A stretch of DNA of 64,000 nucleotides from Secundilactobacillus kimchicus JCM 15530 (GTDB lineage: Bacteria > Bacillota > Bacilli > Lactobacillales > Lactobacillaceae). Below the pieces are notes generated by a model that searched no databases, had not been told where the DNA came from, and saw only the letters and a program-made list of their open reading frames with translations. The stretch's first letter is position 1; each line of letters starts with the position of its first letter. The DNA lies in NCBI RefSeq assembly GCF_001433995.1, contig NZ_AZCX01000001.1, positions 248,001 to 312,000 of the forward strand. The letters are read 5' to 3'. Positions 1-64,000 of this stretch are shown piece by piece. The translations under genes were made by a program, and so were the position numbers.

Positions 1-453
<453 letters not shown>

Positions 454-471
454 CCAATTCAGATTGGATTG

Positions 472-1551
472 ATGGAAATGACACAACGGTATTTAATCCT
501 GGAAGACGGGAGTGTATATGCGGGAAACGGGTTTGGTGCAGGGGCCACAACGACAGGTGAGATTGTCTTTAACACGAGCATGGTCGGTTATCAAGAGGTC
601 GTCACCAACCAAATCTACCACAATCAAATCATTGTTTACTCCCAGCCCATTATCGGTGCCACGGGAATCAGCCATGATAGCTACGAATCAATTTTACCCA
701 CGGCTAAGGGGATGGTAGTACGCGATGTCGCAACCATTTCTAAAAACCGGCAACGTTCATTGTCGCTGGATCAATTTCTAAAGCAACATAATATTCCAGG
801 TATCAGCGACGTGGATACCCGGCAATTAATTCGGAAGCTGCAAAGCGTTGGGACCATCAAGGGCAGCATTGTTGATGTGGCCGACGACCATGCGTTTGAT
901 CAACTTCATGCAACGGTGTTAACAAATCAGCAGGTTGCCCAAGTTGCCACACCAAAGCCATATCCCAATCCGAACACTGGGTATAATGTCGTGGTTATTG
1001 ATTTTGGCCTTAAACACGGCATTTTACGACAATTGTCACAGCGTCACTGTAATGTGACCGTTTTGCCTTGGAATGCTGATGCTCAGGCAATCATAAGTCT
1101 TGATCCGGATGGCGTCATTTTATCCACGGGACCTGGTTCGCCCCTAGATGTACCAGAATCTGTACTGGAAATGGTCCGCACCATCCAAGAACGGATTCCG
1201 TTATTTGCCGTTGGTCTGGGGCACGAGCTTTTCGCGCTGGCCAATGGCGCCTCGATGACGCGATTGGGGACCGCACATCACGGGCCTAACCACCCAATTC
1301 GCAAAATTATTACTAATGACATTATTTATGCTGAGGAGGCCCAGGAGTACGTTGTTGACAGTGAAACGGTCGATCGAAACCGACTAATTACAACGTATTT
1401 GGATCTCATCGACGGTAGTATTCAAGGGTTGCGACACCGGGATTATCCGGCTTTTTCCGTTCAATTTTTCCCGGACGGCGCGCCTGGACCTCATGACTCT
1501 GTTGACTTATTTGACGAGTTTATGGAAATAATGGGGACACGAGAGGGGTAA
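472..1551 (+). CDS. carA: CarA-like carbamoyl-phosphate synthase small subunit lacking the glutaminase Cys and His
   Basis: About 359 residues, full family length, with the CPSase small-chain N domain (YLILEDGSVYAGNGFGA near the start, then IPGISDVDTRQLIRKL) and a class I glutamine amidotransferase domain. In working enzymes the nucleophile sits in GI-C-LGHQ. Here bases 1207-1227 read AVGLGHE, with Gly (GGT, bases 1213-1215) in place of Cys. The His of the usual VQYHPE/D is Phe (VQFFPD, TTC at 1468-1470). Surrounding residues (LFALANGA, FSV, PGPHDS) are intact, so this is residue loss in a conserved fold. The start is uncertain: TTG 469, ATG 472 and ATG 478 are in frame and none has a strong RBS. 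One base separates its stop from the next gene. Glutamine hydrolysis is not expected; an ammonia-dependent or regulatory role is inference. Confidence 0.85.
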   Translation: MEMTQRYLILEDGSVYAGNGFGAGATTTGEIVFNTSMVGYQEVVTNQIYHNQIIVYSQPIIGATGISHDSYESILPTAKGMVVRDVATISKNRQRSLSLDQFLKQHNIPGISDVDTRQLIRKLQSVGTIKGSIVDVADDHAFDQLHATVLTNQQVAQVATPKPYPNPNTGYNVVVIDFGLKHGILRQLSQRHCNVTVLPWNADAQAIISLDPDGVILSTGPGSPLDVPESVLEMVRTIQERIPLFAVGLGHELFALANGASMTRLGTAHHGPNHPIRKIITNDIIYAEEAQEYVVDSETVDRNRLITTYLDLIDGSIQGLRHRDYPAFSVQFFPDGAPGPHDSVDLFDEFMEIMGTREG

Positions 1552-1552
1552 C

Positions 1553-4075
1553 ATGGCTAACGACATTCAAAAAATTCTGATTATTGGCGGTGGGCCAACC
1601 GAAATTGGCCACGAAACCGAGTTAGACTCGGGAACCGTCCAAATCATTCAAGCGTTTCAAAAGCTTGGTATTCGCTCACTTTTAATTGATAATAACCCGT
1701 TTTCGGTGGCCCTAGAGTCTGTCCAGCCGACGAATATGTTTATTCAATCGGTGACCACCGAAAACGTCACTCGAATTATTGAACGCGAACAGCCGGATGC
1801 TATTTTACCCACAGCCGGCGGTGTCTCAGCCATCAGCGTCTGTCAAGAATTGCAGGAAACTGGGGTATTAGCTGAAAACAACGTTCAATTGCTGGGCATC
1901 CCGTCTGAGTCGCTCAGTGTAATTAATAACCCAGAACGCATTAATGCCGTTTTGGCCCAAATGAACCTGCCAGTCATTGAATCTGAGTCGGTCGGAACGT
2001 TGGATGAAGCCATCACGGTAGCCGGTAGAATTGGTTATCCGGTCATTGTAAAACCCGTTGCACCAAAGATTGATATGAGTCGGATGCTGTGTGATACCGA
2101 GGCTGATATGATTGAAGCCGTATCAAAGGGCTTTAATTGGTCTCGGTTTGGCCAATGTGTGATTGAACAAAGCATCGTGGGGTTGAAGGAAATCGAAATG
2201 GTGGCCATTCGTGACGGTCGCGGCACCCAGTTATTAATTTCTGGGTTGGAAAACATCGATCCGATTGGTATTCATTCTGGGGATTCAATGGTCGTTGCAC
2301 CCACGCTGACGTTAACAAATCAGGACTATCAGCGCCTGCGAGATACGACATTCTTCATCGGCACGCAGTTTAATTTCACCGGGGCAATGCATATTCATTT
2401 TGCCTTAGATCAAGCCCACGATGCCTATTTTGTCACCAAGGTCACACCGTACCTTGACCGGGGAACCGCTTTGGCGTCGACGGTGACAGGCTACCCAATT
2501 GCATTTGTCAGTGCCATGCTGTATCTGCAGACAAATCTCACCGACGTTAAGTTACCAGATGGTTATCGCTATCAGCAAAGCCTCTTGTTAGAACCAACGC
2601 TAGATCACGTCACCGTTAGGATGCCAATGTGGCCGTTCGAAGACGTCCCAGAAGCGGACCAACACCTGAGCACGGTGATGCACGCCGTTGGGTCAACGAT
2701 TGGAGTGGGAAGAAGTGCTGAAGAGGCCATTCTCAAGGCCCTGCGTTCATCTCAGTTCAGTCCGCGAGATGAGCTAACTTCCCGTTCTGATTTAACGGAT
2801 TACGAAATCATATCACTTCTCATTCACCCGTTAGCGAGCCGAGTATTAGTCTTGATTGAAGCCTTGAGACGTGGCTATCAGATTGACGAATTAACCGAAT
2901 TAACAAAAATTGATCCCTTTTATTTCCAAAAGTTTAAGCATATTTTAGCGGTTGAGGAATTAATTAAGAGCAAGCCACTGGATCCGACTGTCTTGAAAGA
3001 AGCCCGGTACTATGGTTTTGGCGATGGGATGGTTGCCCGATTATGGCGCGTTGATTTTGACACGGTTCGTCAGATAGCTAATGAGCATGATATTACACCA
3101 ACCTATAAAGGAATCGAACCAACTGCCGCCGAATTTCCGTCACAAACGTCGACGTTTTACAGTACGTTTGAAAACGAAAACGAATCAACACAATTGTCTG
3201 AACACACGGCATTGGTTTTAGGACGGGGCGGAAATCAACTGGGGCCGAATGCTTCAGCCGACTATTTTACAACTGAAATGCTAAAGCAGTTGAATAAATC
3301 AGGCTATAAAACAGTCACGATAAATACGAACTCTAACGCTGGCTCACTCATGAAGTCGCTGACGGACAAACAGTATATTGAGCCGATTCAGCTTGGGGAT
3401 GTTTTAAACGTGGTTCAAATTGAACATCCCGAAGTGATTTTTGTACCAGGAAATCGGCACTACTTAACGCGTGAATTACGGGCCCGAAAGTTGCCGGTGG
3501 CGGTTTTACCGCCCGATCAGGAGCAGCGTAGTGAGCTAGTTTACGACCACGCCGAAATTGGCTTAGACTTATTTGTGACGGCGCAACATACGGTGCCAAT
3601 TCTTTTGAGCGATCTACGTTCAGAACAAGGGCTTGCCACTAGTCTCAGTCAGTTGACTGTGATGAAAACGCCTAGTCAAGTGACAAAAACCCAGTTTGAC
3701 GATATTTTGTCACATGCAACTAATTATTTAACAGAGCACCCACGGACGGGGCTCGTCCAATTGCTATATACAATTGAGCGAGGTAAGGCGATTTTTGCAG
3801 GTATTCGACCAACTCGCCTAACTGCGATTGCATTCCTAAATAAAGTAACTGGGATCAATTGGATTCGAATGCTTGTTAGACAGGCACTCGGCGAAATTGA
3901 CGAGGCACTCATTGCAGATCTACCACTTGATATTCGGTCAAATCGGATCGCTGTTTTACGAGGAACATTCCCGTTTAAACAACTTCAGGTCCCCGAAAAA
4001 CTTGGCCTGACGACTCAGGAAGTTGGCGCAAAAATTGGATTTGGAACTGCAGAGGAAACAGATTTAACCGATTAA
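1553..4075 (+). CDS. carB: Degenerate CarB-like carbamoyl-phosphate synthase large subunit (840 aa, C-terminal domain absent)
   Basis: Uninterrupted 840 codons with a GAGGGG RBS overlapping the end of the CarA-like gene. The family is about 1060 residues. Domain order is still visible: N-terminal half (GGGPTEIGHETELDSG), first ATP-grasp, oligomerisation region, start of the second half (ALVLGRGGNQLGPNAS, about residue 552), then a shortened remainder. Key losses: the RPAFTLGGTGGG loop reads KPVAPKIDMSR (from about residue 168), and the metal-binding EVNPR reads KVTPY (residues 296-300). The second half keeps NKVTGI but has GIRPTR instead of EVNPR and lacks about 95 residues. The MGS-like allosteric domain is absent. 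The IHSGDSMVVAP block remains. Catalysis looks impossible by the known mechanism. No frameshift or stop suggests selection on the protein. Its function is unknown. Confidence 0.85.
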   Translation: MANDIQKILIIGGGPTEIGHETELDSGTVQIIQAFQKLGIRSLLIDNNPFSVALESVQPTNMFIQSVTTENVTRIIEREQPDAILPTAGGVSAISVCQELQETGVLAENNVQLLGIPSESLSVINNPERINAVLAQMNLPVIESESVGTLDEAITVAGRIGYPVIVKPVAPKIDMSRMLCDTEADMIEAVSKGFNWSRFGQCVIEQSIVGLKEIEMVAIRDGRGTQLLISGLENIDPIGIHSGDSMVVAPTLTLTNQDYQRLRDTTFFIGTQFNFTGAMHIHFALDQAHDAYFVTKVTPYLDRGTALASTVTGYPIAFVSAMLYLQTNLTDVKLPDGYRYQQSLLLEPTLDHVTVRMPMWPFEDVPEADQHLSTVMHAVGSTIGVGRSAEEAILKALRSSQFSPRDELTSRSDLTDYEIISLLIHPLASRVLVLIEALRRGYQIDELTELTKIDPFYFQKFKHILAVEELIKSKPLDPTVLKEARYYGFGDGMVARLWRVDFDTVRQIANEHDITPTYKGIEPTAAEFPSQTSTFYSTFENENESTQLSEHTALVLGRGGNQLGPNASADYFTTEMLKQLNKSGYKTVTINTNSNAGSLMKSLTDKQYIEPIQLGDVLNVVQIEHPEVIFVPGNRHYLTRELRARKLPVAVLPPDQEQRSELVYDHAEIGLDLFVTAQHTVPILLSDLRSEQGLATSLSQLTVMKTPSQVTKTQFDDILSHATNYLTEHPRTGLVQLLYTIERGKAIFAGIRPTRLTAIAFLNKVTGINWIRMLVRQALGEIDEALIADLPLDIRSNRIAVLRGTFPFKQLQVPEKLGLTTQEVGAKIGFGTAEETDLTD

Positions 4076-4087
4076 AACTAAAAGATA

Positions 4088-4146
4088 AAACTAAAAGACC
4101 CACTAGTGGTGGCCATTCAGGCAATCGCTAGTGGGTCTTTTAGTTT
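4088..4146. terminator. Bidirectional terminator between carB-like gene and fbpA
   Basis: A perfect 19-bp inverted repeat (arms 4088-4106 and 4128-4146, beginning AAACTAAAAGACCCACTAG) with a 21-base loop. It is flanked by A-rich and T-rich ends, so it can work in both directions for the convergent genes. The right arm overlaps the TAA stop of fbpA. Confidence 0.85.
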
Positions 4147-5854
4147 AGTTGGCTAATTGTTCGACTTTTTCCCGGACGGGCGTCACAAAAAGCGTTCGCT
4201 GGCCCTCATAGATCACGTATCCAGGTTTAGCTCCATTGGGTTTTCTAATTCGCTTAACCTGAACGTAGTCAACAGGGACGGAACTAGATTGTCGGGCTTT
4301 AGAGTAGTAGGCCGCAATTTCCGCAGCCTCCTGCAGTGTCTGATCACTGGGCATCGCATCATGAATAATGACGTGTGAACCCGGCATATTTTTAACGTGT
4401 AGCCAAATATCCGTCTTGGCAGCGCTGTGAAGTGTCAGTTGATCGTTTTGTAAATTATTCTTACCAACCTCAATTGCGGTGCCATCACTTGCCGTAAACT
4501 TTTCGGGCTTGGATACCTTTTGTTGGCGCTTCTTGGCGTTCTTTTTACGGTGATCATGATCGCGAAGATAACCCTCCTGTTGCAATTCAAGGCGAATATC
4601 GATCAAGTCCTTGGGTGCGGCTAACTCGATTTGGCTGAGAATATTTTCGAGGTAGTCAATTTCAGCCTTGGTCTTTTCAATTTGTTCGTTAACGTAATGC
4701 ACTGAGGCCTTGAGCTTATTATACTTTTTAAAGTATTTTTGGGCATTTTGGGAGGGGCTAATCTGATTGGAAAGCGCAATCTTTAACGGTTTTTCGTCGT
4801 CGTAAAAATTGGGGAGTTCAATCTGAGTCATTCCACGGGTCAGCTGGCTCAAGTATGTCGTCAACAGCTCACCTTTAATTCGATAATCATCGGCATCTTC
4901 TGCACTATCAAGAGTTGCTTCGAGCTTTTTGAGCTTGGTCTTATTCTTTTTTAACTCGTTACGGGTAACGTGGATTAGCGTACTACCTTGTTGTTGGACC
5001 CGATCCCGTTCGGCCCGATCTTGGTAGTAAAAATCAAGCAATTCACTAAGGGAATCAAAAGTCGTTAGGGTGGCTTCAGGGACGTTGAAATCAAATGGCG
5101 CAAAAGCAGTCTTACCATTTTCAAACGTTAACAGGGTTGGCGTTGGATGATCAAAGCGGTCGAAAAAGGCTGTAAATAACGCCATAGGCTCACCTGGCTC
5201 ATGAAGGGCGCGAGCCAAAGCCAACGCAGTGTCTTGGCCCAACCCTTGATACTGCTGCCGTAATTCATCAGCCAAAACGGTTTCGTTGGGAAACTTTTTG
5301 ACTTTATCAGCTAAGTCAGACTGGGGGCCATTAAACGGGTTAATTAGGTCCTGGTGGGGCGGATTGATGTACGTACTCCCAGGCAAGAGGGTTCGGTATC
5401 GGTTCTGATCAGAACCAACGTGTTTAATGGCATCCAAAATGACTTGCCGACTTTGATCGACTAAAATAACATTACTGTGGCGGGCCATGATCTCAATAAT
5501 AAGTTGCAGCGCCACTTCGTCACCGAGTTCATTTCGGCTACTAAAGTTTAAATGGACGACTCGGTCATTGTCTAATTGACTCACCGATTGTAGTACGGCA
5601 CCACTCAGGTACTTTCGCAGCATCATTGTAAAGTTTGTGGGAACTGCGGGGTTCACGAACGGAATCGCAGAAGTTTGAATTCGAGCAAACGTGGGATTCG
5701 CTGATAATAATAGAGGGGCTGGTTTCCGATTAGCTCGAATGGTCACCACGACTTCATTATCGTATGGTTGGTTAATTTTGGTGACACGGCCGGTCGAGAG
5801 GCGATCGTTCAACTCCTTGACCATAGCGTGGGTAAAAGCACCGTCAAATGACAT
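4145..5854 (-). CDS. fbpA: RqcH/NFACT family protein (fibronectin-binding FbpA homologue)
   Basis: 569 residues, usual for the bacterial NFACT/RqcH family. In Bacillus RqcH binds 60S-like stalled 50S subunits and directs alanine tailing of nascent chains; older literature calls the family fibronectin-binding. The N-terminal NFACT-N domain starts MSFDGAFTHAMVKEL, a central coiled-coil/HhH region spans roughly residues 270-430, and the NFACT-R domain carries DIWLHVKNMPGSHVIIHD near residue 470. I chose ATG 5854, preceded by AAGGAAG seven bases upstream, over an in-frame GTG three codons earlier. No signal peptide is present. Confidence 0.93.
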   Translation of the reverse strand: MSFDGAFTHAMVKELNDRLSTGRVTKINQPYDNEVVVTIRANRKPAPLLLSANPTFARIQTSAIPFVNPAVPTNFTMMLRKYLSGAVLQSVSQLDNDRVVHLNFSSRNELGDEVALQLIIEIMARHSNVILVDQSRQVILDAIKHVGSDQNRYRTLLPGSTYINPPHQDLINPFNGPQSDLADKVKKFPNETVLADELRQQYQGLGQDTALALARALHEPGEPMALFTAFFDRFDHPTPTLLTFENGKTAFAPFDFNVPEATLTTFDSLSELLDFYYQDRAERDRVQQQGSTLIHVTRNELKKNKTKLKKLEATLDSAEDADDYRIKGELLTTYLSQLTRGMTQIELPNFYDDEKPLKIALSNQISPSQNAQKYFKKYNKLKASVHYVNEQIEKTKAEIDYLENILSQIELAAPKDLIDIRLELQQEGYLRDHDHRKKNAKKRQQKVSKPEKFTASDGTAIEVGKNNLQNDQLTLHSAAKTDIWLHVKNMPGSHVIIHDAMPSDQTLQEAAEIAAYYSKARQSSSVPVDYVQVKRIRKPNGAKPGYVIYEGQRTLFVTPVREKVEQLAN

Positions 5855-5896
5855 GCAGTTCACTTCCTTCGTTGTTTCATTTTACATGCAAACATT

Positions 5897-5925
5897 AGTA
5901 TAACGGTGTTTGCTATCCATTGCAA
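5897..5925 (-). promoter_or_regulatory. Promoter of fbpA
   Basis: On the minus strand TTGCAA (5920-5925), a 17-base spacer, then TATACT (5897-5902), about 40 bases before the fbpA start. This is a good sigma-A match. Confidence 0.65.
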
Positions 5926-5970
5926 AGAATTATCCACCAGTCAAGACTAGAGCCGAGATTCAAAAAGATG

Positions 5971-5976
5971 TATAAT
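5971..5976 (+). promoter_or_regulatory. Probable -10 element of the marR gene
   Basis: A perfect TATAAT at 5971-5976, followed about 20 bases later by the GGGAGGAAG ribosome binding site. The -35 region is poor, so an activator or other compensating element may be needed. The position argues that the marR start is the TTG at 6013 and not the earlier in-frame ATGs. Confidence 0.5.
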
Positions 5977-6012
5977 ACAAACGACCATTATTCATTGGGA
6001 GGAAGCCTATCA

Positions 6013-6435
6013 TTGGAAACCACATTAGAAGCTTTAGGCCACGCGTCAAAAATATTTCAATCGAAGTTAAGCAAACTGACTAAACTGCAAAACATCACCA
6101 TTGCAGAATGGACGTTACTTAAACAAATTGCAGCGGGCCTAATTACCCAAGACCAAATGGCTAGCGCACTTGGCCTAGACAATTCGACCTTGAGTCGCCA
6201 GCTTAAGAGTTTGACCGAAAAGGCGCTTGTAACCAAAACTGCTGTTGGTCAAGACCGGCGACAGTTGAAATATTCATTAGATGAAGTGGGGGAAAGTGCT
6301 TTAACACTGGTCAACACAGCGTACGAGCAAACGGTCCAGGCAGTCTTCAAACACTGGCCGGAAGAAGAACAACAGCAATTGCAAATTATGTTAAACCGAT
6401 TAACACATAGTATTAGTAAAGTTGTCGAAAAATAA
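6013..6435 (+). CDS. MarR family transcriptional regulator
   Basis: 140 residues, typical MarR length, with the winged helix-turn-helix ITQDQMASALGLDNSTLSRQ (about residues 52-71) and the wing following it (TKTAVGQDRRQLKYSLDEVG). MarR dimers repress promoters and respond to small ligands such as phenolics, antibiotics or fatty acyl groups. The start is TTG 6013 with GGGAGGAAG just upstream; the longer reading frame would begin before the -10 box. It stands alone, 111 bases before a degV gene on the same strand. Its targets are unknown; an imperfect palindrome between the two genes (6470-6496) is one candidate operator. Confidence 0.85.
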   Translation: METTLEALGHASKIFQSKLSKLTKLQNITIAEWTLLKQIAAGLITQDQMASALGLDNSTLSRQLKSLTEKALVTKTAVGQDRRQLKYSLDEVGESALTLVNTAYEQTVQAVFKHWPEEEQQQLQIMLNRLTHSISKVVEK

Positions 6436-6469
6436 TGACTAAGAGTTAACCTTGAGCTTCGCTTTTTGC

Positions 6470-6496
6470 CGTCAAAACTGGTAAACTGGTTTGACG
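6470..6496. promoter_or_regulatory. Imperfect palindrome upstream of degV
   Basis: A 27-base near-palindrome with perfect outer arms CGTCAAA / TTTGACG and an inner tandem repeat AACTGGT-A-AACTGGT. It lies between marR and degV, about 50 bases before degV. It has no U-tract, so an operator is more likely than a terminator. The binding protein is unknown. Confidence 0.3.
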
Positions 6497-6546
6497 AGCG
6501 AGATTAAATTATCGTTTTTATTTTTAAACAGAAACGGGTGTTAAAT

Positions 6547-7416
6547 ATGAAAATAGCTGTGGTCACTGATAGCACCAGCTATTTATCCAAAGAAGAAGTC
6601 GATAAATATCATATCCACGTAGTGCCCATCCCAGTTATCATTGATGGCCGTTCGTATAACGAGGGCGTGGACATTACCACTGACAACTTCTGGGATAAAC
6701 TTCGGAATTCTAAGTCATTTCCGAGCACATCTCAACCACCTATGGGCGAGATGATTACGTTGTACAAGAACCTAGCCAAAGAAGGCTATGACACCGTCAT
6801 TAGCATTCATCTGGCTAGTACCATTTCAGGGATGTTGAACTCCTTAGAGACGGTCTCTGACGAGGTTAAAGACGACATCAATGTGGTGGTCTACGATTCT
6901 CAGATTACGGTTAAACTCATGGGCTATTTAGCCATTGAAGCCGCAAAAATGGCCGCTGAAGGCGCTGAAATCTCGGCTATTATCAATCGTCTGGACCAAG
7001 TTCGTCAAACGATTGATGAGGTATTTGTTGTGGATGATTTACAAAACTTGGTCCGCGGTGGCCGTTTATCCAATGCTTCAGCCTTTATTGGTAGCATTTT
7101 AAAAATCAAACCCTTATTAACATTTGATGCCGAAACTCACGAGATTGTGGCTTTTGAAAAGGTCCGGTCGCGCAAAAAAGCCTTAAAACGGGTTGAAACC
7201 CTTTTTGCTGACGCCGTTCAGCAGGTTGATTACCCATTACGAGCAATTGTCATTAACGGTAACGACCCAGAAAGTGGTAAAGCCTGGATGGATCAAATCC
7301 ACCAGCAATTCCCGGAAATTCCAATTGAGTCATCGTATTTTGGTCCAGTTATTGGGACGCACTTGGGCGAAAAATCCTTAGCGTTGGCGTGGATGTTAGA
7401 TACAGATCGCGCTTAA
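6547..7416 (+). CDS. DegV family fatty-acid-binding protein
   Basis: 289 residues, usual for DegV. The N-terminal signature MKIAVVTDSTSYLS and the motif FPSTSQPPMGEM are typical, as is LVRGGRLSNASAFIGS in the second domain. DegV proteins bind a long-chain fatty acid between two alpha/beta domains; in Firmicutes FakB members present it to the kinase FakA for phospholipid synthesis. The start is ATG 6547; an in-frame GTG three codons earlier is less likely. The RBS is weak. A second DegV paralogue lies at 27395-28234 on the other strand. Which of them works with FakA cannot be told. Confidence 0.9.
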   Translation: MKIAVVTDSTSYLSKEEVDKYHIHVVPIPVIIDGRSYNEGVDITTDNFWDKLRNSKSFPSTSQPPMGEMITLYKNLAKEGYDTVISIHLASTISGMLNSLETVSDEVKDDINVVVYDSQITVKLMGYLAIEAAKMAAEGAEISAIINRLDQVRQTIDEVFVVDDLQNLVRGGRLSNASAFIGSILKIKPLLTFDAETHEIVAFEKVRSRKKALKRVETLFADAVQQVDYPLRAIVINGNDPESGKAWMDQIHQQFPEIPIESSYFGPVIGTHLGEKSLALAWMLDTDRA

Positions 7417-7535
7417 TTGCCATTATTAAATTAATTATTAATCAACGTTTCTCATCCAGCCATCATGCTGTAGCGTGCTAGACTGCCAAAAACAGTCTAC
7501 AAGTTGGTCAAAGAATTCTTTTATTTTCGAAAAAA

Positions 7536-7565
7536 GCATTACCGTTATTGCGGTGATGTTTTTTT
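7536..7565 (+). terminator. Terminator after degV
   Basis: Hairpin with arms CATTACCG / CGGTGATG (one G-U pair), an ATG-side loop of six bases and a following run of seven T. Confidence 0.6.
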
Positions 7566-7836
7566 ATTGGCCGTTAGTTCGAAAAGGAAAGGGGGGCACA
7601 ACATCAGCGGGGTGACTAATTAGTATTGTGAGGTCGCTAATTTTTATTTTCTAGTTAACATAATATATATTATTCAAAGTAGCGACCAAACAGATATAAC
7701 AGTCACCATTGCACCTATTATCAGTTTGGATTGACATTCCGGTTGATATTTTACGACAACAACGTCTCATTAGCACATTGCTCAACCAGACTTAATATAA
7801 AACTGTTAAACTCCGTCCCGATAACTTAATAAAACA

Positions 7837-7880
7837 AAAAAGCACCATAATCGCTAAACTCTTACGATTACGATGCTTTT
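7837..7880 (-). terminator. Terminator of the small membrane protein gene
   Basis: Arms 7837-7853 and 7865-7880 (AAAAGCAccaTAATCG against CGATTAcgaTGCTTTT, with G-U pairs) and T-rich tail on the minus strand, just after the stop of the 7885-8250 gene. Confidence 0.7.
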
Positions 7881-7884
7881 ATTC

Positions 7885-8250
7885 TTACTGTTTTTCATCA
7901 CGCTTAACATTGAATCGATTGTTGAGCCAGATCGACCATAATGCGCCGACCGTGCCAACAGCGGCAACGACAATCAATGCAACAATTTGAAACCCATGGT
8001 ACTTTTGAACGGCCACGACGCCAAACGAGACCAAAATAACAACAGCCAAGAAGTCAATCAAGGTTAAGATGATTTTCTCACCCGTGTTATTTTTAGATAG
8101 ATACAGCGCGATGACATAGACGCCTAGGTAACTAAAAGTGCTAATCCCAACGTTGATATCTAACCGATTTTGAAAAATTCCAGCCAAGATGGTAACGACC
8201 GCCAGACAGACGGCCGCCGTCATCGACGTTTTAATTAAGGTTTTATTCAA
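7885..8250 (-). CDS. Small hypothetical membrane protein, four predicted helices
   Basis: 121 residues, not recognised as any named family. Four hydrophobic stretches are visible: around residues 8-25, 34-50, 61-79 and 86-105. The C-terminus is charged (NNRFNVKRDEKQ) and probably cytoplasmic. I prefer the TTG at 8250, because GGAG lies nine bases upstream. An in-frame ATG at 8265 would include that RBS and has none of its own. The gene stands alone, with its own terminator, 96 bases from msrA. No function can be assigned. Confidence 0.7.
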   Translation of the reverse strand: MNKTLIKTSMTAAVCLAVVTILAGIFQNRLDINVGISTFSYLGVYVIALYLSKNNTGEKIILTLIDFLAVVILVSFGVVAVQKYHGFQIVALIVVAAVGTVGALWSIWLNNRFNVKRDEKQ

Positions 8251-8346
8251 GCAAAACAGCTCCATTCACATAATAACGTATAATTCATTATCACGTAATT
8301 TGAACCATTTCGCAAACATTACTAAAAGTAACGTACGTTCGAAACA

Positions 8347-8865
8347 CTAATCCTTCCAGTTTTGCTTAATAAATTGCGCCCGGCCGCCGATTTCTTCGAT
8401 CTGATACCTCAATGGGTTCTTTTTATAAAAGTCCTGGTGACCAGCCTCTGCAGGATAAAATGGTTGGATTGCCTCAATCTGGGTCACGATTGGAGCATCA
8501 AACCGACCACTGGCTGCCAATTGTTGTTTAGACGCTTCCGCAATTTTGCGTTCCTCGCTATTTGCCACAAAGATGACCGGTCGATACGAATCACCACGGT
8601 CTTGAAACTGTCCCGAGGCGTCAGTCGGATCCGTTTGTCGCCAGTAAATTTCCACTAAATCAGCGTAAGAAATGACGGCGGGATCATACGTAATTTCAAC
8701 CGCTTCAGTATGGCCGGTTTGATGACTGGCAACTTGTTCGTACGTGGGATTAGGGACCGTCCCACCAGTATAGCCTGAGACCACTTTTTCAATTCCCGGC
8801 TGTTCGTCAAACGGTTTGACCATACACCAGAAACAACCACCAGCAAAGATTGCTTTTGCACTCAT
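8347..8865 (-). CDS. msrA: Peptide methionine-S-sulfoxide reductase MsrA
   Basis: 172 residues. The catalytic motif GGCFWCM (about residues 9-15) identifies MsrA, which reduces the S epimer of methionine sulfoxide in proteins. The downstream blocks [20 protein letters not shown] and [10 protein letters not shown] are typical. AGGAGGCG lies just before ATG 8865. It follows msrB by 11 bases in one operon, so both epimers are repaired together. The C-terminus has no extra Cys pair, so recycling presumably uses Cys13 of the motif (WCM) or external thioredoxin. Confidence 0.97.
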
Positions 8866-8876
8866 TGCATCGCCTC

Positions 8877-9317
8877 CTATTCCTTGAATAAATCGACGTA
8901 TTCACCATAGCCAGCCGCTTCTAAGTCAGCTGCTGGAATGAACTTTAGAGCCGCTGAGTTGATGCAATACCGGAGTCCACCTTTATCTAACGGTCCGTCC
9001 GTAAAAACGTGCCCCAGATGAGAGTCAGCCTGACGAGACCGAACTTCGTCACGAATCATACCGTGAGACGTGTCTTTATGATCCGTTACAGCCCGTTTAG
9101 CGAGCGGTTTGGTAAACGACGGCCAACCACAGCCTGCATCATACTTATCACGCGAACTAAATAGCGGTTCACCACTCACAACATCAACGTATATCCCGGC
9201 TTCGTAAAAAGCGTCATACTGCCCAGAAAATGGCCGCTCAGTTGCTGCATTTTGAGTAACATCGTACGCCTCTTTTGATAAACGCTGCTTTAGATGACGT
9301 TTGTCTGCCTCTTCCAT
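8877..9317 (-). CDS. msrB: Peptide methionine-R-sulfoxide reductase MsrB
   Basis: 146 residues. The catalytic Cys lies in [13 protein letters not shown] (about residues 116-128), with CGWPSF and GHVF as conserved blocks. It reduces the R epimer of methionine sulfoxide. The two CxxC pairs that bind zinc in many MsrB proteins are missing, so this is the zinc-free form, which is common in Firmicutes. AAGGAGG precedes ATG 9317 with good spacing. It is the first gene of the msrB-msrA pair. Confidence 0.97.
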
Positions 9318-9406
9318 TGCAATAGCCTCCTTAAATCAAATGGGTTGTACACAACCTAAATGCAGTATACGCACTTTCCGATAAAATCTCAAATTTGGTG
9401 CAAAAA

Positions 9407-9433
9407 AAGAACCGTAAAAATACGGTTCTTTTA
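9407..9433 (-). terminator. Terminator of ppaC
   Basis: Perfect 10-bp stem AAGAACCGTA / TACGGTTCTT around an AAAA loop, followed by a T run on the minus strand. Confidence 0.85.
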
Positions 9434-9440
9434 GAGAATC

Positions 9441-10370
9441 TTAACCTTCGAAAGCGTTTTGAAGCGGTGGCACAACCTGCTTTTTTCGTGAAACGACGCC
9501 CGGCAAGTTAGCCTTATCGTCGGTCAACGTCGTGTTAAAAGCTTTTTCAACAATGTCTTTTGGTTCGCCGTAAACAAATAGCTCTGAGTTACTGTCTAAA
9601 ATGTTAGTGGCTAAAACTAGGAATAAGTCGTAGCCTTCCTTAGCTGCTTCGTCAGCCATTGCGGCCTTCAGTCCGCTTTCACGACTTAAAACATCGTTTA
9701 AATCTACCGTGTTAATTTGGTCAATCCGAATATTCTTACCGGCCATTTCAAATGATTTAGCATCAGCTGCCACTAATTCGGCATCAGTTTTAGCGTCTAA
9801 GTTAGTCCCAGCCTTCAACATTTGAATACCGTACGTTTCGTAATCAACATCAGCAATTTCAGCTAACGTCTTAACGGCAATGCGATCATGATCAGTCGTT
9901 GTTGGTGATTTGAGCAACAACGTGTCAGAAATAATAGCTGATAACATAAGACCCGCAAGTTGGGCCGGAATTTCAATCTTGTTTTCATCAAACATGTTGG
10001 TCAAAATGGTGCTCGTGCACCCGACTGGCTCAGCTCTGTAATATAACGGAATCGTGGTTTCAAAGCCGGAAATTCGATGATGGTCGATAACGTGAGTCAC
10101 CGTCACGTCTTTGATATCAGCAACACTTTGCTGTGGTTCATTGTGGTCAACCAGCATGACAGTATCAACTTCGGAACCCGCCGTCTTAATAATCCGAGGA
10201 CTTGGTTCATTGAAGTAGTTTAAAACGAAGTTCGTTTCCATGTTCGGTTCGCCCAAAGCAACTGCTTCAACGTCATAACCTAGTTGGCTTTGAAAATAAG
10301 CGTACGCCTTTGCTGCAACAATTGCGTCAGTATCGGGATTTTGATGTCCAAAAATTAATTCTTTTGCCAT
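9441..10370 (-). CDS. ppaC: Manganese-dependent inorganic pyrophosphatase (DHH family)
   Basis: 309 residues, normal for family II pyrophosphatase. The metal-binding motifs are all present: [10 protein letters not shown] near the N-terminus, DHNE (about residue 76), and DHH within [11 protein letters not shown] (about residue 98). The C-terminal DHHA2 domain ends with [10 protein letters not shown]. It hydrolyses pyrophosphate to two phosphates in the cytoplasm, pulling biosynthetic reactions forward. Its own terminator follows directly. It lies downstream of a lysR gene on the same strand; the 42-base gap leaves co-transcription possible. Confidence 0.97.
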
Positions 10371-10412
10371 GAATATTCGCTCCTCAATTGAAATTAATGG
10401 TGATTCTGGTTA

Positions 10413-11375
10413 TTACCGATTTTGTTGGATTTCCTGTAGCCGAGTCAAGTAGTCCTTCGTGTTGAGGTACTGATCAAACTGCGCTAAGAAGTGACCAATA
10501 CGCGGGATTTTGTCCTTTCCACGACGAAAGACAAACGCTAAATCAAACCGGATATTAGGTTCAAAACGAGCGGTCCAAGTCTGTTCTTGGGCGCCTTGAC
10601 CCATCATAAAGGAGTTTGGTAAAGCCGTGTACGCACCCGTTTGAGTTGAGAACCGCAACAGTTGTTGCGGAGTCGTAAACCGAGCGACGCTGTCTGGAAA
10701 ATTAACCATGGCGTTCTTAAATGATTCGTGGAGCACATGATTTAAGTAGTAGTTCATCGGATAAGTCACCCATGGCGTCTCAGGCACGTCGTTAAACTTG
10801 ATCCGCTTCTTCTTACTTAGTGATTCATCATGGTGGATGAACAAGAGATCGTCGCTGATGATCCGCTTGGATTCATACGGCTTCCAGTTCTTAATGGAAT
10901 CATCTGGCAGGTACATAATGGCAAGATCAATTTGGTTATTTTCAAGCCGGTCCCAGAGTTCTTTCCGAGTGAGCATGTGGAACGTAATTTGAACGTCGGG
11001 ATTTTCCCGGTAAGACTGAATAGCGAAGTCTTCAAAGACACTATCTTCAACTGAAGCCAAAAGGCCGACGTTGATTTCCCCTTGCGTTGCACTCGTCGAC
11101 TGCTGAATCTGGTCAGTAGCGTGGTTGAGTACATCATAGATCTTGTGGGTCGCATCCAGCATCGTGTAACCAGCGTCCGTCAGACGGAGTTTTTTACCAA
11201 CTGAGTAAAACAACCGTGCGCCGACAGTCCGCTCCAACTTTTTAATTTGTTGCGTTAGGGCTGGCTGGGTAATTCCCAAAATTTGTGCGGCCTGCGTATA
11301 GTTCATCGTTTCGGTCAACTGCAAAAAGTAAGTTAACGTTTTTGAGGAAAAGATGCTTTCTTGCTTAGTTTTCAT
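10413..11375 (-). CDS. LysR family transcriptional regulator
   Basis: 320 residues. The N-terminal helix-turn-helix reads YTQAAQILGITQPALTQQIK (about residues 25-44), followed by ARLFYSVGKKLRLTDAG and an effector-binding domain. I chose ATG 11375 with AGGAGGG seven bases upstream; the longer frame (to 11429) would start before the promoter-like palindrome. It is transcribed toward ppaC. The effector and targets are unknown. A 20-base palindrome at 11407-11426 is a likely autoregulatory site. Confidence 0.9.
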   Translation of the reverse strand: MKTKQESIFSSKTLTYFLQLTETMNYTQAAQILGITQPALTQQIKKLERTVGARLFYSVGKKLRLTDAGYTMLDATHKIYDVLNHATDQIQQSTSATQGEINVGLLASVEDSVFEDFAIQSYRENPDVQITFHMLTRKELWDRLENNQIDLAIMYLPDDSIKNWKPYESKRIISDDLLFIHHDESLSKKKRIKFNDVPETPWVTYPMNYYLNHVLHESFKNAMVNFPDSVARFTTPQQLLRFSTQTGAYTALPNSFMMGQGAQEQTWTARFEPNIRFDLAFVFRRGKDKIPRIGHFLAQFDQYLNTKDYLTRLQEIQQNR

Positions 11376-11406
11376 GGAAGGCCCTCCTAAAAATGGACAA
11401 CTTTTA

Positions 11407-11426
11407 GTTATTAAATATATAATAAC
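11407..11426. promoter_or_regulatory. Palindrome upstream of lysR, candidate autoregulatory site
   Basis: Perfect 7-bp arms GTTATTA / TAATAAC around a 6-base AT centre, 32 bases before the lysR start. The centre contains a TATATT that could serve as a -10 on the minus strand. LysR proteins usually bind palindromes of this size and repress their own gene. Confidence 0.4.
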
Positions 11427-11484
11427 CATCTTCGACTAATTTCGCAATTAATGTCATTTAAAAATAATGGCACTCTTATTAAAA

Positions 11485-13935
11485 TTAAGACAATATTAAC
11501 GTTTTGGGCTTTATCCGCATCGTAACGGGCGTCCCTTCGGCGTCAGTATCCACGACGAAGGTCCCGTTTGAATAACGATTACTAAGTGGATAGTCAGCCG
11601 GCAACACGTCATGGTGACGACGGTGATCGGTCACAATTTCAATTGGATCAGTCGCCGCTGAAAGCGTCAAAAAGTCAACGACGGTATGTGGGTTAGACTT
11701 CAGGGCATGTAGAATTAATACCCCTTTTCTTGCCCGACTCGTGATCGGTAATTCACTAGCAGCCATCTTTTTGAAGGCTCCACGTTGCGTAATTAAAGCG
11801 ACTTCGCTTGATTCCTGAACGAGGTGTAGGTCTACAACAGCATCATCTTCACCAAGGTTCATGGATTTAACGCCGGTCGTCCGTGCACCATTAACTGGAA
11901 TCTCGGCTAAATCGTAACGCAACGCTAATCCCTGTTTGGACATCAAAAGAACCGTGCTGCCAATGGCAGGCTTCGGTAGGTAAATCACGTTCACAACTGA
12001 CGCTGAGGCTGTTTTGAGTTTTTCGTACACCATTGCCCGTTTCTTATAAGTCCGACCCGGGTGCAGATCCTTGACGCTCGTCCGTTTGACATAGCCGTCA
12101 TCGGTTGCAATCAAGAACTCTCCTGGCACCTGAAGCGTCTTAAACGCATAAGTGGCCATGATCATTTCATCATCTGCAAGCCCGATTGTTTGCGAAATGT
12201 GTTCACCGGTTTCTTTCCAGCGCGCGTCGGTAATCTCGTGCACTGGTCGATAAATCAAGTTACCCTTGTTCGTGAACATTAATAAATGGTCGCGAGTGCT
12301 GAGTCGCTCTGTAAAGATTGGATAATCATCTTCTTTAAGGCCGTTGTCTTCGGGATCCGAAGCACTATACGACCGGACGGCACTGCGCTTTAAATAACCG
12401 TCATGGCTCACTAGGACCACTACGTCTTCGTCAGCGACGACAACTTCCTTGGCAATCTTAATGGTTTCAATTTCGGCTTGAATCTCGGTTCGCCGATCGT
12501 TTCGGTAAGTCTTGTTGATCGCCTTAAGTTCCTGACGCAGGACTTTATTCAGTTCTTTATTGTCAGCCAATATGAGTTGATAAGCCTGAATATTCTTATC
12601 AAGTTCAGCGGCTTCCGCTTCTAACGCGGTGACGTCAGTATTAGTTAAACGATACAGTTGTAACGCTACAATAGCGTCTGCTTGAGCCTCTGAAAAGGCA
12701 TATTCGCTAACCAAGTTATCACGGGCATCCTTGCGGTTTTGACTTGCCCGAATCGTCTTGATGACCTCGTCCAAAATGGACAGGGCCTTAATTAGACCGG
12801 CCACAATATGCTGCCGTTTTTGAGCCTTATCAAGATCGAACCGCGTTCTGCGAGTAATCACGTCTTGTTGATGTTCGATGTAAGCTTCAAGAATCGTCTT
12901 GAGTCCAACGTGTTCAGGTCGACGATGATTGATGGCCACCATATTAAAGTTGTAGGTCACTTGTAAATCTGTATTTTTGTACAGATAGTTCAGAATTCCC
13001 TCGGCGTCGGCCTCACGCTTTAACTCAATGGCAATTGACAGTCCCTCACGGTCCGATTCATCCCGAACTTCCGAGATTCCCTCAACCTTTTTAAGTAACC
13101 GAATTTCGTCAATACGCTTCACTAGTTGCGCCTTGTTAACCTCATAAGGAATCTCAGTGACCCGAATTAACGATTTATTTCCCCGCAGATCCTCAACGTG
13201 AGTCCTAGAGCGCACGACAATCCGACCACGGCCAGTTTCATAAGCTTTTTTGATGCCATCAAGCCCCTGAACAATGCCTCCGGTTGGAAAATCAGGTCCC
13301 TTAACGAATTGCATCAAATCATCTAATTCAGCATTCGGATGGGCCAACAAGTATAAGACAGCATCGATGGTCTCACCTAAATTGTGCGGTGGAATATCCG
13401 TCGCATACCCGGCCGATATCCCCGTTGCCCCGTTAATTAGCAGATTAGGAAACTTTGCGGGAAGCACTGTCGGTTCGTACTCCGTATCATCGAAGTTTAA
13501 AACCATATCAACCGTATTTTTATCGATATCCTTTAATAGCTCGCCAGCAATTTTGCTGATTCGAGCTTCCGTATACCGCATAGCAGCTGCGGGGTCACCG
13601 TCCATTGACCCGTTATTCCCGTGCATTTCGACCAAGGGTTCACGGACTTTCCAGTCTTGACTCATTCGAGTGAGCGCTTCGTAAATGGAACTGTCACCGT
13701 GAGGGTGAAAATTCCCCATAACGTTCCCGACGGACTTTGCCGACTTTCGAAATGGTTTGTCATACGTGTTGCCATCCTGGTTCATTGCAAATAAAATGCG
13801 TCGCTGAACCGGTTTGAGGCCGTCACGAATATCGGGTAAGGCCCGTTCTTGGATGATCGACTTGGAATAACGGCCAAATCGGTCGCTCATGACTTCTTCC
13901 AAAGTCAGTTCTTGAATTCGTTGTGTGTCAGCCAA
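11485..13935 (-). CDS. parC: DNA topoisomerase IV subunit A
   Basis: 816 residues. The catalytic Tyr sits in AAMRYTEARIS (about residue 120), and the quinolone-determining region reads HPHGDSSIYEAL with Ser and Glu at the two usual resistance positions, so it appears wild type. The winged-helix/tower domain is followed by a C-terminal beta-propeller. ParC is chosen over GyrA by the preceding partner gene and the lack of a GyrA box; the protein unlinks daughter chromosomes. The start is TTG 13935 with GGGAG upstream. It follows parE by 17 bases. Confidence 0.96.
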   Translation of the reverse strand: MADTQRIQELTLEEVMSDRFGRYSKSIIQERALPDIRDGLKPVQRRILFAMNQDGNTYDKPFRKSAKSVGNVMGNFHPHGDSSIYEALTRMSQDWKVREPLVEMHGNNGSMDGDPAAAMRYTEARISKIAGELLKDIDKNTVDMVLNFDDTEYEPTVLPAKFPNLLINGATGISAGYATDIPPHNLGETIDAVLYLLAHPNAELDDLMQFVKGPDFPTGGIVQGLDGIKKAYETGRGRIVVRSRTHVEDLRGNKSLIRVTEIPYEVNKAQLVKRIDEIRLLKKVEGISEVRDESDREGLSIAIELKREADAEGILNYLYKNTDLQVTYNFNMVAINHRRPEHVGLKTILEAYIEHQQDVITRRTRFDLDKAQKRQHIVAGLIKALSILDEVIKTIRASQNRKDARDNLVSEYAFSEAQADAIVALQLYRLTNTDVTALEAEAAELDKNIQAYQLILADNKELNKVLRQELKAINKTYRNDRRTEIQAEIETIKIAKEVVVADEDVVVLVSHDGYLKRSAVRSYSASDPEDNGLKEDDYPIFTERLSTRDHLLMFTNKGNLIYRPVHEITDARWKETGEHISQTIGLADDEMIMATYAFKTLQVPGEFLIATDDGYVKRTSVKDLHPGRTYKKRAMVYEKLKTASASVVNVIYLPKPAIGSTVLLMSKQGLALRYDLAEIPVNGARTTGVKSMNLGEDDAVVDLHLVQESSEVALITQRGAFKKMAASELPITSRARKGVLILHALKSNPHTVVDFLTLSAATDPIEIVTDHRRHHDVLPADYPLSNRYSNGTFVVDTDAEGTPVTMRIKPKTLILS

Positions 13936-13952
13936 TCAGCTTTTCTCCCTTC

Positions 13953-15935
13953 TTACTGGTTTTTGGTTGTTACTGCTGTCTGTGACTCAGCAACGTTGCT
14001 GTCTAAAATGCTACCGTCCTCTTCTAACGTGAACGCGACATTGTCTTCAATCCACTTCCGGCGGGGTTCAACTTTATCCCCCATCAGTGTTGTCACGCGG
14101 CGCTCAGCCAAGGCAGCATCATCAATTCTAACGCGCACCAACGTCCGGGCGTCTGGATCCATCGTCGTCTCCCATAATTGTTCGGCGTCCATTTCACCAA
14201 GCCCCTTAAATCGTTGTAATTTGTAGCCCTTTAAGTCCCTCGTTTTTTTAGCGAGCTCGTCGTCTGTCCAGGCATAATCTTCGGTCTGCTTTTTGCCGGC
14301 CTTTTGGATCATGTAAAGTGGCGGAAGCGCAATGTACACCCGACCCGCATCAATCATGGGTCGCATATACTTGTAGAAGAAGGTTAACAGTAGCGTTTGG
14401 ATGTGCGCACCGTCATCGTCGGCATCGGTCATGATAATGATCTTATCGTAGTTGGCATCCTCGATACTAAAATCGGCGCCAACGCCAGCACCAATTGTGT
14501 AGATCATGGTGTTAAGCTCTTCATTTTTCATGACGTCTTCCAACTTGGCCTTTTCGGTGTTAAGCACCTTCCCACGAAGCGGCAGAATTGCTTGGAACTT
14601 CCGGTTTCGACCCTGTTTTGCCGAACCTCCAGCGGAGTCCCCCTCGACAAGGAAAAGTTCGTTCTTATCTGCGTTTTTGGATTGAGCAGGCGTCAATTTA
14701 CCGGATAGTAACCGTTCCTTACGCTTTTGCTTCTTACCGTTTCGGCTTTCATCACGGGCTTTGCGAGCCGCTTCCCGGGCAGTTCTGGCCCGCAATGACT
14801 TGTGAATCATGGCCTGGGCGAATTCACCGTTCTCCATCAAATAATAGCCCAGCTGTTCGCTAAGAACCGTGTCAACAATCGTTCGTGCTTCCGGCGTCCC
14901 CAGCTTCTCTTTAGTCTGACCTTCAAATTGTAGAAGTTCTTCTGGAACTCGCAGTGAAATAACCGCTGACAAGCCTTCTCGTACGTCGGACCCTTCGAGG
15001 TTTTTATCGCGGTCCTTCAGCAAACCAACTTTACGGGCGTATTCGTTGAACGCCTTGGTCCAAGCACTCTTCATTCCCGATTCGTGAGTCCCACCATCTT
15101 TGGTCCGGACATTGTTAACAAACGACAATAACGTTTCCGAATAGCCATCGTTGTACTGTGCCGCAACCTCCACTTCAATGCCGTCTTTACTCCCATCAAA
15201 ATACATGACATCGCCGATGGTTTCCTTGTCTTCGTTTAAGTAACCCACGAATTCCTTAATGCCATCTTCGAAATGGAAAACTTCTTCTTGCTCCTGACCG
15301 GCCCGCTTATCCGTAAGCGTGATTTTAACACCTTTCAGCAAAAACGCTGATTCGCGCAACCGTTCAGCAAGCGTCGAAAAGTTAAATACCGTGGTTGTAA
15401 AAATGCTGCCATCGGGCTTAAAACGCAGGCGGGTTCCCGTATGTTTGCGGGTCTTGCCCTTCTTAATCAACGTCGTCACCGGATGACCGCCGTCTTTAAA
15501 TTGCTGTTCATACAATTCGCCATCGCGCACAATATCGACCGTCAGTTCGGTTGACAGTGCGTTGACGACACTGGCCCCAACACCGTGAAGGCCCCCCGAC
15601 GTTTTATAGCCGCCTTGGCCGAACTTTCCACCGGCATGAAGCACCGTCAAAATAACTTCTGGGGTCGGCTTACCAGAAGCGTGCATCCCCACTGGCATGC
15701 CACGTCCGTGATCGACAACGGTAATGGCGTTGTCAGCTTCAATGGTCACGTTGATTTCGTCCCCATATCCCGCTAACGCTTCATCAACCGCGTTATCAAC
15801 AATTTCATAGACCAGGTGGTGCAGGCCCTTGCCATCGGTTGAGCCAATGTACATCCCTGGCCGCTTACGAACCGCTTCTAGGCCCTCAAGAACCTGGATG
15901 GATGAATCATCATAGGTTGTTTTATTTTTGGCCAC
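13953..15935 (-). CDS. parE: DNA topoisomerase IV subunit B
   Basis: 660 residues with GHKL ATPase motifs (EIVDNAVDEALAGYG, DHGRGMPVG, GGLHGVGASVVNALS), transducer domain and the TOPRIM block EGDSAGGSAKQGRNR with DADDDGAHI and the C-terminal FKGLGEM. It provides ATP hydrolysis for topoisomerase IV. The start is GTG 15935 with AAAGGAG 10 bases upstream. It heads the parE-parC operon and is divergent from plsY, an arrangement common in lactobacilli. Confidence 0.96.
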   Translation of the reverse strand: MAKNKTTYDDSSIQVLEGLEAVRKRPGMYIGSTDGKGLHHLVYEIVDNAVDEALAGYGDEINVTIEADNAITVVDHGRGMPVGMHASGKPTPEVILTVLHAGGKFGQGGYKTSGGLHGVGASVVNALSTELTVDIVRDGELYEQQFKDGGHPVTTLIKKGKTRKHTGTRLRFKPDGSIFTTTVFNFSTLAERLRESAFLLKGVKITLTDKRAGQEQEEVFHFEDGIKEFVGYLNEDKETIGDVMYFDGSKDGIEVEVAAQYNDGYSETLLSFVNNVRTKDGGTHESGMKSAWTKAFNEYARKVGLLKDRDKNLEGSDVREGLSAVISLRVPEELLQFEGQTKEKLGTPEARTIVDTVLSEQLGYYLMENGEFAQAMIHKSLRARTAREAARKARDESRNGKKQKRKERLLSGKLTPAQSKNADKNELFLVEGDSAGGSAKQGRNRKFQAILPLRGKVLNTEKAKLEDVMKNEELNTMIYTIGAGVGADFSIEDANYDKIIIMTDADDDGAHIQTLLLTFFYKYMRPMIDAGRVYIALPPLYMIQKAGKKQTEDYAWTDDELAKKTRDLKGYKLQRFKGLGEMDAEQLWETTMDPDARTLVRVRIDDAALAERRVTTLMGDKVEPRRKWIEDNVAFTLEEDGSILDSNVAESQTAVTTKNQ

Positions 15936-16031
15936 TCAAAAGACTCCTTTCAAACCAGCTGAGCTGATTTGTCTGTTTAACGTATTTTATTTGTTCCTAA
16001 CGTAAAAACCGTCGTTAAGCCATCTGAAAAA

Positions 16032-16040
16032 TGCTAAAAT
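16032..16040 (+). promoter_or_regulatory. Extended -10 promoter element of plsY
   Basis: TGCTAAAAT fits the extended -10 pattern TGnTAAAAT, with no clear -35. It lies 42 bases before the TTG start of plsY. Confidence 0.45.
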
Positions 16041-16081
16041 ATAACTCAGCGACTCATGAGATAGATACGGAGGGAACCGTT

Positions 16082-16690
16082 TTGAAACTTGGATTGTTAC
16101 TTGTTATTGCCTACTTACTTGGGGCAATTCCTAATGGCGTTTGGATCGGCAAACTATTTTTTCACACCGATATTCGCCAAGCTGGTTCTGGCAATATTGG
16201 AACAACGAATACTTACCGGGTATTTGGCCCAGTTGCCGGAACCGCCGTTTTGGTCCTTGACTTAGCGAAAGGGACCGTTGCAACACTGCTTCCGCTTTGG
16301 TTTGGCATAACAACCGTCAACCCACTTGTCTTTGGGCTAATGGCCATTATTGGGCACACCTTTTCAGTGTTTGATCACTTCAAGGGGGGCAAAGCGGTCG
16401 CAACTAGTGCGGGAATGTTACTCGTCTACAACCCGGTGCTGTTCGTTGTTGCGTCGTTATTATTTGTCAGCCTAATCTATTTAACCAGTATGGTCAGCTT
16501 GGCGTCAATGATTTCTTTCACAATTATCACAATTATTAGTTTTGCGATTCAAGACTGGCTGCTTGCTGTTCTCGCTTTGGCATTGACCGTCTTTGTGTAT
16601 TACCGCCACCGAGAAAATATCAAACGAATCGCAAACGGGACCGAAAATATGGTACCGTTTGGCATTGGCTATAAACGTCGCAATCGCTAA
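16082..16690 (+). CDS. plsY: Glycerol-3-phosphate acyltransferase PlsY
   Basis: 202 residues with five hydrophobic segments. The motifs GSGNIGTTNTYRVFG and GHTFSVFDHFKGGKAVAT are the PlsY signatures. It moves an acyl group from acyl phosphate to glycerol-3-phosphate in the membrane, the first step of phospholipid synthesis. I chose TTG 16082 (MKLGLLLVIAYLLGAIPNG) with CGGAGGGA upstream; a longer frame from 16031 would begin within the promoter. It is divergent from parE. Confidence 0.95.
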   Translation: MKLGLLLVIAYLLGAIPNGVWIGKLFFHTDIRQAGSGNIGTTNTYRVFGPVAGTAVLVLDLAKGTVATLLPLWFGITTVNPLVFGLMAIIGHTFSVFDHFKGGKAVATSAGMLLVYNPVLFVVASLLFVSLIYLTSMVSLASMISFTIITIISFAIQDWLLAVLALALTVFVYYRHRENIKRIANGTENMVPFGIGYKRRNR

Positions 16691-16692
16691 GA

Positions 16693-16729
16693 AAAACGAT
16701 TGGTGCATTGGCATCAACCGTTTTTTTGT
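16693..16729. terminator. Bidirectional terminator between plsY and galM-like gene
   Basis: Arms AAACGATTGGTG and CATCAACCGTTT pair with two G-U or mismatched positions. A-rich and T-rich flanks suit both convergent genes. Confidence 0.7.
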
Positions 16730-17611
16730 TTAGAAAAATCGTAATTGATAGGCAGCTTCAAACTGCGTGTTAGGCGCTAATTGTTGAATCGCCTGCTTAT
16801 GGGTCAATTCACCGTCTGCAGTCAAATTGTCGGCGATCCCCCACCATGGTTCGATGCAGACAAACGGTGCCTGCTTCGGATATGGGGACCAAATGCCAAC
16901 GTAGGGTGCTTGCGCCAGTGTCAGTGCAACACCGTGGTCGTTCAGCGTTGAACTGAGCATCACCGTTGTCTCAACCTGGTTAAGATCCAAAATCAGTGCA
17001 TCTTGGTCGAACAAGTCATGGTCGAGTTGTAACGGCGTCGTCAAGTTCAATTCTTTTTCGTGTTGCGCGTCGTTGTATGGGCCAACCAACGGAATTTGAG
17101 GATAGGTTTTCTTGGGGGCAACCGTGATTTGGTAATCTTCAAAACCGCCCTCATTTGCGCCCAGTGGAACGTTGAATGCCGGATGTCCGCCAATCGAAAA
17201 CGGTAGCATCGCTTCGGCATCGGGGTTTTCGACATGGTAGGTCACCGTCAGCATATGACCTTCTAGTGTATAGCGTAGCTGAAGCTTGAAGTCGAAAGGA
17301 TACATTGCTTTAGTCACATCATCGGCTACCAATTCAAAAATGGCGGATGTCGCATCGTGGCTGACGACCTTAAACGTTTGATCACGGGCAAACCCGTGCT
17401 GGGTCATCTTATAAGATTGGCCAGCCACCGTATAGTGGTCGTCCTTTAATCGGCCGACAATTGGAAATAAGACCGGTGCGTGCCGCCCCCAGAACTTCGG
17501 ATCAGCTTGCCACATGTATTCCAGATTTTCAGACTGCTCCTTAACGCTGCTTAATTCTGCACCGTCAGGGTTAATTTGAACCTTTAAATCAGCATTGTTT
17601 AACTCAATCAC
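16730..17611 (-). CDS. Aldose 1-epimerase family protein (LacX type)
   Basis: 293 residues of the galactose mutarotase fold. LacX-like features are the opening IELNNADLKVQINPDGAELSS, the pair of blocks WGRHAPVLFPIVGRL and MTQHGFARDQTF, and GGHPAFNVPL. Members interconvert anomers of hexoses or hexose phosphates; the true substrate of LacX proteins is uncertain. The start is GTG 17611 with GGAGGG upstream. It is a single gene between terminators and not part of a sugar operon, so the substrate cannot be inferred from context. Confidence 0.88.
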   Translation of the reverse strand: MIELNNADLKVQINPDGAELSSVKEQSENLEYMWQADPKFWGRHAPVLFPIVGRLKDDHYTVAGQSYKMTQHGFARDQTFKVVSHDATSAIFELVADDVTKAMYPFDFKLQLRYTLEGHMLTVTYHVENPDAEAMLPFSIGGHPAFNVPLGANEGGFEDYQITVAPKKTYPQIPLVGPYNDAQHEKELNLTTPLQLDHDLFDQDALILDLNQVETTVMLSSTLNDHGVALTLAQAPYVGIWSPYPKQAPFVCIEPWWGIADNLTADGELTHKQAIQQLAPNTQFEAAYQLRFF

Positions 17612-17684
17612 GGTAATCCCTCCGTTAGGCTTATCATTCGTTAACCCTTAAAGTATAGACCTTTTTGCCCCACACTGTCACCAA

Positions 17685-17723
17685 AAAAGCCACATTACCT
17701 CAAATCCGGTAGTGTGACTTTTT
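17685..17723 (-). terminator. Terminator of hslU
   Basis: Minus-strand hairpin GTCACACTACC / GGTAATGTGGC with G-U pairs, followed by TTTTTT. It ends the xerC-hslV-hslU operon. Confidence 0.7.
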
Positions 17724-17740
17724 AATTTGACCTCACTGAT

Positions 17741-19168
17741 TTACAAAATGTATCGTGACAAGTCTTTATCTTCAACGATGTTACCAATTTTTTCGTTGAC
17801 GTAGCTTTCGGTGATTGTAATATCACCCATCTGCATGTCCGGCCCCTCATATAGCAGGTCTTCAAGCAACTTTTCCAAAACCGTATGGAGCCGCCGGGCA
17901 CCGATATTTTGGTTTTCGTGGTTCAACTGATAAGCCAGCTCAGCAATCCGATTGATGGCTTCAATGGTAAACGTCACTTTGATGTTATCAGTGCCAATCA
18001 AGGCAATGTATTGTTTGATTAAGGCGTTGTTAGGTTCCGTCAAAATTTTAACAAAGTCTTCTTGACTCAAATCATCCAGTTCCACTCGGATGGGGAACCG
18101 CCCTTGAAGTTCGGCAATAAGGTCACTTGGCTTGCTTTCAGCAAAAGCCCCAGCCGCAATAAACAAGATGTGATCCGTATTGATTGGGCCAAACTTAGTC
18201 TGAATTTGAGTCCCTTCAACGATTGGCAAGATATCTCGTTGCACACCTTCTCGGGAAACTTCACCACTATTTTGCTTAGATTTTGACGTGATTTTATCCA
18301 CTTCATCAATGAAAATAATGCCCGTGTTTTGAGCTCGTTCAATGGCGTCGTGATTAATATCAGCATCGTTGACCAGCTTTTCAGATTCTTCGCGCACCAA
18401 AATTTCCCGTGCTTCTGAGACTGGCATTGTTCGCTTGATCCGTTTTTTAGGCATCATTTGACCTAGTGTATCACTCAAGTCAATCCCCATTTGGTTCATC
18501 ATTGGATTATTTCCAGCCATCGACTGTTTTGGATCGTCCGTTTCAATCTCAACTTCTTGAGATTCCAACAACCCCTTAGCCAGTTGGTCGGCGACAGACA
18601 TTCGTTGATTCTTAACGTCTTCCGTCACATCTTCTGGTTGTTCGTCGTCGTTGGCTTGCATATCAGGCATTTTTCCCTGTTGCATGTCCTGAAACATCGT
18701 CATGAGGTTAGAAAAGTCCGCCCCATTGTTTTTCTTGGCCTTCTTAATGGCTGGGACTAACAGTTTGACTAACCGCTTATTGGCCCGTTTAACGGCCTCT
18801 GCGCGGACCGTTTCAAATTGGGTGTCCTTTTCCATTCGAACCGCGACATCCACTAAATCGCGAACCATTGACTCGACATCACCACCGACATAGCCAACTT
18901 CGGTAAACTTAGTCGCCTCGACTTTGACGAATGGCGCTTTAACGATTTTAGCCAATCGGCGGGCAAGTTCTGTTTTCCCCACACCGGTCGGACCGATCAT
19001 CAACATGTTTTTAGGGGTAATTTCATCTTGCATATCGCTTGAAAGTTGCATACGTCGGTATCGGTTGCGTAACGCAATCGCAATCGACTTTTTCGCGTCG
19101 GCTTGACCAATCACGTACTGGTCCAATAATCCAACGATTTCTTTAGGGGTCTTAGTAATTGGATCCAA
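17741..19168 (-). CDS. hslU: HslU (ClpY), ATPase subunit of HslVU protease
   Basis: 475 residues, AAA+ unfoldase. Walker [17 protein letters not shown] (about residues 54-69), Walker B IIFIDEVDKI (about residue 286) and the sensor region RFPIRVELDDL are present. The central I-domain contains low-complexity acidic and Met-rich sequence. The C-terminus SRYIL is the tail that inserts into HslV. The start is TTG 19168, 17 bases after hslV. HslU forms a hexamer that feeds substrates to HslV. Confidence 0.96.
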   Translation of the reverse strand: MDPITKTPKEIVGLLDQYVIGQADAKKSIAIALRNRYRRMQLSSDMQDEITPKNMLMIGPTGVGKTELARRLAKIVKAPFVKVEATKFTEVGYVGGDVESMVRDLVDVAVRMEKDTQFETVRAEAVKRANKRLVKLLVPAIKKAKKNNGADFSNLMTMFQDMQQGKMPDMQANDDEQPEDVTEDVKNQRMSVADQLAKGLLESQEVEIETDDPKQSMAGNNPMMNQMGIDLSDTLGQMMPKKRIKRTMPVSEAREILVREESEKLVNDADINHDAIERAQNTGIIFIDEVDKITSKSKQNSGEVSREGVQRDILPIVEGTQIQTKFGPINTDHILFIAAGAFAESKPSDLIAELQGRFPIRVELDDLSQEDFVKILTEPNNALIKQYIALIGTDNIKVTFTIEAINRIAELAYQLNHENQNIGARRLHTVLEKLLEDLLYEGPDMQMGDITITESYVNEKIGNIVEDKDLSRYIL

Positions 19169-19185
19169 TCTACATTCCCACTTTC

Positions 19186-19728
19186 TTAAAAGGCTTCGGA
19201 GACGATGTTATGGTTTGTGAAAATATCAATGTCGCCAGCAATTCCAATGGCCGACTCAGCAATTTCGCGGGCCGACATATTTGGTGAGTGTTGGTGCATC
19301 GCAGTTGCAGCCGCTCGGGCGAAGTCACCGCCTGAGCCAATGGCCAAAATGTCATTGTCAGGGGCAATGACTTCACCAGAACCCGAGACAACAAGCATGT
19401 CTTTTTCGTTCATGACGATTAGTAAGGCTTCCAGTTTTTGAAGATTTTGATCAGAACGCCAATCTTGCGCTAATTCGACAGCTGCTCGTTCGAGGTTACC
19501 GCTAAATTCAGTCAATCGATTTTCGAACTTTTCTTCTAGGTTGAACGCGTCGGCAACGCTTCCTGCAAATCCAACGATCACTTGATCGTTGTAAATTCGA
19601 CGGACCTTGCGCGCATTTCCCTTCATAATGACCTTTTCACCCATTGTCACTTGCCCATCACCAGCCATGGCATTTTCACCATTATGATGAACAGCAACAA
19701 TGGTCGTTGCTTCAAATTTTACTGGCAT
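19186..19728 (-). CDS. hslV: HslV (ClpQ), peptidase subunit of HslVU protease
   Basis: 180 residues of the proteasome-beta fold. The N-terminus [17 protein letters not shown] suggests that a seven-residue propeptide is removed to expose the catalytic Thr of TTIVAV. The blocks AGDGQVT and [10 protein letters not shown] are conserved. It degrades proteins unfolded by HslU in the cytoplasm. It sits between xerC and hslU, as codV-clpQ-clpY does in Bacillus. No CtsR box is visible close to this gene. Confidence 0.96.
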
Positions 19729-19753
19729 TGTAACCCTACTTTCTGTTTATGGT

Positions 19754-20665
19754 TTAATCGTGCGTCGCCCGGGGAAAATACTGACGATAATCCCGTTTTA
19801 GATGAGCGTTCGTCACGTGAGTATAAATTTGAGTTGTTGACAGACTACTATGGCCCAACAATTCCTGCACCGTTCTCAGGTCGGCCCCGTGTTCCAACAA
19901 GTGGGTTGCAAAGGTATGACGCAGCATATGCGGATGAATATCTCCGGTCAGAGAACTACGCTCGATAACCTTATTCAGCAGGTATTCCACCCCAGTCGAC
20001 GTAATTGGATCGCCGTAGTGGTTAATAAACACCGTTTGATGGTGTTTTTGGTACTTCGCCATCAATGGCGTTCGACTACCCGTTAGATAACGAGCGACCG
20101 CGTCTTTAGCATACCGGCCAAACGGGACGTATCGTTCCTTATTTCCCTTCCCGTGGACCAGAACTAACTGCGTTGTCGCATCGATGTCACCTAGGTTGAG
20201 ATCACACAGTTCACTAACCCGCATCCCGGTTGCATACAACATTTCGAGCACGGCTCGGTCGCGTAGTCCAAGCTCTGGGCTTGGGTTTTCGGAAGCGGCC
20301 GTAAACAACGCGGTCATTTCCGTCTCGTAGAAAAAACGTGGCAGTCGACTCGGCTGTTTTTTCAGTGTGACGTACGCAAAGGGGTTCTGGGTCACTAACC
20401 GCTCACGAAGCAGATACTCATAAAATGACCGTAGACTAGAAATTCGCCGGGCAATGGTTGTCCGGGCCTTTTGACCATCAAATAAGTAGCTGAGATAAAC
20501 TTGAACGTCGAGTTTTTTGACGTGGCGCAGGTCAGCGTCGTCCCCCGATTCAGCAAGAAAGGACTTAAAATCCTTTAAGTCCTCTCGATATGCTATCACG
20601 GTGTCATCGGAGTACTGGCGTTCACTTTGTAGGTACGTGATAAAACGTGTTTCGTAATCGTTCAC
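19754..20665 (-). CDS. xerC: Tyrosine recombinase XerC (CodV type)
   Basis: 303 residues. An N-terminal SAM-like core-binding domain is followed by the catalytic domain with Arg in ATGMRVSELCDL, Lys in HGKGNKER, HMLRHTFATHLLEHGADLR, the His of LLGHSSLSTTQIYTH and the nucleophile Tyr of IYTH. It resolves chromosome dimers at dif with XerD, which is encoded at 46799-47686. I chose GTG 20665 because GGGGGGTG lies just upstream; an earlier in-frame GTG at 20686 lacks an RBS. It heads the operon with hslV and hslU. Confidence 0.93.
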   Translation of the reverse strand: MNDYETRFITYLQSERQYSDDTVIAYREDLKDFKSFLAESGDDADLRHVKKLDVQVYLSYLFDGQKARTTIARRISSLRSFYEYLLRERLVTQNPFAYVTLKKQPSRLPRFFYETEMTALFTAASENPSPELGLRDRAVLEMLYATGMRVSELCDLNLGDIDATTQLVLVHGKGNKERYVPFGRYAKDAVARYLTGSRTPLMAKYQKHHQTVFINHYGDPITSTGVEYLLNKVIERSSLTGDIHPHMLRHTFATHLLEHGADLRTVQELLGHSSLSTTQIYTHVTNAHLKRDYRQYFPRATHD

Positions 20666-20755
20666 GATAATCACCCCCCGTGACACATAATTTAGCAGAC
20701 TTTAAAATGTCTGACAATCTTTGACCAATAATTCCGGTGAAGCTTTATTAAAAGT

Positions 20756-22855
20756 TTACTTTTGAGCAGGTTCTTCGTAATCGCCGTTTGGACAAACGAC
20801 TTGGATACCACCCTTAATCTTCTTTTCAACCAAGAAGTGACCATCTTTTGGACAATCACGGCCCACTGGTTTGTCCCACGAAACAAAGTCACAATCAGGA
20901 TATCGCGAGCAGCCATAGAAAATCCGGTTACGCTTTGATTTTCGTTCGATAACTTGGCCTTCATGACACTTCGGGCAAATCACACCAATTTCTTTAACAA
21001 TGGCCTTTGTGTTACGACAATCTGGGAATCGTGAGCAGGCATAGAACTTTCCGTAACGCCCCATTTTGATGACCATCGGAGCGCCACAAATATCACAGTC
21101 AAAGCCGGCAGGTTCGTCTTTAATCTGAACCTTTTCAATCGTATCTTGGGCATGGCTCACTTCCGTTGAGAATGGTTTATAGAAGTTATCAACAACTTTA
21201 ACCCAGTCCTGATCGCCTTCTTCGATGCCATCCAATTCTTTTTCAAGACCAGCCGTAAACCCAACGTTCACAATATCTGGGAAATACTCTTGAATGATAG
21301 CATTCACAATCTCACCCAGCTCAGTGGGTTCAAATCGACGAGCCGTTAACTTCACGTAGTATCGACGTTGAATCGTATCAAGCGTCGGGGCGTAAGTTGA
21401 TGGGCGCCCAACTCCGTTTTCTTCCAGCGCTTTAATCAAGTTGGCTTCACTGTAACGAGCCGGTGGCTGCGTAAAGTGTTGAGCGGGATCGGTTTTAGCA
21501 AGTTTAACAGTGTCTCCTTCGTTGAGGTCGGGCAACAAATTGTCCTTCTCCTTACCGTCCTTGTATATTTTCAAGAACCCATCAAACTTCATCTTAGAAC
21601 CGTTCGCTTTAAATGTGACCCCATTTTGTTCAATCGTCACCGCCATGGTGTCCATGACGGCGGGTGTCATCTGACTGGCCATAAATCGGTTCCAAATCAA
21701 ACTATACAGCTTGTACTGATCGTTAGTCAGGTACTGTTTCATTTCGGCTGGCGTGCGGTAAACCGAGGTTGGTCGGATGGCCTCATGGGCGTCTTGAGCA
21801 CCCTCTGGCAGCTTTCCTTTGATTGGCTTGGTCGCCGCATACTCGGCCCCGTACTTTTCATGAATAAAACTTGAGGCTTCGTGCTTAGCAATGGTCGAAA
21901 TCCGGGTAGAATCGGTCCGCATATACGTAATGAGCCCCTGACTCCCCGCTTTACCGATGTTAATTCCTTCGTAAAGCTGTTGGGCCGCCATCATGGTTTT
22001 GCGAGTCCTGAAGTTAAGTTTCCGGTTAGCATCTTGTTGCATGGAGCTCGTAGTAAATGGTGGTTGTGGTTGGCGCTTTCGTTCCTTTCGAATCACCTTG
22101 GTAATATCAAAGTCACCCTTTGGATCAAGCTTTGCCAAAACCTTTTGAACGGCCTCATTATTGGGTAAATCGTGCTTTTTACCGTTTAACCCGTAAAAGC
22201 TAGCGGCAAACTTGTTTCGCTTGTGCTTAAACTCGGAATCGATGGTCCAGTACTCAACCGGTTTAAAGTTTTTGATCTCGTTTTCACGGTCAATAATTAA
22301 CTTCAAAGCAATGGATTGAACCCGACCGGCACTTAGTCCCTTTTTAACCTTAGACCACAGCAATGGTGAAATGGAGTACCCCACTAGCCGATCTAAAATT
22401 CGGCGGGCTTGCTGCGCATCAACCAGGTTCATGTCGATGCTACGAGGGCTCTTAAAAGCGTCCTTGACTGCATCCTTTGTGATTTCGTTAAAGACCACCC
22501 GGTTGTTATCCGTTGGATCTAAGTTCAATAGGTGTGACAAATGCCACGCAATTGACTCGCCTTCACGGTCCGGGTCAGCTGCGAGATAGACTTTTTGCGC
22601 TTTTTTAGCTTCGGACTTCAGGGCTTTGATGGTGTCGCCCTTGCCACGAATCGAAATGTAATTTGGTTCGTAGTCATTATCCACGTCCACACCCATACGA
22701 CTCTTGGGTAAGTCACGAACGTGGCCTTTACTAGCAACCACTTTGTAGGTTCGACCAAGGTACTTTTCAATGGTTTTAGCCTTGGCAGGTGATTCAACGA
22801 TCACCAGTTTTTTTTGTGTTTTTTTTCGTTTTGGCTTTTTAGTAGAAGTTGCCAT
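20756..22855 (-). CDS. topA: DNA topoisomerase I
   Basis: 699 residues, type IA. The TOPRIM domain has [19 protein letters not shown] and [15 protein letters not shown], and the catalytic Tyr lies in [14 protein letters not shown] (about residue 313). The C-terminus has two complete four-Cys zinc ribbons (CDICG...CSRFPDC and CPKC...CSRYPDC) and a third that keeps only two Cys ([15 protein letters not shown]). It relaxes negative supercoils. Lysine-rich N-terminus [18 protein letters not shown] precedes ATG 22855. It has its own strong promoter. Confidence 0.97.
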
Positions 22856-22910
22856 TCAATTACTCCCTCGACTTTAGTTTCTTAGTAATTCGCTTAACTA
22901 AATCCTCAAC

Positions 22911-22939
22911 ATCATATTTCATAAAAAAAAGAATGTCAA
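22911..22939 (-). promoter_or_regulatory. Promoter of topA
   Basis: On the minus strand TTGACA (22934-22939), 17-base spacer, TATGAT (22911-22916). The -35 overlaps the 3' arm of the dprA terminator. Confidence 0.8.
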
Positions 22940-22972
22940 CTAAACACCTACTATAGTATAGTCGTCATCCTT
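22929..22972 (-). terminator. Terminator of dprA
   Basis: A 14-bp stem (AAGGATGACGACTA against TAGTTGACATTCTT, one mismatch, two G-U) followed by a run of eight T on the minus strand. Confidence 0.7.
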
Positions 22973-22979
22973 GTCGTTT

Positions 22980-23855
22980 TTAATTTAAGTTACCCCGAAA
23001 CTCAGCCATAATATCAGCGGCGGTCAGGGTTGGCTGAGCCCCGGCACGAATGAGTTCATTACAGCCTTGAGAAAACAAATCAGTGATTTTACCAGGAACT
23101 GCTAACACGTTTCGATTATTTTGGAGCGCTAGGCTTGCAGTAATCAAGGTCCCACTTTTTTTCTTAGCCTCAATAACTAGTAGCGTTTCAACTAATCCAG
23201 CAATAATGCGATTTCGCTCAACAAAATGGAATTTTTGCCCATAGGCGTCCCTCGGATACTCGCTGAGCACTAATTCATGGGTGGCCATATAGTCTTGCAA
23301 CCGCGCGTTTTCCCGTGGATAAGTGACATCTAGCCCTGTTCCGATGACCCCGATACTATGCCCACCGAGATTAAGCGTTAGTCGGTGACTCATCGAATCA
23401 ATGCCCCGAGCCAATCCAGACACCACCACGACCTGGTCAGCAACCACCTCGGGTAGTAGGGCTTCCAGACAATCATAAGCATACGCAGTTGGGGTCCGAG
23501 TCCCAATAACTGCTAACAAGTGGGTGGCCGTTAGCAGCGCGATATTCCCCCGGTAAAACAGACCGATTGGCGGTTGAAAACTTTCTTTCAACATCTCCGG
23601 ATATTCTGGGTCAACAATACTCAACCAGCCCAGATCAGCATGGCGTTCAATTCGCTGATTTAAGTCATCACTTATAAAATCTTGGCAAAAAGCTGTCCGG
23701 GTTTTACCAAGTTGGGCAATGCTAGCGATCCGGTCTGCCGACAAGTGCTTAAATTCCCCAGGGTGAGCTTGAATCCACTCGTAAACCAACGTCTCGCCTT
23801 TAATTCCAATTCCCGTTGCTAATTTTAACCGTTTCAAAAAATTTCGAACATCCAT
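22980..23855 (-). CDS. dprA: DNA processing protein DprA (Smf)
   Basis: 291 residues. The Rossmann-like DNA-binding domain contains LLAVIGTRTPTAYAYDCLE, VVSGLARGIDSMSHR and the conserved GTGLDVTYPREN and FVERNRIIAGL blocks. DprA loads RecA on incoming single-stranded DNA during transformation and protects it. Its C-terminal winged helix seems absent or reduced, since the protein ends shortly after TAADIMAEF. It follows rnhB by 29 bases in an operon with rbgA. The gene alone does not show that the organism is competent. Confidence 0.94.
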   Translation of the reverse strand: MDVRNFLKRLKLATGIGIKGETLVYEWIQAHPGEFKHLSADRIASIAQLGKTRTAFCQDFISDDLNQRIERHADLGWLSIVDPEYPEMLKESFQPPIGLFYRGNIALLTATHLLAVIGTRTPTAYAYDCLEALLPEVVADQVVVVSGLARGIDSMSHRLTLNLGGHSIGVIGTGLDVTYPRENARLQDYMATHELVLSEYPRDAYGQKFHFVERNRIIAGLVETLLVIEAKKKSGTLITASLALQNNRNVLAVPGKITDLFSQGCNELIRAGAQPTLTAADIMAEFRGNLN

Positions 23856-23884
23856 GATAGAGGCCCCCGTATCGTAAAGTACCT

Positions 23885-24664
23885 CTAACTACGCAAGAAA
23901 CTTGAAACAGGTTCAAATGTTTTACGATGAATGGGACTTGGACCCAATTTAGCCAATCCTGCCAAGTGGGCCTTGGTGCCATATCCCGCATTGTGGGCAA
24001 AAGCATACCCGGGGTAAAGCACGTCAAAACTAGCCATCAAGTGGTCTCGAAAAACTTTCGCAACAATGCTAGCCGCCGCAATACTATTACTCTTGGCGTC
24101 TCCCTTGATTAGCTTCAGTTGCGGAATCGAACTATCGATATCCATAGCGTCAATCAGAAGCTGATCCGGCGTCACAGTCAACCCTTCAACGGCGGATAAC
24201 ATCGCGACTCTGGTTGCCTGATAGATGTTCAACTGGTCAATTTCTTCAGCAGAAGCGATTCCAATTGAGACGGCCGTCGCCTGATTCAAAATCTCTGGGT
24301 ATAACCGTTCGCGAAGACGATCTGTCAACTGCTTGGAATCATTGACGGCAACTAGGTCAAAATCAGCTGGTAAGATGACGGCACAGGCAACAACCGGCCC
24401 GGCCAGTGGCCCTCGACCGACCTCATCCATGCCAGCAACGACTGGTCGGCCTTGGTCTCGAGCCTGCTTTTCGTAATAAAACCGCTGGTTAAAGGCCGCT
24501 TGGTCCGCAACTAGCTTTGTGACCCGTTTTTGAGCTTGTTTCAAAATAGTCTGAACCCCAGCCCGCGGGTCCTGTGCATATTGGGTAAATAACTCATCTT
24601 GGAGATTGGTGACGTCTGAAAAGGCGGCCTTTACTGCGCTAATTGGCAATCGGTCATTGGCCAT
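23885..24664 (-). CDS. rnhB: Ribonuclease HII
   Basis: About 259 residues. The catalytic core starts with VAGMDEVGRGPLAGPVVACA, giving the first Asp and Glu, and further acidic residues lie in LIDAMDID and KSNSIAAASIVAKV. It cuts RNA in DNA-RNA hybrids and removes misincorporated ribonucleotides. The start is probably ATG 24664 (MANDRLPIS), although ATG 24673 is also possible; both overlap the end of rbgA, indicating translational coupling. An extra N-terminal region of about 80 residues before the core is common to Firmicute RnhB. Confidence 0.95.
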   Translation of the reverse strand: MANDRLPISAVKAAFSDVTNLQDELFTQYAQDPRAGVQTILKQAQKRVTKLVADQAAFNQRFYYEKQARDQGRPVVAGMDEVGRGPLAGPVVACAVILPADFDLVAVNDSKQLTDRLRERLYPEILNQATAVSIGIASAEEIDQLNIYQATRVAMLSAVEGLTVTPDQLLIDAMDIDSSIPQLKLIKGDAKSNSIAAASIVAKVFRDHLMASFDVLYPGYAFAHNAGYGTKAHLAGLAKLGPSPIHRKTFEPVSSFLRS

Positions 24665-25511
24665 CCTGATCATCTTCTTTTCGATCCAGCGTATAACGGC
24701 CTAACTTCTCCCGACGAATATCCAAAATTAATCGGTCACTAGCCCGCTCGTAATCGTCCTTCATTCCCAATTTCTTTGTGATGACCAATAGCAGATCCAC
24801 ATCACTTAACACCAGATCCGCCGACGATAATTTGTACCGGTCAACAAGCGCTTGCTCGTAATAACTCCGGAAAAACCGAAGCGCAAACAAAGCCACATCG
24901 TCGCTAGCGAATCGTTGGTCCTTAATAGCACCAGTCAACGCCAGCTTTTGGCCAGTCTCCTCATCTTCAAACTTCGGCCATAAAATTCCGGGTGTGTCGA
25001 GCAAGGATAATTTTGATGATGAGCGCAACCATTGTTGCCCCTTAGTCACCCCTGGCGTATCGCCTACTTGAGCCACCCGCTTATTCACCAGTCGATTGAG
25101 TAACGTTGACTTACCAACGTTCGGGATCCCTACTGTAATGGCCCGGATTGGCCGTTCCTTTAGGCCTTTGGTCTGTTCGGTTGCTAATTTATCACTCAAA
25201 ACGGCCTGCGTGATTTTCGTGATCGCCTTTGTGGTGATATTAGCTTTAGAATCGACCGCAATTGCTGGCAGACCATTGGCCTTAAAAAATCGAATCCAAT
25301 TCGCTGTCTGAGTCGGATCGGCCAGGTCACTTTTCGTTAAAATCATCAGATGGGGCTTATTTTTAATCAGTCGTTCAATTTCTGGATTCCGAGATGCAAG
25401 TGGAATCCGGGCATCAACAAGTTCAAACACAATGTCAACGTGGGGCAGATTTTCCTCAAGTTGACGGATGGCCTTCGCCATGTGACCGGGGAACCATTGA
25501 ATGTTTGCCAT
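24654..25511 (-). CDS. rbgA: Ribosome biogenesis GTPase RbgA (YlqF)
   Basis: 285 residues with circularly permuted GTPase motifs: G4 LTKSDLAD comes first, then G1 GIPNVGKSTLLNRL and G3 DTPGILWP. It acts in late assembly of the 50S subunit, with the N-terminal GHMAKA block around residue 8. AGGAG precedes ATG 25511. It is followed by rnhB with an overlap of about 11-20 bases, the same order as in Bacillus. Confidence 0.96.
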   Translation of the reverse strand: MANIQWFPGHMAKAIRQLEENLPHVDIVFELVDARIPLASRNPEIERLIKNKPHLMILTKSDLADPTQTANWIRFFKANGLPAIAVDSKANITTKAITKITQAVLSDKLATEQTKGLKERPIRAITVGIPNVGKSTLLNRLVNKRVAQVGDTPGVTKGQQWLRSSSKLSLLDTPGILWPKFEDEETGQKLALTGAIKDQRFASDDVALFALRFFRSYYEQALVDRYKLSSADLVLSDVDLLLVITKKLGMKDDYERASDRLILDIRREKLGRYTLDRKEDDQDGQ

Positions 25512-25564
25512 AGTTTATAACTCCTGTTCATAATGTGAATGCTGGAATCAGGTTATTTTTTTGA

Positions 25565-25783
25565 CTAACGGCGCGCTTGATACCGCTCCCACGCTTCGTC
25601 AAAAATCGTCATGGATGGTAAGTATGGCGCGTTCTCTTCAAGGTACTTTGAAATCGTGTCAAAGTCCTTGGATTGCTTTGGAAAGGCTTGATCGTAAAAC
25701 GCATTGTTTGCAAACTGAGCAATGGGATCAACCCCTTCACTGTTTCGCTCAGTCATTAGGTACTGGTAGAAACTATCGGACAT
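25565..25783 (-). CDS. YozE-like SAM-fold small protein
   Basis: 72 residues, MSDSFYQYLMTERNSEG through YLPSMTIFDEAWERYQ, matching the UPF0346 (YozE) family. Members are small helical proteins with no proven function. GAGGTGAT lies before ATG 25783; an in-frame GTG three codons earlier is less likely. It follows ypmS by 26 bases, in the order ypmR-ypmS-yozE. Confidence 0.85.
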   Translation of the reverse strand: MSDSFYQYLMTERNSEGVDPIAQFANNAFYDQAFPKQSKDFDTISKYLEENAPYLPSMTIFDEAWERYQARR

Positions 25784-25809
25784 ACAAATCACCTCTTAGG
25801 TTGGGTCGT

Positions 25810-26412
25810 TTAGGATTTTGTCTTGGGCACCCGAACCGTAAAGTTAAACTGGCCGTCGCCTGACATATCAATTTTGGTGGCACGATACGAGATACCATTT
25901 GTCGAAAAATGGGCTAAATCTAGCGTAATGGTTTTTTGGCTAGGATCCAAGTGAATCCATTTAGGTAAATCGTAGTGTTGGCTGACGTAACTCAACACCA
26001 TGGAGACAGGCATGCTTAAAGAACCGACAGCAAGCTTTTTTGCTTTCAATGCAACGTTACCATTATCTAACACTTTAGGGGTCAAAGAGAGCCCATAGTT
26101 CACCGTAATTCCAAGCAGTTGGGTTTGCCCCGTCAAAACAGCGTCGTTGTCGACAGCAAAAGCGTATTGCTGATCGCTATTTTTCTGGTATCGGTCAAGA
26201 TAATAAGCCGAAATGGCGTTGAGCTGCTGCTTATTGAGTGTCACATCAAACGCGCTGGCTGGCGTTTTCTGGGTCGCAGTGGTCCCCAGCGTTTTATTAG
26301 CAGAACGCGTTCCGGTTACCGCGACGAACCCAACCGCCAAAATTAAAATTGCGATGAGCGTTATAAAGGCCCACTTCCACGGGTTCCGGTGTTGACTTCT
26401 TGTAGTTTTCAA
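25810..26412 (-). CDS. YpmS family membrane-anchored protein
   Basis: 200 residues: one N-terminal transmembrane helix (about residues 13-32, WAFITLIAILILAVGFVAV) and an extracellular domain resembling the DUF2140/YpmS family, with LNKQQLNAISAYYLDRYQ and a run of beta strands. Its function is not known. The start is TTG 26412 with AGGAGATG upstream. It lies between ypmR and yozE, as in many Bacilli. Confidence 0.83.
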   Translation of the reverse strand: MKTTRSQHRNPWKWAFITLIAILILAVGFVAVTGTRSANKTLGTTATQKTPASAFDVTLNKQQLNAISAYYLDRYQKNSDQQYAFAVDNDAVLTGQTQLLGITVNYGLSLTPKVLDNGNVALKAKKLAVGSLSMPVSMVLSYVSQHYDLPKWIHLDPSQKTITLDLAHFSTNGISYRATKIDMSGDGQFNFTVRVPKTKS

Positions 26413-26423
26413 ATTGACATCTC

Positions 26424-27338
26424 CTATTTGGTCGTCCAGTGATTGACTTTAGCCACCGCACTAGCCAATTGTCTGGCCATCAGCGTATAGCCCCGCTGAT
26501 TGGGGTGAAAATGATCGTGTTGCGATAAATAATGATTCTTTTCTCCCGACTGAGTTGCCTGGATAATTGCGTCAGCCGACTCAGGATTTCTCAGCGAGGT
26601 TGAGGCTTTTTGACCTTCTTTAACAAGCTTGTCCTGCGCCTTCTTTGAGGTAAACTGCCCCCGGGATAATACATTGTTAATATCGACGTAAGTCACCCGA
26701 GCCGTTTTTTGGGCCACGGTCTTGTTGACGGCCGTCCAATCATTGACCGCTCTAGTGATGGCCGTCGCGTTTGCAAAATACACGTAGACCGGGTTGTAGA
26801 ATCCAAACAAATAAATCTGTGCTTTGGGATTTAGTTGCTTGAGACGACTTAATAACCGGGTGAGGCGGGCCTCATAAGTTGCTTTTGCCGGTTTTAGCTT
26901 CTGGACTAATTTTTGATCGTCATCGACGGTAATGTTAGATTGAAGCGACTGTAATAAATCGTTGCCACCCGCCGTTATCGCAATCAACTGAGCGCGCCGA
27001 ATAGCTTGTTGCTCTTCTTGATTAGTTTTGATGCGTTCGTCAATTTGGTCACTACGCAACCCACCAATCCCGAAGTTATGGGTTTTGAGGGTCACTCGGT
27101 AGTCTTGTTTTAACTGACTTGAAAGCGCCGGTAAATAACCAGTGTGATCGTCAGCATACCCAATTCCCTGAGTTAACGAATCACCCAAAGCAACAAAGTG
27201 CATTGTTTGCGGGCGTGGGTTCGTCGATTTTGTCTGTTGATACCAAAATAAGCCGCCGAGCGCGACAATTATTCCGACAATAACCCCCAAAAGCCACCAC
27301 CGCCGATGCGAATGACTTCGCTGTGCAACATGCTTCAC
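26424..27338 (-). CDS. SGNH/GDSL family lipase-like protein (YpmR)
   Basis: 304 residues. One N-terminal transmembrane helix (around residues 15-35) is followed by a secreted SGNH hydrolase domain: FVALGDSLTQGIGY carries the Ser, GGNDLLQSL the Asn block, and the Asp-His pair falls in HDHFHPNQRGYTLMA. The substrate is unknown; family members are lipases or acyl esterases acting at the cell surface. I chose GTG 27338, eight bases after AAAGGAG, over the longer ATG 27356 frame. It is the first gene of the ypmR-ypmS-yozE group. Confidence 0.88.
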   Translation of the reverse strand: MKHVAQRSHSHRRWWLLGVIVGIIVALGGLFWYQQTKSTNPRPQTMHFVALGDSLTQGIGYADDHTGYLPALSSQLKQDYRVTLKTHNFGIGGLRSDQIDERIKTNQEEQQAIRRAQLIAITAGGNDLLQSLQSNITVDDDQKLVQKLKPAKATYEARLTRLLSRLKQLNPKAQIYLFGFYNPVYVYFANATAITRAVNDWTAVNKTVAQKTARVTYVDINNVLSRGQFTSKKAQDKLVKEGQKASTSLRNPESADAIIQATQSGEKNHYLSQHDHFHPNQRGYTLMARQLASAVAKVNHWTTK

Positions 27339-27364
27339 ATTCAGCGCTCCTTTCATTTTAAATC

Positions 27365-27390
27365 TAAAAAAGGACGGTGAACCCGCCCAT
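27365..27390 (-). terminator. Terminator of the second degV gene
   Basis: Minus-strand stem GGGCGG / CCGTCC (one G-U) with five-base loop, followed by TTTTTT. Confidence 0.7.
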
Positions 27391-27394
27391 TTTG

Positions 27395-28234
27395 TTAGTC
27401 GTAATAATACATTAACGCAAACGCTCCCGGTCCCCCGTGAGCCGCAATAATTGGCACCGTTTCACGGATGAGAATATTGAGATTAGGGAACATCGGTTGA
27501 ATGGTATCCCGAATTTTTTCAGCCGTTTCTTGAGCGTCAACATGGGAAATCCCAATTGATTTAATCGTAGGCGTTTGCTTCATCTGGTCATACACCTTAT
27601 CAAAGTACCGGGAGATTGTCTTAGTCCCACGACCCTTTGACCGAATTTCAAGCTTACCACCAGTAACTTCAAGGACGATCTTGATGTTTAACAAGTTTGA
27701 AATCGCGCCAGCCACCCGGTTCAGTCGACCGCCTTTAACCAGGTTGTCCAGCGTCATCACTCCCATGTAGAGCTTAGAATGGTCACGAACTTGTTTGGTA
27801 CGGGCGATCACTTCGTCCTTAGTTGCCCCTTTTTCAGCCAGTTTAGCAGCTTCAATCACTTGAAAAGCTAAGCCTCGGTCCGTGGTCTGACTATCAACAA
27901 CCGTCACATCAGATTTTGAAATTGTGGCAGCCTGTTCTGCTGTGTGGACGGTTCCGCTAATGGCTTCAAGCATATTCAAGCAGACAATCTGGCTACCATC
28001 AGCCCCCAATTCATCAAAAACTTTGATGAAATCACCCAACGGCGGCTGGCTCGTCTTAGGAAACACTTTTGAGGTCTCCATTTTTTTGGCAAATTCTTCG
28101 TTTGATATTGTTTGGCGTTCAACGTAGACAACGTCATCGATCATGACCGTTAGCGGTACGATCGTAATGTGATACTTTTCGATTTCTGCGTCAGTTAAGC
28201 CCGCAGACGAATCAGTCACAATTTTTACAGCCAT
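27395..28234 (-). CDS. DegV family fatty-acid-binding protein (second paralogue)
   Basis: 279 residues. It has the same architecture as the 6547-7416 gene: MAVKIVTDSSAGLTDAE, FPKTSQPPLGDF and LVKGGRLNRVAGAISN. It is more divergent at the C-terminus (THVDAQ-like IGISHVDAQETAEKI, ending AHGGPGAFALMYYYD). It probably binds fatty acids and may present them to FakA. It is transcribed alone from the promoter at 28265-28293 and ends at its own terminator. Confidence 0.9.
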   Translation of the reverse strand: MAVKIVTDSSAGLTDAEIEKYHITIVPLTVMIDDVVYVERQTISNEEFAKKMETSKVFPKTSQPPLGDFIKVFDELGADGSQIVCLNMLEAISGTVHTAEQAATISKSDVTVVDSQTTDRGLAFQVIEAAKLAEKGATKDEVIARTKQVRDHSKLYMGVMTLDNLVKGGRLNRVAGAISNLLNIKIVLEVTGGKLEIRSKGRGTKTISRYFDKVYDQMKQTPTIKSIGISHVDAQETAEKIRDTIQPMFPNLNILIRETVPIIAAHGGPGAFALMYYYD

Positions 28235-28264
28235 TTGGTAACAACCACACTTTCTTACCCGAAG

Positions 28265-28293
28265 GTCATAATTCCATGCTACAATATTGGCAA
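28265..28293 (-). promoter_or_regulatory. Promoter of the second degV gene
   Basis: Minus strand TTGCCA (28288-28293), 17-base spacer, TATGAC (28265-28270), about 30 bases before ATG 28234. Confidence 0.6.
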
Positions 28294-28405
28294 AACACGT
28301 AGCAGATTCGCTAATAGTATAGCAGATTTAGCTCGTGATTTCATAATTAATTCGGCGCAGTTTATGGAATCTTTACTGCCGTCGAAAATGTAAGGTGGCA
28401 ACAAA

Positions 28406-29077
28406 ATGGCACAGCACGCAACACACGCATCAACCCGGATGAGTCCGGATTCAAGACGGTACCAGATTGTCAATGAGGTGTTAAATGCCGTCACCCATGG
28501 TTTGGGAGTTGGTCTTAGCATTGCCGGTCTTGTCTTGCTCATTATCCGCGCTGTCCACTTGGGTGGCGCAACCCGGATCACAAGCTATAGTCTTTACGGG
28601 AGCATTCTGGTGATTTTCTATCTCGCTTCAACGCTATTTCATAGTTTATACTTCACAAAAGCGAGTCATTTATTCCAGATTTTTGATCATTCGGCGATCT
28701 ACCTGCTCATCGCCGGAACTTACACGCCCTATTGTTTAGTCGTCATCAAGGGAGCACTGGGTTGGACGATTTTCAGCGTCATTTGGGTGATGGCCATCCT
28801 CGGTGTTATTTATAAGTGCTTATGGTTAGGAAAGTACCAAAAGTTATCAACGGTTATCTATGTTGTGATGGGTTGGTTCTGCGTTTTAGGGTTCAAGCAA
28901 CTCTATGCCGGCCTTGGTACCGTAGGATTTAGCTTATTAGTTCTGGGAGGGGTCGCATTTACAGTTGGCGCCGTTCTGTATAGTTTCAAAGGCATCAAGT
29001 TTGGTCACGTAATTTGGCACCTCTTTGTGTTACTTGGGACTACTCTCATGTGGTTTTCCATCTATCTCTACGCTTAA
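28406..29077 (+). CDS. Hemolysin III family membrane protein (YqfA-like)
   Basis: 223 residues with seven predicted transmembrane helices, starting around residue 30. Conserved blocks are VNAVTHGLG-like NEVLNAVTHGLG, TLFHSLYF and FDHSAIYLLIAGTYTP, plus the C-terminal HVIWHLFVLLG. These His and Asp residues are the metal-site signature of the PAQR/HlyIII superfamily. Its physiological role in lactobacilli is unknown; pore-forming activity has been reported for a Bacillus homologue. AAGGTGGC precedes ATG 28406. Confidence 0.9.
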   Translation: MAQHATHASTRMSPDSRRYQIVNEVLNAVTHGLGVGLSIAGLVLLIIRAVHLGGATRITSYSLYGSILVIFYLASTLFHSLYFTKASHLFQIFDHSAIYLLIAGTYTPYCLVVIKGALGWTIFSVIWVMAILGVIYKCLWLGKYQKLSTVIYVVMGWFCVLGFKQLYAGLGTVGFSLLVLGGVAFTVGAVLYSFKGIKFGHVIWHLFVLLGTTLMWFSIYLYA

Positions 29078-29139
29078 ATTGCACCTACCGGCTTCCGTGA
29101 ACTTGTCCAGCAATACCGAATTTTTGCGACTGATACACC

Positions 29140-29171
29140 AAAAATCCCGCCTCAGTTGAGGCGGGATTTTT
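29140..29171. terminator. Bidirectional terminator between hlyIII and dfrA
   Basis: Perfect 15-bp stem AAAAATCCCGCCTCA / TGAGGCGGGATTTTT with a two-base centre, serving the two convergent genes. Confidence 0.85.
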
Positions 29172-29172
29172 G

Positions 29173-29667
29173 TTAATCTTGACGTTCATAACGTTCAAAA
29201 GTTAATGCAACCGGGTTATGCTCATCAACGGCTACCGTGTCACTGCTCACTTTTTTGAAGGCGGAATAATCGATTGGGGGCATGTACGTATCGACTTTAT
29301 AGCGACCGTCAACTCGCGTTTTTAACAGGGTCTGAACGTAGGGCATCAGGCTGGCAAAAACCTGAGCGCCACCACTCACATACAGGGTTTCCTCGGGGTG
29401 TTGCCGTTCGTATGTTAAGACGGCTTCAACCGTTGGCAAAACGACCACATCACCTGGAAACTGGTCCGCGTTTTGCGAGGTCAACACGAGGTTTTTTCGA
29501 TGTGGTAACGGTCGACCACCATAACTTTGAAACGTACGCGCACCTGACAACAGCGTGTGACCAGTCGTCGTTTTTTTAAAGAAAGCCATGTCCGCCGGCA
29601 AATGCCAAGGGAGTCGACCCTGATAGCCGATCCCGTGAGATTGGTCCTCTGCCCAAATAAAAATCAT
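29173..29667 (-). CDS. dfrA: Dihydrofolate reductase
   Basis: 164 residues, IFIWAEDQSHGIGYQGRLPWHLPADMAFFKKTT-like start (shown in part) with the active-site Asp in PADM, the NADPH block GARTFQS and VSGGAQVF near residue 98. It regenerates tetrahydrofolate after thymidylate synthase. GGAGGAATT precedes ATG 29667. It is 20 bases downstream of thyA, the classical thyA-dfrA pair. Confidence 0.97.
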   Translation of the reverse strand: MIFIWAEDQSHGIGYQGRLPWHLPADMAFFKKTTTGHTLLSGARTFQSYGGRPLPHRKNLVLTSQNADQFPGDVVVLPTVEAVLTYERQHPEETLYVSGGAQVFASLMPYVQTLLKTRVDGRYKVDTYMPPIDYSAFKKVSSDTVAVDEHNPVALTFERYERQD

Positions 29668-29687
29668 GTGAATTCCTCCGTAAATGG

Positions 29688-30638
29688 CTAAACGGCCACT
29701 GGAGCTTTAATAGCCGGTGCCGGATTATAATTTCGAACGTGAATATCACTCATATCGTAGTCAAAAATGCTCGATTTATCAGGGTTCAATTCAAGTTGCG
29801 GCGCCGCCTCAGGAGTCCGCGCTAACTGTGTTTTGACCTGCTCAAAATGGTTACTGTAAATGTGGGCATCACCAAGCGTGTGAACGAAATCCCCAGGTTC
29901 GAGACCTACTTCCTTGGCAATTAAAGACGTTAACAAAGCGTAACTAGCAATGTTAAATGGCACGCCTAGAAAGATGTCACCAGACCGCTGGTAGAGCTGA
30001 CAGCTTAACTTGCCGTCCGCCACGTAAAACTGGTACATCGTGTGGCAAGGGGGTAACGCCATGCTAGGCACGTCCTCTGGATTCCAAGCCGAAACAATCA
30101 TTCGCCGAGAATCAGGATGGGTTTTGAGCGTTTCAATCACGTTACTTAACTGATCAATTGTTGACCCAGTGCTCGTTTTCCAAGCCCGCCATTGGGACCC
30201 GTAAACGTTGCCCAAATCGCCGTATTGTGCAGCAAACGCGTCGTCGGCCACAATCCGATCACAAAACTGATGAAGTTGTTCTTGGTAAACGGCATTAAAA
30301 TCCGCGTCGACTAGCGAGCGCCGACCAAAATCTGTCATGTCAGGACCTTTGTAGTCGTTTGATTCGACCCATTTTTTAAACGCCCATTCGTCCCAAATAT
30401 GATTTTTATGTTTGAGCAAGTATTGAATGTTAGTATCGCCGTGGAGGAACCACAACAATTCACTTTTGATCAAGCCAAACGGGACTTTTTTAGTCGTCAA
30501 CAGTGGAAAACCTTCACTCAGATCAAACCGCATCTGGTATCCAAAGGTACTTCGAGTCCCAGTTCCCGTCCGATCAGTTTTTTCATGACCATGTTCTAAA
30601 ACGTACCGCTCTAAGTCTAAGTATGCGTCTTCTAACAT
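29688..30638 (-). CDS. thyA: Thymidylate synthase
   Basis: 316 residues. The catalytic Cys lies in [12 protein letters not shown], with [16 protein letters not shown] at the N-terminus, LPPCH, and the C-terminal DYNP-like [16 protein letters not shown]. It methylates dUMP to dTMP using methylene-THF. I chose ATG 30638 ([12 protein letters not shown]) with AGAGGGG upstream; the longer frame overlaps the preceding gene. The ABC-F gene ends 14 bases upstream. Confidence 0.97.
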
Positions 30639-30652
30639 CTTTCTGCCCCTCT

Positions 30653-32545
30653 CTAATCTGCAAACTGGCTCAGATAATCCCATCGAGCGACTTTGTCATC
30701 TAATTGTTGATCGACCGTCTCTAAGTCAGATTGTAATACCGATAATTTATCATAGTTATCGCCGTTTTGGGCCATTTGTGACTCAAGATCGCTCTTTTTA
30801 GTTTCGAGCGTATCAATTTCATCTTCGATGGTTTCCCACTCTTTTTGTTCAGCGTAAGTCAACTTAGTTTTAACTTTTTTGTCCGCCCTAGATTCCTTTA
30901 CTGGTGCCGGCTTAGCTTTCTTAACCGCTTCTTCAGGAACTGCTGGGTGTTGTTGCGTTGCGAGGTAGTCGGTAAATTGCCCGCTGTAACGATCAATTTG
31001 ACCCTGGCCATTGAAAATAAGCAGATGATCCGCAACTTTGTCCAAGAAATAACGGTCATGGGAAACCGTGATGACCGTCCCATCGAAATGACTAATATAA
31101 TCTTCCAAAACGGTTAATGTGGCGATATCCAAATCATTCGTTGGTTCATCCAAGAGAAGAACATTTGGCTGTTGCATTAAGAGTTTCAGTAAATATAATC
31201 GGCGCTTCTCACCACCCGATAACTTTCGGATCAACGTGCCATGCATGAACCGCGGAAACAGAAATTGTTCCAAAAGTTCTGAAACGGACAGTCGTTGGCC
31301 ATGCTTATCAGTCACAGTTTGGCCCACCTCACTGAGGTAGTTAATCATGCGCTTATCATCTGGGATTGGTTCGGTTTGTTGGGTATAGTAGGCCATTTTA
31401 ACCGTTTCGCCCACAATCAAAGTCCCACTATCAAGCGGTATTTTTTGGGCAATAACGTTTAACAATGATGACTTTCCAGCACCATTGTCACCACTAATCC
31501 CGATGCGTTCACCGGCTTGGACGAGCAAGTTAAAGTTAGTCAGAATGCGGTGATCGCCTAACGTTAATGTCGCGTCTTGAAGCTCAACCACCTGCTTGCC
31601 CAGCCGAGATTGGCCAAGGTCAATCGCAACATCTTTTTCAACCCCGCGCGTTCCTAAGCCCTCTTGGAGGTCGTTAAACCGGTTGATTCGTGCCTGCTGT
31701 TTGGTTGATCTGGCTTTAGCGCCAGCCCGCATCCACTCTAGCTCTTGCTTATATAGCTGCCGTTGCTTATGCTCAGCAGCTGCTTCCCGCTCGACTCGCT
31801 CGGCTTTTTGAGCAACGTAGTCTTGGTAATTTCCTTGGTACTCATAGAGTTGGCCAAATGATAATTCCCAAATCCGGTTTGCCACTTGATCTAAGAAGTA
31901 CCGGTCATGAGTGACAACCAGTAGTGCACCGCGATAGTTGGCCAGGTAGTTTTGTAACCAGTCAATTGAATCAAAGTCTAAGTGGTTGGTCGGTTCGTCA
32001 AGTAATAACAAGTCTGGCGATTCAATCAATACCTGAGCTAAGCCAACTCGTTTACGTTGACCACCAGACATCGTGGCAACTTTCTGATTCAAGTCGGTAA
32101 TGTGTAGTTGCGTTAAAATTGTCTTAACGTTACTTTCAGCCGTCCAAGCATCCTCTTCGTTCATTTTGGCTTCTGCTTCAACATATTGTCGTTGTAATTT
32201 TTCATCGTCGGCGTGTTGACTATAAGCTTGAAGGGTTGCTTCGTACCGACGAATGGTGCGAAAAACTGGTTGGGAGCCAGAAAAAACGGCGTCCATCACC
32301 GTCAGATCAGGGGCAAATTCAGGTTCCTGCTTTAGATAAGCAATCCGATAATCGTTTGGTTTCACGATGGCTCCCGCTTGCTCATCGCTCAACCCTGCCA
32401 ATGTATTTAGTAACGAGGTCTTACCGCTACCGTTAGTTCCAATTAAACCGATCCGGTCTTTTTCATTAATGATAAAGTTGATTTTTTCAAATAACGTTTT
32501 TTCGCCATATGTTCGGGTCAGTTCTTCGGCGCGTAAAGTTTGCAT
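30653..32545 (-). CDS. ABC-F family ATPase (Uup-like)
   Basis: 630 residues, two ATP-binding cassettes with no membrane domain. Walker [13 protein letters not shown] and [12 protein letters not shown], signatures [13 protein letters not shown] and [12 protein letters not shown], and Walker [13 protein letters not shown] and [12 protein letters not shown] are all present. The C-terminal coiled coil of about 75 residues ([20 protein letters not shown] onward) marks the Uup group. ABC-F proteins act on ribosomes or, for Uup, also on recombination intermediates. Its specific role is unproven. Gap to cca is 18 bases. Confidence 0.92.
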
Positions 32546-32563
32546 GCTGTCACTCTTTTCTAG

Positions 32564-33772
32564 TTAGTCCTTCAACGCTTGATTCAGTAGTTGGCCCAGG
32601 TCATTATCAAGGGTGCCTGCAACTACCTCACGTTCGAGTTTAGTTAATAGTTGACCTAGCTTTGGACCCGGTGCCACCCCCGCTTTAATCAGGTCCTGGC
32701 CACTGATAGCAAGGTCTTGCTTAGACTTGATGGTTAAAGTTTCGTACTGATCCAGTAGCTGGCTCAGACTAGGGGTGTCAATTTGCAAAATATTGGCAAC
32801 TTCCGCCGCCGTTTTAATGTGCGCAGCCCCTGCTTGATAAAGCACCCAGTTGGTGACTTCACCAGCTTGAAGGGCTTCTAAAAAACGAACAGCAGCCGCC
32901 ACATCGCTAATTAGCTGATTAGCACTTTTCCACTGTTTCAAAAATGAGCCCACTTGGCGGTTTGTCAGTCCGACTGCCGAAGCAATCAGTGTCCACACAG
33001 TGGTTTCTGAGGACAATCCGTGCTGAAGCGCTGAAATCAGCTGTGCTAAGGCCTCTCGTGCGGTTGCCAATCCCGGACAGTACTGATACAGACCGGTCTC
33101 TACAAAGGTTGTTAAGCCGTTTGCTGGATGCTTACCCAAAAAGAGTTTGACGAATTCAACGTGAATCCGCTCAACAGCAATCTTAGTCAATAAGTTACCG
33201 TGGTGTTGAATGGCCGCTACCGTTTGCGGGTCAATGGTGAAGTCCAGTTGACTGGCAAACCGAATTGCTCGCATCGTCCTTAAGGCATCTTCGTGAAATC
33301 GCTCTTCTGGATTTCCCACGGCCTTGATACGTTTAGCTTTTAAGTCGCCTAGACCGTTAAAATAATCAATAATTTCACCGTCATGCGTCATCGCAAGGGC
33401 GTTAATCGTGAAATCACGACGCTTTAAATCCTCGCGGAGAGACCGGACAAACGTGACTGAATCAGGTCGCCGGTAATCCTGATAACCCGTTTCCGTTCGA
33501 AACGTCGTGGTTTCATAACCGGTCCCGTGGTCTAGAATCATGACCGTTCCGTGCTCAATCCCCGTGTCCACCGTTTTTTTGAATAACTGTTTAACTTCTT
33601 GAGGATATGCACTAGTCGCAATATCAACGTCGTGGATCGGCAACCCTAATAGGGTGTCGCGTACCGAACCACCGACAAAGTACGCTTCATAACCTGCTGC
33701 TTCAATGGTTTCTAAAATGGGTGTTGCCGCAACAAATTCCGTTGGCAGTGTTTCAATTTTCATCGATTTCAT
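32564..33772 (-). CDS. cca: CCA tRNA nucleotidyltransferase
   Basis: About 402 residues, class II. Nucleotidyltransferase motif AYFVGGSVRDTLLGLPIHD with DVDIAT gives the metal Asp pair, and DFTINALAM plus RTMRAIRFASQLDF are typical. The C-terminal helical body positions the tRNA. It adds or repairs the 3' CCA. The start may be ATG 33772 (MKSMKIETLPTEF) or 33763; AAAGGG precedes both. It begins the cca-ABC-F-thyA-dfrA run. Confidence 0.95.
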   Translation of the reverse strand: MKSMKIETLPTEFVAATPILETIEAAGYEAYFVGGSVRDTLLGLPIHDVDIATSAYPQEVKQLFKKTVDTGIEHGTVMILDHGTGYETTTFRTETGYQDYRRPDSVTFVRSLREDLKRRDFTINALAMTHDGEIIDYFNGLGDLKAKRIKAVGNPEERFHEDALRTMRAIRFASQLDFTIDPQTVAAIQHHGNLLTKIAVERIHVEFVKLFLGKHPANGLTTFVETGLYQYCPGLATAREALAQLISALQHGLSSETTVWTLIASAVGLTNRQVGSFLKQWKSANQLISDVAAAVRFLEALQAGEVTNWVLYQAGAAHIKTAAEVANILQIDTPSLSQLLDQYETLTIKSKQDLAISGQDLIKAGVAPGPKLGQLLTKLEREVVAGTLDNDLGQLLNQALKD

Positions 33773-33827
33773 CGGCCCTTTCAAATTCCATTTAATCTTA
33801 ACAGATTTCAGATGCAAAGAAAATAAT

Positions 33828-33855
33828 CTGACGGGCTTTTAAAACGCCTTATGAT
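33828..33855 (+). promoter_or_regulatory. Promoter of yitT
   Basis: CTGACG (33828-33833), 16-base spacer, TATGAT (33850-33855), about 40 bases before ATG 33896. Confidence 0.55.
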
Positions 33856-33895
33856 ATGATATTAGCAACGACACTTGTAGAGGAGAGACACTGTC

Positions 33896-34789
33896 ATGAC
33901 CAACAAAAAAGAGGAAAAAATCCGAATTGTAGACCTCCTAATGATCGCCATTGGATGTGCTACCTACGCCTTTGCGCTAGTGGTTTTCAACATTGCAAAC
34001 CAACTAGCTGACGGTGGTATCAGTGGGGTTACCCTAATATTACGGGCGCTTTTTCACATTGACCCCGCCTATTCCACTATCCTGATTAACATTCCCTTAA
34101 TTTGGATCGGCTACCGATTTCTTGGCCGTCGTGCCATTATTTACACACTTTACGGAACAATTATGTTGTCAGCCTTTTTATGGCTATGGCAGCGGGTTCC
34201 AATTAGCATTCCATTACATCACGACTTGTTTTTAGCAGGCATGGCTGCTGGTATTTTCGGTGGCGCCGGTAGTGGCCTGCTTTACCGCTTCGGCGGCACA
34301 ACCGGCGGTACCGATATCATCGCTAGAATCGTGGAACGCCGTCAGGGGATCCCGATGGGGCAAACATTGTTATACTTAGATGTTGTTGTGCTGACCGCCT
34401 CCTTAATCTACATTGACGTGACCCATATGGCCTACACCCTATTATGCGCCTACATCTTCTCTCGAATCGTCAACTTCATTTTAAATGGCGCTTACACAGC
34501 TAAGGGCGTGCTTATTATAAGTGATCAATCTCAAGCCATTATTGACGATATCATGACTGACCTTGAGCGGGGCGTCAGCATCATTCACGGTGAGGGTGGC
34601 TATTCTCATGCCGACCGCCCGATTCTTTACGTGGTTGTCAGCCAAAGTGAACTTCACGACTTACAAGGGCTGATTGCTGATCGCGATGAAAATGCGTTTG
34701 TGACGATTTTTGATGTTAATGAAGCTATCGGGGAAGGATTTACTTATTCCAAGCCCAAGAAACGCTCACCATTCCGCTTCTTTTCCTAG
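33896..34789 (+). CDS. YitT family membrane protein (DUF161/DUF2179)
   Basis: 297 residues. An N-terminal membrane domain has five or six helices with the family glycine-rich block GGAGSGLLYRFGGTTGGTDII. A C-terminal soluble DUF2179 domain begins around KGVLIISDQSQAI. The function is not established; the family is widespread in Firmicutes. GAGGAGAG precedes ATG 33896. It is a single gene with its own promoter and terminator. Confidence 0.9.
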   Translation: MTNKKEEKIRIVDLLMIAIGCATYAFALVVFNIANQLADGGISGVTLILRALFHIDPAYSTILINIPLIWIGYRFLGRRAIIYTLYGTIMLSAFLWLWQRVPISIPLHHDLFLAGMAAGIFGGAGSGLLYRFGGTTGGTDIIARIVERRQGIPMGQTLLYLDVVVLTASLIYIDVTHMAYTLLCAYIFSRIVNFILNGAYTAKGVLIISDQSQAIIDDIMTDLERGVSIIHGEGGYSHADRPILYVVVSQSELHDLQGLIADRDENAFVTIFDVNEAIGEGFTYSKPKKRSPFRFFS

Positions 34790-34811
34790 GGGCGGGTTTT
34801 TGTTGGTTCAT

Positions 34812-34836
34812 AAGTTAAAGTAACTTTTTTATTTTA
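34812..34836 (+). terminator. Terminator of yitT
   Basis: Stem AAGTTA / TAACTT around AAG, followed by TTTTTTATTTT. Confidence 0.6.
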
Positions 34837-34890
34837 CCAGTCAACCGTTGTCGCCAAAATAAAAAAACCAACCGCTGCCGGCCGACCTTC

Positions 34891-36165
34891 TTATTCATCG
34901 TCTAACGTCAAATTTTCAAATTCTAAGGCCATTTCACCATCATCTGGTACAAGTTCCAAGTAACGCTTTAGCAGGTCCTTAGCCGTCTCTTTTTCGCCTT
35001 GTTCACGAAAGAAGAAAAACGCTGGTTTCAAATAGGCTGGATCATTTTGGAAGTACGGATTGGCCGCTTCGTAAAACCGTTGCGCTTCACCGAAGGCTTC
35101 CGTCCGTTCGTAAGATCTGGCCAAGTTCCAGTAAATTTGCGGGTCAACATCATCTTGGTCAACGTAACGGGTTAAAAAGGTGATATTTTCGTCATCGCGT
35201 TCCTGTTTAACATACATGTTGGACAATTTAATGACAATCTCTAAATCCTCATCATCAAGCGCATTTCCCTGTTTTAAATAGGTCTCAGCTAAGGCCTCAT
35301 CATCTAATTTTACCGCGATATCAGCTGCCGCACTCCACAACCGCTCGTTGTACTGATCAACACCGAGCCCTTCTTGAAGCACCTTCAAAGCTTCTTCGAG
35401 TCGGTTTTCGGCCTCGTAGGCTTTCCCCAAGTAGGGATACAGGCTCGTATACTGGGGATCCGTGTCCTTCAGATCTTCTAAGAATTGAATGGCGAGTTTA
35501 TTTTCATGAAGCTGCAAGTACGTAAAGCCAGTTTCAAACTTCACGTCAGGTGTCATATCTGCCTGATGCACCTGCTTCAGGTAACCAATTGCTTGTTCGA
35601 AGCGCCCCGCATTTGCGTACGCGACCCCAATGCGCTCAACCAGATTCACCCCACTAAACGTGGGAATTCCTTGTTTGATTAAGTCCAAATACAGCGGAAT
35701 TGCCCGGTTATACGCACCCATGGTCAAATCCAACTCGGCCAGTGCAAATGTAATGGCTGGTTCTTCTGGAGCTAGTTGTCGGGCCTCAAGGAGCTTTTGC
35801 TCACTGACTTCAAACAATTCCTGTGTTTGGTAGAGGTCAGCCGCCACCATCAGCGATCGGACATAGGCGTCCGAACCAGGCGACACTTGATTCAGGTAGT
35901 TCAAAGCAGCATCCCCGTCATCCTCGTCAATCAAAATATCAGCGAGGTTAACGCGAATGTCATCTTCTTCTGGATAACGGGCCAATAACTTTTCATAGAT
36001 CCGCTTTGACTGATTTAAAAACCCCAGCGAATACAATTCTTCAGCCAGACTGTACAAGGTGTCATCGTCATCGTGGCGCAGCGCTTGAGCAAACGCCTTC
36101 TTAAAGGCCTCTAATTGACCTCGCTCTAACTGGTCTAACGCTTCTTGTGAGTAACTCGTAGCCAT
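34891..36165 (-). CDS. Tetratricopeptide-repeat protein (YpiA-like)
   Basis: 424 residues, acidic, made of about ten TPR-like helix pairs such as YSLAEELYSLGFLNQSKRIYEKLLARYP and EALKVLQEGLGVDQYNERLW (parts shown). No signal peptide or other domain. It resembles YpiA of Bacillus, whose role is not clear. The start is ATG 36165, with AAGGAGG seven bases upstream; an ATG two codons earlier would abut the RBS. It lies next to hup on the same strand, as is usual in this family. Confidence 0.87.
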   Translation of the reverse strand: MATSYSQEALDQLERGQLEAFKKAFAQALRHDDDDTLYSLAEELYSLGFLNQSKRIYEKLLARYPEEDDIRVNLADILIDEDDGDAALNYLNQVSPGSDAYVRSLMVAADLYQTQELFEVSEQKLLEARQLAPEEPAITFALAELDLTMGAYNRAIPLYLDLIKQGIPTFSGVNLVERIGVAYANAGRFEQAIGYLKQVHQADMTPDVKFETGFTYLQLHENKLAIQFLEDLKDTDPQYTSLYPYLGKAYEAENRLEEALKVLQEGLGVDQYNERLWSAAADIAVKLDDEALAETYLKQGNALDDEDLEIVIKLSNMYVKQERDDENITFLTRYVDQDDVDPQIYWNLARSYERTEAFGEAQRFYEAANPYFQNDPAYLKPAFFFFREQGEKETAKDLLKRYLELVPDDGEMALEFENLTLDDE

Positions 36166-36237
36166 GGTCATCCTCCTTTTTCACAACAAATAACAATAGC
36201 ACAGTTAGGTGGGAAACAACATCATTTGGATTAAAAA

Positions 36238-36264
36238 AACCAACCCACTAAGAGTGGATTGGCA
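36238..36264 (-). terminator. Terminator of hup
   Basis: Minus-strand CCAATCCAC / GTGGGTTGG with a six-base loop and TTTTTTT tail. Confidence 0.8.
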
Positions 36265-36280
36265 ATCTGTCAATAATTTC

Positions 36281-36556
36281 TTATTTAACAGCGTCCTTCA
36301 AGGCCTTACCAGGCTTGAATGCTGGTACCTTGCTTGCAGGAATTTGAATTTCTTGGCCCGTTTGTGGGTTACGACCCTTACGAGCGGCACGTTCGCGAAC
36401 TTCGAAGTTACCAAAGCCGATAAGTTGAACCTTTTCGCCCTTAGCCAAAGTCTTTTGAACTGAGTCAAATACTGCATCGACGGCTGCAGTTGCATCCTTC
36501 TTAGTTAAGCCGGTTGCAGCAGCAACGTCATTTACGAGTTGTGCTTTGTTTGCCAT
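36281..36556 (-). CDS. hup: HU family DNA-binding protein
   Basis: 91 residues. [37 protein letters not shown] and [19 protein letters not shown] are the HU hallmarks, with the DNA-intercalating Pro in RNPQTG. It bends and compacts the nucleoid. GGGGAGGTGA precedes ATG 36556. It is an isolated gene with its own terminator, between the TPR gene and der. Confidence 0.97.
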
Positions 36557-36735
36557 GTGTGATTCACCTCCCCGGAAAATAATGATGAGTACACGTTCAT
36601 CTCATCTAGCTGACCCGAAAGTCATGCCACTGAAACAATAACGGGATTCCGCATTATTTCTATTTCCAAATTAGCACACGAATCCTATCATAGCAAGGAT
36701 TTTTGGCGTTTTATGTGCTTTTTTATTACACTCAG

Positions 36736-36765
36736 AAAAATCAAACCACCCCGCCCTTTCGGTGG
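36736..36765 (-). terminator. Weak terminator candidate after der
   Basis: CCACC / GGTGG stem (36746-36765) with a GC-rich 10-base loop, followed by a short T run on the minus strand. Short and not fully convincing. Confidence 0.4.
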
Positions 36766-36812
36766 GTATAACCCTCACAAACCCCATTATATAAGGCTTT
36801 GTGGCAGTTTTA

Positions 36813-38123
36813 CTACTTCCGACGACGCTCAATCAAGTGAATGGGGGTCCCAGTAAAATCAAAGTGCTCACGAATCTGATTTTCTAGATAACGTTCGTAA
36901 GAAAAGTGCATCAGTTCTGGTTCATTGACAAAAATCACAAAAGTTGGTGGCTGAATGGCCACCTGAGTTGCATAAAAAATTCGCATGCGTTTCCCATTTT
37001 CACTTGGTGTCGGGTGCATCGCAACGGCATCCATAATTACATCATTCAGGGTTGCCGACTGGACCCGTTTTGCGTGGTTTTGAGAGACTTTCTTAATCAA
37101 CTCAGGAAGGTCACCCAGTCGCTGATGAGTGACCGCCGAAACAAAAATAATCGGTGCGTAGGCAAGGTATTGGAATTCTTCTCTGATATGCAGTTCGAAA
37201 TCGTGCAGAGAGTGGTTGTTCTTTTTTAACGTATCCCACTTATTGACCACGATGATAATACCTCGACCGGCCTCGTGCGCGTATCCAGCAACTTTCTTAT
37301 CCTGTTCCCGAATGCCTTCTTCGGCATTTAACACGACCAAGACCACGTCTGAATTATCGATTGCTTTCATCGCCCGCATCACACTGTACTTTTCAGTGTT
37401 TTCATAAACCTTGCCGCGTTTCCGAATGCCGGCGGTATCCACCATGGTAAATTCAGTGCCCGTATTGTCCGTAAATTTGGTATCAATCGCATCACGAGTC
37501 GTCCCCGCAATGTCGGAAACAATCACTCGATCTTCGCCCAGTAAAGCGTTAACCAAAGACGACTTGCCAACGTTCGGCCGTCCAATGAGGCTAAACCGAA
37601 TGCTGTCATCCTCAACGCTTTGATCCTCAGACGGAAACGATTGAACAACCGCATCCAATAGATCACCAAGCCCAAGGCCGTGCGCACCGGAAATCGGGTA
37701 TGGATCACCGAAACCCAAGGCGTAAAAGTCATAAATGTCTTGGCGTTGCTCTGGGTTATCAGCCTTGTTGACCGCCAAAATAACTGGTTTGTCCGCCCGG
37801 TATAAAATTTTGGCTACTCGCTCGTCAGCATCGGCTAGGCCTTCTCGAGCGCTGACCACAAAGACAATCACATCAGCTTCGTCAATGGCAATCTCAGCTT
37901 GTTCAGTGATCTGCTTTAAAAACGGTTCGTCGCCAATGTCGATCCCGCCAGTATCAATCATACTAAATTCCGTGCCGAGCCATTCACCGTGCGCGTAGAT
38001 CCGATCACGGGTGACACCCGGGGTATCTTCAACAATTGAGATTCGATCCCCGGCAATCCGGTTAAAGATGGTCGATTTTCCGACGTTTGGTCGGCCAACA
38101 ATCGCCACTACAGGTATGCTCAT
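36813..38123 (-). CDS. der: Ribosome-assembly GTPase Der (EngA)
   Basis: 436 residues with two tandem GTPase domains: [13 protein letters not shown] (about residue 10) and [13 protein letters not shown] (about residue 183), each with DTPG or DTAG, and NKAD/NKWD motifs. The C-terminal KH-like domain ends IHLIERRRK. It is essential for 50S maturation. AGAGGGG precedes ATG 38123. It follows rpsA, cmk and the LysM gene in the usual order. Confidence 0.97.
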
Positions 38124-38156
38124 TTAGCGCCCCTCTTTCTATTTGGTCCTCAATAA

Positions 38157-38196
38157 AAAAAGTTGAGCCGAATCAGTCATTCGTCCCAACTTTTCA
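38157..38196 (-). terminator. Terminator of rpsA
   Basis: Minus-strand stem of about 15 bp (AAGTTGGGACGAATG against GATTCGGCTCAACTT, two mismatches) followed by TTTTTTT. Confidence 0.75.
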
Positions 38197-38211
38197 TTTG
38201 GTTCAAGTTTA

Positions 38212-39453
38212 CTAGTCGTTTGAATCTGAATCGTTGTTTTTCAATTGATCACCGATAATGTCGCCCAAAGTAATAAACCCGGCGTCATCGTCGTCATCAC
38301 TTGAAGTCTGCGTTTGAGCAGGTTTGCTGTCAGTCTTTGGTGCCGGAGCGGCTTCCGAAGAGGCTGGCTTTTCTTGCAACGCCTTAATTGACAAAGCCAA
38401 TCGGTGAGCTTCTGGGTGGACTTCCAACACTTTAACTTGGACCTTTTGGCCCGTCTTCAAAACGTCGTTAGGGGTGGCAATGTGTTCGTGAGCGATTTGT
38501 GAAATGTGAACCAGACCTTCGACGCCTGGGAATACTTCAACAAACGCACCAAAACTCGTCAACCGCTTAACCGTTCCTTCAAGCACAGCGCCTTCAGGGG
38601 CCTTGTCTTCAATACCATCCCATGGTTCTGGCAAGGTTTGCTTAATTGACAATGAAATCCGATCCTTTTCAGGATCAACAGACAGAACCTTAACCTTGAC
38701 TTTGTCGCCCGTCTTCAAAACATCAGAAGGCTTTTCAACTCGTTCGTAGGCAATTTCTGAAACGTGAACCAACCCGTCAACGCCGCCAAGGTCAACAAAG
38801 GCCCCGAAGTTAGTCAAACGAGCAACCGTTCCTTCAACAACGTCACCGGCTTTGATTGTTGCCATGATTTCTTCACGCTTGGCAGCTTTTTGGGTTTCCA
38901 AAATTGCACGATGTGACAAAATCAACCGGTTTTCGCTTGGTTCGATTTCAACAATCTTAAATTCTAAGGTTTCACCCTTAAATTGATTTAAGTCTTCAAC
39001 GAAGTGATCTGAAGCCATTGATGCGGGAACAAATCCTCGAACCCCAGCATCAACGACTAACCCACCCTTAACCACTTGGGTAACGGGTGCGGTAATGGTC
39101 TTACCAGCTTCGTATTCTTTTTGAATGTCATCCCAAATCTTACGGGCTTCAAGCCGGCGAACTGAAAGTAAATAGCTGCCGCCTTCCTTGTCATTTCCAA
39201 TCTTTGAAATGACAACTAAGTCAAGCTTGTCACCGACTTTGACAACATCTTTAATGTCATCAACTGGCTTTGCGGCAAGTTCTTTTTGCGGAACAACACC
39301 TTCAACCCCAGTGCCTTCAATCCCAACGATTACTTGCTTATCGTCGTCAACGGCTAAAACTTCACCCTTCACAACATCACCAACATTAACAGTGTCAATG
39401 CTGTTTAAAGCATTCAATAAATCGTTGTTTTCATTACTGTTGTTTTCACTCAT
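38212..39453 (-). CDS. rpsA: Ribosomal protein S1 homologue
   Basis: 413 residues with four S1 RNA-binding repeats (from about residues 20, 105, 190 and 275), the third and fourth reading FGAFVDLGGVDGLVHVSE and FGAFVEVFPGVEGLVHIS. The C-terminal tail is acidic and low complexity (SSDDDDDAGF). Firmicute versions are shorter than the six-repeat E. coli S1. ATG 39453 is preceded by AAGGAGG; the longer frame upstream has no support. Roles are translation initiation and mRNA binding. Confidence 0.95.
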   Translation of the reverse strand: MSENNSNENNDLLNALNSIDTVNVGDVVKGEVLAVDDDKQVIVGIEGTGVEGVVPQKELAAKPVDDIKDVVKVGDKLDLVVISKIGNDKEGGSYLLSVRRLEARKIWDDIQKEYEAGKTITAPVTQVVKGGLVVDAGVRGFVPASMASDHFVEDLNQFKGETLEFKIVEIEPSENRLILSHRAILETQKAAKREEIMATIKAGDVVEGTVARLTNFGAFVDLGGVDGLVHVSEIAYERVEKPSDVLKTGDKVKVKVLSVDPEKDRISLSIKQTLPEPWDGIEDKAPEGAVLEGTVKRLTSFGAFVEVFPGVEGLVHISQIAHEHIATPNDVLKTGQKVQVKVLEVHPEAHRLALSIKALQEKPASSEAAPAPKTDSKPAQTQTSSDDDDDAGFITLGDIIGDQLKNNDSDSND

Positions 39454-39546
39454 ACGACCATTTCCTCCTTGCGACAACTCTACATAATATTTTATCTGAA
39501 AATGAATTGAAATACCAGTGTTAAGACCCACTTTTGTGAGTTTTTA

Positions 39547-40215
39547 TCAAGCTTTTTTTATGATTTCGTCGATTCTGGCCACGACTTCGTCGATAGATAA
39601 CGACGTGGTGTCAACTTTAATGGCATCAGTGGCTTGCGTCAGTGGTGAAATTTTACGGGTTGAATCTTTTTTGTCCCGCACCGCGATTTCTTCCTTTAGC
39701 ACGTCAATTGGCGTATGAATGCCCTTTTCTGCATTATCTTTGAAACGCCGTTCGGCCCGTTCCTCAACGCTGGCCACTAGAAAAATCTTCACTTCGGCAT
39801 TGGGTAATACCGATGACCCAATGTCACGACCGTCCATGACAATGCCGCCAGCTGCTGCAATCTCCCGCTGCCGCTTTGTCAGTGCTTCGCGCACCGTTGC
39901 TTGAGCGGCAACCGTTGAAACATTGTTGGTCACATCGGGTTGGCGAATGGCTTGCGTCACTTCGACATCATCGACATAGACCCGTTGCTCTGGCTCGCCT
40001 GCTCGAAAGGCGATCGTCGTCTTGGCCAGTAACGCTTCCAAGGCGGCATCATCATCGAGCGCAACACCTGATTGCATCGCTTTCCACGTGATTGCCCGAT
40101 ACATAGCACCAGTGTCACAGTAAATATACCCAAAATCATGAGCAACCCGCTTAGCGACCGTGCTCTTACCAGCTGAAGCTGGCCCATCAATTGCTACTTG
40201 TAATGCTTTAACCAT
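39547..40215 (-). CDS. cmk: Cytidylate kinase
   Basis: 222 residues. P-loop GPASAGKSTVAKR, then the CMP-binding DTGAMYRAITWKA and GRDIGSSVLPNA, and a lid of LTKRQREIAAAGG. It phosphorylates CMP and dCMP, supplying dCDP and CDP. The order LysM-cmk-rpsA-der recurs in lactobacilli and in Bacillus (cmk-rpsA-...-der). The RBS is weak (GTGTGTGGA). Confidence 0.97.
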   Translation of the reverse strand: MVKALQVAIDGPASAGKSTVAKRVAHDFGYIYCDTGAMYRAITWKAMQSGVALDDDAALEALLAKTTIAFRAGEPEQRVYVDDVEVTQAIRQPDVTNNVSTVAAQATVREALTKRQREIAAAGGIVMDGRDIGSSVLPNAEVKIFLVASVEERAERRFKDNAEKGIHTPIDVLKEEIAVRDKKDSTRKISPLTQATDAIKVDTTSLSIDEVVARIDEIIKKA

Positions 40216-40238
40216 CTATCCACACACCCATACTTAAT

Positions 40239-40841
40239 TTACTTAACTCGTAACCGTTGCCCGGGCGCCAGTGTTGCATTGGCTGATAACCCGTTAAGTT
40301 GCATTAACTCTTGAACCGAAATCCCGTTGTTGACCGCAACTCGATACATTCCTTGACCAGCCCCCACTGTCGCGTATTTGGTGCCACTAGTTGCCGATTG
40401 CGAACTGGACTGAGACGTTGCTTGGGAATTTGTTTGTGACTGAGAATCCGTCGTTGATTCAGCCTGCGTCGTGCTAGACTCAGTAGTCCCCACCGTTGAC
40501 GATTCACTAGCCGAAGAAACCGCGGACTCAGGTTTCGCCGCGGTTTTACTGCTCTTTTTCGAAGCCGATGAGCTTGAAGACTCATCTGAACTGGCCCGGC
40601 TTGAAACCGCCACTTGGTCGGTTGGCCGGTTCATACTACTCTGCCGTGCGAGGCCATAAATCAAAGAGCCTACGGCGATTAATACAATGATTGCAATCAA
40701 CACAATCGTGACCAGCCGATTATTATTGGTTTGCCGATGCCGCTTTCGTCGTGACAAATGGCCTTGATCATCTCGGTCGTCCGCGAACGATTGGTCCCAA
40801 GGTTTCGATTCCGGCTCGCGGTCGTCATTCTTTTGGCTCAT
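40239..40841 (-). CDS. LysM-domain membrane-anchored cell-surface protein
   Basis: 200 residues: a charged cytoplasmic N-terminus, one transmembrane helix (LVTIVLIAIIVLIAVGSLIYG, about residues 42-62), a Ser/Thr-rich linker of roughly 80 residues, and a C-terminal LysM module (GMYRVAVNNGISVQELMQLN, then LAPGQRLRVK). It probably binds peptidoglycan from the membrane side. I chose ATG 40841 with AAAGGAGGT upstream. It lies just before cmk, as in many lactobacilli. Its partner or role is unknown. Confidence 0.88.
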   Translation of the reverse strand: MSQKNDDREPESKPWDQSFADDRDDQGHLSRRKRHRQTNNNRLVTIVLIAIIVLIAVGSLIYGLARQSSMNRPTDQVAVSSRASSDESSSSSASKKSSKTAAKPESAVSSASESSTVGTTESSTTQAESTTDSQSQTNSQATSQSSSQSATSGTKYATVGAGQGMYRVAVNNGISVQELMQLNGLSANATLAPGQRLRVK

Positions 40842-40900
40842 TTGCTTACCTCCTTTTAGACATTCACTTTGAATTGTACCATACCCCGATACTGATTTCT

Positions 40901-42343
40901 TTAACTTTTCCCTAAAAATAGCTGGTCCAACGTTGCTCGCCAAGGCAAGATATCGCCTGGTAAAACACTTGTGGGCGGTGCCGTCAAGTGAAGGTTCTCA
41001 ACAGTTGTCTCGGGACTGTCCTGATCACAGCAATTCTGAGACAGGCTGCTGGTTGGCTCGCCAAAATACGCTTGAACGACCCGCCGACGGCAATTTGACG
41101 TGTTCACGTAGGTTAACAACGTCGCCAAAGCCTGACGACGCTGTTGCCTCCGACTGGCAAATAGCGCAATCACCTGCTCTTGGTTGAGATGATGCTGCCG
41201 GTAAAAGGCGACTAGTCGTAACGGATCGTCATCGGCTACCGGCCGCGGTCGGGCGAAAAAAGCAGCAATGTCAGCTTCTGCGACAATGTTTGCCTGGCCC
41301 AAATATTCGGGCAACCGTTCGTCTCCAGGCGTATAGAGTAAAATCGCAATACTTTGCTGGCCATCCCGACCAGCCCGGCCAATTTCTTGCCAGTAGTTCT
41401 CTAAATCAACTGGTAAGTGATAGTGGATGACAAACCGAATGTTAGCTTTATCAATCCCCATCCCAAAGGCATTCGTGGCACAAATAACCGTCAGTTCATC
41501 GTTCATAAACTGTTGTTGCACCTTATACCGAGAATCAGCACTTAGCCCACCGTGATAGGCGGCAACTCGCGGCACTCCCGATTGGCGGAGCACCTCGCAA
41601 ACCTCATCTGCTGTTTTTCGGCTTGAAAAATACACGATTCCGGGCGTTTTTAGCCCTTTAACTAATGAAACAAGTTGGGTTTGCTTATCCTGTTCGGTGG
41701 CGGTCTTAACCACTTTCAAATAAATGTTCGGCCGGTCGACCGATAATCCAATCTGCGCCGCCGTTGGTAATTGCATTTTCTTTAAAATATCCCGCTTAAC
41801 CTGGGGTGTCGCTGTAGCAGTTGCCATCAACGTCAGCGGGCGCCCCAAGGCATTGCGAATCCGACCAAGCAATAAGTATTCGGGCCGAAAATCAGGCCCC
41901 CACGTTGAGATACAATGGGCCTCGTCAACGACCAATAACCCTACTTGGCAGGCTTTTAGAGCGGTCAAAAACGCGGGCTGGGTTAACATTTCAGGTGATG
42001 AAAAAATAAACCGATACCGGTTAAGGTGCTGGAGAACGACCCGTTTTTCAGTAAAACTCATGAGCGATGTGACCGCCGTCACAGCGGTTTCACCACGAAG
42101 GTTCAGCGCACGAACCTGATCTTGCATAAGTGACAACAGGGGTGACACAATCACAACTGGCCGTTGCACCGCATACCCATAGCACTCGTAAATCAACGTT
42201 TTACCGGCCCCTGTCGGCAAAACAGCGAGGGTGTCACGCCCCTCAGATAGCGCCGTCAGTGCTTCTAATTGACCTGGGCGAAATCGGGTAAACCCAAATT
42301 TTTCGGCCAATACTTTATAAAGTTGTTGAGTCGTCACCGTCAT
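40901..42343 (-). CDS. recQ: RecQ family ATP-dependent DNA helicase (RecS-like)
   Basis: 480 residues, short for RecQ. Helicase motifs: FRPGQLEALTAL, AVLPTGAGKTLIYE, VVDEAHCIS, TATATPQV, and the C-terminal helicase half with YHGGLSADSR and QEIGRAGRDGQ. A zinc-binding RQC segment is represented by CRRRVVQAYFGEP and NCCDQD. There is no HRDC domain. It unwinds recombination and fork structures. Its start overlaps the end of the ypbB-like gene by 29 bases, so they are translationally coupled. Confidence 0.92.
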   Translation of the reverse strand: MTVTTQQLYKVLAEKFGFTRFRPGQLEALTALSEGRDTLAVLPTGAGKTLIYECYGYAVQRPVVIVSPLLSLMQDQVRALNLRGETAVTAVTSLMSFTEKRVVLQHLNRYRFIFSSPEMLTQPAFLTALKACQVGLLVVDEAHCISTWGPDFRPEYLLLGRIRNALGRPLTLMATATATPQVKRDILKKMQLPTAAQIGLSVDRPNIYLKVVKTATEQDKQTQLVSLVKGLKTPGIVYFSSRKTADEVCEVLRQSGVPRVAAYHGGLSADSRYKVQQQFMNDELTVICATNAFGMGIDKANIRFVIHYHLPVDLENYWQEIGRAGRDGQQSIAILLYTPGDERLPEYLGQANIVAEADIAAFFARPRPVADDDPLRLVAFYRQHHLNQEQVIALFASRRQQRRQALATLLTYVNTSNCRRRVVQAYFGEPTSSLSQNCCDQDSPETTVENLHLTAPPTSVLPGDILPWRATLDQLFLGKS

Positions 42344-43373
42344 CCGATAATTTACTCCTCATAATTTCGTATAATCGAAACTGCCAAAATTCAATCTTCA
42401 AATCCGAAACCTGGTCAAAAGCCCAATCATCGATTGACCCCGTCAACCGTTGCGCAAACGCCCGTTGTAAGTCATTAGGTAGCAACTTCGCATACGGAAA
42501 CTGCTGAACGGACAAAAAAATAGCAGCCTCCAATAAATGTTCATGGACCGTACTCGGTTTTAAACGACGGTGTTCAACAATGGTTGAAAGCGTCGCTCCT
42601 GCCCGATAGTTCGCTAACGTTTGAGCGGCACTCGGGGAAATTGGACTGACCTGCCACGCCTGAAGTAACTCATGTAGCACTGGAAATGAAGTTGGTGCTG
42701 CCTGGGTCACCAGCACCAACTGAGTCATGATATCGTCTTGAATGACGGTCAGTTCCAACGCCGAGCGGTGCGTCATTTCGAACAACTGCTCCACCGTTTT
42801 TCCAGGGGTCTGATGCCCGACCAATAAACTGGCCCACAAGTCAGCCACCGGCTCGGGAATAGCGCTTAAAAACTGACCAAGCTCACCCCTAACCTGCTTG
42901 GCCAACGTCGGTCGCCGCTGCGCCAAAAACCAGCGCTTAACGGTTTGACGCGTTTCAAAAGCCACCTGGAGCGGATAGTATTGGCGGTTAGCCGCCTGAA
43001 ATTCAGACACAACCTGAACCGCTAACTGAAGGCCTTGCCAGGCTTCTGGTCGCGCCACGGTTAACCAGCTGGATAACGCAACCGGTTGGTAAGTCACCTT
43101 CGCCAATTGGTGTTTTTGAATCGCACCTGTTGGGGTTAACTGGGCAACTAAATTAGTGACCGTGGCGGACCCATCCGCCACTAATTGATTTAACGCGTTT
43201 GCGACATCGCGACGGGCAAGGTGTTTCTCGAATCCGAACCATGCCAGCAGGTCGTAGCGCAGTCCCCAATAAAGAGTCGACACCGTTCGTTTTCCGACCA
43301 GTAAATTTTCAATGACCCGAATCCGTCGAGGCTGGTCATCACTCAATAACTGCAATAATAAAGCTTTGTTCAT
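42315..43373 (-). CDS. YpbB-like helix-turn-helix protein, RecQ partner
   Basis: 352 residues. The C-terminal third has a helix-turn-helix region (around AGATLSTIVEHRRLKPSTVHEHLL) of the type found in YpbB, which lies beside recS in Bacillus. No enzymatic motif is visible. I chose ATG 43373 with TTGGAGG upstream. The 29-base overlap with recQ suggests a joint role in DNA metabolism, but that role is not known. Confidence 0.82.
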   Translation of the reverse strand: MNKALLLQLLSDDQPRRIRVIENLLVGKRTVSTLYWGLRYDLLAWFGFEKHLARRDVANALNQLVADGSATVTNLVAQLTPTGAIQKHQLAKVTYQPVALSSWLTVARPEAWQGLQLAVQVVSEFQAANRQYYPLQVAFETRQTVKRWFLAQRRPTLAKQVRGELGQFLSAIPEPVADLWASLLVGHQTPGKTVEQLFEMTHRSALELTVIQDDIMTQLVLVTQAAPTSFPVLHELLQAWQVSPISPSAAQTLANYRAGATLSTIVEHRRLKPSTVHEHLLEAAIFLSVQQFPYAKLLPNDLQRAFAQRLTGSIDDWAFDQVSDLKIEFWQFRLYEIMRSKLSDDGDDSTTL

Positions 43374-43415
43374 GACCGTTCCTCCAACACTAAACTGCCC
43401 ACATTTTCCCACAAC

Positions 43416-43450
43416 TAAAAAAGACTGTCTAGCGTTAACTAAGCAGTCTC
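43416..43450 (-). terminator. Terminator of ribU
   Basis: Minus-strand stem starting AGACTG / CAGTCT with inner pairs, followed by TTTTTT. Confidence 0.6.
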
Positions 43451-43473
43451 TTGGGTCATTGATTTTTTTTACT

Positions 43474-44067
43474 TTATAAAATCGTGGATTCTTTCTTTAA
43501 GAAGGTGTGCATCCGGCTGACAACAAATCCAATCACCAGACTAATCAAAACGCCCTTGATGAAGTTAAACGGCACAACCCCGAACAACACCATTTGTGCT
43601 AGTGGCATACTGATCTTCATCCCTAAAACGGCCATGTACACCGGGGTTAAAACAAGCCAGTTCAGTAGTGCCATCACAATAGTTAGCGACAGTGTCAGCG
43701 CAATGCCACTTAGGGCCAGTCGGCTCAATAATGAGCGCCCCGTCGTTTTCTTCATCACTAACGAAAATGGTAGCACAATGCTAACCGATGCTACAAACGA
43801 GGCAAACACACCAATAAAATTAGCTAAGTCGACCCCCGTCATTAGCCAGTATAACAAGCCTTTGATGGCCGCAATAATAATCCCGCCAATGGGGCCAAAT
43901 AAGACCGTTCCAATCAAAATTGGAATGTCAGAAAAATCAATCCGCATGTACGACACAAACGGGAGAATCGGAAACGAGATAAACATAAGTAGAAACGAAA
44001 TCCCAGCAAATAAGGACATTTCTACGACCTGCCGAACGTTAAAAATTGCATGACGCGTGTGTTCCAT
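43474..44067 (-). CDS. ribU: Riboflavin ECF transporter S component RibU
   Basis: 197 residues with six hydrophobic helices. The N-terminal ISFLLMFISFPILPFVSYMR-like segment, MRIDFSDIPILIGTVLFGP and the glycine-rich block are typical of RibU. It binds riboflavin and works with the shared EcfA-EcfA'-EcfT energiser encoded elsewhere. ATG 44067 has AGGAGG seven bases upstream. The FMN riboswitch in front shows the substrate class and means uptake is shut off when FMN is plentiful. Confidence 0.95.
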   Translation of the reverse strand: MEHTRHAIFNVRQVVEMSLFAGISFLLMFISFPILPFVSYMRIDFSDIPILIGTVLFGPIGGIIIAAIKGLLYWLMTGVDLANFIGVFASFVASVSIVLPFSLVMKKTTGRSLLSRLALSGIALTLSLTIVMALLNWLVLTPVYMAVLGMKISMPLAQMVLFGVVPFNFIKGVLISLVIGFVVSRMHTFLKKESTIL

Positions 44068-44107
44068 TGCAAATTCCTCCTGGCTGGTCATCTTCACGAA
44101 ATCCGCA

Positions 44108-44158
44108 AACAAAAAAACCGAATCGTCTTCAGCACAAAATAGGCATCAACGATTCGGT
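44108..44158 (-). terminator. Riboswitch-controlled terminator of ribU
   Basis: Stem ACCGAATCGT / ACGATTCGGT (44117-44126 with 44149-44158) with a T run at 44110-44116 on the minus strand, just before ribU. It is the expression platform of the FMN riboswitch. Confidence 0.85.
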
Positions 44159-44182
44159 CTCACTTACTGTTTTTGTGATCCC

Positions 44183-44297
44183 AATCTTCTGCATACCAGA
44201 CTATACTGTCGGCTTCGGAATCTCACCGAATCAACTATCTTAAAGATAGGTCGCGGGCTTTACCGCCGGTCGGGAATTACACCCTGCCCTGAAGATG
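44183..44297 (-). promoter_or_regulatory. FMN riboswitch (RFN element) controlling ribU
   Basis: On the minus strand the conserved RFN segments appear in order: ATCTTCAGGGCAGGGTG, AATTCCCGACCGGCGGTAA, AGCCCGCGA, GATTCGGTGAGATTCCGAAGCCGACAG and the closing GAAGAT (longer pieces shortened here to their core). The P1 stem pairs ATCTTC with GAAGAT. It binds FMN and switches the following terminator on, reducing ribU. Confidence 0.95.
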
Positions 44298-44354
44298 AAC
44301 CAAAATATTTAATTACAAGATCAGTTTACTTGCTAGTAGTCAAAAAAGCAAGCC

Positions 44355-45086
44355 TTAACCCTTCTTGTCGGTCACCATCCGTTTAAGTTGTTTCACTTCT
44401 TCAGGATTTAACTGCCGAAAATCTCCGGCGGAAACGCCGTCTAAGGTTAAGAAAGCGTACGTTTCACGCTTAAGTTTCATCACTGGATGACCAACTGCTT
44501 GAAACATTTTCTTAACTTGGTGATTTTTACCTTCGTGAATAGTCAGCGAGACGATCGCTGTTTTCCGATCATCGTTTGTCGAGAGCAGTTTCGCCTTAGC
44601 GGGGGCCGATTTGTGGCCGTCAACTAAAACGCCGACCCGCAACTGTTTGAGTTGTTCGTTTGTCGGGATACCTTGAACCTTCGCCACGTAAGTTTTTTCG
44701 ACTTCGTAACGGGGGTGGGTCAACCGATTAGCCAACTCACCATCGTTGGTTAATAACAGCAAGCCGGTCGTGTCATAATCGAGCCGGCCCACCGGATAGA
44801 CCCGTTCGCTAACAGCGCCGTCTAGTAAATCAATGACCGTTTTACGGTGCTTATCATCCGTCACCGTTGACACCACCTGCCGAGGCTTATTCAGCAACAA
44901 ATAAATAGGCATTTCCTGTTGGATAGGCGTTTCATCGACTAAAATTCGGTCGTGAACCCCCACCTTAACACCCAGGGTTTTGACGACTTCACCATTGACC
45001 TTGACGTGCCCTGACGTGATGAGTGCTTCCGCTCCGCGGCGGGAGGCCACACCAGCGTGGGCCATAACTTTCTGTAATCGTTCCAT
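44355..45086 (-). CDS. rluB: 16S/23S rRNA pseudouridine synthase RluB family
   Basis: 243 residues. An N-terminal S4 domain ([20 protein letters not shown]) precedes a synthase domain with the catalytic Asp in VGRLDYDTTGLLLLTNDGEL. It converts uridine to pseudouridine in rRNA, probably the RluB site. Start codon and scpB stop overlap as TAATG. The gene ends the ribT-scpA-scpB-rluB operon before the ribU riboswitch region. Confidence 0.93.
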   Translation of the reverse strand: MERLQKVMAHAGVASRRGAEALITSGHVKVNGEVVKTLGVKVGVHDRILVDETPIQQEMPIYLLLNKPRQVVSTVTDDKHRKTVIDLLDGAVSERVYPVGRLDYDTTGLLLLTNDGELANRLTHPRYEVEKTYVAKVQGIPTNEQLKQLRVGVLVDGHKSAPAKAKLLSTNDDRKTAIVSLTIHEGKNHQVKKMFQAVGHPVMKLKRETYAFLTLDGVSAGDFRQLNPEEVKQLKRMVTDKKG

Positions 45087-45679
45087 TATCCCTTTTCCTC
45101 CGGGTTCAATTCTTGATTAAACTGCTTTAAAAATAACTGGTGCCCACTTTCAGTGGTTTCTGGTTCTTGGGGCTCCGGCAACGGGGGTAGGTCACTTAAT
45201 GCCTTTAAGCCGAAATAGTCCATAAAGTAGTCGGTCGTGCCATACAATTTGGGCCGGCCTGCCTCCTGCTTCCGACCGACTTCGGTGACGAGTTGGCGAA
45301 GGGCTAGTTTGTTGAGCGTCCCTGAACTTTGGACCCCCCGGATCTCATCAATCTCAATCCGAGTAATCGGCTGATGATATGCAATGATCGCTAACACTTC
45401 AAGTGAGGCCTGTGATAGACCGGTTGAGCTCGGCGCTTCAAAGTACCGCTTGACGGTATCAGCTAGCGTCGCTTTAGTCGCTAACCGAACGGTCTCATTG
45501 CTTTTTAGAATGGTCAACGCACTGTCTGGATCGGCCGCGTATTTCTCATTTAACCTCACTAAGGTCTGGTTAACGGCTGGTTTCATCATGCCAGTGAGCG
45601 CTGCAAGTTCACCCACTGTCATGCCCTCATCTCCGCTGATAAATAATAGACCCTCTAATTTTGCCATCATCGTTGTCAT
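45086..45679 (-). CDS. scpB: Segregation and condensation protein B
   Basis: 197 residues, two winged-helix domains, with [19 protein letters not shown] at the N-terminus and the conserved [24 protein letters not shown]-type segment (shown in part). ScpB dimers join ScpA and SMC to organise chromosomes. The start is ATG 45679, which overlaps the scpA stop (ATGA), with GGAG upstream. Confidence 0.96.
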
Positions 45680-46428
45680 TTTTCTCCATCCGCGTTTCTC
45701 ATTTTAACTTTAATCGGCATCACCCGGTCCGGTTGCTCCAGCGTAATTTCGTGTTGCTTGGTCATTTCCAACAACGCCAAAAACGTGGTCACAACCTCTT
45801 CACGAGTCGGGGTTTGACCAAAAAACTGGCCGAATGACACACTGACTTGGGCCGTTTTTAAGCGCCCGCGAATTTTCTTGATTTGCGCTTTAACGGTGTA
45901 TCGGTCGGTGCTAATCAGCTGGAGTGGTTTTTCTGCCTGCCGCTGCCGGTTAACTAACCCCGTCAGTGCAGACCGCAGCGCGCTAACTTGAATACCCGCG
46001 GGCAGCTGGCCCAGTCGAACGGTTGCTGGAACTGCCATTTCCGGTCGTGTGTAATACTGTTGGCGGGTCGTTTCCTGACCCTTAAACCAGTGGGACGCCG
46101 CTTTGAAGCGCTGGTATTCGACTAACTGCGCCACTAAGTGCGCCTGCATCTCCTCGAGGCTTTCTTCCTCCGGCTCTTCGGTCACCGTCTCCGGGGTTGG
46201 CAATAACAGCTTCGCCTTCATCTTCATTAGCGTGGCCGCCATCACAAAGTAGTCCCCCGCCACATCCAACTGGTGGTCTTGCATGTCACGCAGTGCACGC
46301 ATGTACTGGTCAGTGATGGCCACAATTGGAATGTCATAGATATCAATGGACTGTGATCGAATTAAGTGAAGCAGTAAATCAAGTGGCCCTTCAAAATTTT
46401 GGATATGAATGACGGGCAGCTTACTCAT
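45676..46428 (-). CDS. scpA: Segregation and condensation protein A (kleisin)
   Basis: 250 residues. The kleisin N-terminal region [18 protein letters not shown] is unmistakable, and the C-terminal winged helix ends in [15 protein letters not shown]. ScpA closes the ring formed by the SMC heads together with ScpB. ATG 46428 has GGGAGG upstream and overlaps the end of ribT by eight bases. Confidence 0.96.
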
Positions 46429-46777
46429 GCTTCGCCTCCCACTGGGCAACCAGCTTGGTCGTTGTTAATAATCCAATGACTTTATCTGACGGGTAAAGGT
46501 CAGCTAATTCGTCTAACATCTGGTTCAGATGACGCTCATTTCGAGCCGCTGGGGTCAACGCCAGCAACCGGACGACAACAAATCCCGGCTTCAATTCAAT
46601 GCCGACCACCCCAGAAAAATCCTGGTTAGCATCCTTCCAAAGAAGTAACTGCCGATTGGCACTGGCTTGATACCAGGCTAATTCTGCCGTTAAGCGGTTA
46701 AGTCGCTTAAGGGTTTTAACAAACGACAATAACCCCATGGTGACCTTCTCATAGTCACTGCGATATTTAAGTAACAC
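46421..46777 (-). CDS. ribT: RibT-like small protein
   Basis: 118 residues, starting MLLKYRSDYEKVTMGLLSFV, which resembles RibT from Bacillus. RibT was long called a reductase and is now grouped with the GNAT acetyltransferase fold; its substrate is unclear. The central run LWKDANQDFSGVVGIELKPGF fits a small GNAT core. The start is GTG with AAAGGAGG eight bases upstream. It is the first gene of the ribT-scpAB-rluB group, next to xerD. Confidence 0.75.
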   Translation of the reverse strand: MLLKYRSDYEKVTMGLLSFVKTLKRLNRLTAELAWYQASANRQLLLWKDANQDFSGVVGIELKPGFVVVRLLALTPAARNERHLNQMLDELADLYPSDKVIGLLTTTKLVAQWEAKHE

Positions 46778-46798
46778 GTCGAATGCCTCCTTTTGGTC

Positions 46799-47686
46799 TC
46801 ACGCCCTCGGATGCGTTTGATTATACACCGAAGTCAGCCGCTTCTTAGAAATGTGCGTGTAAATCTGAGTTGTCGAAATATCCGAATGACCTAACAGTTC
46901 CTGAACGATTCGCAGGTCGGCACCGTTTTCAAGAATATGGGTCGCAAACGAATGGCGCAGCGTATGGGGTGTCACGTGCTTTTTGATGCCAGCAGCCGCA
47001 ACGTAGCGCTGAATCTTAATCCAAACGCTCTGGCGAGAAAGGCCGGCACCGTGGTGGTTTAAAAACAACCACTCGCTGTGTCGGTCCTTTAACAATTGGG
47101 GCCGACTGGTTTGCAGATACCGGTCGATCCAGTCTATGGCCACATCGCCAATTGGAATAATGCGTTCTTTATTGCCTTTGCCAATGGTCTGAATCAGCCC
47201 CATTTCGAGGTGCAAGTCCGCCAGTTTCAAGTGAACCAACTCGCTCACCCGTAACCCGGTGGCATACAGAACTTCTAAAATCGTTCGGTCCCGAATCCCA
47301 TACTTATCATGGGTATCCGGTGCCGCCAGCAACTGATCCACCTCCGCGATGGTTAACACCGCCGGTAAGGGGTGGCTCCGCTTAGGGGTTTTGATTTCAG
47401 CCATTGGATCAGCGACAATCTGGTCGTTTTGCATCAAATACTTAAAAAATCGGCGCAGGGTCGTCACCATCCGCGTCATCGTATTGCGGGCCCGGCCAGC
47501 CGCTTTTTCAGTCGCCAAAAAATCCAGAATAACAAGTTGATCCACCGCGCTAACCGTGGCTATCGAGCGGGTCTGTAAAAAGGCTTGGAAGGTTTTAAGA
47601 TCCTGTGCATAACCCTTTAAGGTGTTTTCGGCCAACCCGCGTTCGACCTGCAATTCATGTAAAAAATCAGCGATAAGATGATCCAT
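46799..47686 (-). CDS. xerD: Tyrosine recombinase XerD
   Basis: 295 residues. Catalytic Arg in ATGLRVSELVHL, Lys in IGKGNKER, HTLRHSFATHILENGADLR, His of LLGHSDISTTQIYTH and the nucleophile Tyr of the last motif. It resolves chromosome dimers at dif together with XerC. The start has GGAGTC upstream and lies two bases after the cvfB stop. Position between cvfB and ribT-scpAB is typical for xerD in Firmicutes. Confidence 0.95.
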   Translation of the reverse strand: MDHLIADFLHELQVERGLAENTLKGYAQDLKTFQAFLQTRSIATVSAVDQLVILDFLATEKAAGRARNTMTRMVTTLRRFFKYLMQNDQIVADPMAEIKTPKRSHPLPAVLTIAEVDQLLAAPDTHDKYGIRDRTILEVLYATGLRVSELVHLKLADLHLEMGLIQTIGKGNKERIIPIGDVAIDWIDRYLQTSRPQLLKDRHSEWLFLNHHGAGLSRQSVWIKIQRYVAAAGIKKHVTPHTLRHSFATHILENGADLRIVQELLGHSDISTTQIYTHISKKRLTSVYNQTHPRA

Positions 47687-47688
47687 GG

Positions 47689-48591
47689 TTAAGACTCCGT
47701 TTCATCCGTTAAATCGGGTTCGGTTAGCCACAAGTAGCCGTCGTGTTGAGTCGCAAGACGGGCCTTCATCAAATGGCCAACCGCACGCTTGAACTGACCC
47801 TTACTAATGCCAAAATAGGCTTTGATCTCCGCTGGGTCACTTTTGTCCGTATAAGCCAGTTTACCCGCTGGGGCGTGTTGCAGGGTCGCTAAGATCATTG
47901 CCGCGTCGTCCGAAATGGCCTCGTACGCCCGTGGTCGAAGGGACAACTTCAACGTTGCGTCCGGAAATTGACCGATGACTCGAGCGGTGAGTTGTTGACC
48001 TAATCGGGGTTCTTCTTGCCGCTCCTCTGGCGGGATAAAGCCCAGGTAAAAGTCATCTGAGAGCACCTGCGTACCTGTCAGTTTTAACCGGTAAGCCGTG
48101 ACGTTAATGTCCTTATTTTTAAACTTGGGATAGTCCGGCACCTGGGCCATCGCCCGAAAGATACTTTCGTCGGCTGGTACCGCCCACATTCTGGCCTTCT
48201 TATCCACCCGTAACGTCACTAAGAGTCGGTCACCACTTTGCGGCCATAAGTGCATCATCTCTGGTAGGTCATCTAACGACACGACGACGTCCTTATTCGG
48301 CAACCCAATGTTGATAAAGACCCCTAGGCCCTTTTGAGCTTTGACCACGGTCCCAAAAGCGTAACGCCCAATCTGCACCTTTGGTGGATTCCGCGTGATT
48401 TGTAAGTGATGATGTTCATTTTCATAGGCAAACCCGCGAAATTGACTGCCTTGTTTGAGTGGCTTTAAAATTTCCGTCTTGTCAAGCCGAAGCGCATTAC
48501 CGGCGACCGAGACAACGTAATACTTGTCATTTTCGTCAGTCACTTGACCCGCGACCGTGTGACCGACGATTGTTGCTAATTCATTTTCCAT
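47689..48591 (-). CDS. cvfB: CvfB/YitL family RNA-binding protein (S1 domains plus winged helix)
   Basis: 300 residues. Three S1-like RNA-binding domains (around residues 8-60, 70-130 and 145-215) and a C-terminal winged helix (EIKAYFGISKGQFKRAVGHLMKA, shown in part). CvfB modulates virulence gene expression in Staphylococcus; the molecular role elsewhere is unknown. GAGGAATC precedes ATG 48591. It is co-transcribed with xerD two bases downstream. Confidence 0.88.
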   Translation of the reverse strand: MENELATIVGHTVAGQVTDENDKYYVVSVAGNALRLDKTEILKPLKQGSQFRGFAYENEHHHLQITRNPPKVQIGRYAFGTVVKAQKGLGVFINIGLPNKDVVVSLDDLPEMMHLWPQSGDRLLVTLRVDKKARMWAVPADESIFRAMAQVPDYPKFKNKDINVTAYRLKLTGTQVLSDDFYLGFIPPEERQEEPRLGQQLTARVIGQFPDATLKLSLRPRAYEAISDDAAMILATLQHAPAGKLAYTDKSDPAEIKAYFGISKGQFKRAVGHLMKARLATQHDGYLWLTEPDLTDETES

Positions 48592-48680
48592 TTAGATTCC
48601 TCGTTCCTCATAATCATTCCCATTTTACACGATTCCGCCTAAAAGGGCGAATCGGATTGCAAAGATCCTGTTTTTTATCA

Positions 48681-48716
48681 AAAAATCATCAAAGTGCTCA
48701 GCACTTTGATGATTTT
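48681..48716 (-). terminator. Terminator of the YhgE-like gene
   Basis: A 16-bp stem AAATCATCAAAGTGC / GCACTTTGATGATTT with a TCA loop and a T-rich tail. Confidence 0.85.
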
Positions 48717-48731
48717 GATGAGCCCCTTTCA

Positions 48732-51638
48732 TTATGAATGAGCACTTGTATTTGGATCTTCGACTTCTTGGAGTTTTTGGTTATCATCCAACTGAGACCG
48801 CCCCATCAAATGCATCCGTTGTAGCAGCCACATCGTTGGCCACAGTAAGAGCACGTTGACAAGCGCAAAGCCAGCCAACACTAATGCAGAGTGCCCAACC
48901 GTCCCAGGTGCCATCCCAGACGTCAACGCCTGACGGAAACCTAAAATTGAGTAGGTCATTGGCAAGAACGGATGGATCACGTTGTAAAAGTGATTGGTCA
49001 CCTCCATCGGGAAGGTCCCGGCTGATCCGCCCAGTTGTAGCATCAACAAGACCATGGCTAAGAAACGACCTGGGTTGTCGAGCAACATGGATAAGAACAT
49101 CACGATAAACATCGAAGCTTCGGCAAATAGGATGGACATCAGGTAAAACGAGCCAACGTGATCAACGGATAAACCACCAACCATCATCAGCGTCGGTTCA
49201 ATGAGCGCCATTGCCAAAGCCTCCACTGCGCCAACACTAATTTTACTGAGGTACCAGGACGTCGCGCTTTCGCCAAGTTTCGCAACTTTCCGAATTGGAA
49301 AGGCAAAGTTGAAGACCAGCGCCCCAACGTACAACGCAAGTGATAGCACATACGGTGCTAAGGCGTGACCGTAGTTCGGTACCACGCTGTAATTAGCGTG
49401 TTTGAGTTCACTTGGCTGAGCAAACATTTTGGCGGTTTTACTCGTAAATTGCAGACCGTTCACTCGGTCGGCGCCTTTTTGCAGAGACGACCCAAGCTTC
49501 GCGTTCCCATTTTTGATCTTATTGGCTCCAGCATTTAGCTTGGCCGAATTGTTCACCAATCTACCAGTCCCATCAGCCAGTTTATTGACCCCACTAGTCA
49601 GGGTAGGTACCTTTTGATTAAGCTGGTTCGTCCCACTTGCAAGTCGGTTAGCCCCAGCCTTTAGTTGAGATGATTTGCTGTTAAGCTTAGCCGTTCCATT
49701 AGCCAATGTTGCGACGCCAGACACTAGCGTTGGCACTTTACCATTAAGCGTGGTCAAGCCACCAGATAATTGCTGGCTGCCACTTAGGAGTTTCGGACTA
49801 TTGGTTGTTAACCTAGTGACACCACTTTGTATTTTACCAATGCCACTCACCAAAACTGGCAGTTTTTCGTTAACCTGACTCATGCCGCTCGTCAACTTCT
49901 TAGAACCCTGATAAGCACTTTGCACGCCACCAACGTATTTTTGGAGACTGCTGACCATGCTACCCGCATTCTTAGCTTGGGACAGTGCACTTTGCAACTG
50001 AGCCAGTTGACTCTGTGACACGTTTAACTGGCCCACGTATTGCAAAAGCTGAGCCGTTCCGTCGGTGGTCGGGTCAACGTCGGCGTTGAGTAACGTGCTA
50101 ACGCTGTCCATATTGTTCAGCAAAAGCTGTAATCCTTGCCACAAATTCGTCGCCCGTTTCGCACTTGCAGCGTACTTTTTAACGGCGGCTGCTTTGTTAA
50201 TCGAACTGGCTTGCTGATGCAAGTCCTTTGATTGATCACTAATTTGACCAGCTAATTCGTTGACCTTGTCTGGGTCATCTTTTTTAGCCTGAATTTGCTG
50301 GGCTAACGAATTGATTCGATTCGTTGAACTTGGCACCTGCTTGGCCGCCTTTTGCTGCTCATCCTGCACAGTTTGAGCTGCAGCCACCGCCGTCTTATTT
50401 GCTTTTTCAACCGCCGATGCTTGCCCTGTCAGCTGATTTTTCATACCTTGCAGCTTAATTAACGCGTTCATAATTTGAATGTATTGATCCTTGTTTTGGT
50501 TGAACTGGTCGCTCTTTAAAATCGTCAAAATGTGATTCAACGTCTCAAGCTGTTTTTGGCCGGCCGCAGTACTAAGCGGACTGAGTTGCTGGTTCAGTTG
50601 ACCCAATAACGTATTCAATTTACCAGAGTTGTCATTAAGGGTCTTTAACCCCGCCGTGAGCGTTTGACTCCCAGTGTAAAGTTTTTTAAACCCACTCTGA
50701 AGGGGGCTGACACCATTCCCCAAAGTCGTCATGCCTTGGTTGAGTTGATAGACCCCATGAGTGTACGTATACAGCCCATTATTCAGCTTTTTAGCGCCCT
50801 TCGAGAGTTTGGTCACACCAGAAGCTAAAACGCCTGTAGACCCATTTAATTTCTGTGTCCCGGCATTAACTTTGCTAACCCCAGCACTATATTGATTGAT
50901 GCCGGCACTGAGCTTATTGGCACCATCCGTCAGCTTCTGAACTCCAGTTGCCAGCGGACCCACACTGGTTTTCATCGTCATTAAGCCGTTATTAACTTTC
51001 GCCACACCCGTTGTGTAGGTGTTTAACCCATCCGAAAGCGTGACTGAACCATCTTTAAGTTTGGTCGCCCCTTTGGCGGCCGTATTCATGCCCTTACCGA
51101 CCTTATAAATCTGATCGAACACGGCACTAGCATACGCTTCGGTCACATTGGCTTTAATTTTATCGTTGAGTTTTGTGGCCGCTACTTGACTCATGACCTC
51201 CGCAATATAGTTAGCTGACCCATTGGTTTTGTATGTCAACTGCATTGGTTTGGGGGTGTCATCAAGTAACGTGGCCGCATTGGCCGAAAAATCCTTAGGA
51301 ATCGAAATAATTGAGTAATACTTCTGATTTGCTAAACCCGCTTTAGCCTGCTTAGCACTCACAAATCGCCAACCCAACTGGTGATTTTTCTTCAGGTTAG
51401 CGATGGTTTGATCCCCAACATTTAACGTCTTTCCTTGATACTGAACGGCCTGATCTTGATTAACGACCGCCACTGGTAAATGACTCGTCGACCCGTATGG
51501 ATTCCAAACTGACTTCAAAAAGAAAATACTATACATGAACGGGATAAACATGATAGCAAGCACTGAAATCAAGATCAGTCTGTTTTTACCAATGTATCGC
51601 CATTCGCTTTTAATCATTTGCAAACTGATTCGCTCCAT
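48732..51638 (-). CDS. YhgE/Pip family membrane protein with 42-residue repeats
   Basis: About 968 residues. The N-terminal transmembrane helix (LILISVLAIMFIPFMYSIFF) and the following HLPVAVVNQDQAV are the YhgE/Pip signature. An extracellular region holds two blocks of three 42-residue repeats (residues about 205-330 and 589-714) around a Gln-rich coiled-coil middle. The C-terminus has an ABC-2-type membrane domain of five or six helices. Relatives include phage infection protein and the EsaA/YueB secretion proteins, but no clear secretion partners are near. ATG 51638 is supported by the promoter; TTG 51623 is possible, since GGAG lies nine bases before it. Function unknown. Confidence 0.88.
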   Translation of the reverse strand: MERISLQMIKSEWRYIGKNRLILISVLAIMFIPFMYSIFFLKSVWNPYGSTSHLPVAVVNQDQAVQYQGKTLNVGDQTIANLKKNHQLGWRFVSAKQAKAGLANQKYYSIISIPKDFSANAATLLDDTPKPMQLTYKTNGSANYIAEVMSQVAATKLNDKIKANVTEAYASAVFDQIYKVGKGMNTAAKGATKLKDGSVTLSDGLNTYTTGVAKVNNGLMTMKTSVGPLATGVQKLTDGANKLSAGINQYSAGVSKVNAGTQKLNGSTGVLASGVTKLSKGAKKLNNGLYTYTHGVYQLNQGMTTLGNGVSPLQSGFKKLYTGSQTLTAGLKTLNDNSGKLNTLLGQLNQQLSPLSTAAGQKQLETLNHILTILKSDQFNQNKDQYIQIMNALIKLQGMKNQLTGQASAVEKANKTAVAAAQTVQDEQQKAAKQVPSSTNRINSLAQQIQAKKDDPDKVNELAGQISDQSKDLHQQASSINKAAAVKKYAASAKRATNLWQGLQLLLNNMDSVSTLLNADVDPTTDGTAQLLQYVGQLNVSQSQLAQLQSALSQAKNAGSMVSSLQKYVGGVQSAYQGSKKLTSGMSQVNEKLPVLVSGIGKIQSGVTRLTTNSPKLLSGSQQLSGGLTTLNGKVPTLVSGVATLANGTAKLNSKSSQLKAGANRLASGTNQLNQKVPTLTSGVNKLADGTGRLVNNSAKLNAGANKIKNGNAKLGSSLQKGADRVNGLQFTSKTAKMFAQPSELKHANYSVVPNYGHALAPYVLSLALYVGALVFNFAFPIRKVAKLGESATSWYLSKISVGAVEALAMALIEPTLMMVGGLSVDHVGSFYLMSILFAEASMFIVMFLSMLLDNPGRFLAMVLLMLQLGGSAGTFPMEVTNHFYNVIHPFLPMTYSILGFRQALTSGMAPGTVGHSALVLAGFALVNVLLLWPTMWLLQRMHLMGRSQLDDNQKLQEVEDPNTSAHS
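49497..49874 (-). repeat. Three tandem 126-base (42-residue) repeats, C-terminal block of YhgE-like protein
   Basis: Copies start at 49874, 49748 and 49622 and run leftward. Each begins VNEKLPVLVSG, LNGKVPTLVSG or LNQKVPTLTSG and then repeats Leu-x-x-Gly every seven residues. The DNA copies are related but have diverged, so selection appears to act on the protein pattern. Confidence 0.9.
50649..51026 (-). repeat. Three tandem 126-base (42-residue) repeats, N-terminal block of YhgE-like protein
   Basis: Copies start at 51026, 50900 and 50774. They begin LNTYTTGVAKVNNG, INQYSAGVSKVNAG and LYTYTHGVYQLNQG, with Gly every seven residues except in one heptad per copy. Six heptads make each 42-residue unit. 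Confidence 0.9.
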
Positions 51639-51686
51639 TCTCACACGTCTCGGTCCCCAATCGAGACATAATTTTATGCAGACACT

Positions 51687-51715
51687 ATTATCTGTGAATT
51701 TAATTGACTTTTCAA
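51687..51715 (-). promoter_or_regulatory. Promoter of the YhgE-like gene
   Basis: Minus strand TTGAAA (51710-51715), 17-base spacer, GATAAT (51687-51692), about 50 bases before ATG 51638. It places transcription start after the earlier in-frame ATG at 51788, so that one is rejected. Confidence 0.55.
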
Positions 51716-51808
51716 CCTTTTCACACAAGCAATCCCTAAAAAAGTGTTCAGCAAAGTTCCTGAAACACTGCCAAATAGGCGTTTTCATTTGTTTTCTTTA
51801 TGTATAAA

Positions 51809-51834
51809 AAAAGCCCGGCATCGCTGCCGAACTT
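51809..51834 (-). terminator. Terminator of pyk
   Basis: Minus-strand stem GTTCGGCA / TGCCGGGC (G-U pairs) with GCGA loop and TTTTTTT tail. Confidence 0.75.
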
Positions 51835-51848
51835 TTCATTTTTTCTAA

Positions 51849-53606
51849 TTATAGAGCGTTTGAAGCACCGTGGTATACAACCCCACGACGAGAATCAACC
51901 GTAATCAATTCACCATCTGAGATCTTTTCAGTAGCACCTTCAGCACCAACAATCACTGGAATGCCCATCGAAATACCAACAACGGCTGCGTGAGAAGTCA
52001 ATCCGCCGTTTTCAACAATCACAGCACTAGCCTTTTCAATGGCTGGTAAGTATGACTTGTCGGTATTCTTAGCAACTAAAACACTGCCTTCAGTGGTCTT
52101 GCTGTTAGCTTCATCGGCTGAAGAAGCAACAACGGCCTTACCGATAACCGTGTCATCACCGACGCCTTGGCCGCGAACCAACTTTGAACCGATTAATTGA
52201 ACCTTCATCAAGTTCGTCGTTCCGCGTTCGCCAACTGGCACACCAGCGGTGATCAAGATCAGGTCGCCTTCCTTAGCTAAGCCAGTTTCAACGGCTTTAG
52301 CAGCAGCTAAGTCGAACATTTCGTCAGTGTTAGCTGGCTTTTCGGCAACAATTGGGTAAACACCCCAGTTAACCATCAAACCACGACGGGTCCGGTCATC
52401 AAACGTGATGGCCAAGATGTCTGCATCTGGACGGTACTTGCTAATCATTTTAGCGGTGTAGCCTGATTCAGTAGCAGCGACAATGGTCTTAACCCCAAGC
52501 GCCTTTGCTGCCCGGGCGACAGAGTCACCGATTGACTCCGTCACATCACCCGTTTCAAAGGCAATGTGGTCGGTCCCGAAGTCCTTCAAAGCATTTTCAG
52601 CCTTAACATCAATACGGGCCATCGTTGCAACTGATTCAACAGGGTATTCACCGTTTGCACTTTCACCTGAAAGCATAGTTGCGTCGGTCCCGTCAAATAC
52701 GGCGTTTGCAACGTCAGAAGCTTCGGCACGAGTTGGGCGTGGGTTTTCTTGCATTGAATCCAACATTTGGGTCGCCGTAATAACTGGCTTGCCTAAAACG
52801 TTGCACTTGTGGATCAAGCTCTTTTGAACCAACGGCACGTTTTCTGCTGGGATTTCAACCCCCATGTCCCCACGAGCGACCATCAAACCATCAGACACCT
52901 TGATGATGTCGTCAAAGTTGTTGATCCCTTCTTGAGATTCGATCTTAGGGAAGATTTGAACGTGTTCCATGTTCTTTTCTTCGAGTAATTCACGAATGTC
53001 CATGACATCTTGTGGCTTACGGACGAATGAAGCGGCGATAAAGTTAATTTCGTGGTCCAAACCAAAACGAATGTCATCAGCATCCTTTTCGGTAATCCCT
53101 GGCAAGTTGATTGAAACACCAGGTGCGTTAACCCCTTTACGAGAGCCAAGCAAACCATCGTTTTGCATCGTTCCAACTAATTCTTTGTTAGCGTCGTCTT
53201 TTTCGTCAACGACCATGTCTAACAAACCATCGTCAAAGAGCACGTGGCCACCGACGTTAACGTCGTCAAACAAGCCAGGATAAGTCACAGCGATCTTATC
53301 CTTAGTGCCTTCCAAGGAGTCGTCCATTGAAATCCGGAGCTTATCGCCCGTGTGGTATTCAATCTTACCATCCTTTTGAACGGTCGTCCGAATTTCGGCA
53401 CCCTTCGTATCAAGCATCAAACCAACTGTTTTACCAGTGATTTTTTCGGCTTCATGTACGTTGCTGATACGGCCAAGGTGTTCTTCGTGATCACCATGGG
53501 AAAAGTTAAACCGGAAAATGTTAGCTCCAGCTTCAATCAACTTTACAATTGTGTCAACATCAGTACTTGCAGGACCAAGGGTACTTACGATCTTGGTTTT
53601 CTTCAT
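51849..53606 (-). CDS. pyk: Pyruvate kinase with C-terminal PEP-utilising domain
   Basis: 585 residues, against about 475 for the core enzyme. The core has MKKTKIVSTLGPAS, the active-site block MVARGDMGVEIP and ATQMLDSM. The extra C-terminal 100 residues carry the PEP-utiliser motif LTSHAAVVGISMGIPVIVG, the usual extension in Bacillus and lactobacilli. It makes pyruvate and ATP from PEP. ATG 53606 has AAAGGAGAG upstream; the longer frame has no support. It lies directly after dnaE, without pfkA between them. Confidence 0.97.
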   Translation of the reverse strand: MKKTKIVSTLGPASTDVDTIVKLIEAGANIFRFNFSHGDHEEHLGRISNVHEAEKITGKTVGLMLDTKGAEIRTTVQKDGKIEYHTGDKLRISMDDSLEGTKDKIAVTYPGLFDDVNVGGHVLFDDGLLDMVVDEKDDANKELVGTMQNDGLLGSRKGVNAPGVSINLPGITEKDADDIRFGLDHEINFIAASFVRKPQDVMDIRELLEEKNMEHVQIFPKIESQEGINNFDDIIKVSDGLMVARGDMGVEIPAENVPLVQKSLIHKCNVLGKPVITATQMLDSMQENPRPTRAEASDVANAVFDGTDATMLSGESANGEYPVESVATMARIDVKAENALKDFGTDHIAFETGDVTESIGDSVARAAKALGVKTIVAATESGYTAKMISKYRPDADILAITFDDRTRRGLMVNWGVYPIVAEKPANTDEMFDLAAAKAVETGLAKEGDLILITAGVPVGERGTTNLMKVQLIGSKLVRGQGVGDDTVIGKAVVASSADEANSKTTEGSVLVAKNTDKSYLPAIEKASAVIVENGGLTSHAAVVGISMGIPVIVGAEGATEKISDGELITVDSRRGVVYHGASNAL

Positions 53607-53694
53607 AAGAAAAATCTCTCCTTTGGGTATTTCCCAACCTAAGTGAACCAAATAACGGATTCCTCTAGACTGAGCTATTTCGATTCCGAGAATC

Positions 53695-53703
53695 ATTTTA
53701 ACA
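53695..53703 (-). promoter_or_regulatory. Extended -10 promoter of pyk
   Basis: Minus strand TGTTAAAAT, an extended -10 (TGnTAAAAT), about 90 bases before the pyk start. No good -35 is visible. Confidence 0.4.
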
Positions 53704-53756
53704 CTTTTCATTTTTAAAGTCTGCTAGGTTTTAGGGTTTTCTAATGAATTCCGGCA

Positions 53757-53770
53757 GAAAAGCGTTTTCA
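53757..53770. promoter_or_regulatory. cre-like CcpA site upstream of pyk
   Basis: The sequence GAAAAGCGTTTTCA matches 12 of 14 positions of the cre consensus, in one orientation, with the first two bases differing. It lies about 60 bases upstream of the -10, where an activating CcpA site would be expected. Weak evidence on its own. Confidence 0.35.
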
Positions 53771-53807
53771 TTCCCTAACTAGACCAATTTTATTTTAATT
53801 CACGTCT

Positions 53808-56800
53808 TCATTGCTGATAAACCACGTTTTGCTCACCTAATAACAATTTAAGCTCTTGACCCACTGTGGGCGTCGGTGCCAGCCAAAAACGACGTGCTAA
53901 AACCCGCTTAGTGTCGTCTTTTACCCGGAATAAAATCACCGGAACGTCGCCGGTTTCCTTGGCTAACAAATCGTTTAACGCCTGATGAACAGCGGCCGTA
54001 TCGTGCTCGATATCCATCCGCAAAAACCACCGTGGGGGCGCCGGCAAGGACCGGTGTTCGGTTTCTTTGCCCTGATTAGCGGTGGCCGCCGGCACCAGAG
54101 TATTCGCCACGACCTGCACATTGCCCCGGTTAGTTTCCGTTTTTCCCGTGATGACAACCACTTGGTTTTGGTCAAGCCATTCTGTGACTGACCGGTACAA
54201 ATTGGGAAAGACGGTAACGCTCACGTCGCCGGTCAAGTCGTTACCGGTCAAAAAGGCCATTTGGTCCCCACGCTTAGTGCGGATAGTCCGCACTTTTGTG
54301 AGGTAAATGACCAAGGTGACGGCTTGGTCGGCGACGAGATCCGCAATGGGTGTTGCGTGTTTTTCGGTCATCAACGACTGGTACTGCTCGACCGGATGAC
54401 CGGATAAATACGCCCCTAAGTATTCGTCCTCCTTAGCGAGCTTAGCCGTCAACGAGAGATCCTTTACCGGTTTGATTTTCGGCGCTAAAGCCTCAAACAA
54501 ATCCACGCTGTTACCACTCAGTTCAACACTGCTTAAAAATTCCGGTAAGCTAGTCACTAATTCCGCCCGGTTGGCACCGAATTGATCAAAAGCGCCGGCA
54601 TAAATTAGCGCCTCAAGAAGATCCTGCTTACGCCACTTTTCATCTAGCCGTAACAGAAATTGGTGAAGTGACTTGAACGGCCCATTTGCGTCACGTTCAC
54701 GGAGTAGGTCCCGTAAAAAGTCACGGCGAATGCCCTTGATGGACCCTAATCCGAACCGAATTGCCCCATCTGTTAGTTGAAAAACGGACCCGGAACGGTT
54801 CACATCGGGTGGTAAAATGGCCACCTGATGGCGCTTAGCTTCCATTAAGTAAAGCTTGGTCTTGGCCCCATTATTTAACACTGAATTTAAGAGTGCCGCA
54901 AAAAAGGCAGCCGGATAGTGGGCCTTGAGGTACGCCAGTTCAAAGGCCATTTTACTATACGCAACAGCGTGTGACCTGTTGAAACCGTAGTTAGCAAATC
55001 GGTCAATATAGTCAAATGTCCGAACGGCATTTTCCGTGGAGACCCCGTTTTTCTCAGCCCCTTCGACGAACCGCTTTTGCATCGCGTCCATCGTTTGCTT
55101 TTTCTTCTTACTCATCGCCCGTCGCAATAAATCGGCTTGACCTAACGTAAAGCCCCCCATAATTGAGGCGGCCTGCATCACTTGTTCCTGATAGACGATA
55201 ATCCCGTAAGTGGGAGCTAAAATTGGTTTTAAGGACGCATCTGGGTAGGTAATGGGTTCCTGATTGAACCGGCGACGAATGAAGTGATCGATATTTTCCA
55301 TCGGCCCTGGTCGGTAAAGCGCATTGACTGCGGCGACTAATTCAAAGCTATCTGGCCGAAGCCGCTGCAAGACGTTCTTGATCCCCGCCGATTCAAATTG
55401 AAAGACACCATTGGTATCTCCGTGCTGAAACAGCGCTAGCGTGGCCGGGTCATCAAGGGGAACCTGCTCGATTGGTAATTGTTGACCTGTCTGTTCGTGC
55501 ACCATCTTGAGGGCGTTAGCCATAATAGAGAGGTTCCGAAGCCCCAAGAAGTCCATTTTAAGTAAGCCTACCTGTTCCACGTAATCCTTAGTGTACTGCG
55601 TCATTAACATTTCTTCTGAGCCATTTTGAACCGGCACGATTTCGGTTAACGGGTGGTCACTTAACACCACCCCGGCCGCATGGGTCGAATAATGACGGGG
55701 TAACCCCTCAAGTTTAACGGCCGTCTCAAAGAGGAGTGCATTGGTCTCAGAATCACTGATAAGGTTTTTTAACGGTTGCGACTGCGCCAACGCCTCTTTT
55801 AAACTAACGTGGAGTAAGTTTGGAATGGCGTTACTCCACGTACTTTGTTCGTATGGTCGAAGCCCAAAAACCCGGCCAACATCCCGAATGGCCTGCTTAG
55901 CAGCCAAGGTCCCAAAGGTGATGATCTGCCCTACCCGCTCATGACCGTACTTGTCATGCGTGTATTGAAGCACCTCATCACGCCGATCGTCAGGAATGTC
56001 CAAGTCAATATCAGGCATTTGCGCTCGTTCTTCGTTTAAGAACCGTTCAAATAATAGGTTAAACGCGATGGGATCCACATCTGTGATCCCCAACACATAA
56101 GCAACGAGCGACCCGGCCGCTGATCCCCGGCCCGGGCCGGTGATAATCCCGGAGGACCGACTGAAGCGCATGACGTCCCAAACGATTAAGAAATAATCGT
56201 TAAACCCCATCCGGTCAATAACCGCTAACTCGTGGGCCAGCCGGTCAGAGTATGCCGGTTGGTCAACGGGCGCAATTTGATTTTGCTGGAATCGGCGCTT
56301 CAACCCTTGCTCACAAAGGGTCTGAAGGTACGCCTGAGCCGACTGCCCATCCGGTGTTTTAAACACTGGCAGTTGCGGTTTTTGAAACTGAAGTTGAACC
56401 GAGCAAGTGGCCGCCACGTGGGCACTTTCCTGAGCAGCTGCACCCAACCCGGCCGCCTTAAATTCGGCTTCAAAATCGGCAGCGGGTTTCAGCCATAGCT
56501 GGCCAGTTTTCGCCTTTGCGTCCGCTAAGTGACTAATCGTTGTGCCATCTTTAATGGCCGTTAGGACTTGCACGGCAAAATGATCATTGGCATTTAGATA
56601 TGCGATGGTCGGTAAAGCCACTAGGGCCACCCGAAAATCAGCTGCCAGTGTCTTAAGCTGTCGGACGACCGCCGCTGGCTGGTTCGCATTGGCGCCAATC
56701 AAGATACTTTGCGCATCCACCACAGCGACTTGGCGGTGAATTAACTCTTCAACCGCAGCCATATTACCCTGTAGCAACCAATGGGCTAACTCACCTTCAA

Positions 56801-57182
56801 CTGGATTAATAACCATCAAATGGTCCAGCAGCGGGGCAACCACTTTAAAGTCAAGGGGGCCTTCCGTTGCTTGAGTATTTTTTAGGGAGCTTAATTTCAT
56901 GAGGTGCTGATAACCCACAAAGTCCTTCGCCAGTAAAACCAAATCAAAGGCTTGGTCTTCGGCCACGATGCCAGACGTTGTCAGTGTCAGACCAAAAACG
57001 GGCTGAATTCCTGCCCTTTGGCAAGCCTGATAAAAAGCTACCGTCGCGTACATGACGTTTCGATCCGTTAAGGCGATGGCCTGATAACCACGTTCTTTAG
57101 CGGCTTTCACAAGGTCGTCAATGGAGGTCGTACTTTGAAGTAAACTAAAACTACTAATCACGCTAAGGGGGACAAAGGCCAT
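53808..57182 (-). CDS. dnaE: DNA polymerase III alpha subunit DnaE
   Basis: 1124 residues, C family polymerase without the PolC exonuclease. The polymerase motif MPDIDLDIPDDRRDEVLQY lies near residue 390, preceded by GPGRGSAAGSLVAYVLGI. The N-terminal PHP domain is degenerate: the usual HxHxxxS metal motif reads PLSVISSFS. The C-terminal OB-fold region (VRTIRTKRGDQMAFL) is present. It extends RNA primers and helps the lagging strand. ATG 57182 has AAAGGA upstream. It is divergent from yjzD and precedes pyk. Confidence 0.95.
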   Translation of the reverse strand: MAFVPLSVISSFSLLQSTTSIDDLVKAAKERGYQAIALTDRNVMYATVAFYQACQRAGIQPVFGLTLTTSGIVAEDQAFDLVLLAKDFVGYQHLMKLSSLKNTQATEGPLDFKVVAPLLDHLMVINPVEGELAHWLLQGNMAAVEELIHRQVAVVDAQSILIGANANQPAAVVRQLKTLAADFRVALVALPTIAYLNANDHFAVQVLTAIKDGTTISHLADAKAKTGQLWLKPAADFEAEFKAAGLGAAAQESAHVAATCSVQLQFQKPQLPVFKTPDGQSAQAYLQTLCEQGLKRRFQQNQIAPVDQPAYSDRLAHELAVIDRMGFNDYFLIVWDVMRFSRSSGIITGPGRGSAAGSLVAYVLGITDVDPIAFNLLFERFLNEERAQMPDIDLDIPDDRRDEVLQYTHDKYGHERVGQIITFGTLAAKQAIRDVGRVFGLRPYEQSTWSNAIPNLLHVSLKEALAQSQPLKNLISDSETNALLFETAVKLEGLPRHYSTHAAGVVLSDHPLTEIVPVQNGSEEMLMTQYTKDYVEQVGLLKMDFLGLRNLSIMANALKMVHEQTGQQLPIEQVPLDDPATLALFQHGDTNGVFQFESAGIKNVLQRLRPDSFELVAAVNALYRPGPMENIDHFIRRRFNQEPITYPDASLKPILAPTYGIIVYQEQVMQAASIMGGFTLGQADLLRRAMSKKKKQTMDAMQKRFVEGAEKNGVSTENAVRTFDYIDRFANYGFNRSHAVAYSKMAFELAYLKAHYPAAFFAALLNSVLNNGAKTKLYLMEAKRHQVAILPPDVNRSGSVFQLTDGAIRFGLGSIKGIRRDFLRDLLRERDANGPFKSLHQFLLRLDEKWRKQDLLEALIYAGAFDQFGANRAELVTSLPEFLSSVELSGNSVDLFEALAPKIKPVKDLSLTAKLAKEDEYLGAYLSGHPVEQYQSLMTEKHATPIADLVADQAVTLVIYLTKVRTIRTKRGDQMAFLTGNDLTGDVSVTVFPNLYRSVTEWLDQNQVVVITGKTETNRGNVQVVANTLVPAATANQGKETEHRSLPAPPRWFLRMDIEHDTAAVHQALNDLLAKETGDVPVILFRVKDDTKRVLARRFWLAPTPTVGQELKLLLGEQNVVYQQ

Positions 57183-57297
57183 CTTAACCATCCTTTCTGT
57201 TCCATATTATACCAAAGAAAACCAATAAACCGCCGATTTCCAATTGCTTTTTAGCCGAATTGTGATAAACTTTTTAAGTGATTGAGAGGTGCTCAAA

Positions 57298-57498
57298 GTG
57301 AAATTATTAGAAGCAAACTTAGTCGTTATCTTCTGGTCCGTCATTTTTGGTGAGGTCATTGGCTACATCGGCGGGGCCCTGGAATTAATGTCTTATAATC
57401 GCTTGCAAATTGGTGTCGTAGCAGCCATCGTTGGCTTAATCTTCGTTAACGGGGTTCACCTACTAAGCCGATCAGACGCGTCAAAAAGTCAAAATTAA
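57298..57498 (+). CDS. YjzD-like small membrane protein (DUF2929)
   Basis: 66 residues with two hydrophobic helices (VVIFWSVIFGEVIGYIGGAL and GVVAAIVGLIFVNGVHLL). It resembles the YjzD/DUF2929 family of Firmicutes, function unknown. I chose GTG 57298 with GAGAGGTG upstream; an in-frame GTG three codons earlier overlaps that site. It is divergent from dnaE and convergent with clpB. Confidence 0.8.
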   Translation: MKLLEANLVVIFWSVIFGEVIGYIGGALELMSYNRLQIGVVAAIVGLIFVNGVHLLSRSDASKSQN

Positions 57499-57501
57499 AT
57501 C

Positions 57502-57534
57502 AAAAAAAGCTGTGGCTAAGCCGCAGCTTTTTTT
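57502..57534. terminator. Bidirectional terminator between yjzD and clpB
   Basis: AAAAAAAGCTGTGGC and GCCGCAGCTTTTTTT form a stem with one G-U pair and a TAA-type loop. It serves both convergent genes. Confidence 0.85.
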
Positions 57535-57548
57535 GTATGGTGCAAAGG

Positions 57549-60146
57549 TTAACTAACAACGTCAAACGTTAAGCCGTCCTGAGTTTCATTGATATCAATG
57601 TTAACCGTGCTATGAGCCGTTGCCCGGCCGCCAATAATCAGTTTAGCGAGTGGCGTCTCTACTTCATTAACCACCGTCCGTTGGAGTGGTCGGGCGCCAA
57701 ACGCAGGTAAATAGCCCCGCCGAGCCAACCACTGAGCCGCTGCCGCGGTAATCTGCAACCCAATTTCTTGTTCGGCAACTCGGTTGGCTAAACCGTCAAT
57801 TAACTTTTGAACAATCTGAGTGACATCCGTCATCGTCAGGGGCTTAAACATAATCGTATCATCGATCCGGTTTAAAAACTCTGGCTTAAACGCTTGTTGA
57901 AGGAGACTAGCCACCTGAGTTTTCGCTTCAGGTGAAATGACGCCCTTATCATCCGTTCCTTCCAAAAGCCGATCAGACCCAAGGTTAGAAGTCATAATCA
58001 ACAAGGTGTTTTTGAAGTTCACGGTCCGACCTTGACCATCCGTTAAGCGACCGTCATCTAGGACTTGCAGCAAGACGTTAAAAACGTCTGGGTGGGCTTT
58101 TTCAACTTCATCAAACAGGATAATGGCGTACGGATGGCGCCGGACCGCTTCGGTCAACTGGCCCCCCTGCTCATAGCCCACGTATCCCGGTGCAGCCCCG
58201 ACGAGACGGGATACCGATTCCTTTTCCATATATTCGCTCATATCAATGCGAACCATCTGGTCTTCTGAATCAAATAACGCCTCTGCTAATGCCTTAGCGA
58301 GTTCCGTTTTTCCAACGCCCGTCGGACCAAGGAACAAGAAACTCCCCAACGGTTTGCTTGGATCCTGCAAACCGGCGCGCGACCGGAGCACAGCGTCTGA
58401 AACCGCCGTCACTGCTTCATCCTGACCAATAACTCGGCGATGCAGGTTATCCGCTAGATGGAGAAGTTTTTCTCGCTCGCTGGCAACCAGCTTAGTCACG
58501 GGAATTCCGGTCATTTTCGCAACAACAACCGCAATTTCTTTTTGAGTCACCGATTCTTCGACTAACCAGTCCCCATCTTGATCACGTTGTTCCATAGCGG
58601 CCAGCTCTTGCTGCAACTGTGGGATGGTCCCGTGTTGTAAAATAGCCGCCTGGTTTAAATCGTAATTCTTTTCGGCCGTTTCTAAGTCCCGGTTAGCCTT
58701 ATCGAGTTCGGCCTTTTTTTGGCCAAGCGCAGCCAATGACTGCTTTTCGGCATCCCAGCGCGCGTTCAGGTTACCGACCCGCTCCTTAATGTCGGCTAGT
58801 TGCTTTTGAACTGCAGCTAACCGTTCTTTAGAGCTGACGTCGGTTTCTTGCTTCAATGCGGCCTCTTCCACTTCTAAGCGCATCATTTGACGCCGGGCAG
58901 TATCCAACTCGGTTGGCGCCGAGTTCATCGCCACTCGAATTGCTGCTGAGGCTTCATCAATCAAATCAATGGCCTTATCGGGCAAGTATCGGTCAGTTAT
59001 ATAGCGGTCCGATAGTTTAGCCGCAGCCACTAACGCATTATCATGAATTCGGACGCCGTGGTGGATTTCGAAACGTTCCCGGAGTCCCCGTAAAATGGTA
59101 ATCGTATCGGCCACTGTAGGTTCGGCAACTTGCACCTTTTGGAACCGCCGTTCAAGCGCCCGGTCTTTCTCCATGTATTCGCGGTATTCATCAATCGTGG
59201 TGGCCCCAATCAGATGCAGCTCGCCACGGGCTAACATGGGTTTTAACAGGTTTCCAGCGTCCATGCTGCCTTCCGTTTTACCAGCCCCAACAATGTTGTG
59301 AATTTCGTCGATGAACATGATAATCTGCCCGTCGCTTTTTTTCACTTCGTTTAAGACGGCTTTTAATCGCTCTTCAAATTCTCCACGGTACTTGGCCCCC
59401 GCAATCAGGGCCCCCATATCTAATGAAAACAGGGTCTTATCCTTTAAGTTTTCAGGAACGTCGCCCTTTACAATCCGTTGGGCTAGTCCCTCCACAATGG
59501 CCGTTTTACCCACCCCCGGTTCCCCAATTAAAACCGGGTTATTCTTCGTCTTTCGCGATAGGATTCGAATCACGTCTAGAATCTCATCGTCGCGGCCAAT
59601 GATTGGGTCCCGCTCACCAGTCCGCATCGCTTGGACTAAATCAATCCCGTATTTTTCTAGCGCTTGGTATTGATCTTCTTGGTTCTTAGAGGTCACCCGC
59701 GCGCCGCTGCGAATAGTTTGAACCTTATTTTTTACCTGTTGCTCGGTAAGTCCTTGCGCCTTTAAAAAGTCGGTCAAGCGGTTGCCTGAGAGTTGCATCA
59801 GAGCAATCACCAGCGTATCGGTGGCAATATAGTCGTCATTAAAATCCTTCTTGACGATTTCGGCTTTTTGGAGCAATTGGTACAAGTCGGGAGAAATATT
59901 TTGACCGTAAGTCACTGAATCTCCAGCGACACTTGAAACAGCCTCTAATTCGGCGTCTAACTCCCGGTTTAGCTGGGTCATCTCCACGCCTAGTTCACTC
60001 AACAACTGGCGACCAAGTTGGCCAGGTTGAACGAGGTATTTAAATAAATGCGCCACCCCGATTGCTTGGTGCTTTCGGGTCACTGCAATTTGTTGGGCTT
60101 CGGCGATCGCATCCGCCACAGCCTGGGTCAATCCATCAGGGTTCAT
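57549..60146 (-). CDS. clpB: ClpB disaggregase
   Basis: 865 residues. The N domain is followed by two AAA+ modules: Walker [16 protein letters not shown] (about residue 203) and [15 protein letters not shown] (about residue 600), with DEIHNI and [12 protein letters not shown]. The long coiled-coil middle domain (about residues 400-530) marks ClpB and not ClpC. It rescues aggregated protein with DnaK. ATG 60146 is preferred because AAAGGACG precedes it and the upstream ATG 60182 lies at the predicted transcription start. CtsR boxes lie directly upstream. Confidence 0.97.
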
Positions 60147-60182
60147 GAATTCATCGTCCTTTTCTTCTTGATTATGACCCAT

Positions 60183-60191
60183 ATCTTAACA
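60183..60191 (-). promoter_or_regulatory. Extended -10 of clpB
   Basis: Minus strand TGTTAAGAT (TGnTAAGAT). The CtsR boxes cover the corresponding -35 region. Confidence 0.5.
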
Positions 60192-60195
60192 CAGG

Positions 60196-60233
60196 TTTGA
60201 CCAAAACGGACCATAATTTGACCAATTTTGACC
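60196..60233 (-). promoter_or_regulatory. Double CtsR operator of clpB
   Basis: On the minus strand four heptads lie in one orientation: GGTCAAA-ATT-GGTCAAA is a perfect CtsR box (60217-60233), followed by GGTCCGT-TTT-GGTCAAA, an imperfect second box (60196-60212). CtsR represses class III heat-shock genes. Confidence 0.9.
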
Positions 60234-60276
60234 TTTATTTTTTTACCGCACTATTCCCACCTTTTTGGCCAGCAAA

Positions 60277-60301
60277 AAACCGCTGATTATCTCAGCGGTT
60301 T
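60277..60301 (-). terminator. Terminator of pepT
   Basis: Minus strand AAACCGCTGA / TCAGCGGTTT stem with a five-base loop, and a T run. Confidence 0.8.
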
Positions 60302-60306
60302 AAACG

Positions 60307-61545
60307 TTACGATTGGGCCAGTGTGAGTTCAATAATTTTTAAAATAACATCAGTCGCTTTCGCCATCGTTTCCGTTGAGACGTACTCGTAACGACCATGC
60401 ATGTTTTCACCGCCCGCAAACAGGTTAGGCGTGGGCAACCCTAAAAATGAAATTTTTGACCCATCGGTTCCGCCACGAACTGGGGCAATATCTGGTTTAA
60501 TATCGAGTGCTTCCATTGCTTCTTTAGCAAGGGTCACCACCCCCATGTCCCGTTCAATCACTTCACGCATGTTATAGTATTGGTCCTTCAGCTTAAGCGT
60601 GACCGTCCCAGCACCATACGTGGTATTAAGTTGTTGTACGATAGTTTGCATCAGTTGTTTCTTTGCCTCAAACTTCTGGCGATCATGATCCCTAATAATA
60701 TAACCCATTGAGGCCGCATCCACGGTTCCCGTTAGCTGATACAGGTGGAAAAAGCCTTCCCGACCGGCCGTTTTTTCTGGCCGATCATGGGCTGGCAATT
60801 CATTATGAAAATCAATCGCCACCTGCAGGGCATTCACCATGACGTCCTTAGCATCGCCAGGGTGAACATTCGTTCCCTTCACCTGAAGTTGCGCGTCTGC
60901 TGCGTTAAACGTTTCATATTCCAATTGTCCCAACGGTCCACCATCAACTGTATAGGCAAATGCAGCGCCAAAGTCGGCCACATCAAAGTGATCGGCTCCG
61001 GTCCCAATTTCTTCATCGGGCCCAAGTCCAATCTGAACCGTCCCGTGCTTAATCTCCGGATGCTCAATTAAGTAGGCCATAGCGGTCACAATTTCGGCCA
61101 CGCCCGCCTTATCATCGGCGCCTAATAAGGTGGTCCCATCAGTGGTAATTAACGTTTGACCCGCGTATTTTTTCAAACTTGGAAAGACGGCTGGATCCAG
61201 TAGGTACGTCCCTTCTTTATCGAGTTTGATTACTGACTGACCATCGTAATTCGGCACAATCTGTGGTTTCACGTTTTCGGCGTTAAAATCAGCCGTATCA
61301 ATGTGGGCGATAAACCCCACCGCTGGTGCCTCAGTTTCAACATTGGCGGGAAGCGTCGCCATCACGTACCCGGTTTGAGCATTAATATGAACATGACTCA
61401 AGCCAATTGTGGTTAACTCGTCGGCCAGTTGCTTGGCAAACTCAACCTGACTCTGGGTGGATGGCACCGTTGTGCTGGTCTCATCGGAGCGAGTTTCAAC
61501 TTTAACATACTTTAAAAATCGAGGAATCAACGTTTCATAAGTCAT
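60307..61545 (-). CDS. pepT: Peptidase T (tripeptidase, M20 family)
   Basis: 412 residues. Zinc and catalytic motifs: [18 protein letters not shown]-type segment (shown in part), [25 protein letters not shown] and the C-terminal [14 protein letters not shown]. It removes N-terminal residues from tripeptides, feeding amino acids to peptide-dependent lactobacilli. I chose ATG 61545, three codons after an in-frame GTG, because AAAGG lies at a proper distance. It is 21 bases after the Nif3 gene. Confidence 0.97.
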
Positions 61546-61566
61546 TGCATTCACTACCTTTCAGGG

Positions 61567-62679
61567 TTAGACAAACGTAAAAGGATCCGTGTTCAACTTG
61601 GAAGCCACAATTTCGATTGGCCACTTATGATCCAACTGCCAGTCTTCAAACAATTCGGTCAACTTCGGTTTACAAATCTGTTCAATATGGTGACCGGGAT
61701 CTACCACGGTCAAGCCGCTAGCCAACATGTCGTGACCTGTGTGATAATACACGTCACCCGTGACGTAGGCATCCGCGCCGGCAGCGATGGCGTCTGGATA
61801 AAACCGTCCACCGTCACCACCTAAAACAGCCACCCGGTGAATCATTTTTAACGGGTCCGCCGCCACAAGTCGCAGACCCGCCACGCCAAAGATGGCCTTA
61901 CAGTACTCAGCAAAATCGCGGGCCGTCATTGGCGTAGCCAAATCACCCACCCGTCCCATATAAAACGTTTTGGCGGCGTCTCTAAGGGGAATCAACTGCA
62001 ACGATGGATGGCCGCCAGGAAAGACGTCGTTAACTGCTTGAACGGTGGCGTCGACGTGACTGTCACTGACGCGAGCTTGAATGGCCACTTCATCGGTTTG
62101 CGTCCGTTCGCCCACCGGACCCAATTCAGGATCAGCCCCGCTTAACGGGGTAAACCAACTGGTCCCATTCCATTCGTAGCTCGTCCCTTTATAACGGTCA
62201 ATGTTACCAGCACCGCTACCCACCATTGCAAGCCGGACCGCGTCCGCGTACACCGGTGACACGTGAACTGTCAACAAATATTCGGCTTCCGTTTTTTCGG
62301 GCACTAACCCCACCGGATTCACCAGCTGAAGTGCCTCAGCAAGCCAGTCATTCATACCACCATCTGCATTATCTAAGTTGGTATGCGCGGCATAAACGGT
62401 GATGTGATTTTCGATAATTTTGGCATACATGGCATTCTGTGGGACTGATAGATCCATGTTTTTAACTGGTCGAAACATGGCCGGGTGATGGGCAAAAATG
62501 AGGTCAGCTCCGACGGCAATAGCCTCATCCACCACTTCCGGACGAACATCTAATGTGACTAACACTTTACTAACTTCCGCGTCTAAGGACCCCAATTGCA
62601 GTCCGACTGGATCGCCAGCCATTGCCAGCCGCTGGGGGGCGAATTGCTCAAATTGGGTCGTTAATTCTCGAACTTTCAT
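61567..62679 (-). CDS. Nif3-like dinuclear metal centre protein (DUF34, YqfO type)
   Basis: 370 residues, with the Firmicute insertion domain in the middle. Metal ligands appear in FAHHPAMFRP and AAHTNLDNADGG, and in the C-terminal VDPGHHIEQICKP. The family has a proposed GTP cyclohydrolase-like or metal-handling role, but the true function is unclear. GGAGG lies before ATG 62679, which overlaps the trmK stop by four bases. trmK-nif3 pairing is near universal in Bacilli. Confidence 0.92.
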   Translation of the reverse strand: MKVRELTTQFEQFAPQRLAMAGDPVGLQLGSLDAEVSKVLVTLDVRPEVVDEAIAVGADLIFAHHPAMFRPVKNMDLSVPQNAMYAKIIENHITVYAAHTNLDNADGGMNDWLAEALQLVNPVGLVPEKTEAEYLLTVHVSPVYADAVRLAMVGSGAGNIDRYKGTSYEWNGTSWFTPLSGADPELGPVGERTQTDEVAIQARVSDSHVDATVQAVNDVFPGGHPSLQLIPLRDAAKTFYMGRVGDLATPMTARDFAEYCKAIFGVAGLRLVAADPLKMIHRVAVLGGDGGRFYPDAIAAGADAYVTGDVYYHTGHDMLASGLTVVDPGHHIEQICKPKLTELFEDWQLDHKWPIEIVASKLNTDPFTFV

Positions 62680-63371
62680 TTGATGACCTCCAAGATGTGC
62701 CTTAATCGTTGTTCAAATTTCTGAATCTTTGCCACTGGTGCGGGTTGTGCTTGCCGCATTGTTTCAATAACCGTCTGAAGGCGACCCGCTTCACGTTGCC
62801 ATTTTTTAACAAAGACTGGTGACTTATCCCGAATTAAGAACGGACCAAATAACAGTTCTTGTTCTGAATAAGTAACTGGTTCAACCACTGGGTCCCCAAC
62901 GATAATTTCGTAAATGTGGCCGTCTTCTTCTAAAATCTGCTCCGTCGTAATCTGATAATCATGCGCCTGTAACCATCGGCGAACATTATCTTCGCCGACG
63001 TTGGGCTGCAAAATTAGGCGCTCGTGGTGCGACAGTCGTTCAAAACCCGTCGTTAAAATAGTCGTAATCAAGGTGCCGCCCATGCCAGCGATGACAACTG
63101 TATCAATCTGATCAGTTGGCATCACTGCCAATAAGCCGTCCGCCAATCGGGAAGCAACTAAGGTCGAGACACCCGCCCTTTGAATTTCTTGCGACGCATT
63201 GTCGTGCGGCCCCTTTGCAACCTCGCCCGCAATCGCAAAGTCAATGTGGTGCTCGTTAGCCAGGTAAACGGGGAGGTACGCGTGATCCGACCCAATATCA
63301 GCCAATCTGGCATGGTCAGGGACGAACTGGGCAACCGTTTGAAGTCGATTTGATAGGTGGGTACCGTTCAT
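62676..63371 (-). CDS. trmK: tRNA (adenine-22-N1) methyltransferase TrmK
   Basis: 231 residues, class I SAM methyltransferase. Motif I is ADIGSDHAYLPVYL (about residues 24-37), with VIAGMGGTLI further on and QPNVGEDNVRRWL in the second half. It methylates A22 of tRNA-Ser and tRNA-Tyr in Bacillus. AAGGAGCG precedes ATG 63371. It lies between rpoD and nif3, the standard order. Confidence 0.95.
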   Translation of the reverse strand: MNGTHLSNRLQTVAQFVPDHARLADIGSDHAYLPVYLANEHHIDFAIAGEVAKGPHDNASQEIQRAGVSTLVASRLADGLLAVMPTDQIDTVVIAGMGGTLITTILTTGFERLSHHERLILQPNVGEDNVRRWLQAHDYQITTEQILEEDGHIYEIIVGDPVVEPVTYSEQELLFGPFLIRDKSPVFVKKWQREAGRLQTVIETMRQAQPAPVAKIQKFEQRLRHILEVIK

Positions 63372-63458
63372 TTAAGTGACGCTCCTTTATTTTTCATCTT
63401 CTATCTAGTATAAGCTACTCCTCAAGACTTCGCCTAGTCCTTTCCGGAAAAAACAAAC

Positions 63459-63496
63459 AAAAAAACCCGACCAGCCAATGGCCAGTCGGGTTTTGA
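63459..63496 (-). terminator. Terminator of rpoD
   Basis: Minus-strand stem starting AAAACCCGAC / GTCGGGTTTT with inner pairs and a TTTTTTT tail. Confidence 0.75.
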
Positions 63497-63519
63497 AATA
63501 CGGTTTAATATCAGAAGGA

Positions 63520-64000
<481 letters not shown>

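Follow-up and report, generated by a model that had tools for sequence, protein, structure and literature searches.

We propose, with moderate confidence, that two adjacent genes at the start of a 64,000-nucleotide stretch of the Secundilactobacillus kimchicus genome (the window) encode a pseudoenzyme pair, here called CarA' and CarB', that derives from the carbamoyl phosphate synthetase (CPS) of an ancestral pyr operon and has been kept as a ligand-sensing partner of PyrR. The partnership with PyrR, the ligand, the mechanism and the assembly of the pair are what we infer from comparison of sequences. An earlier, sequence-only reading of the window had recognised CarB' as a CarB-like protein bereft of catalytic residues, and it was right about that protein but too narrow in scope: what is present is a two-subunit, mostly PyrR-linked module that extends across the Lactobacillaceae. 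That reading had seen neither the dead CarA, nor pyrR in front of carA', nor the intact carAB elsewhere in the genome.

The genes of the locus (Table 1) stand in the order fhs-lspA-rluD-pyrR-carA'-carB', the first three being names that we have assigned, and the run is closed by an inverted repeat that is probably a two-way terminator. The mechanically called open reading frame of carA' begins at 469, and the ATG at 478 is the start found in orthologues. The frame of carB' runs from its ATG at 1553 to a stop at 4073–4075 with no internal stop, and the gene of 840 codons is therefore as intact as it had first appeared.

Table 1. Features of the pyrR-carA'-carB' locus, in window coordinates.
Feature	Position	Strand	Basis or remark
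pyrR (3' part)	1..453	+	178-aa PyrR; start 84 bases 5' of window (G000:C1:247917)
carA' (dead CPS small subunit)	478..1551	+	domain and residue comparison
carB' (dead, shortened CPS large subunit, 840 aa)	1553..4075	+	ORF, Pfam, residue alignment
Arg177 of CarB'	2081..2083	+	replaces ATP-loop Gly (E. coli G179); 41 of 43 short forms have Arg
Lys296 of CarB'	2438..2440	+	replaces metal ligand Glu299; all 43 short forms have Lys or Arg
Inverted repeat, 27 nt, 89%, 5-nt loop	4088..4146		between carB' and converging gene

The source genome (G000; 2.59 Mb in 45 contigs) carries one intact carAB pair elsewhere, on contig C12, which is the kind of second copy that the earlier reading had proposed to look for. 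Pfam detects no MGS domain in the active CarB of this pair (L007:6169-9240, 1023 aa), from which normal UMP control may be absent. Beside the active carAB, downstream of transporter genes, C12 also holds a 657-aa frame (L007:14922-16895) that combines a phosphonoacetaldehyde hydrolase (residues 30-281) with a 2-aminoethylphosphonate-pyruvate transaminase (292-651), each scoring above NCBIfam cut-offs. An 831-aa frame on the same contig (L007:51-2546), abundant in long Leu/Gly repeats, is possibly an antisense or misread repeat frame. About 2 kb 5' of fhs lies a long near-perfect hairpin (L006:2602-2698), and this one hairpin accounts for the four microRNA-family matches in an Rfam scan of L006 and L007, all of which fall below gathering scores.

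CarA' together with residues 3-661 of CarB' is homologous to CPS (CarA/CarB, PyrAA/PyrAB; PF00988, PF00117, PF25596, PF02786, PF02787), but the pair differs from the working enzyme in being without the Cys-His-Glu triad, the metal ligands, a full second ATP-grasp and the MGS domain. The catalytic roles of the E. coli CPS residues are textbook knowledge. By sequence the best solved relatives of CarB' are structures of E. coli CarB (1bxr, 1jdb and others; E 3.6e-124 over residues 3-661). Pfam finds in CarB' a pre-ATP-grasp domain in two stretches, one CPS ATP-grasp and an oligomerisation domain (71 bits, residues 423-498), and it finds no MGS allosteric domain, in agreement with what had been read from the letters. 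In the first ATP-grasp, by comparison with E. coli CarB (L095), Q285 is replaced by H, E299 by K, N301 by T and R303 by Y, the last three making up the exchange of EVNPR for KVTPY already noticed, and the metal ligands Q285, E299 and N301 are thus represented by H, K and T. E208 and R169 are replaced by Q and K, and the glycine loop GGSGGG, likewise reported as lost, aligns with IDMSRM; E215, G241 and H243 (E. coli numbering) are retained. After residue 548 follow a second pre-ATP-grasp and a shrunken second ATP-grasp, in which the alignment skips some 80–100 template residues, a range that takes in the 95 or so previously counted as missing. Here positions 715 and 754 fall in the gap, positions 829, 841 and 843 are L, G and R, and the GIRPTR that had been read as standing in for the second EVNPR aligns with DVNPRA of the genome's active CarB. 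CarB' scores under both NCBI cut-offs for the large subunit (537 under 1027 and 510 under 599). CarB' was also modelled with AlphaFold on nine similar rows, with a result (mean pLDDT 41.7, pTM 0.26) too poor for a pocket to be seen.

The small subunit has the domains of a CarA homologue (CPSase_sm_chain at 146 bits, GATase at 110 bits) and exceeds the NCBI equivalog cut-offs for that subunit (429 over 221 bits and 354 over 307). Relative to E. coli CarA, however, C269 has become G, Q273 E, H353 F and E355 D, so that GLGHE replaces CLGHQ and FPD replaces HPE. With Gly, Phe and Asp in place of the Cys269-His353-Glu355 triad of a working glutaminase, release of ammonia from glutamine by the known route is impossible. 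The loss of catalytic residues from both subunits makes CPS activity implausible, as the sequence-only reading had concluded from CarB' by itself.

These replacements recur in other genomes. Among 43 short forms of CarB' (819-863 aa; frames of more than 600 codons, with S. similis excluded), position 299 is Lys in 37 and Arg in 6; Arg303 is found in none, Q285 is left in 34 and N301 in 10, and 41 retain Glu215, 43 Gly241 and 39 His243. The 45 short-form CarA' genes (counting G094, represented by L077 and L269, once) have Gly269 in all 45, Glu273 in 42, Asp355 in 43 and His353 in none, and a dead CarA is present in 30 of 30 short-form loci of the first fetched sets. The replaced residues Gly269 of CarA' and Lys/Arg299 of CarB', invariant as a class in all 45 and all 43 sequences, are fixed and not drifting. 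Together with Glu273 of CarA' and Arg179 of CarB' (E. coli numbering), which like Lys/Arg299 alters the charge, they look like rebuilt binding sites.

We found nine loci belonging to named species of Secundilactobacillus, and carB' is open in eight of them, at 69-70% identity. In the ninth, an S. similis draft (L016, identical to L067), carB' is interrupted by three short indels, which is the kind of frameshift that the earlier reading had named as a sign of simple decay. Because the lspA frame of this draft is short as well (93 aa, where the other loci showing lspA have 145-198 aa), draft errors account for the indels with the same likelihood as decay. An inner stop occurs, among the matches listed, in G282 alone, and this is the same contig as L016. 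Between S. hailunensis and S. silagei, the sole pair with dS below 1 for every gene, dN/dS (NG86) is 0.018 for carB', 0.011 for carA', 0.008 for pyrR and 0.020 for rluD; other pairs are near or past saturation and give 0.013-0.029 for carB' and, where a value is given, 0.004-0.020 for carA'. That the two genes are pseudogenes in slow decay, as the S. similis draft might suggest, is therefore scarcely credible: it is contradicted by a dN/dS of about 0.02, by the near absence of inner stops and by the fixation of new residues, albeit in rows picked as open frames. Selection keeps carB', as had been supposed from its open frame.

Strong selection and fixed novel residues at both old active sites would also be expected of a new enzyme, with the pair catalysing some other reaction of pyrimidine or arginine metabolism. 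This we consider unlikely, since the nucleophile and the metal ligands are gone, the genes are linked to a regulator and not to other enzymes, and the pair is retained in genomes from which CarB and PyrB have gone. A binding or regulatory role, which the earlier reading had thought plausible, appears to be the best reading left.

The regulator in question is encoded directly 5' of carA' in 35 of the 39 short-form loci fetched, with a gap of mostly 2-91 bases, and a PyrR gene is present in all 61 short-form carriers examined; among the loci read, those of g3 and g6 have pyrR away from carA'. A 570-aa frame in G217 was considered as a possible PyrR-CarA' fusion and proved to be separate ORFs, a pyrR of 178 aa and a carA' of 362 aa. 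In the source genome the sole PyrR gene found is the one in the carA'B' operon (the next match has 26% identity at E 1.4e-5). Three PyrR RNA sites were found there at E 2.4e-5 or better, two of them over cut-off, and they precede pyrB-pyrC, pyrF-pyrE and an NCS2 permease that most resembles uracil permease, so that the only PyrR of this genome has targets. No site before the carA'B' operon is among the G000 matches.

We suggest that the ancestral pyr operon of the Lactobacillaceae encoded a CPS which lost catalysis, stayed beside pyrR and was kept for regulation. CarA' and CarB', whose subunit and oligomerisation domains are kept, would still assemble, would bind a pathway ligand in the rebuilt ATP-Mg and glutamine sites and would modulate the activity of PyrR, an RNA-binding attenuation protein whose gene lies immediately 5'. 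Alternatively, the pair may act in parallel to PyrR on pyrimidine uptake and synthesis, and the adjacency of pyrR and carA'B' may be mere inheritance of the ancestral operon order. PyrR does not need the dead pair, as is indicated by two genomes (G011 of g12 and G025 of g25) whose pyrR operon contains a CPS with all tested residues and in which a second CarB was not found.

Genomes that carry the pair differ in the rest of the pathway. Our sample consists of 77 hand-chosen genomes, a choice meant to take in genomes with a single match, and 61 of them are short-form carriers. Of these carriers, 26 have an ordinary-looking CarB (E 2.2e-125 or better, C-terminal half), G020 has a fragment, and none was found in 34, a number which in such a chosen sample is not a frequency; the carriers without an active CarB include the single-contig genomes G013, G034, G060 and G348. 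PyrB was not found in 29 carriers, 27 of which are without both PyrB and active CarB. A scan that scored at most 76 first-look candidates per genome gave a PyrR RNA site at E 1e-4 in 21 of these 27 (over the Rfam cut-off in 12) and none in the other six. The gene next to one site in each of the 21 genomes is uraA in nine, a nucleoside deoxyribosyltransferase in nine, a cytosine/uracil-type permease in two and an MFS transporter in one, so that 20 of these sites stand in front of genes for the uptake or salvage of pyrimidines; six of the downstream proteins were checked with Pfam, and the other deoxyribosyltransferases and permeases are named from look-alike sequence. G217 has a further site, perhaps by chance, in front of an ABC-type gene. 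The dead pair thus outlives CPS and PyrB, yet it was always found with PyrR.

This distribution bears on whether the dead pair acts as a prozyme, joining and tuning the cell's own active CarAB. CarB' still has its oligomerisation domain, an ordinary-looking CarB coexists with the pair in the source genome as well as in the 26 carriers, and precedents exist for other enzymes: in the excerpts of PMC5201418 and PMC3663545 available to us, S-adenosylmethionine decarboxylase and deoxyhypusine synthase of trypanosomatids each offer the likeness of a dead paralogue under selection. The dead CPS pair differs from the prozymes, as those excerpts present them, in occurring also where no active enzyme was found, and so it is not only an activator of that enzyme. 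The 34 carriers without active CarB, some of them single-contig, rule out modulation of active CPS as the general role, and we give the prozyme reading a distinctly low probability. A role independent of PyrR, for example in uracil uptake, draws on the position of uraA between pyrR and carA' in G010, G014, G021, G022 and G040 and beside carA' in G033, and on the uptake genes with PyrR sites, uraA or others, that carriers without CPS keep. Such a role seems improbable to us, however, because uraA is absent from the roughly 10-kb stretches of short-form loci that were read and pyrR is adjacent in most. We therefore retain the reading of CarA'B' as a candidate partner of PyrR.

The short-form pair was counted by hand in 228 of 397 sampled Lactobacillaceae genomes and in 21 of 40 genera, with a profile of the C-terminal part of CarB' (30 rows) at E below 1e-40. 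The weakest match counted has E 1.8e-42, the remaining profile matches (ordinary CarB or longer crippled copies) stop at 6.2e-30, and 23 genomes are matchless; residue-by-residue reading covers the fetched loci. Across 246 genomes of the order, 16 match the short-form profile at 1e-35, all of them Lactobacillaceae, the longer dead copies being invisible to this profile. In 80 genomes of the order from outside the family, drawn from about 210, no second CarA was found at E 1e-40, and 59 carry one match at this level; a dead CarA outside the Lactobacillaceae was sought in the 30 CarA fetched, all of which keep the Cys.

Other crippled CPS pairs, with the CarA triad broken, lie beside pyrR, uraA or rluD in nine genera outside the short-form set (G010, G014, G021, G022, G033, G037, G040, G003 and G008). 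The His is gone from all nine CarA and the Cys from eight, the CarA of G033 (L188) keeping its Cys with His and Glu lost. Among the eight corresponding CarB that were read, five have lost E299 (G010, G014, G033, G037, G040), and those of G003, G008 and G022 keep it but have Q285 replaced. Since E299 is kept, the term "dead" is less sure for these last three, of which the G003 and G008 proteins are cut off by the end of the stretch and align poorly and the G022 protein has 643 aa. The crippled CarB of G010 (L172) is full-length and retains its MGS domain. L188, L172 and L189 (G022), all beside uraA and two of the three with pyrR, represent different stages or routes of CPS loss.

At the same place in the genome, G011 has the order lspA-rluD-pyrR-uraA-pyrB-pyrC-carA-carB with every tested catalytic residue present, and on this ground we read the dead pair as the remnant of the CPS of the original pyr operon. 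In CarA trees the 40 short forms make up one clade (100/100), and the dead label has to change three times, twice because well-supported branches demand it, which implies more than one origin of the dead pair unless catalysis was regained. One of the trees was built without E. coli and six arginine-type rows, which have long branches, and long-branched rows are placed unsurely. The other crippled copies at this place also suggest that the conversion of CPS to a dead pair occurred repeatedly.

Bicarbonate is a substrate of CPS, and it is conceivable, though we think it quite unlikely, that CarA'B' is the missing inorganic-carbon sensor of lactobacilli, its bicarbonate site turned to sensing and informing PyrR (PyrR2 in L. 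plantarum) of carbon dioxide. A close likeness to a described system is with L. plantarum PyrR2 (lp_1782): G227 and G331, the two g38 genomes read, each carry two PyrR genes, 64-65% identical, one in a pyrR-B-C-carA-carB operon and the other beside the dead carA'B'. We infer that g38 is Lactiplantibacillus, as its gene content fits L. plantarum. The source genome differs from the PyrR2 system of L. plantarum in having one PyrR. Within the excerpts available, the literature names the operon pyrR1-B-C-Aa1-Ab1-D-F-E (PMC6044075) and lp_1782 (PMC7911632), and credits PyrR2 with control of the pyr operon in response to inorganic carbon (PMC3582564). We hypothesise that the dead pair might be linked to the response to carbon dioxide that is ascribed to PyrR2 of L. 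plantarum. The open-licence literature, as far as its accessible parts go, yielded no description of a dead CPS in lactobacilli, and mention of the gene pair in older papers of J Bacteriol is possible.

Because CarA' passes the equivalog cut-offs, automatic annotation and metabolic models probably credit its carriers with CPS, even where none was found. Across a large bacterial family, both subunits of CPS seem to have become a conserved pair that no longer catalyses, and the pair is a candidate way for PyrR-controlled genes to sense beyond pyrimidines, for example carbon dioxide.
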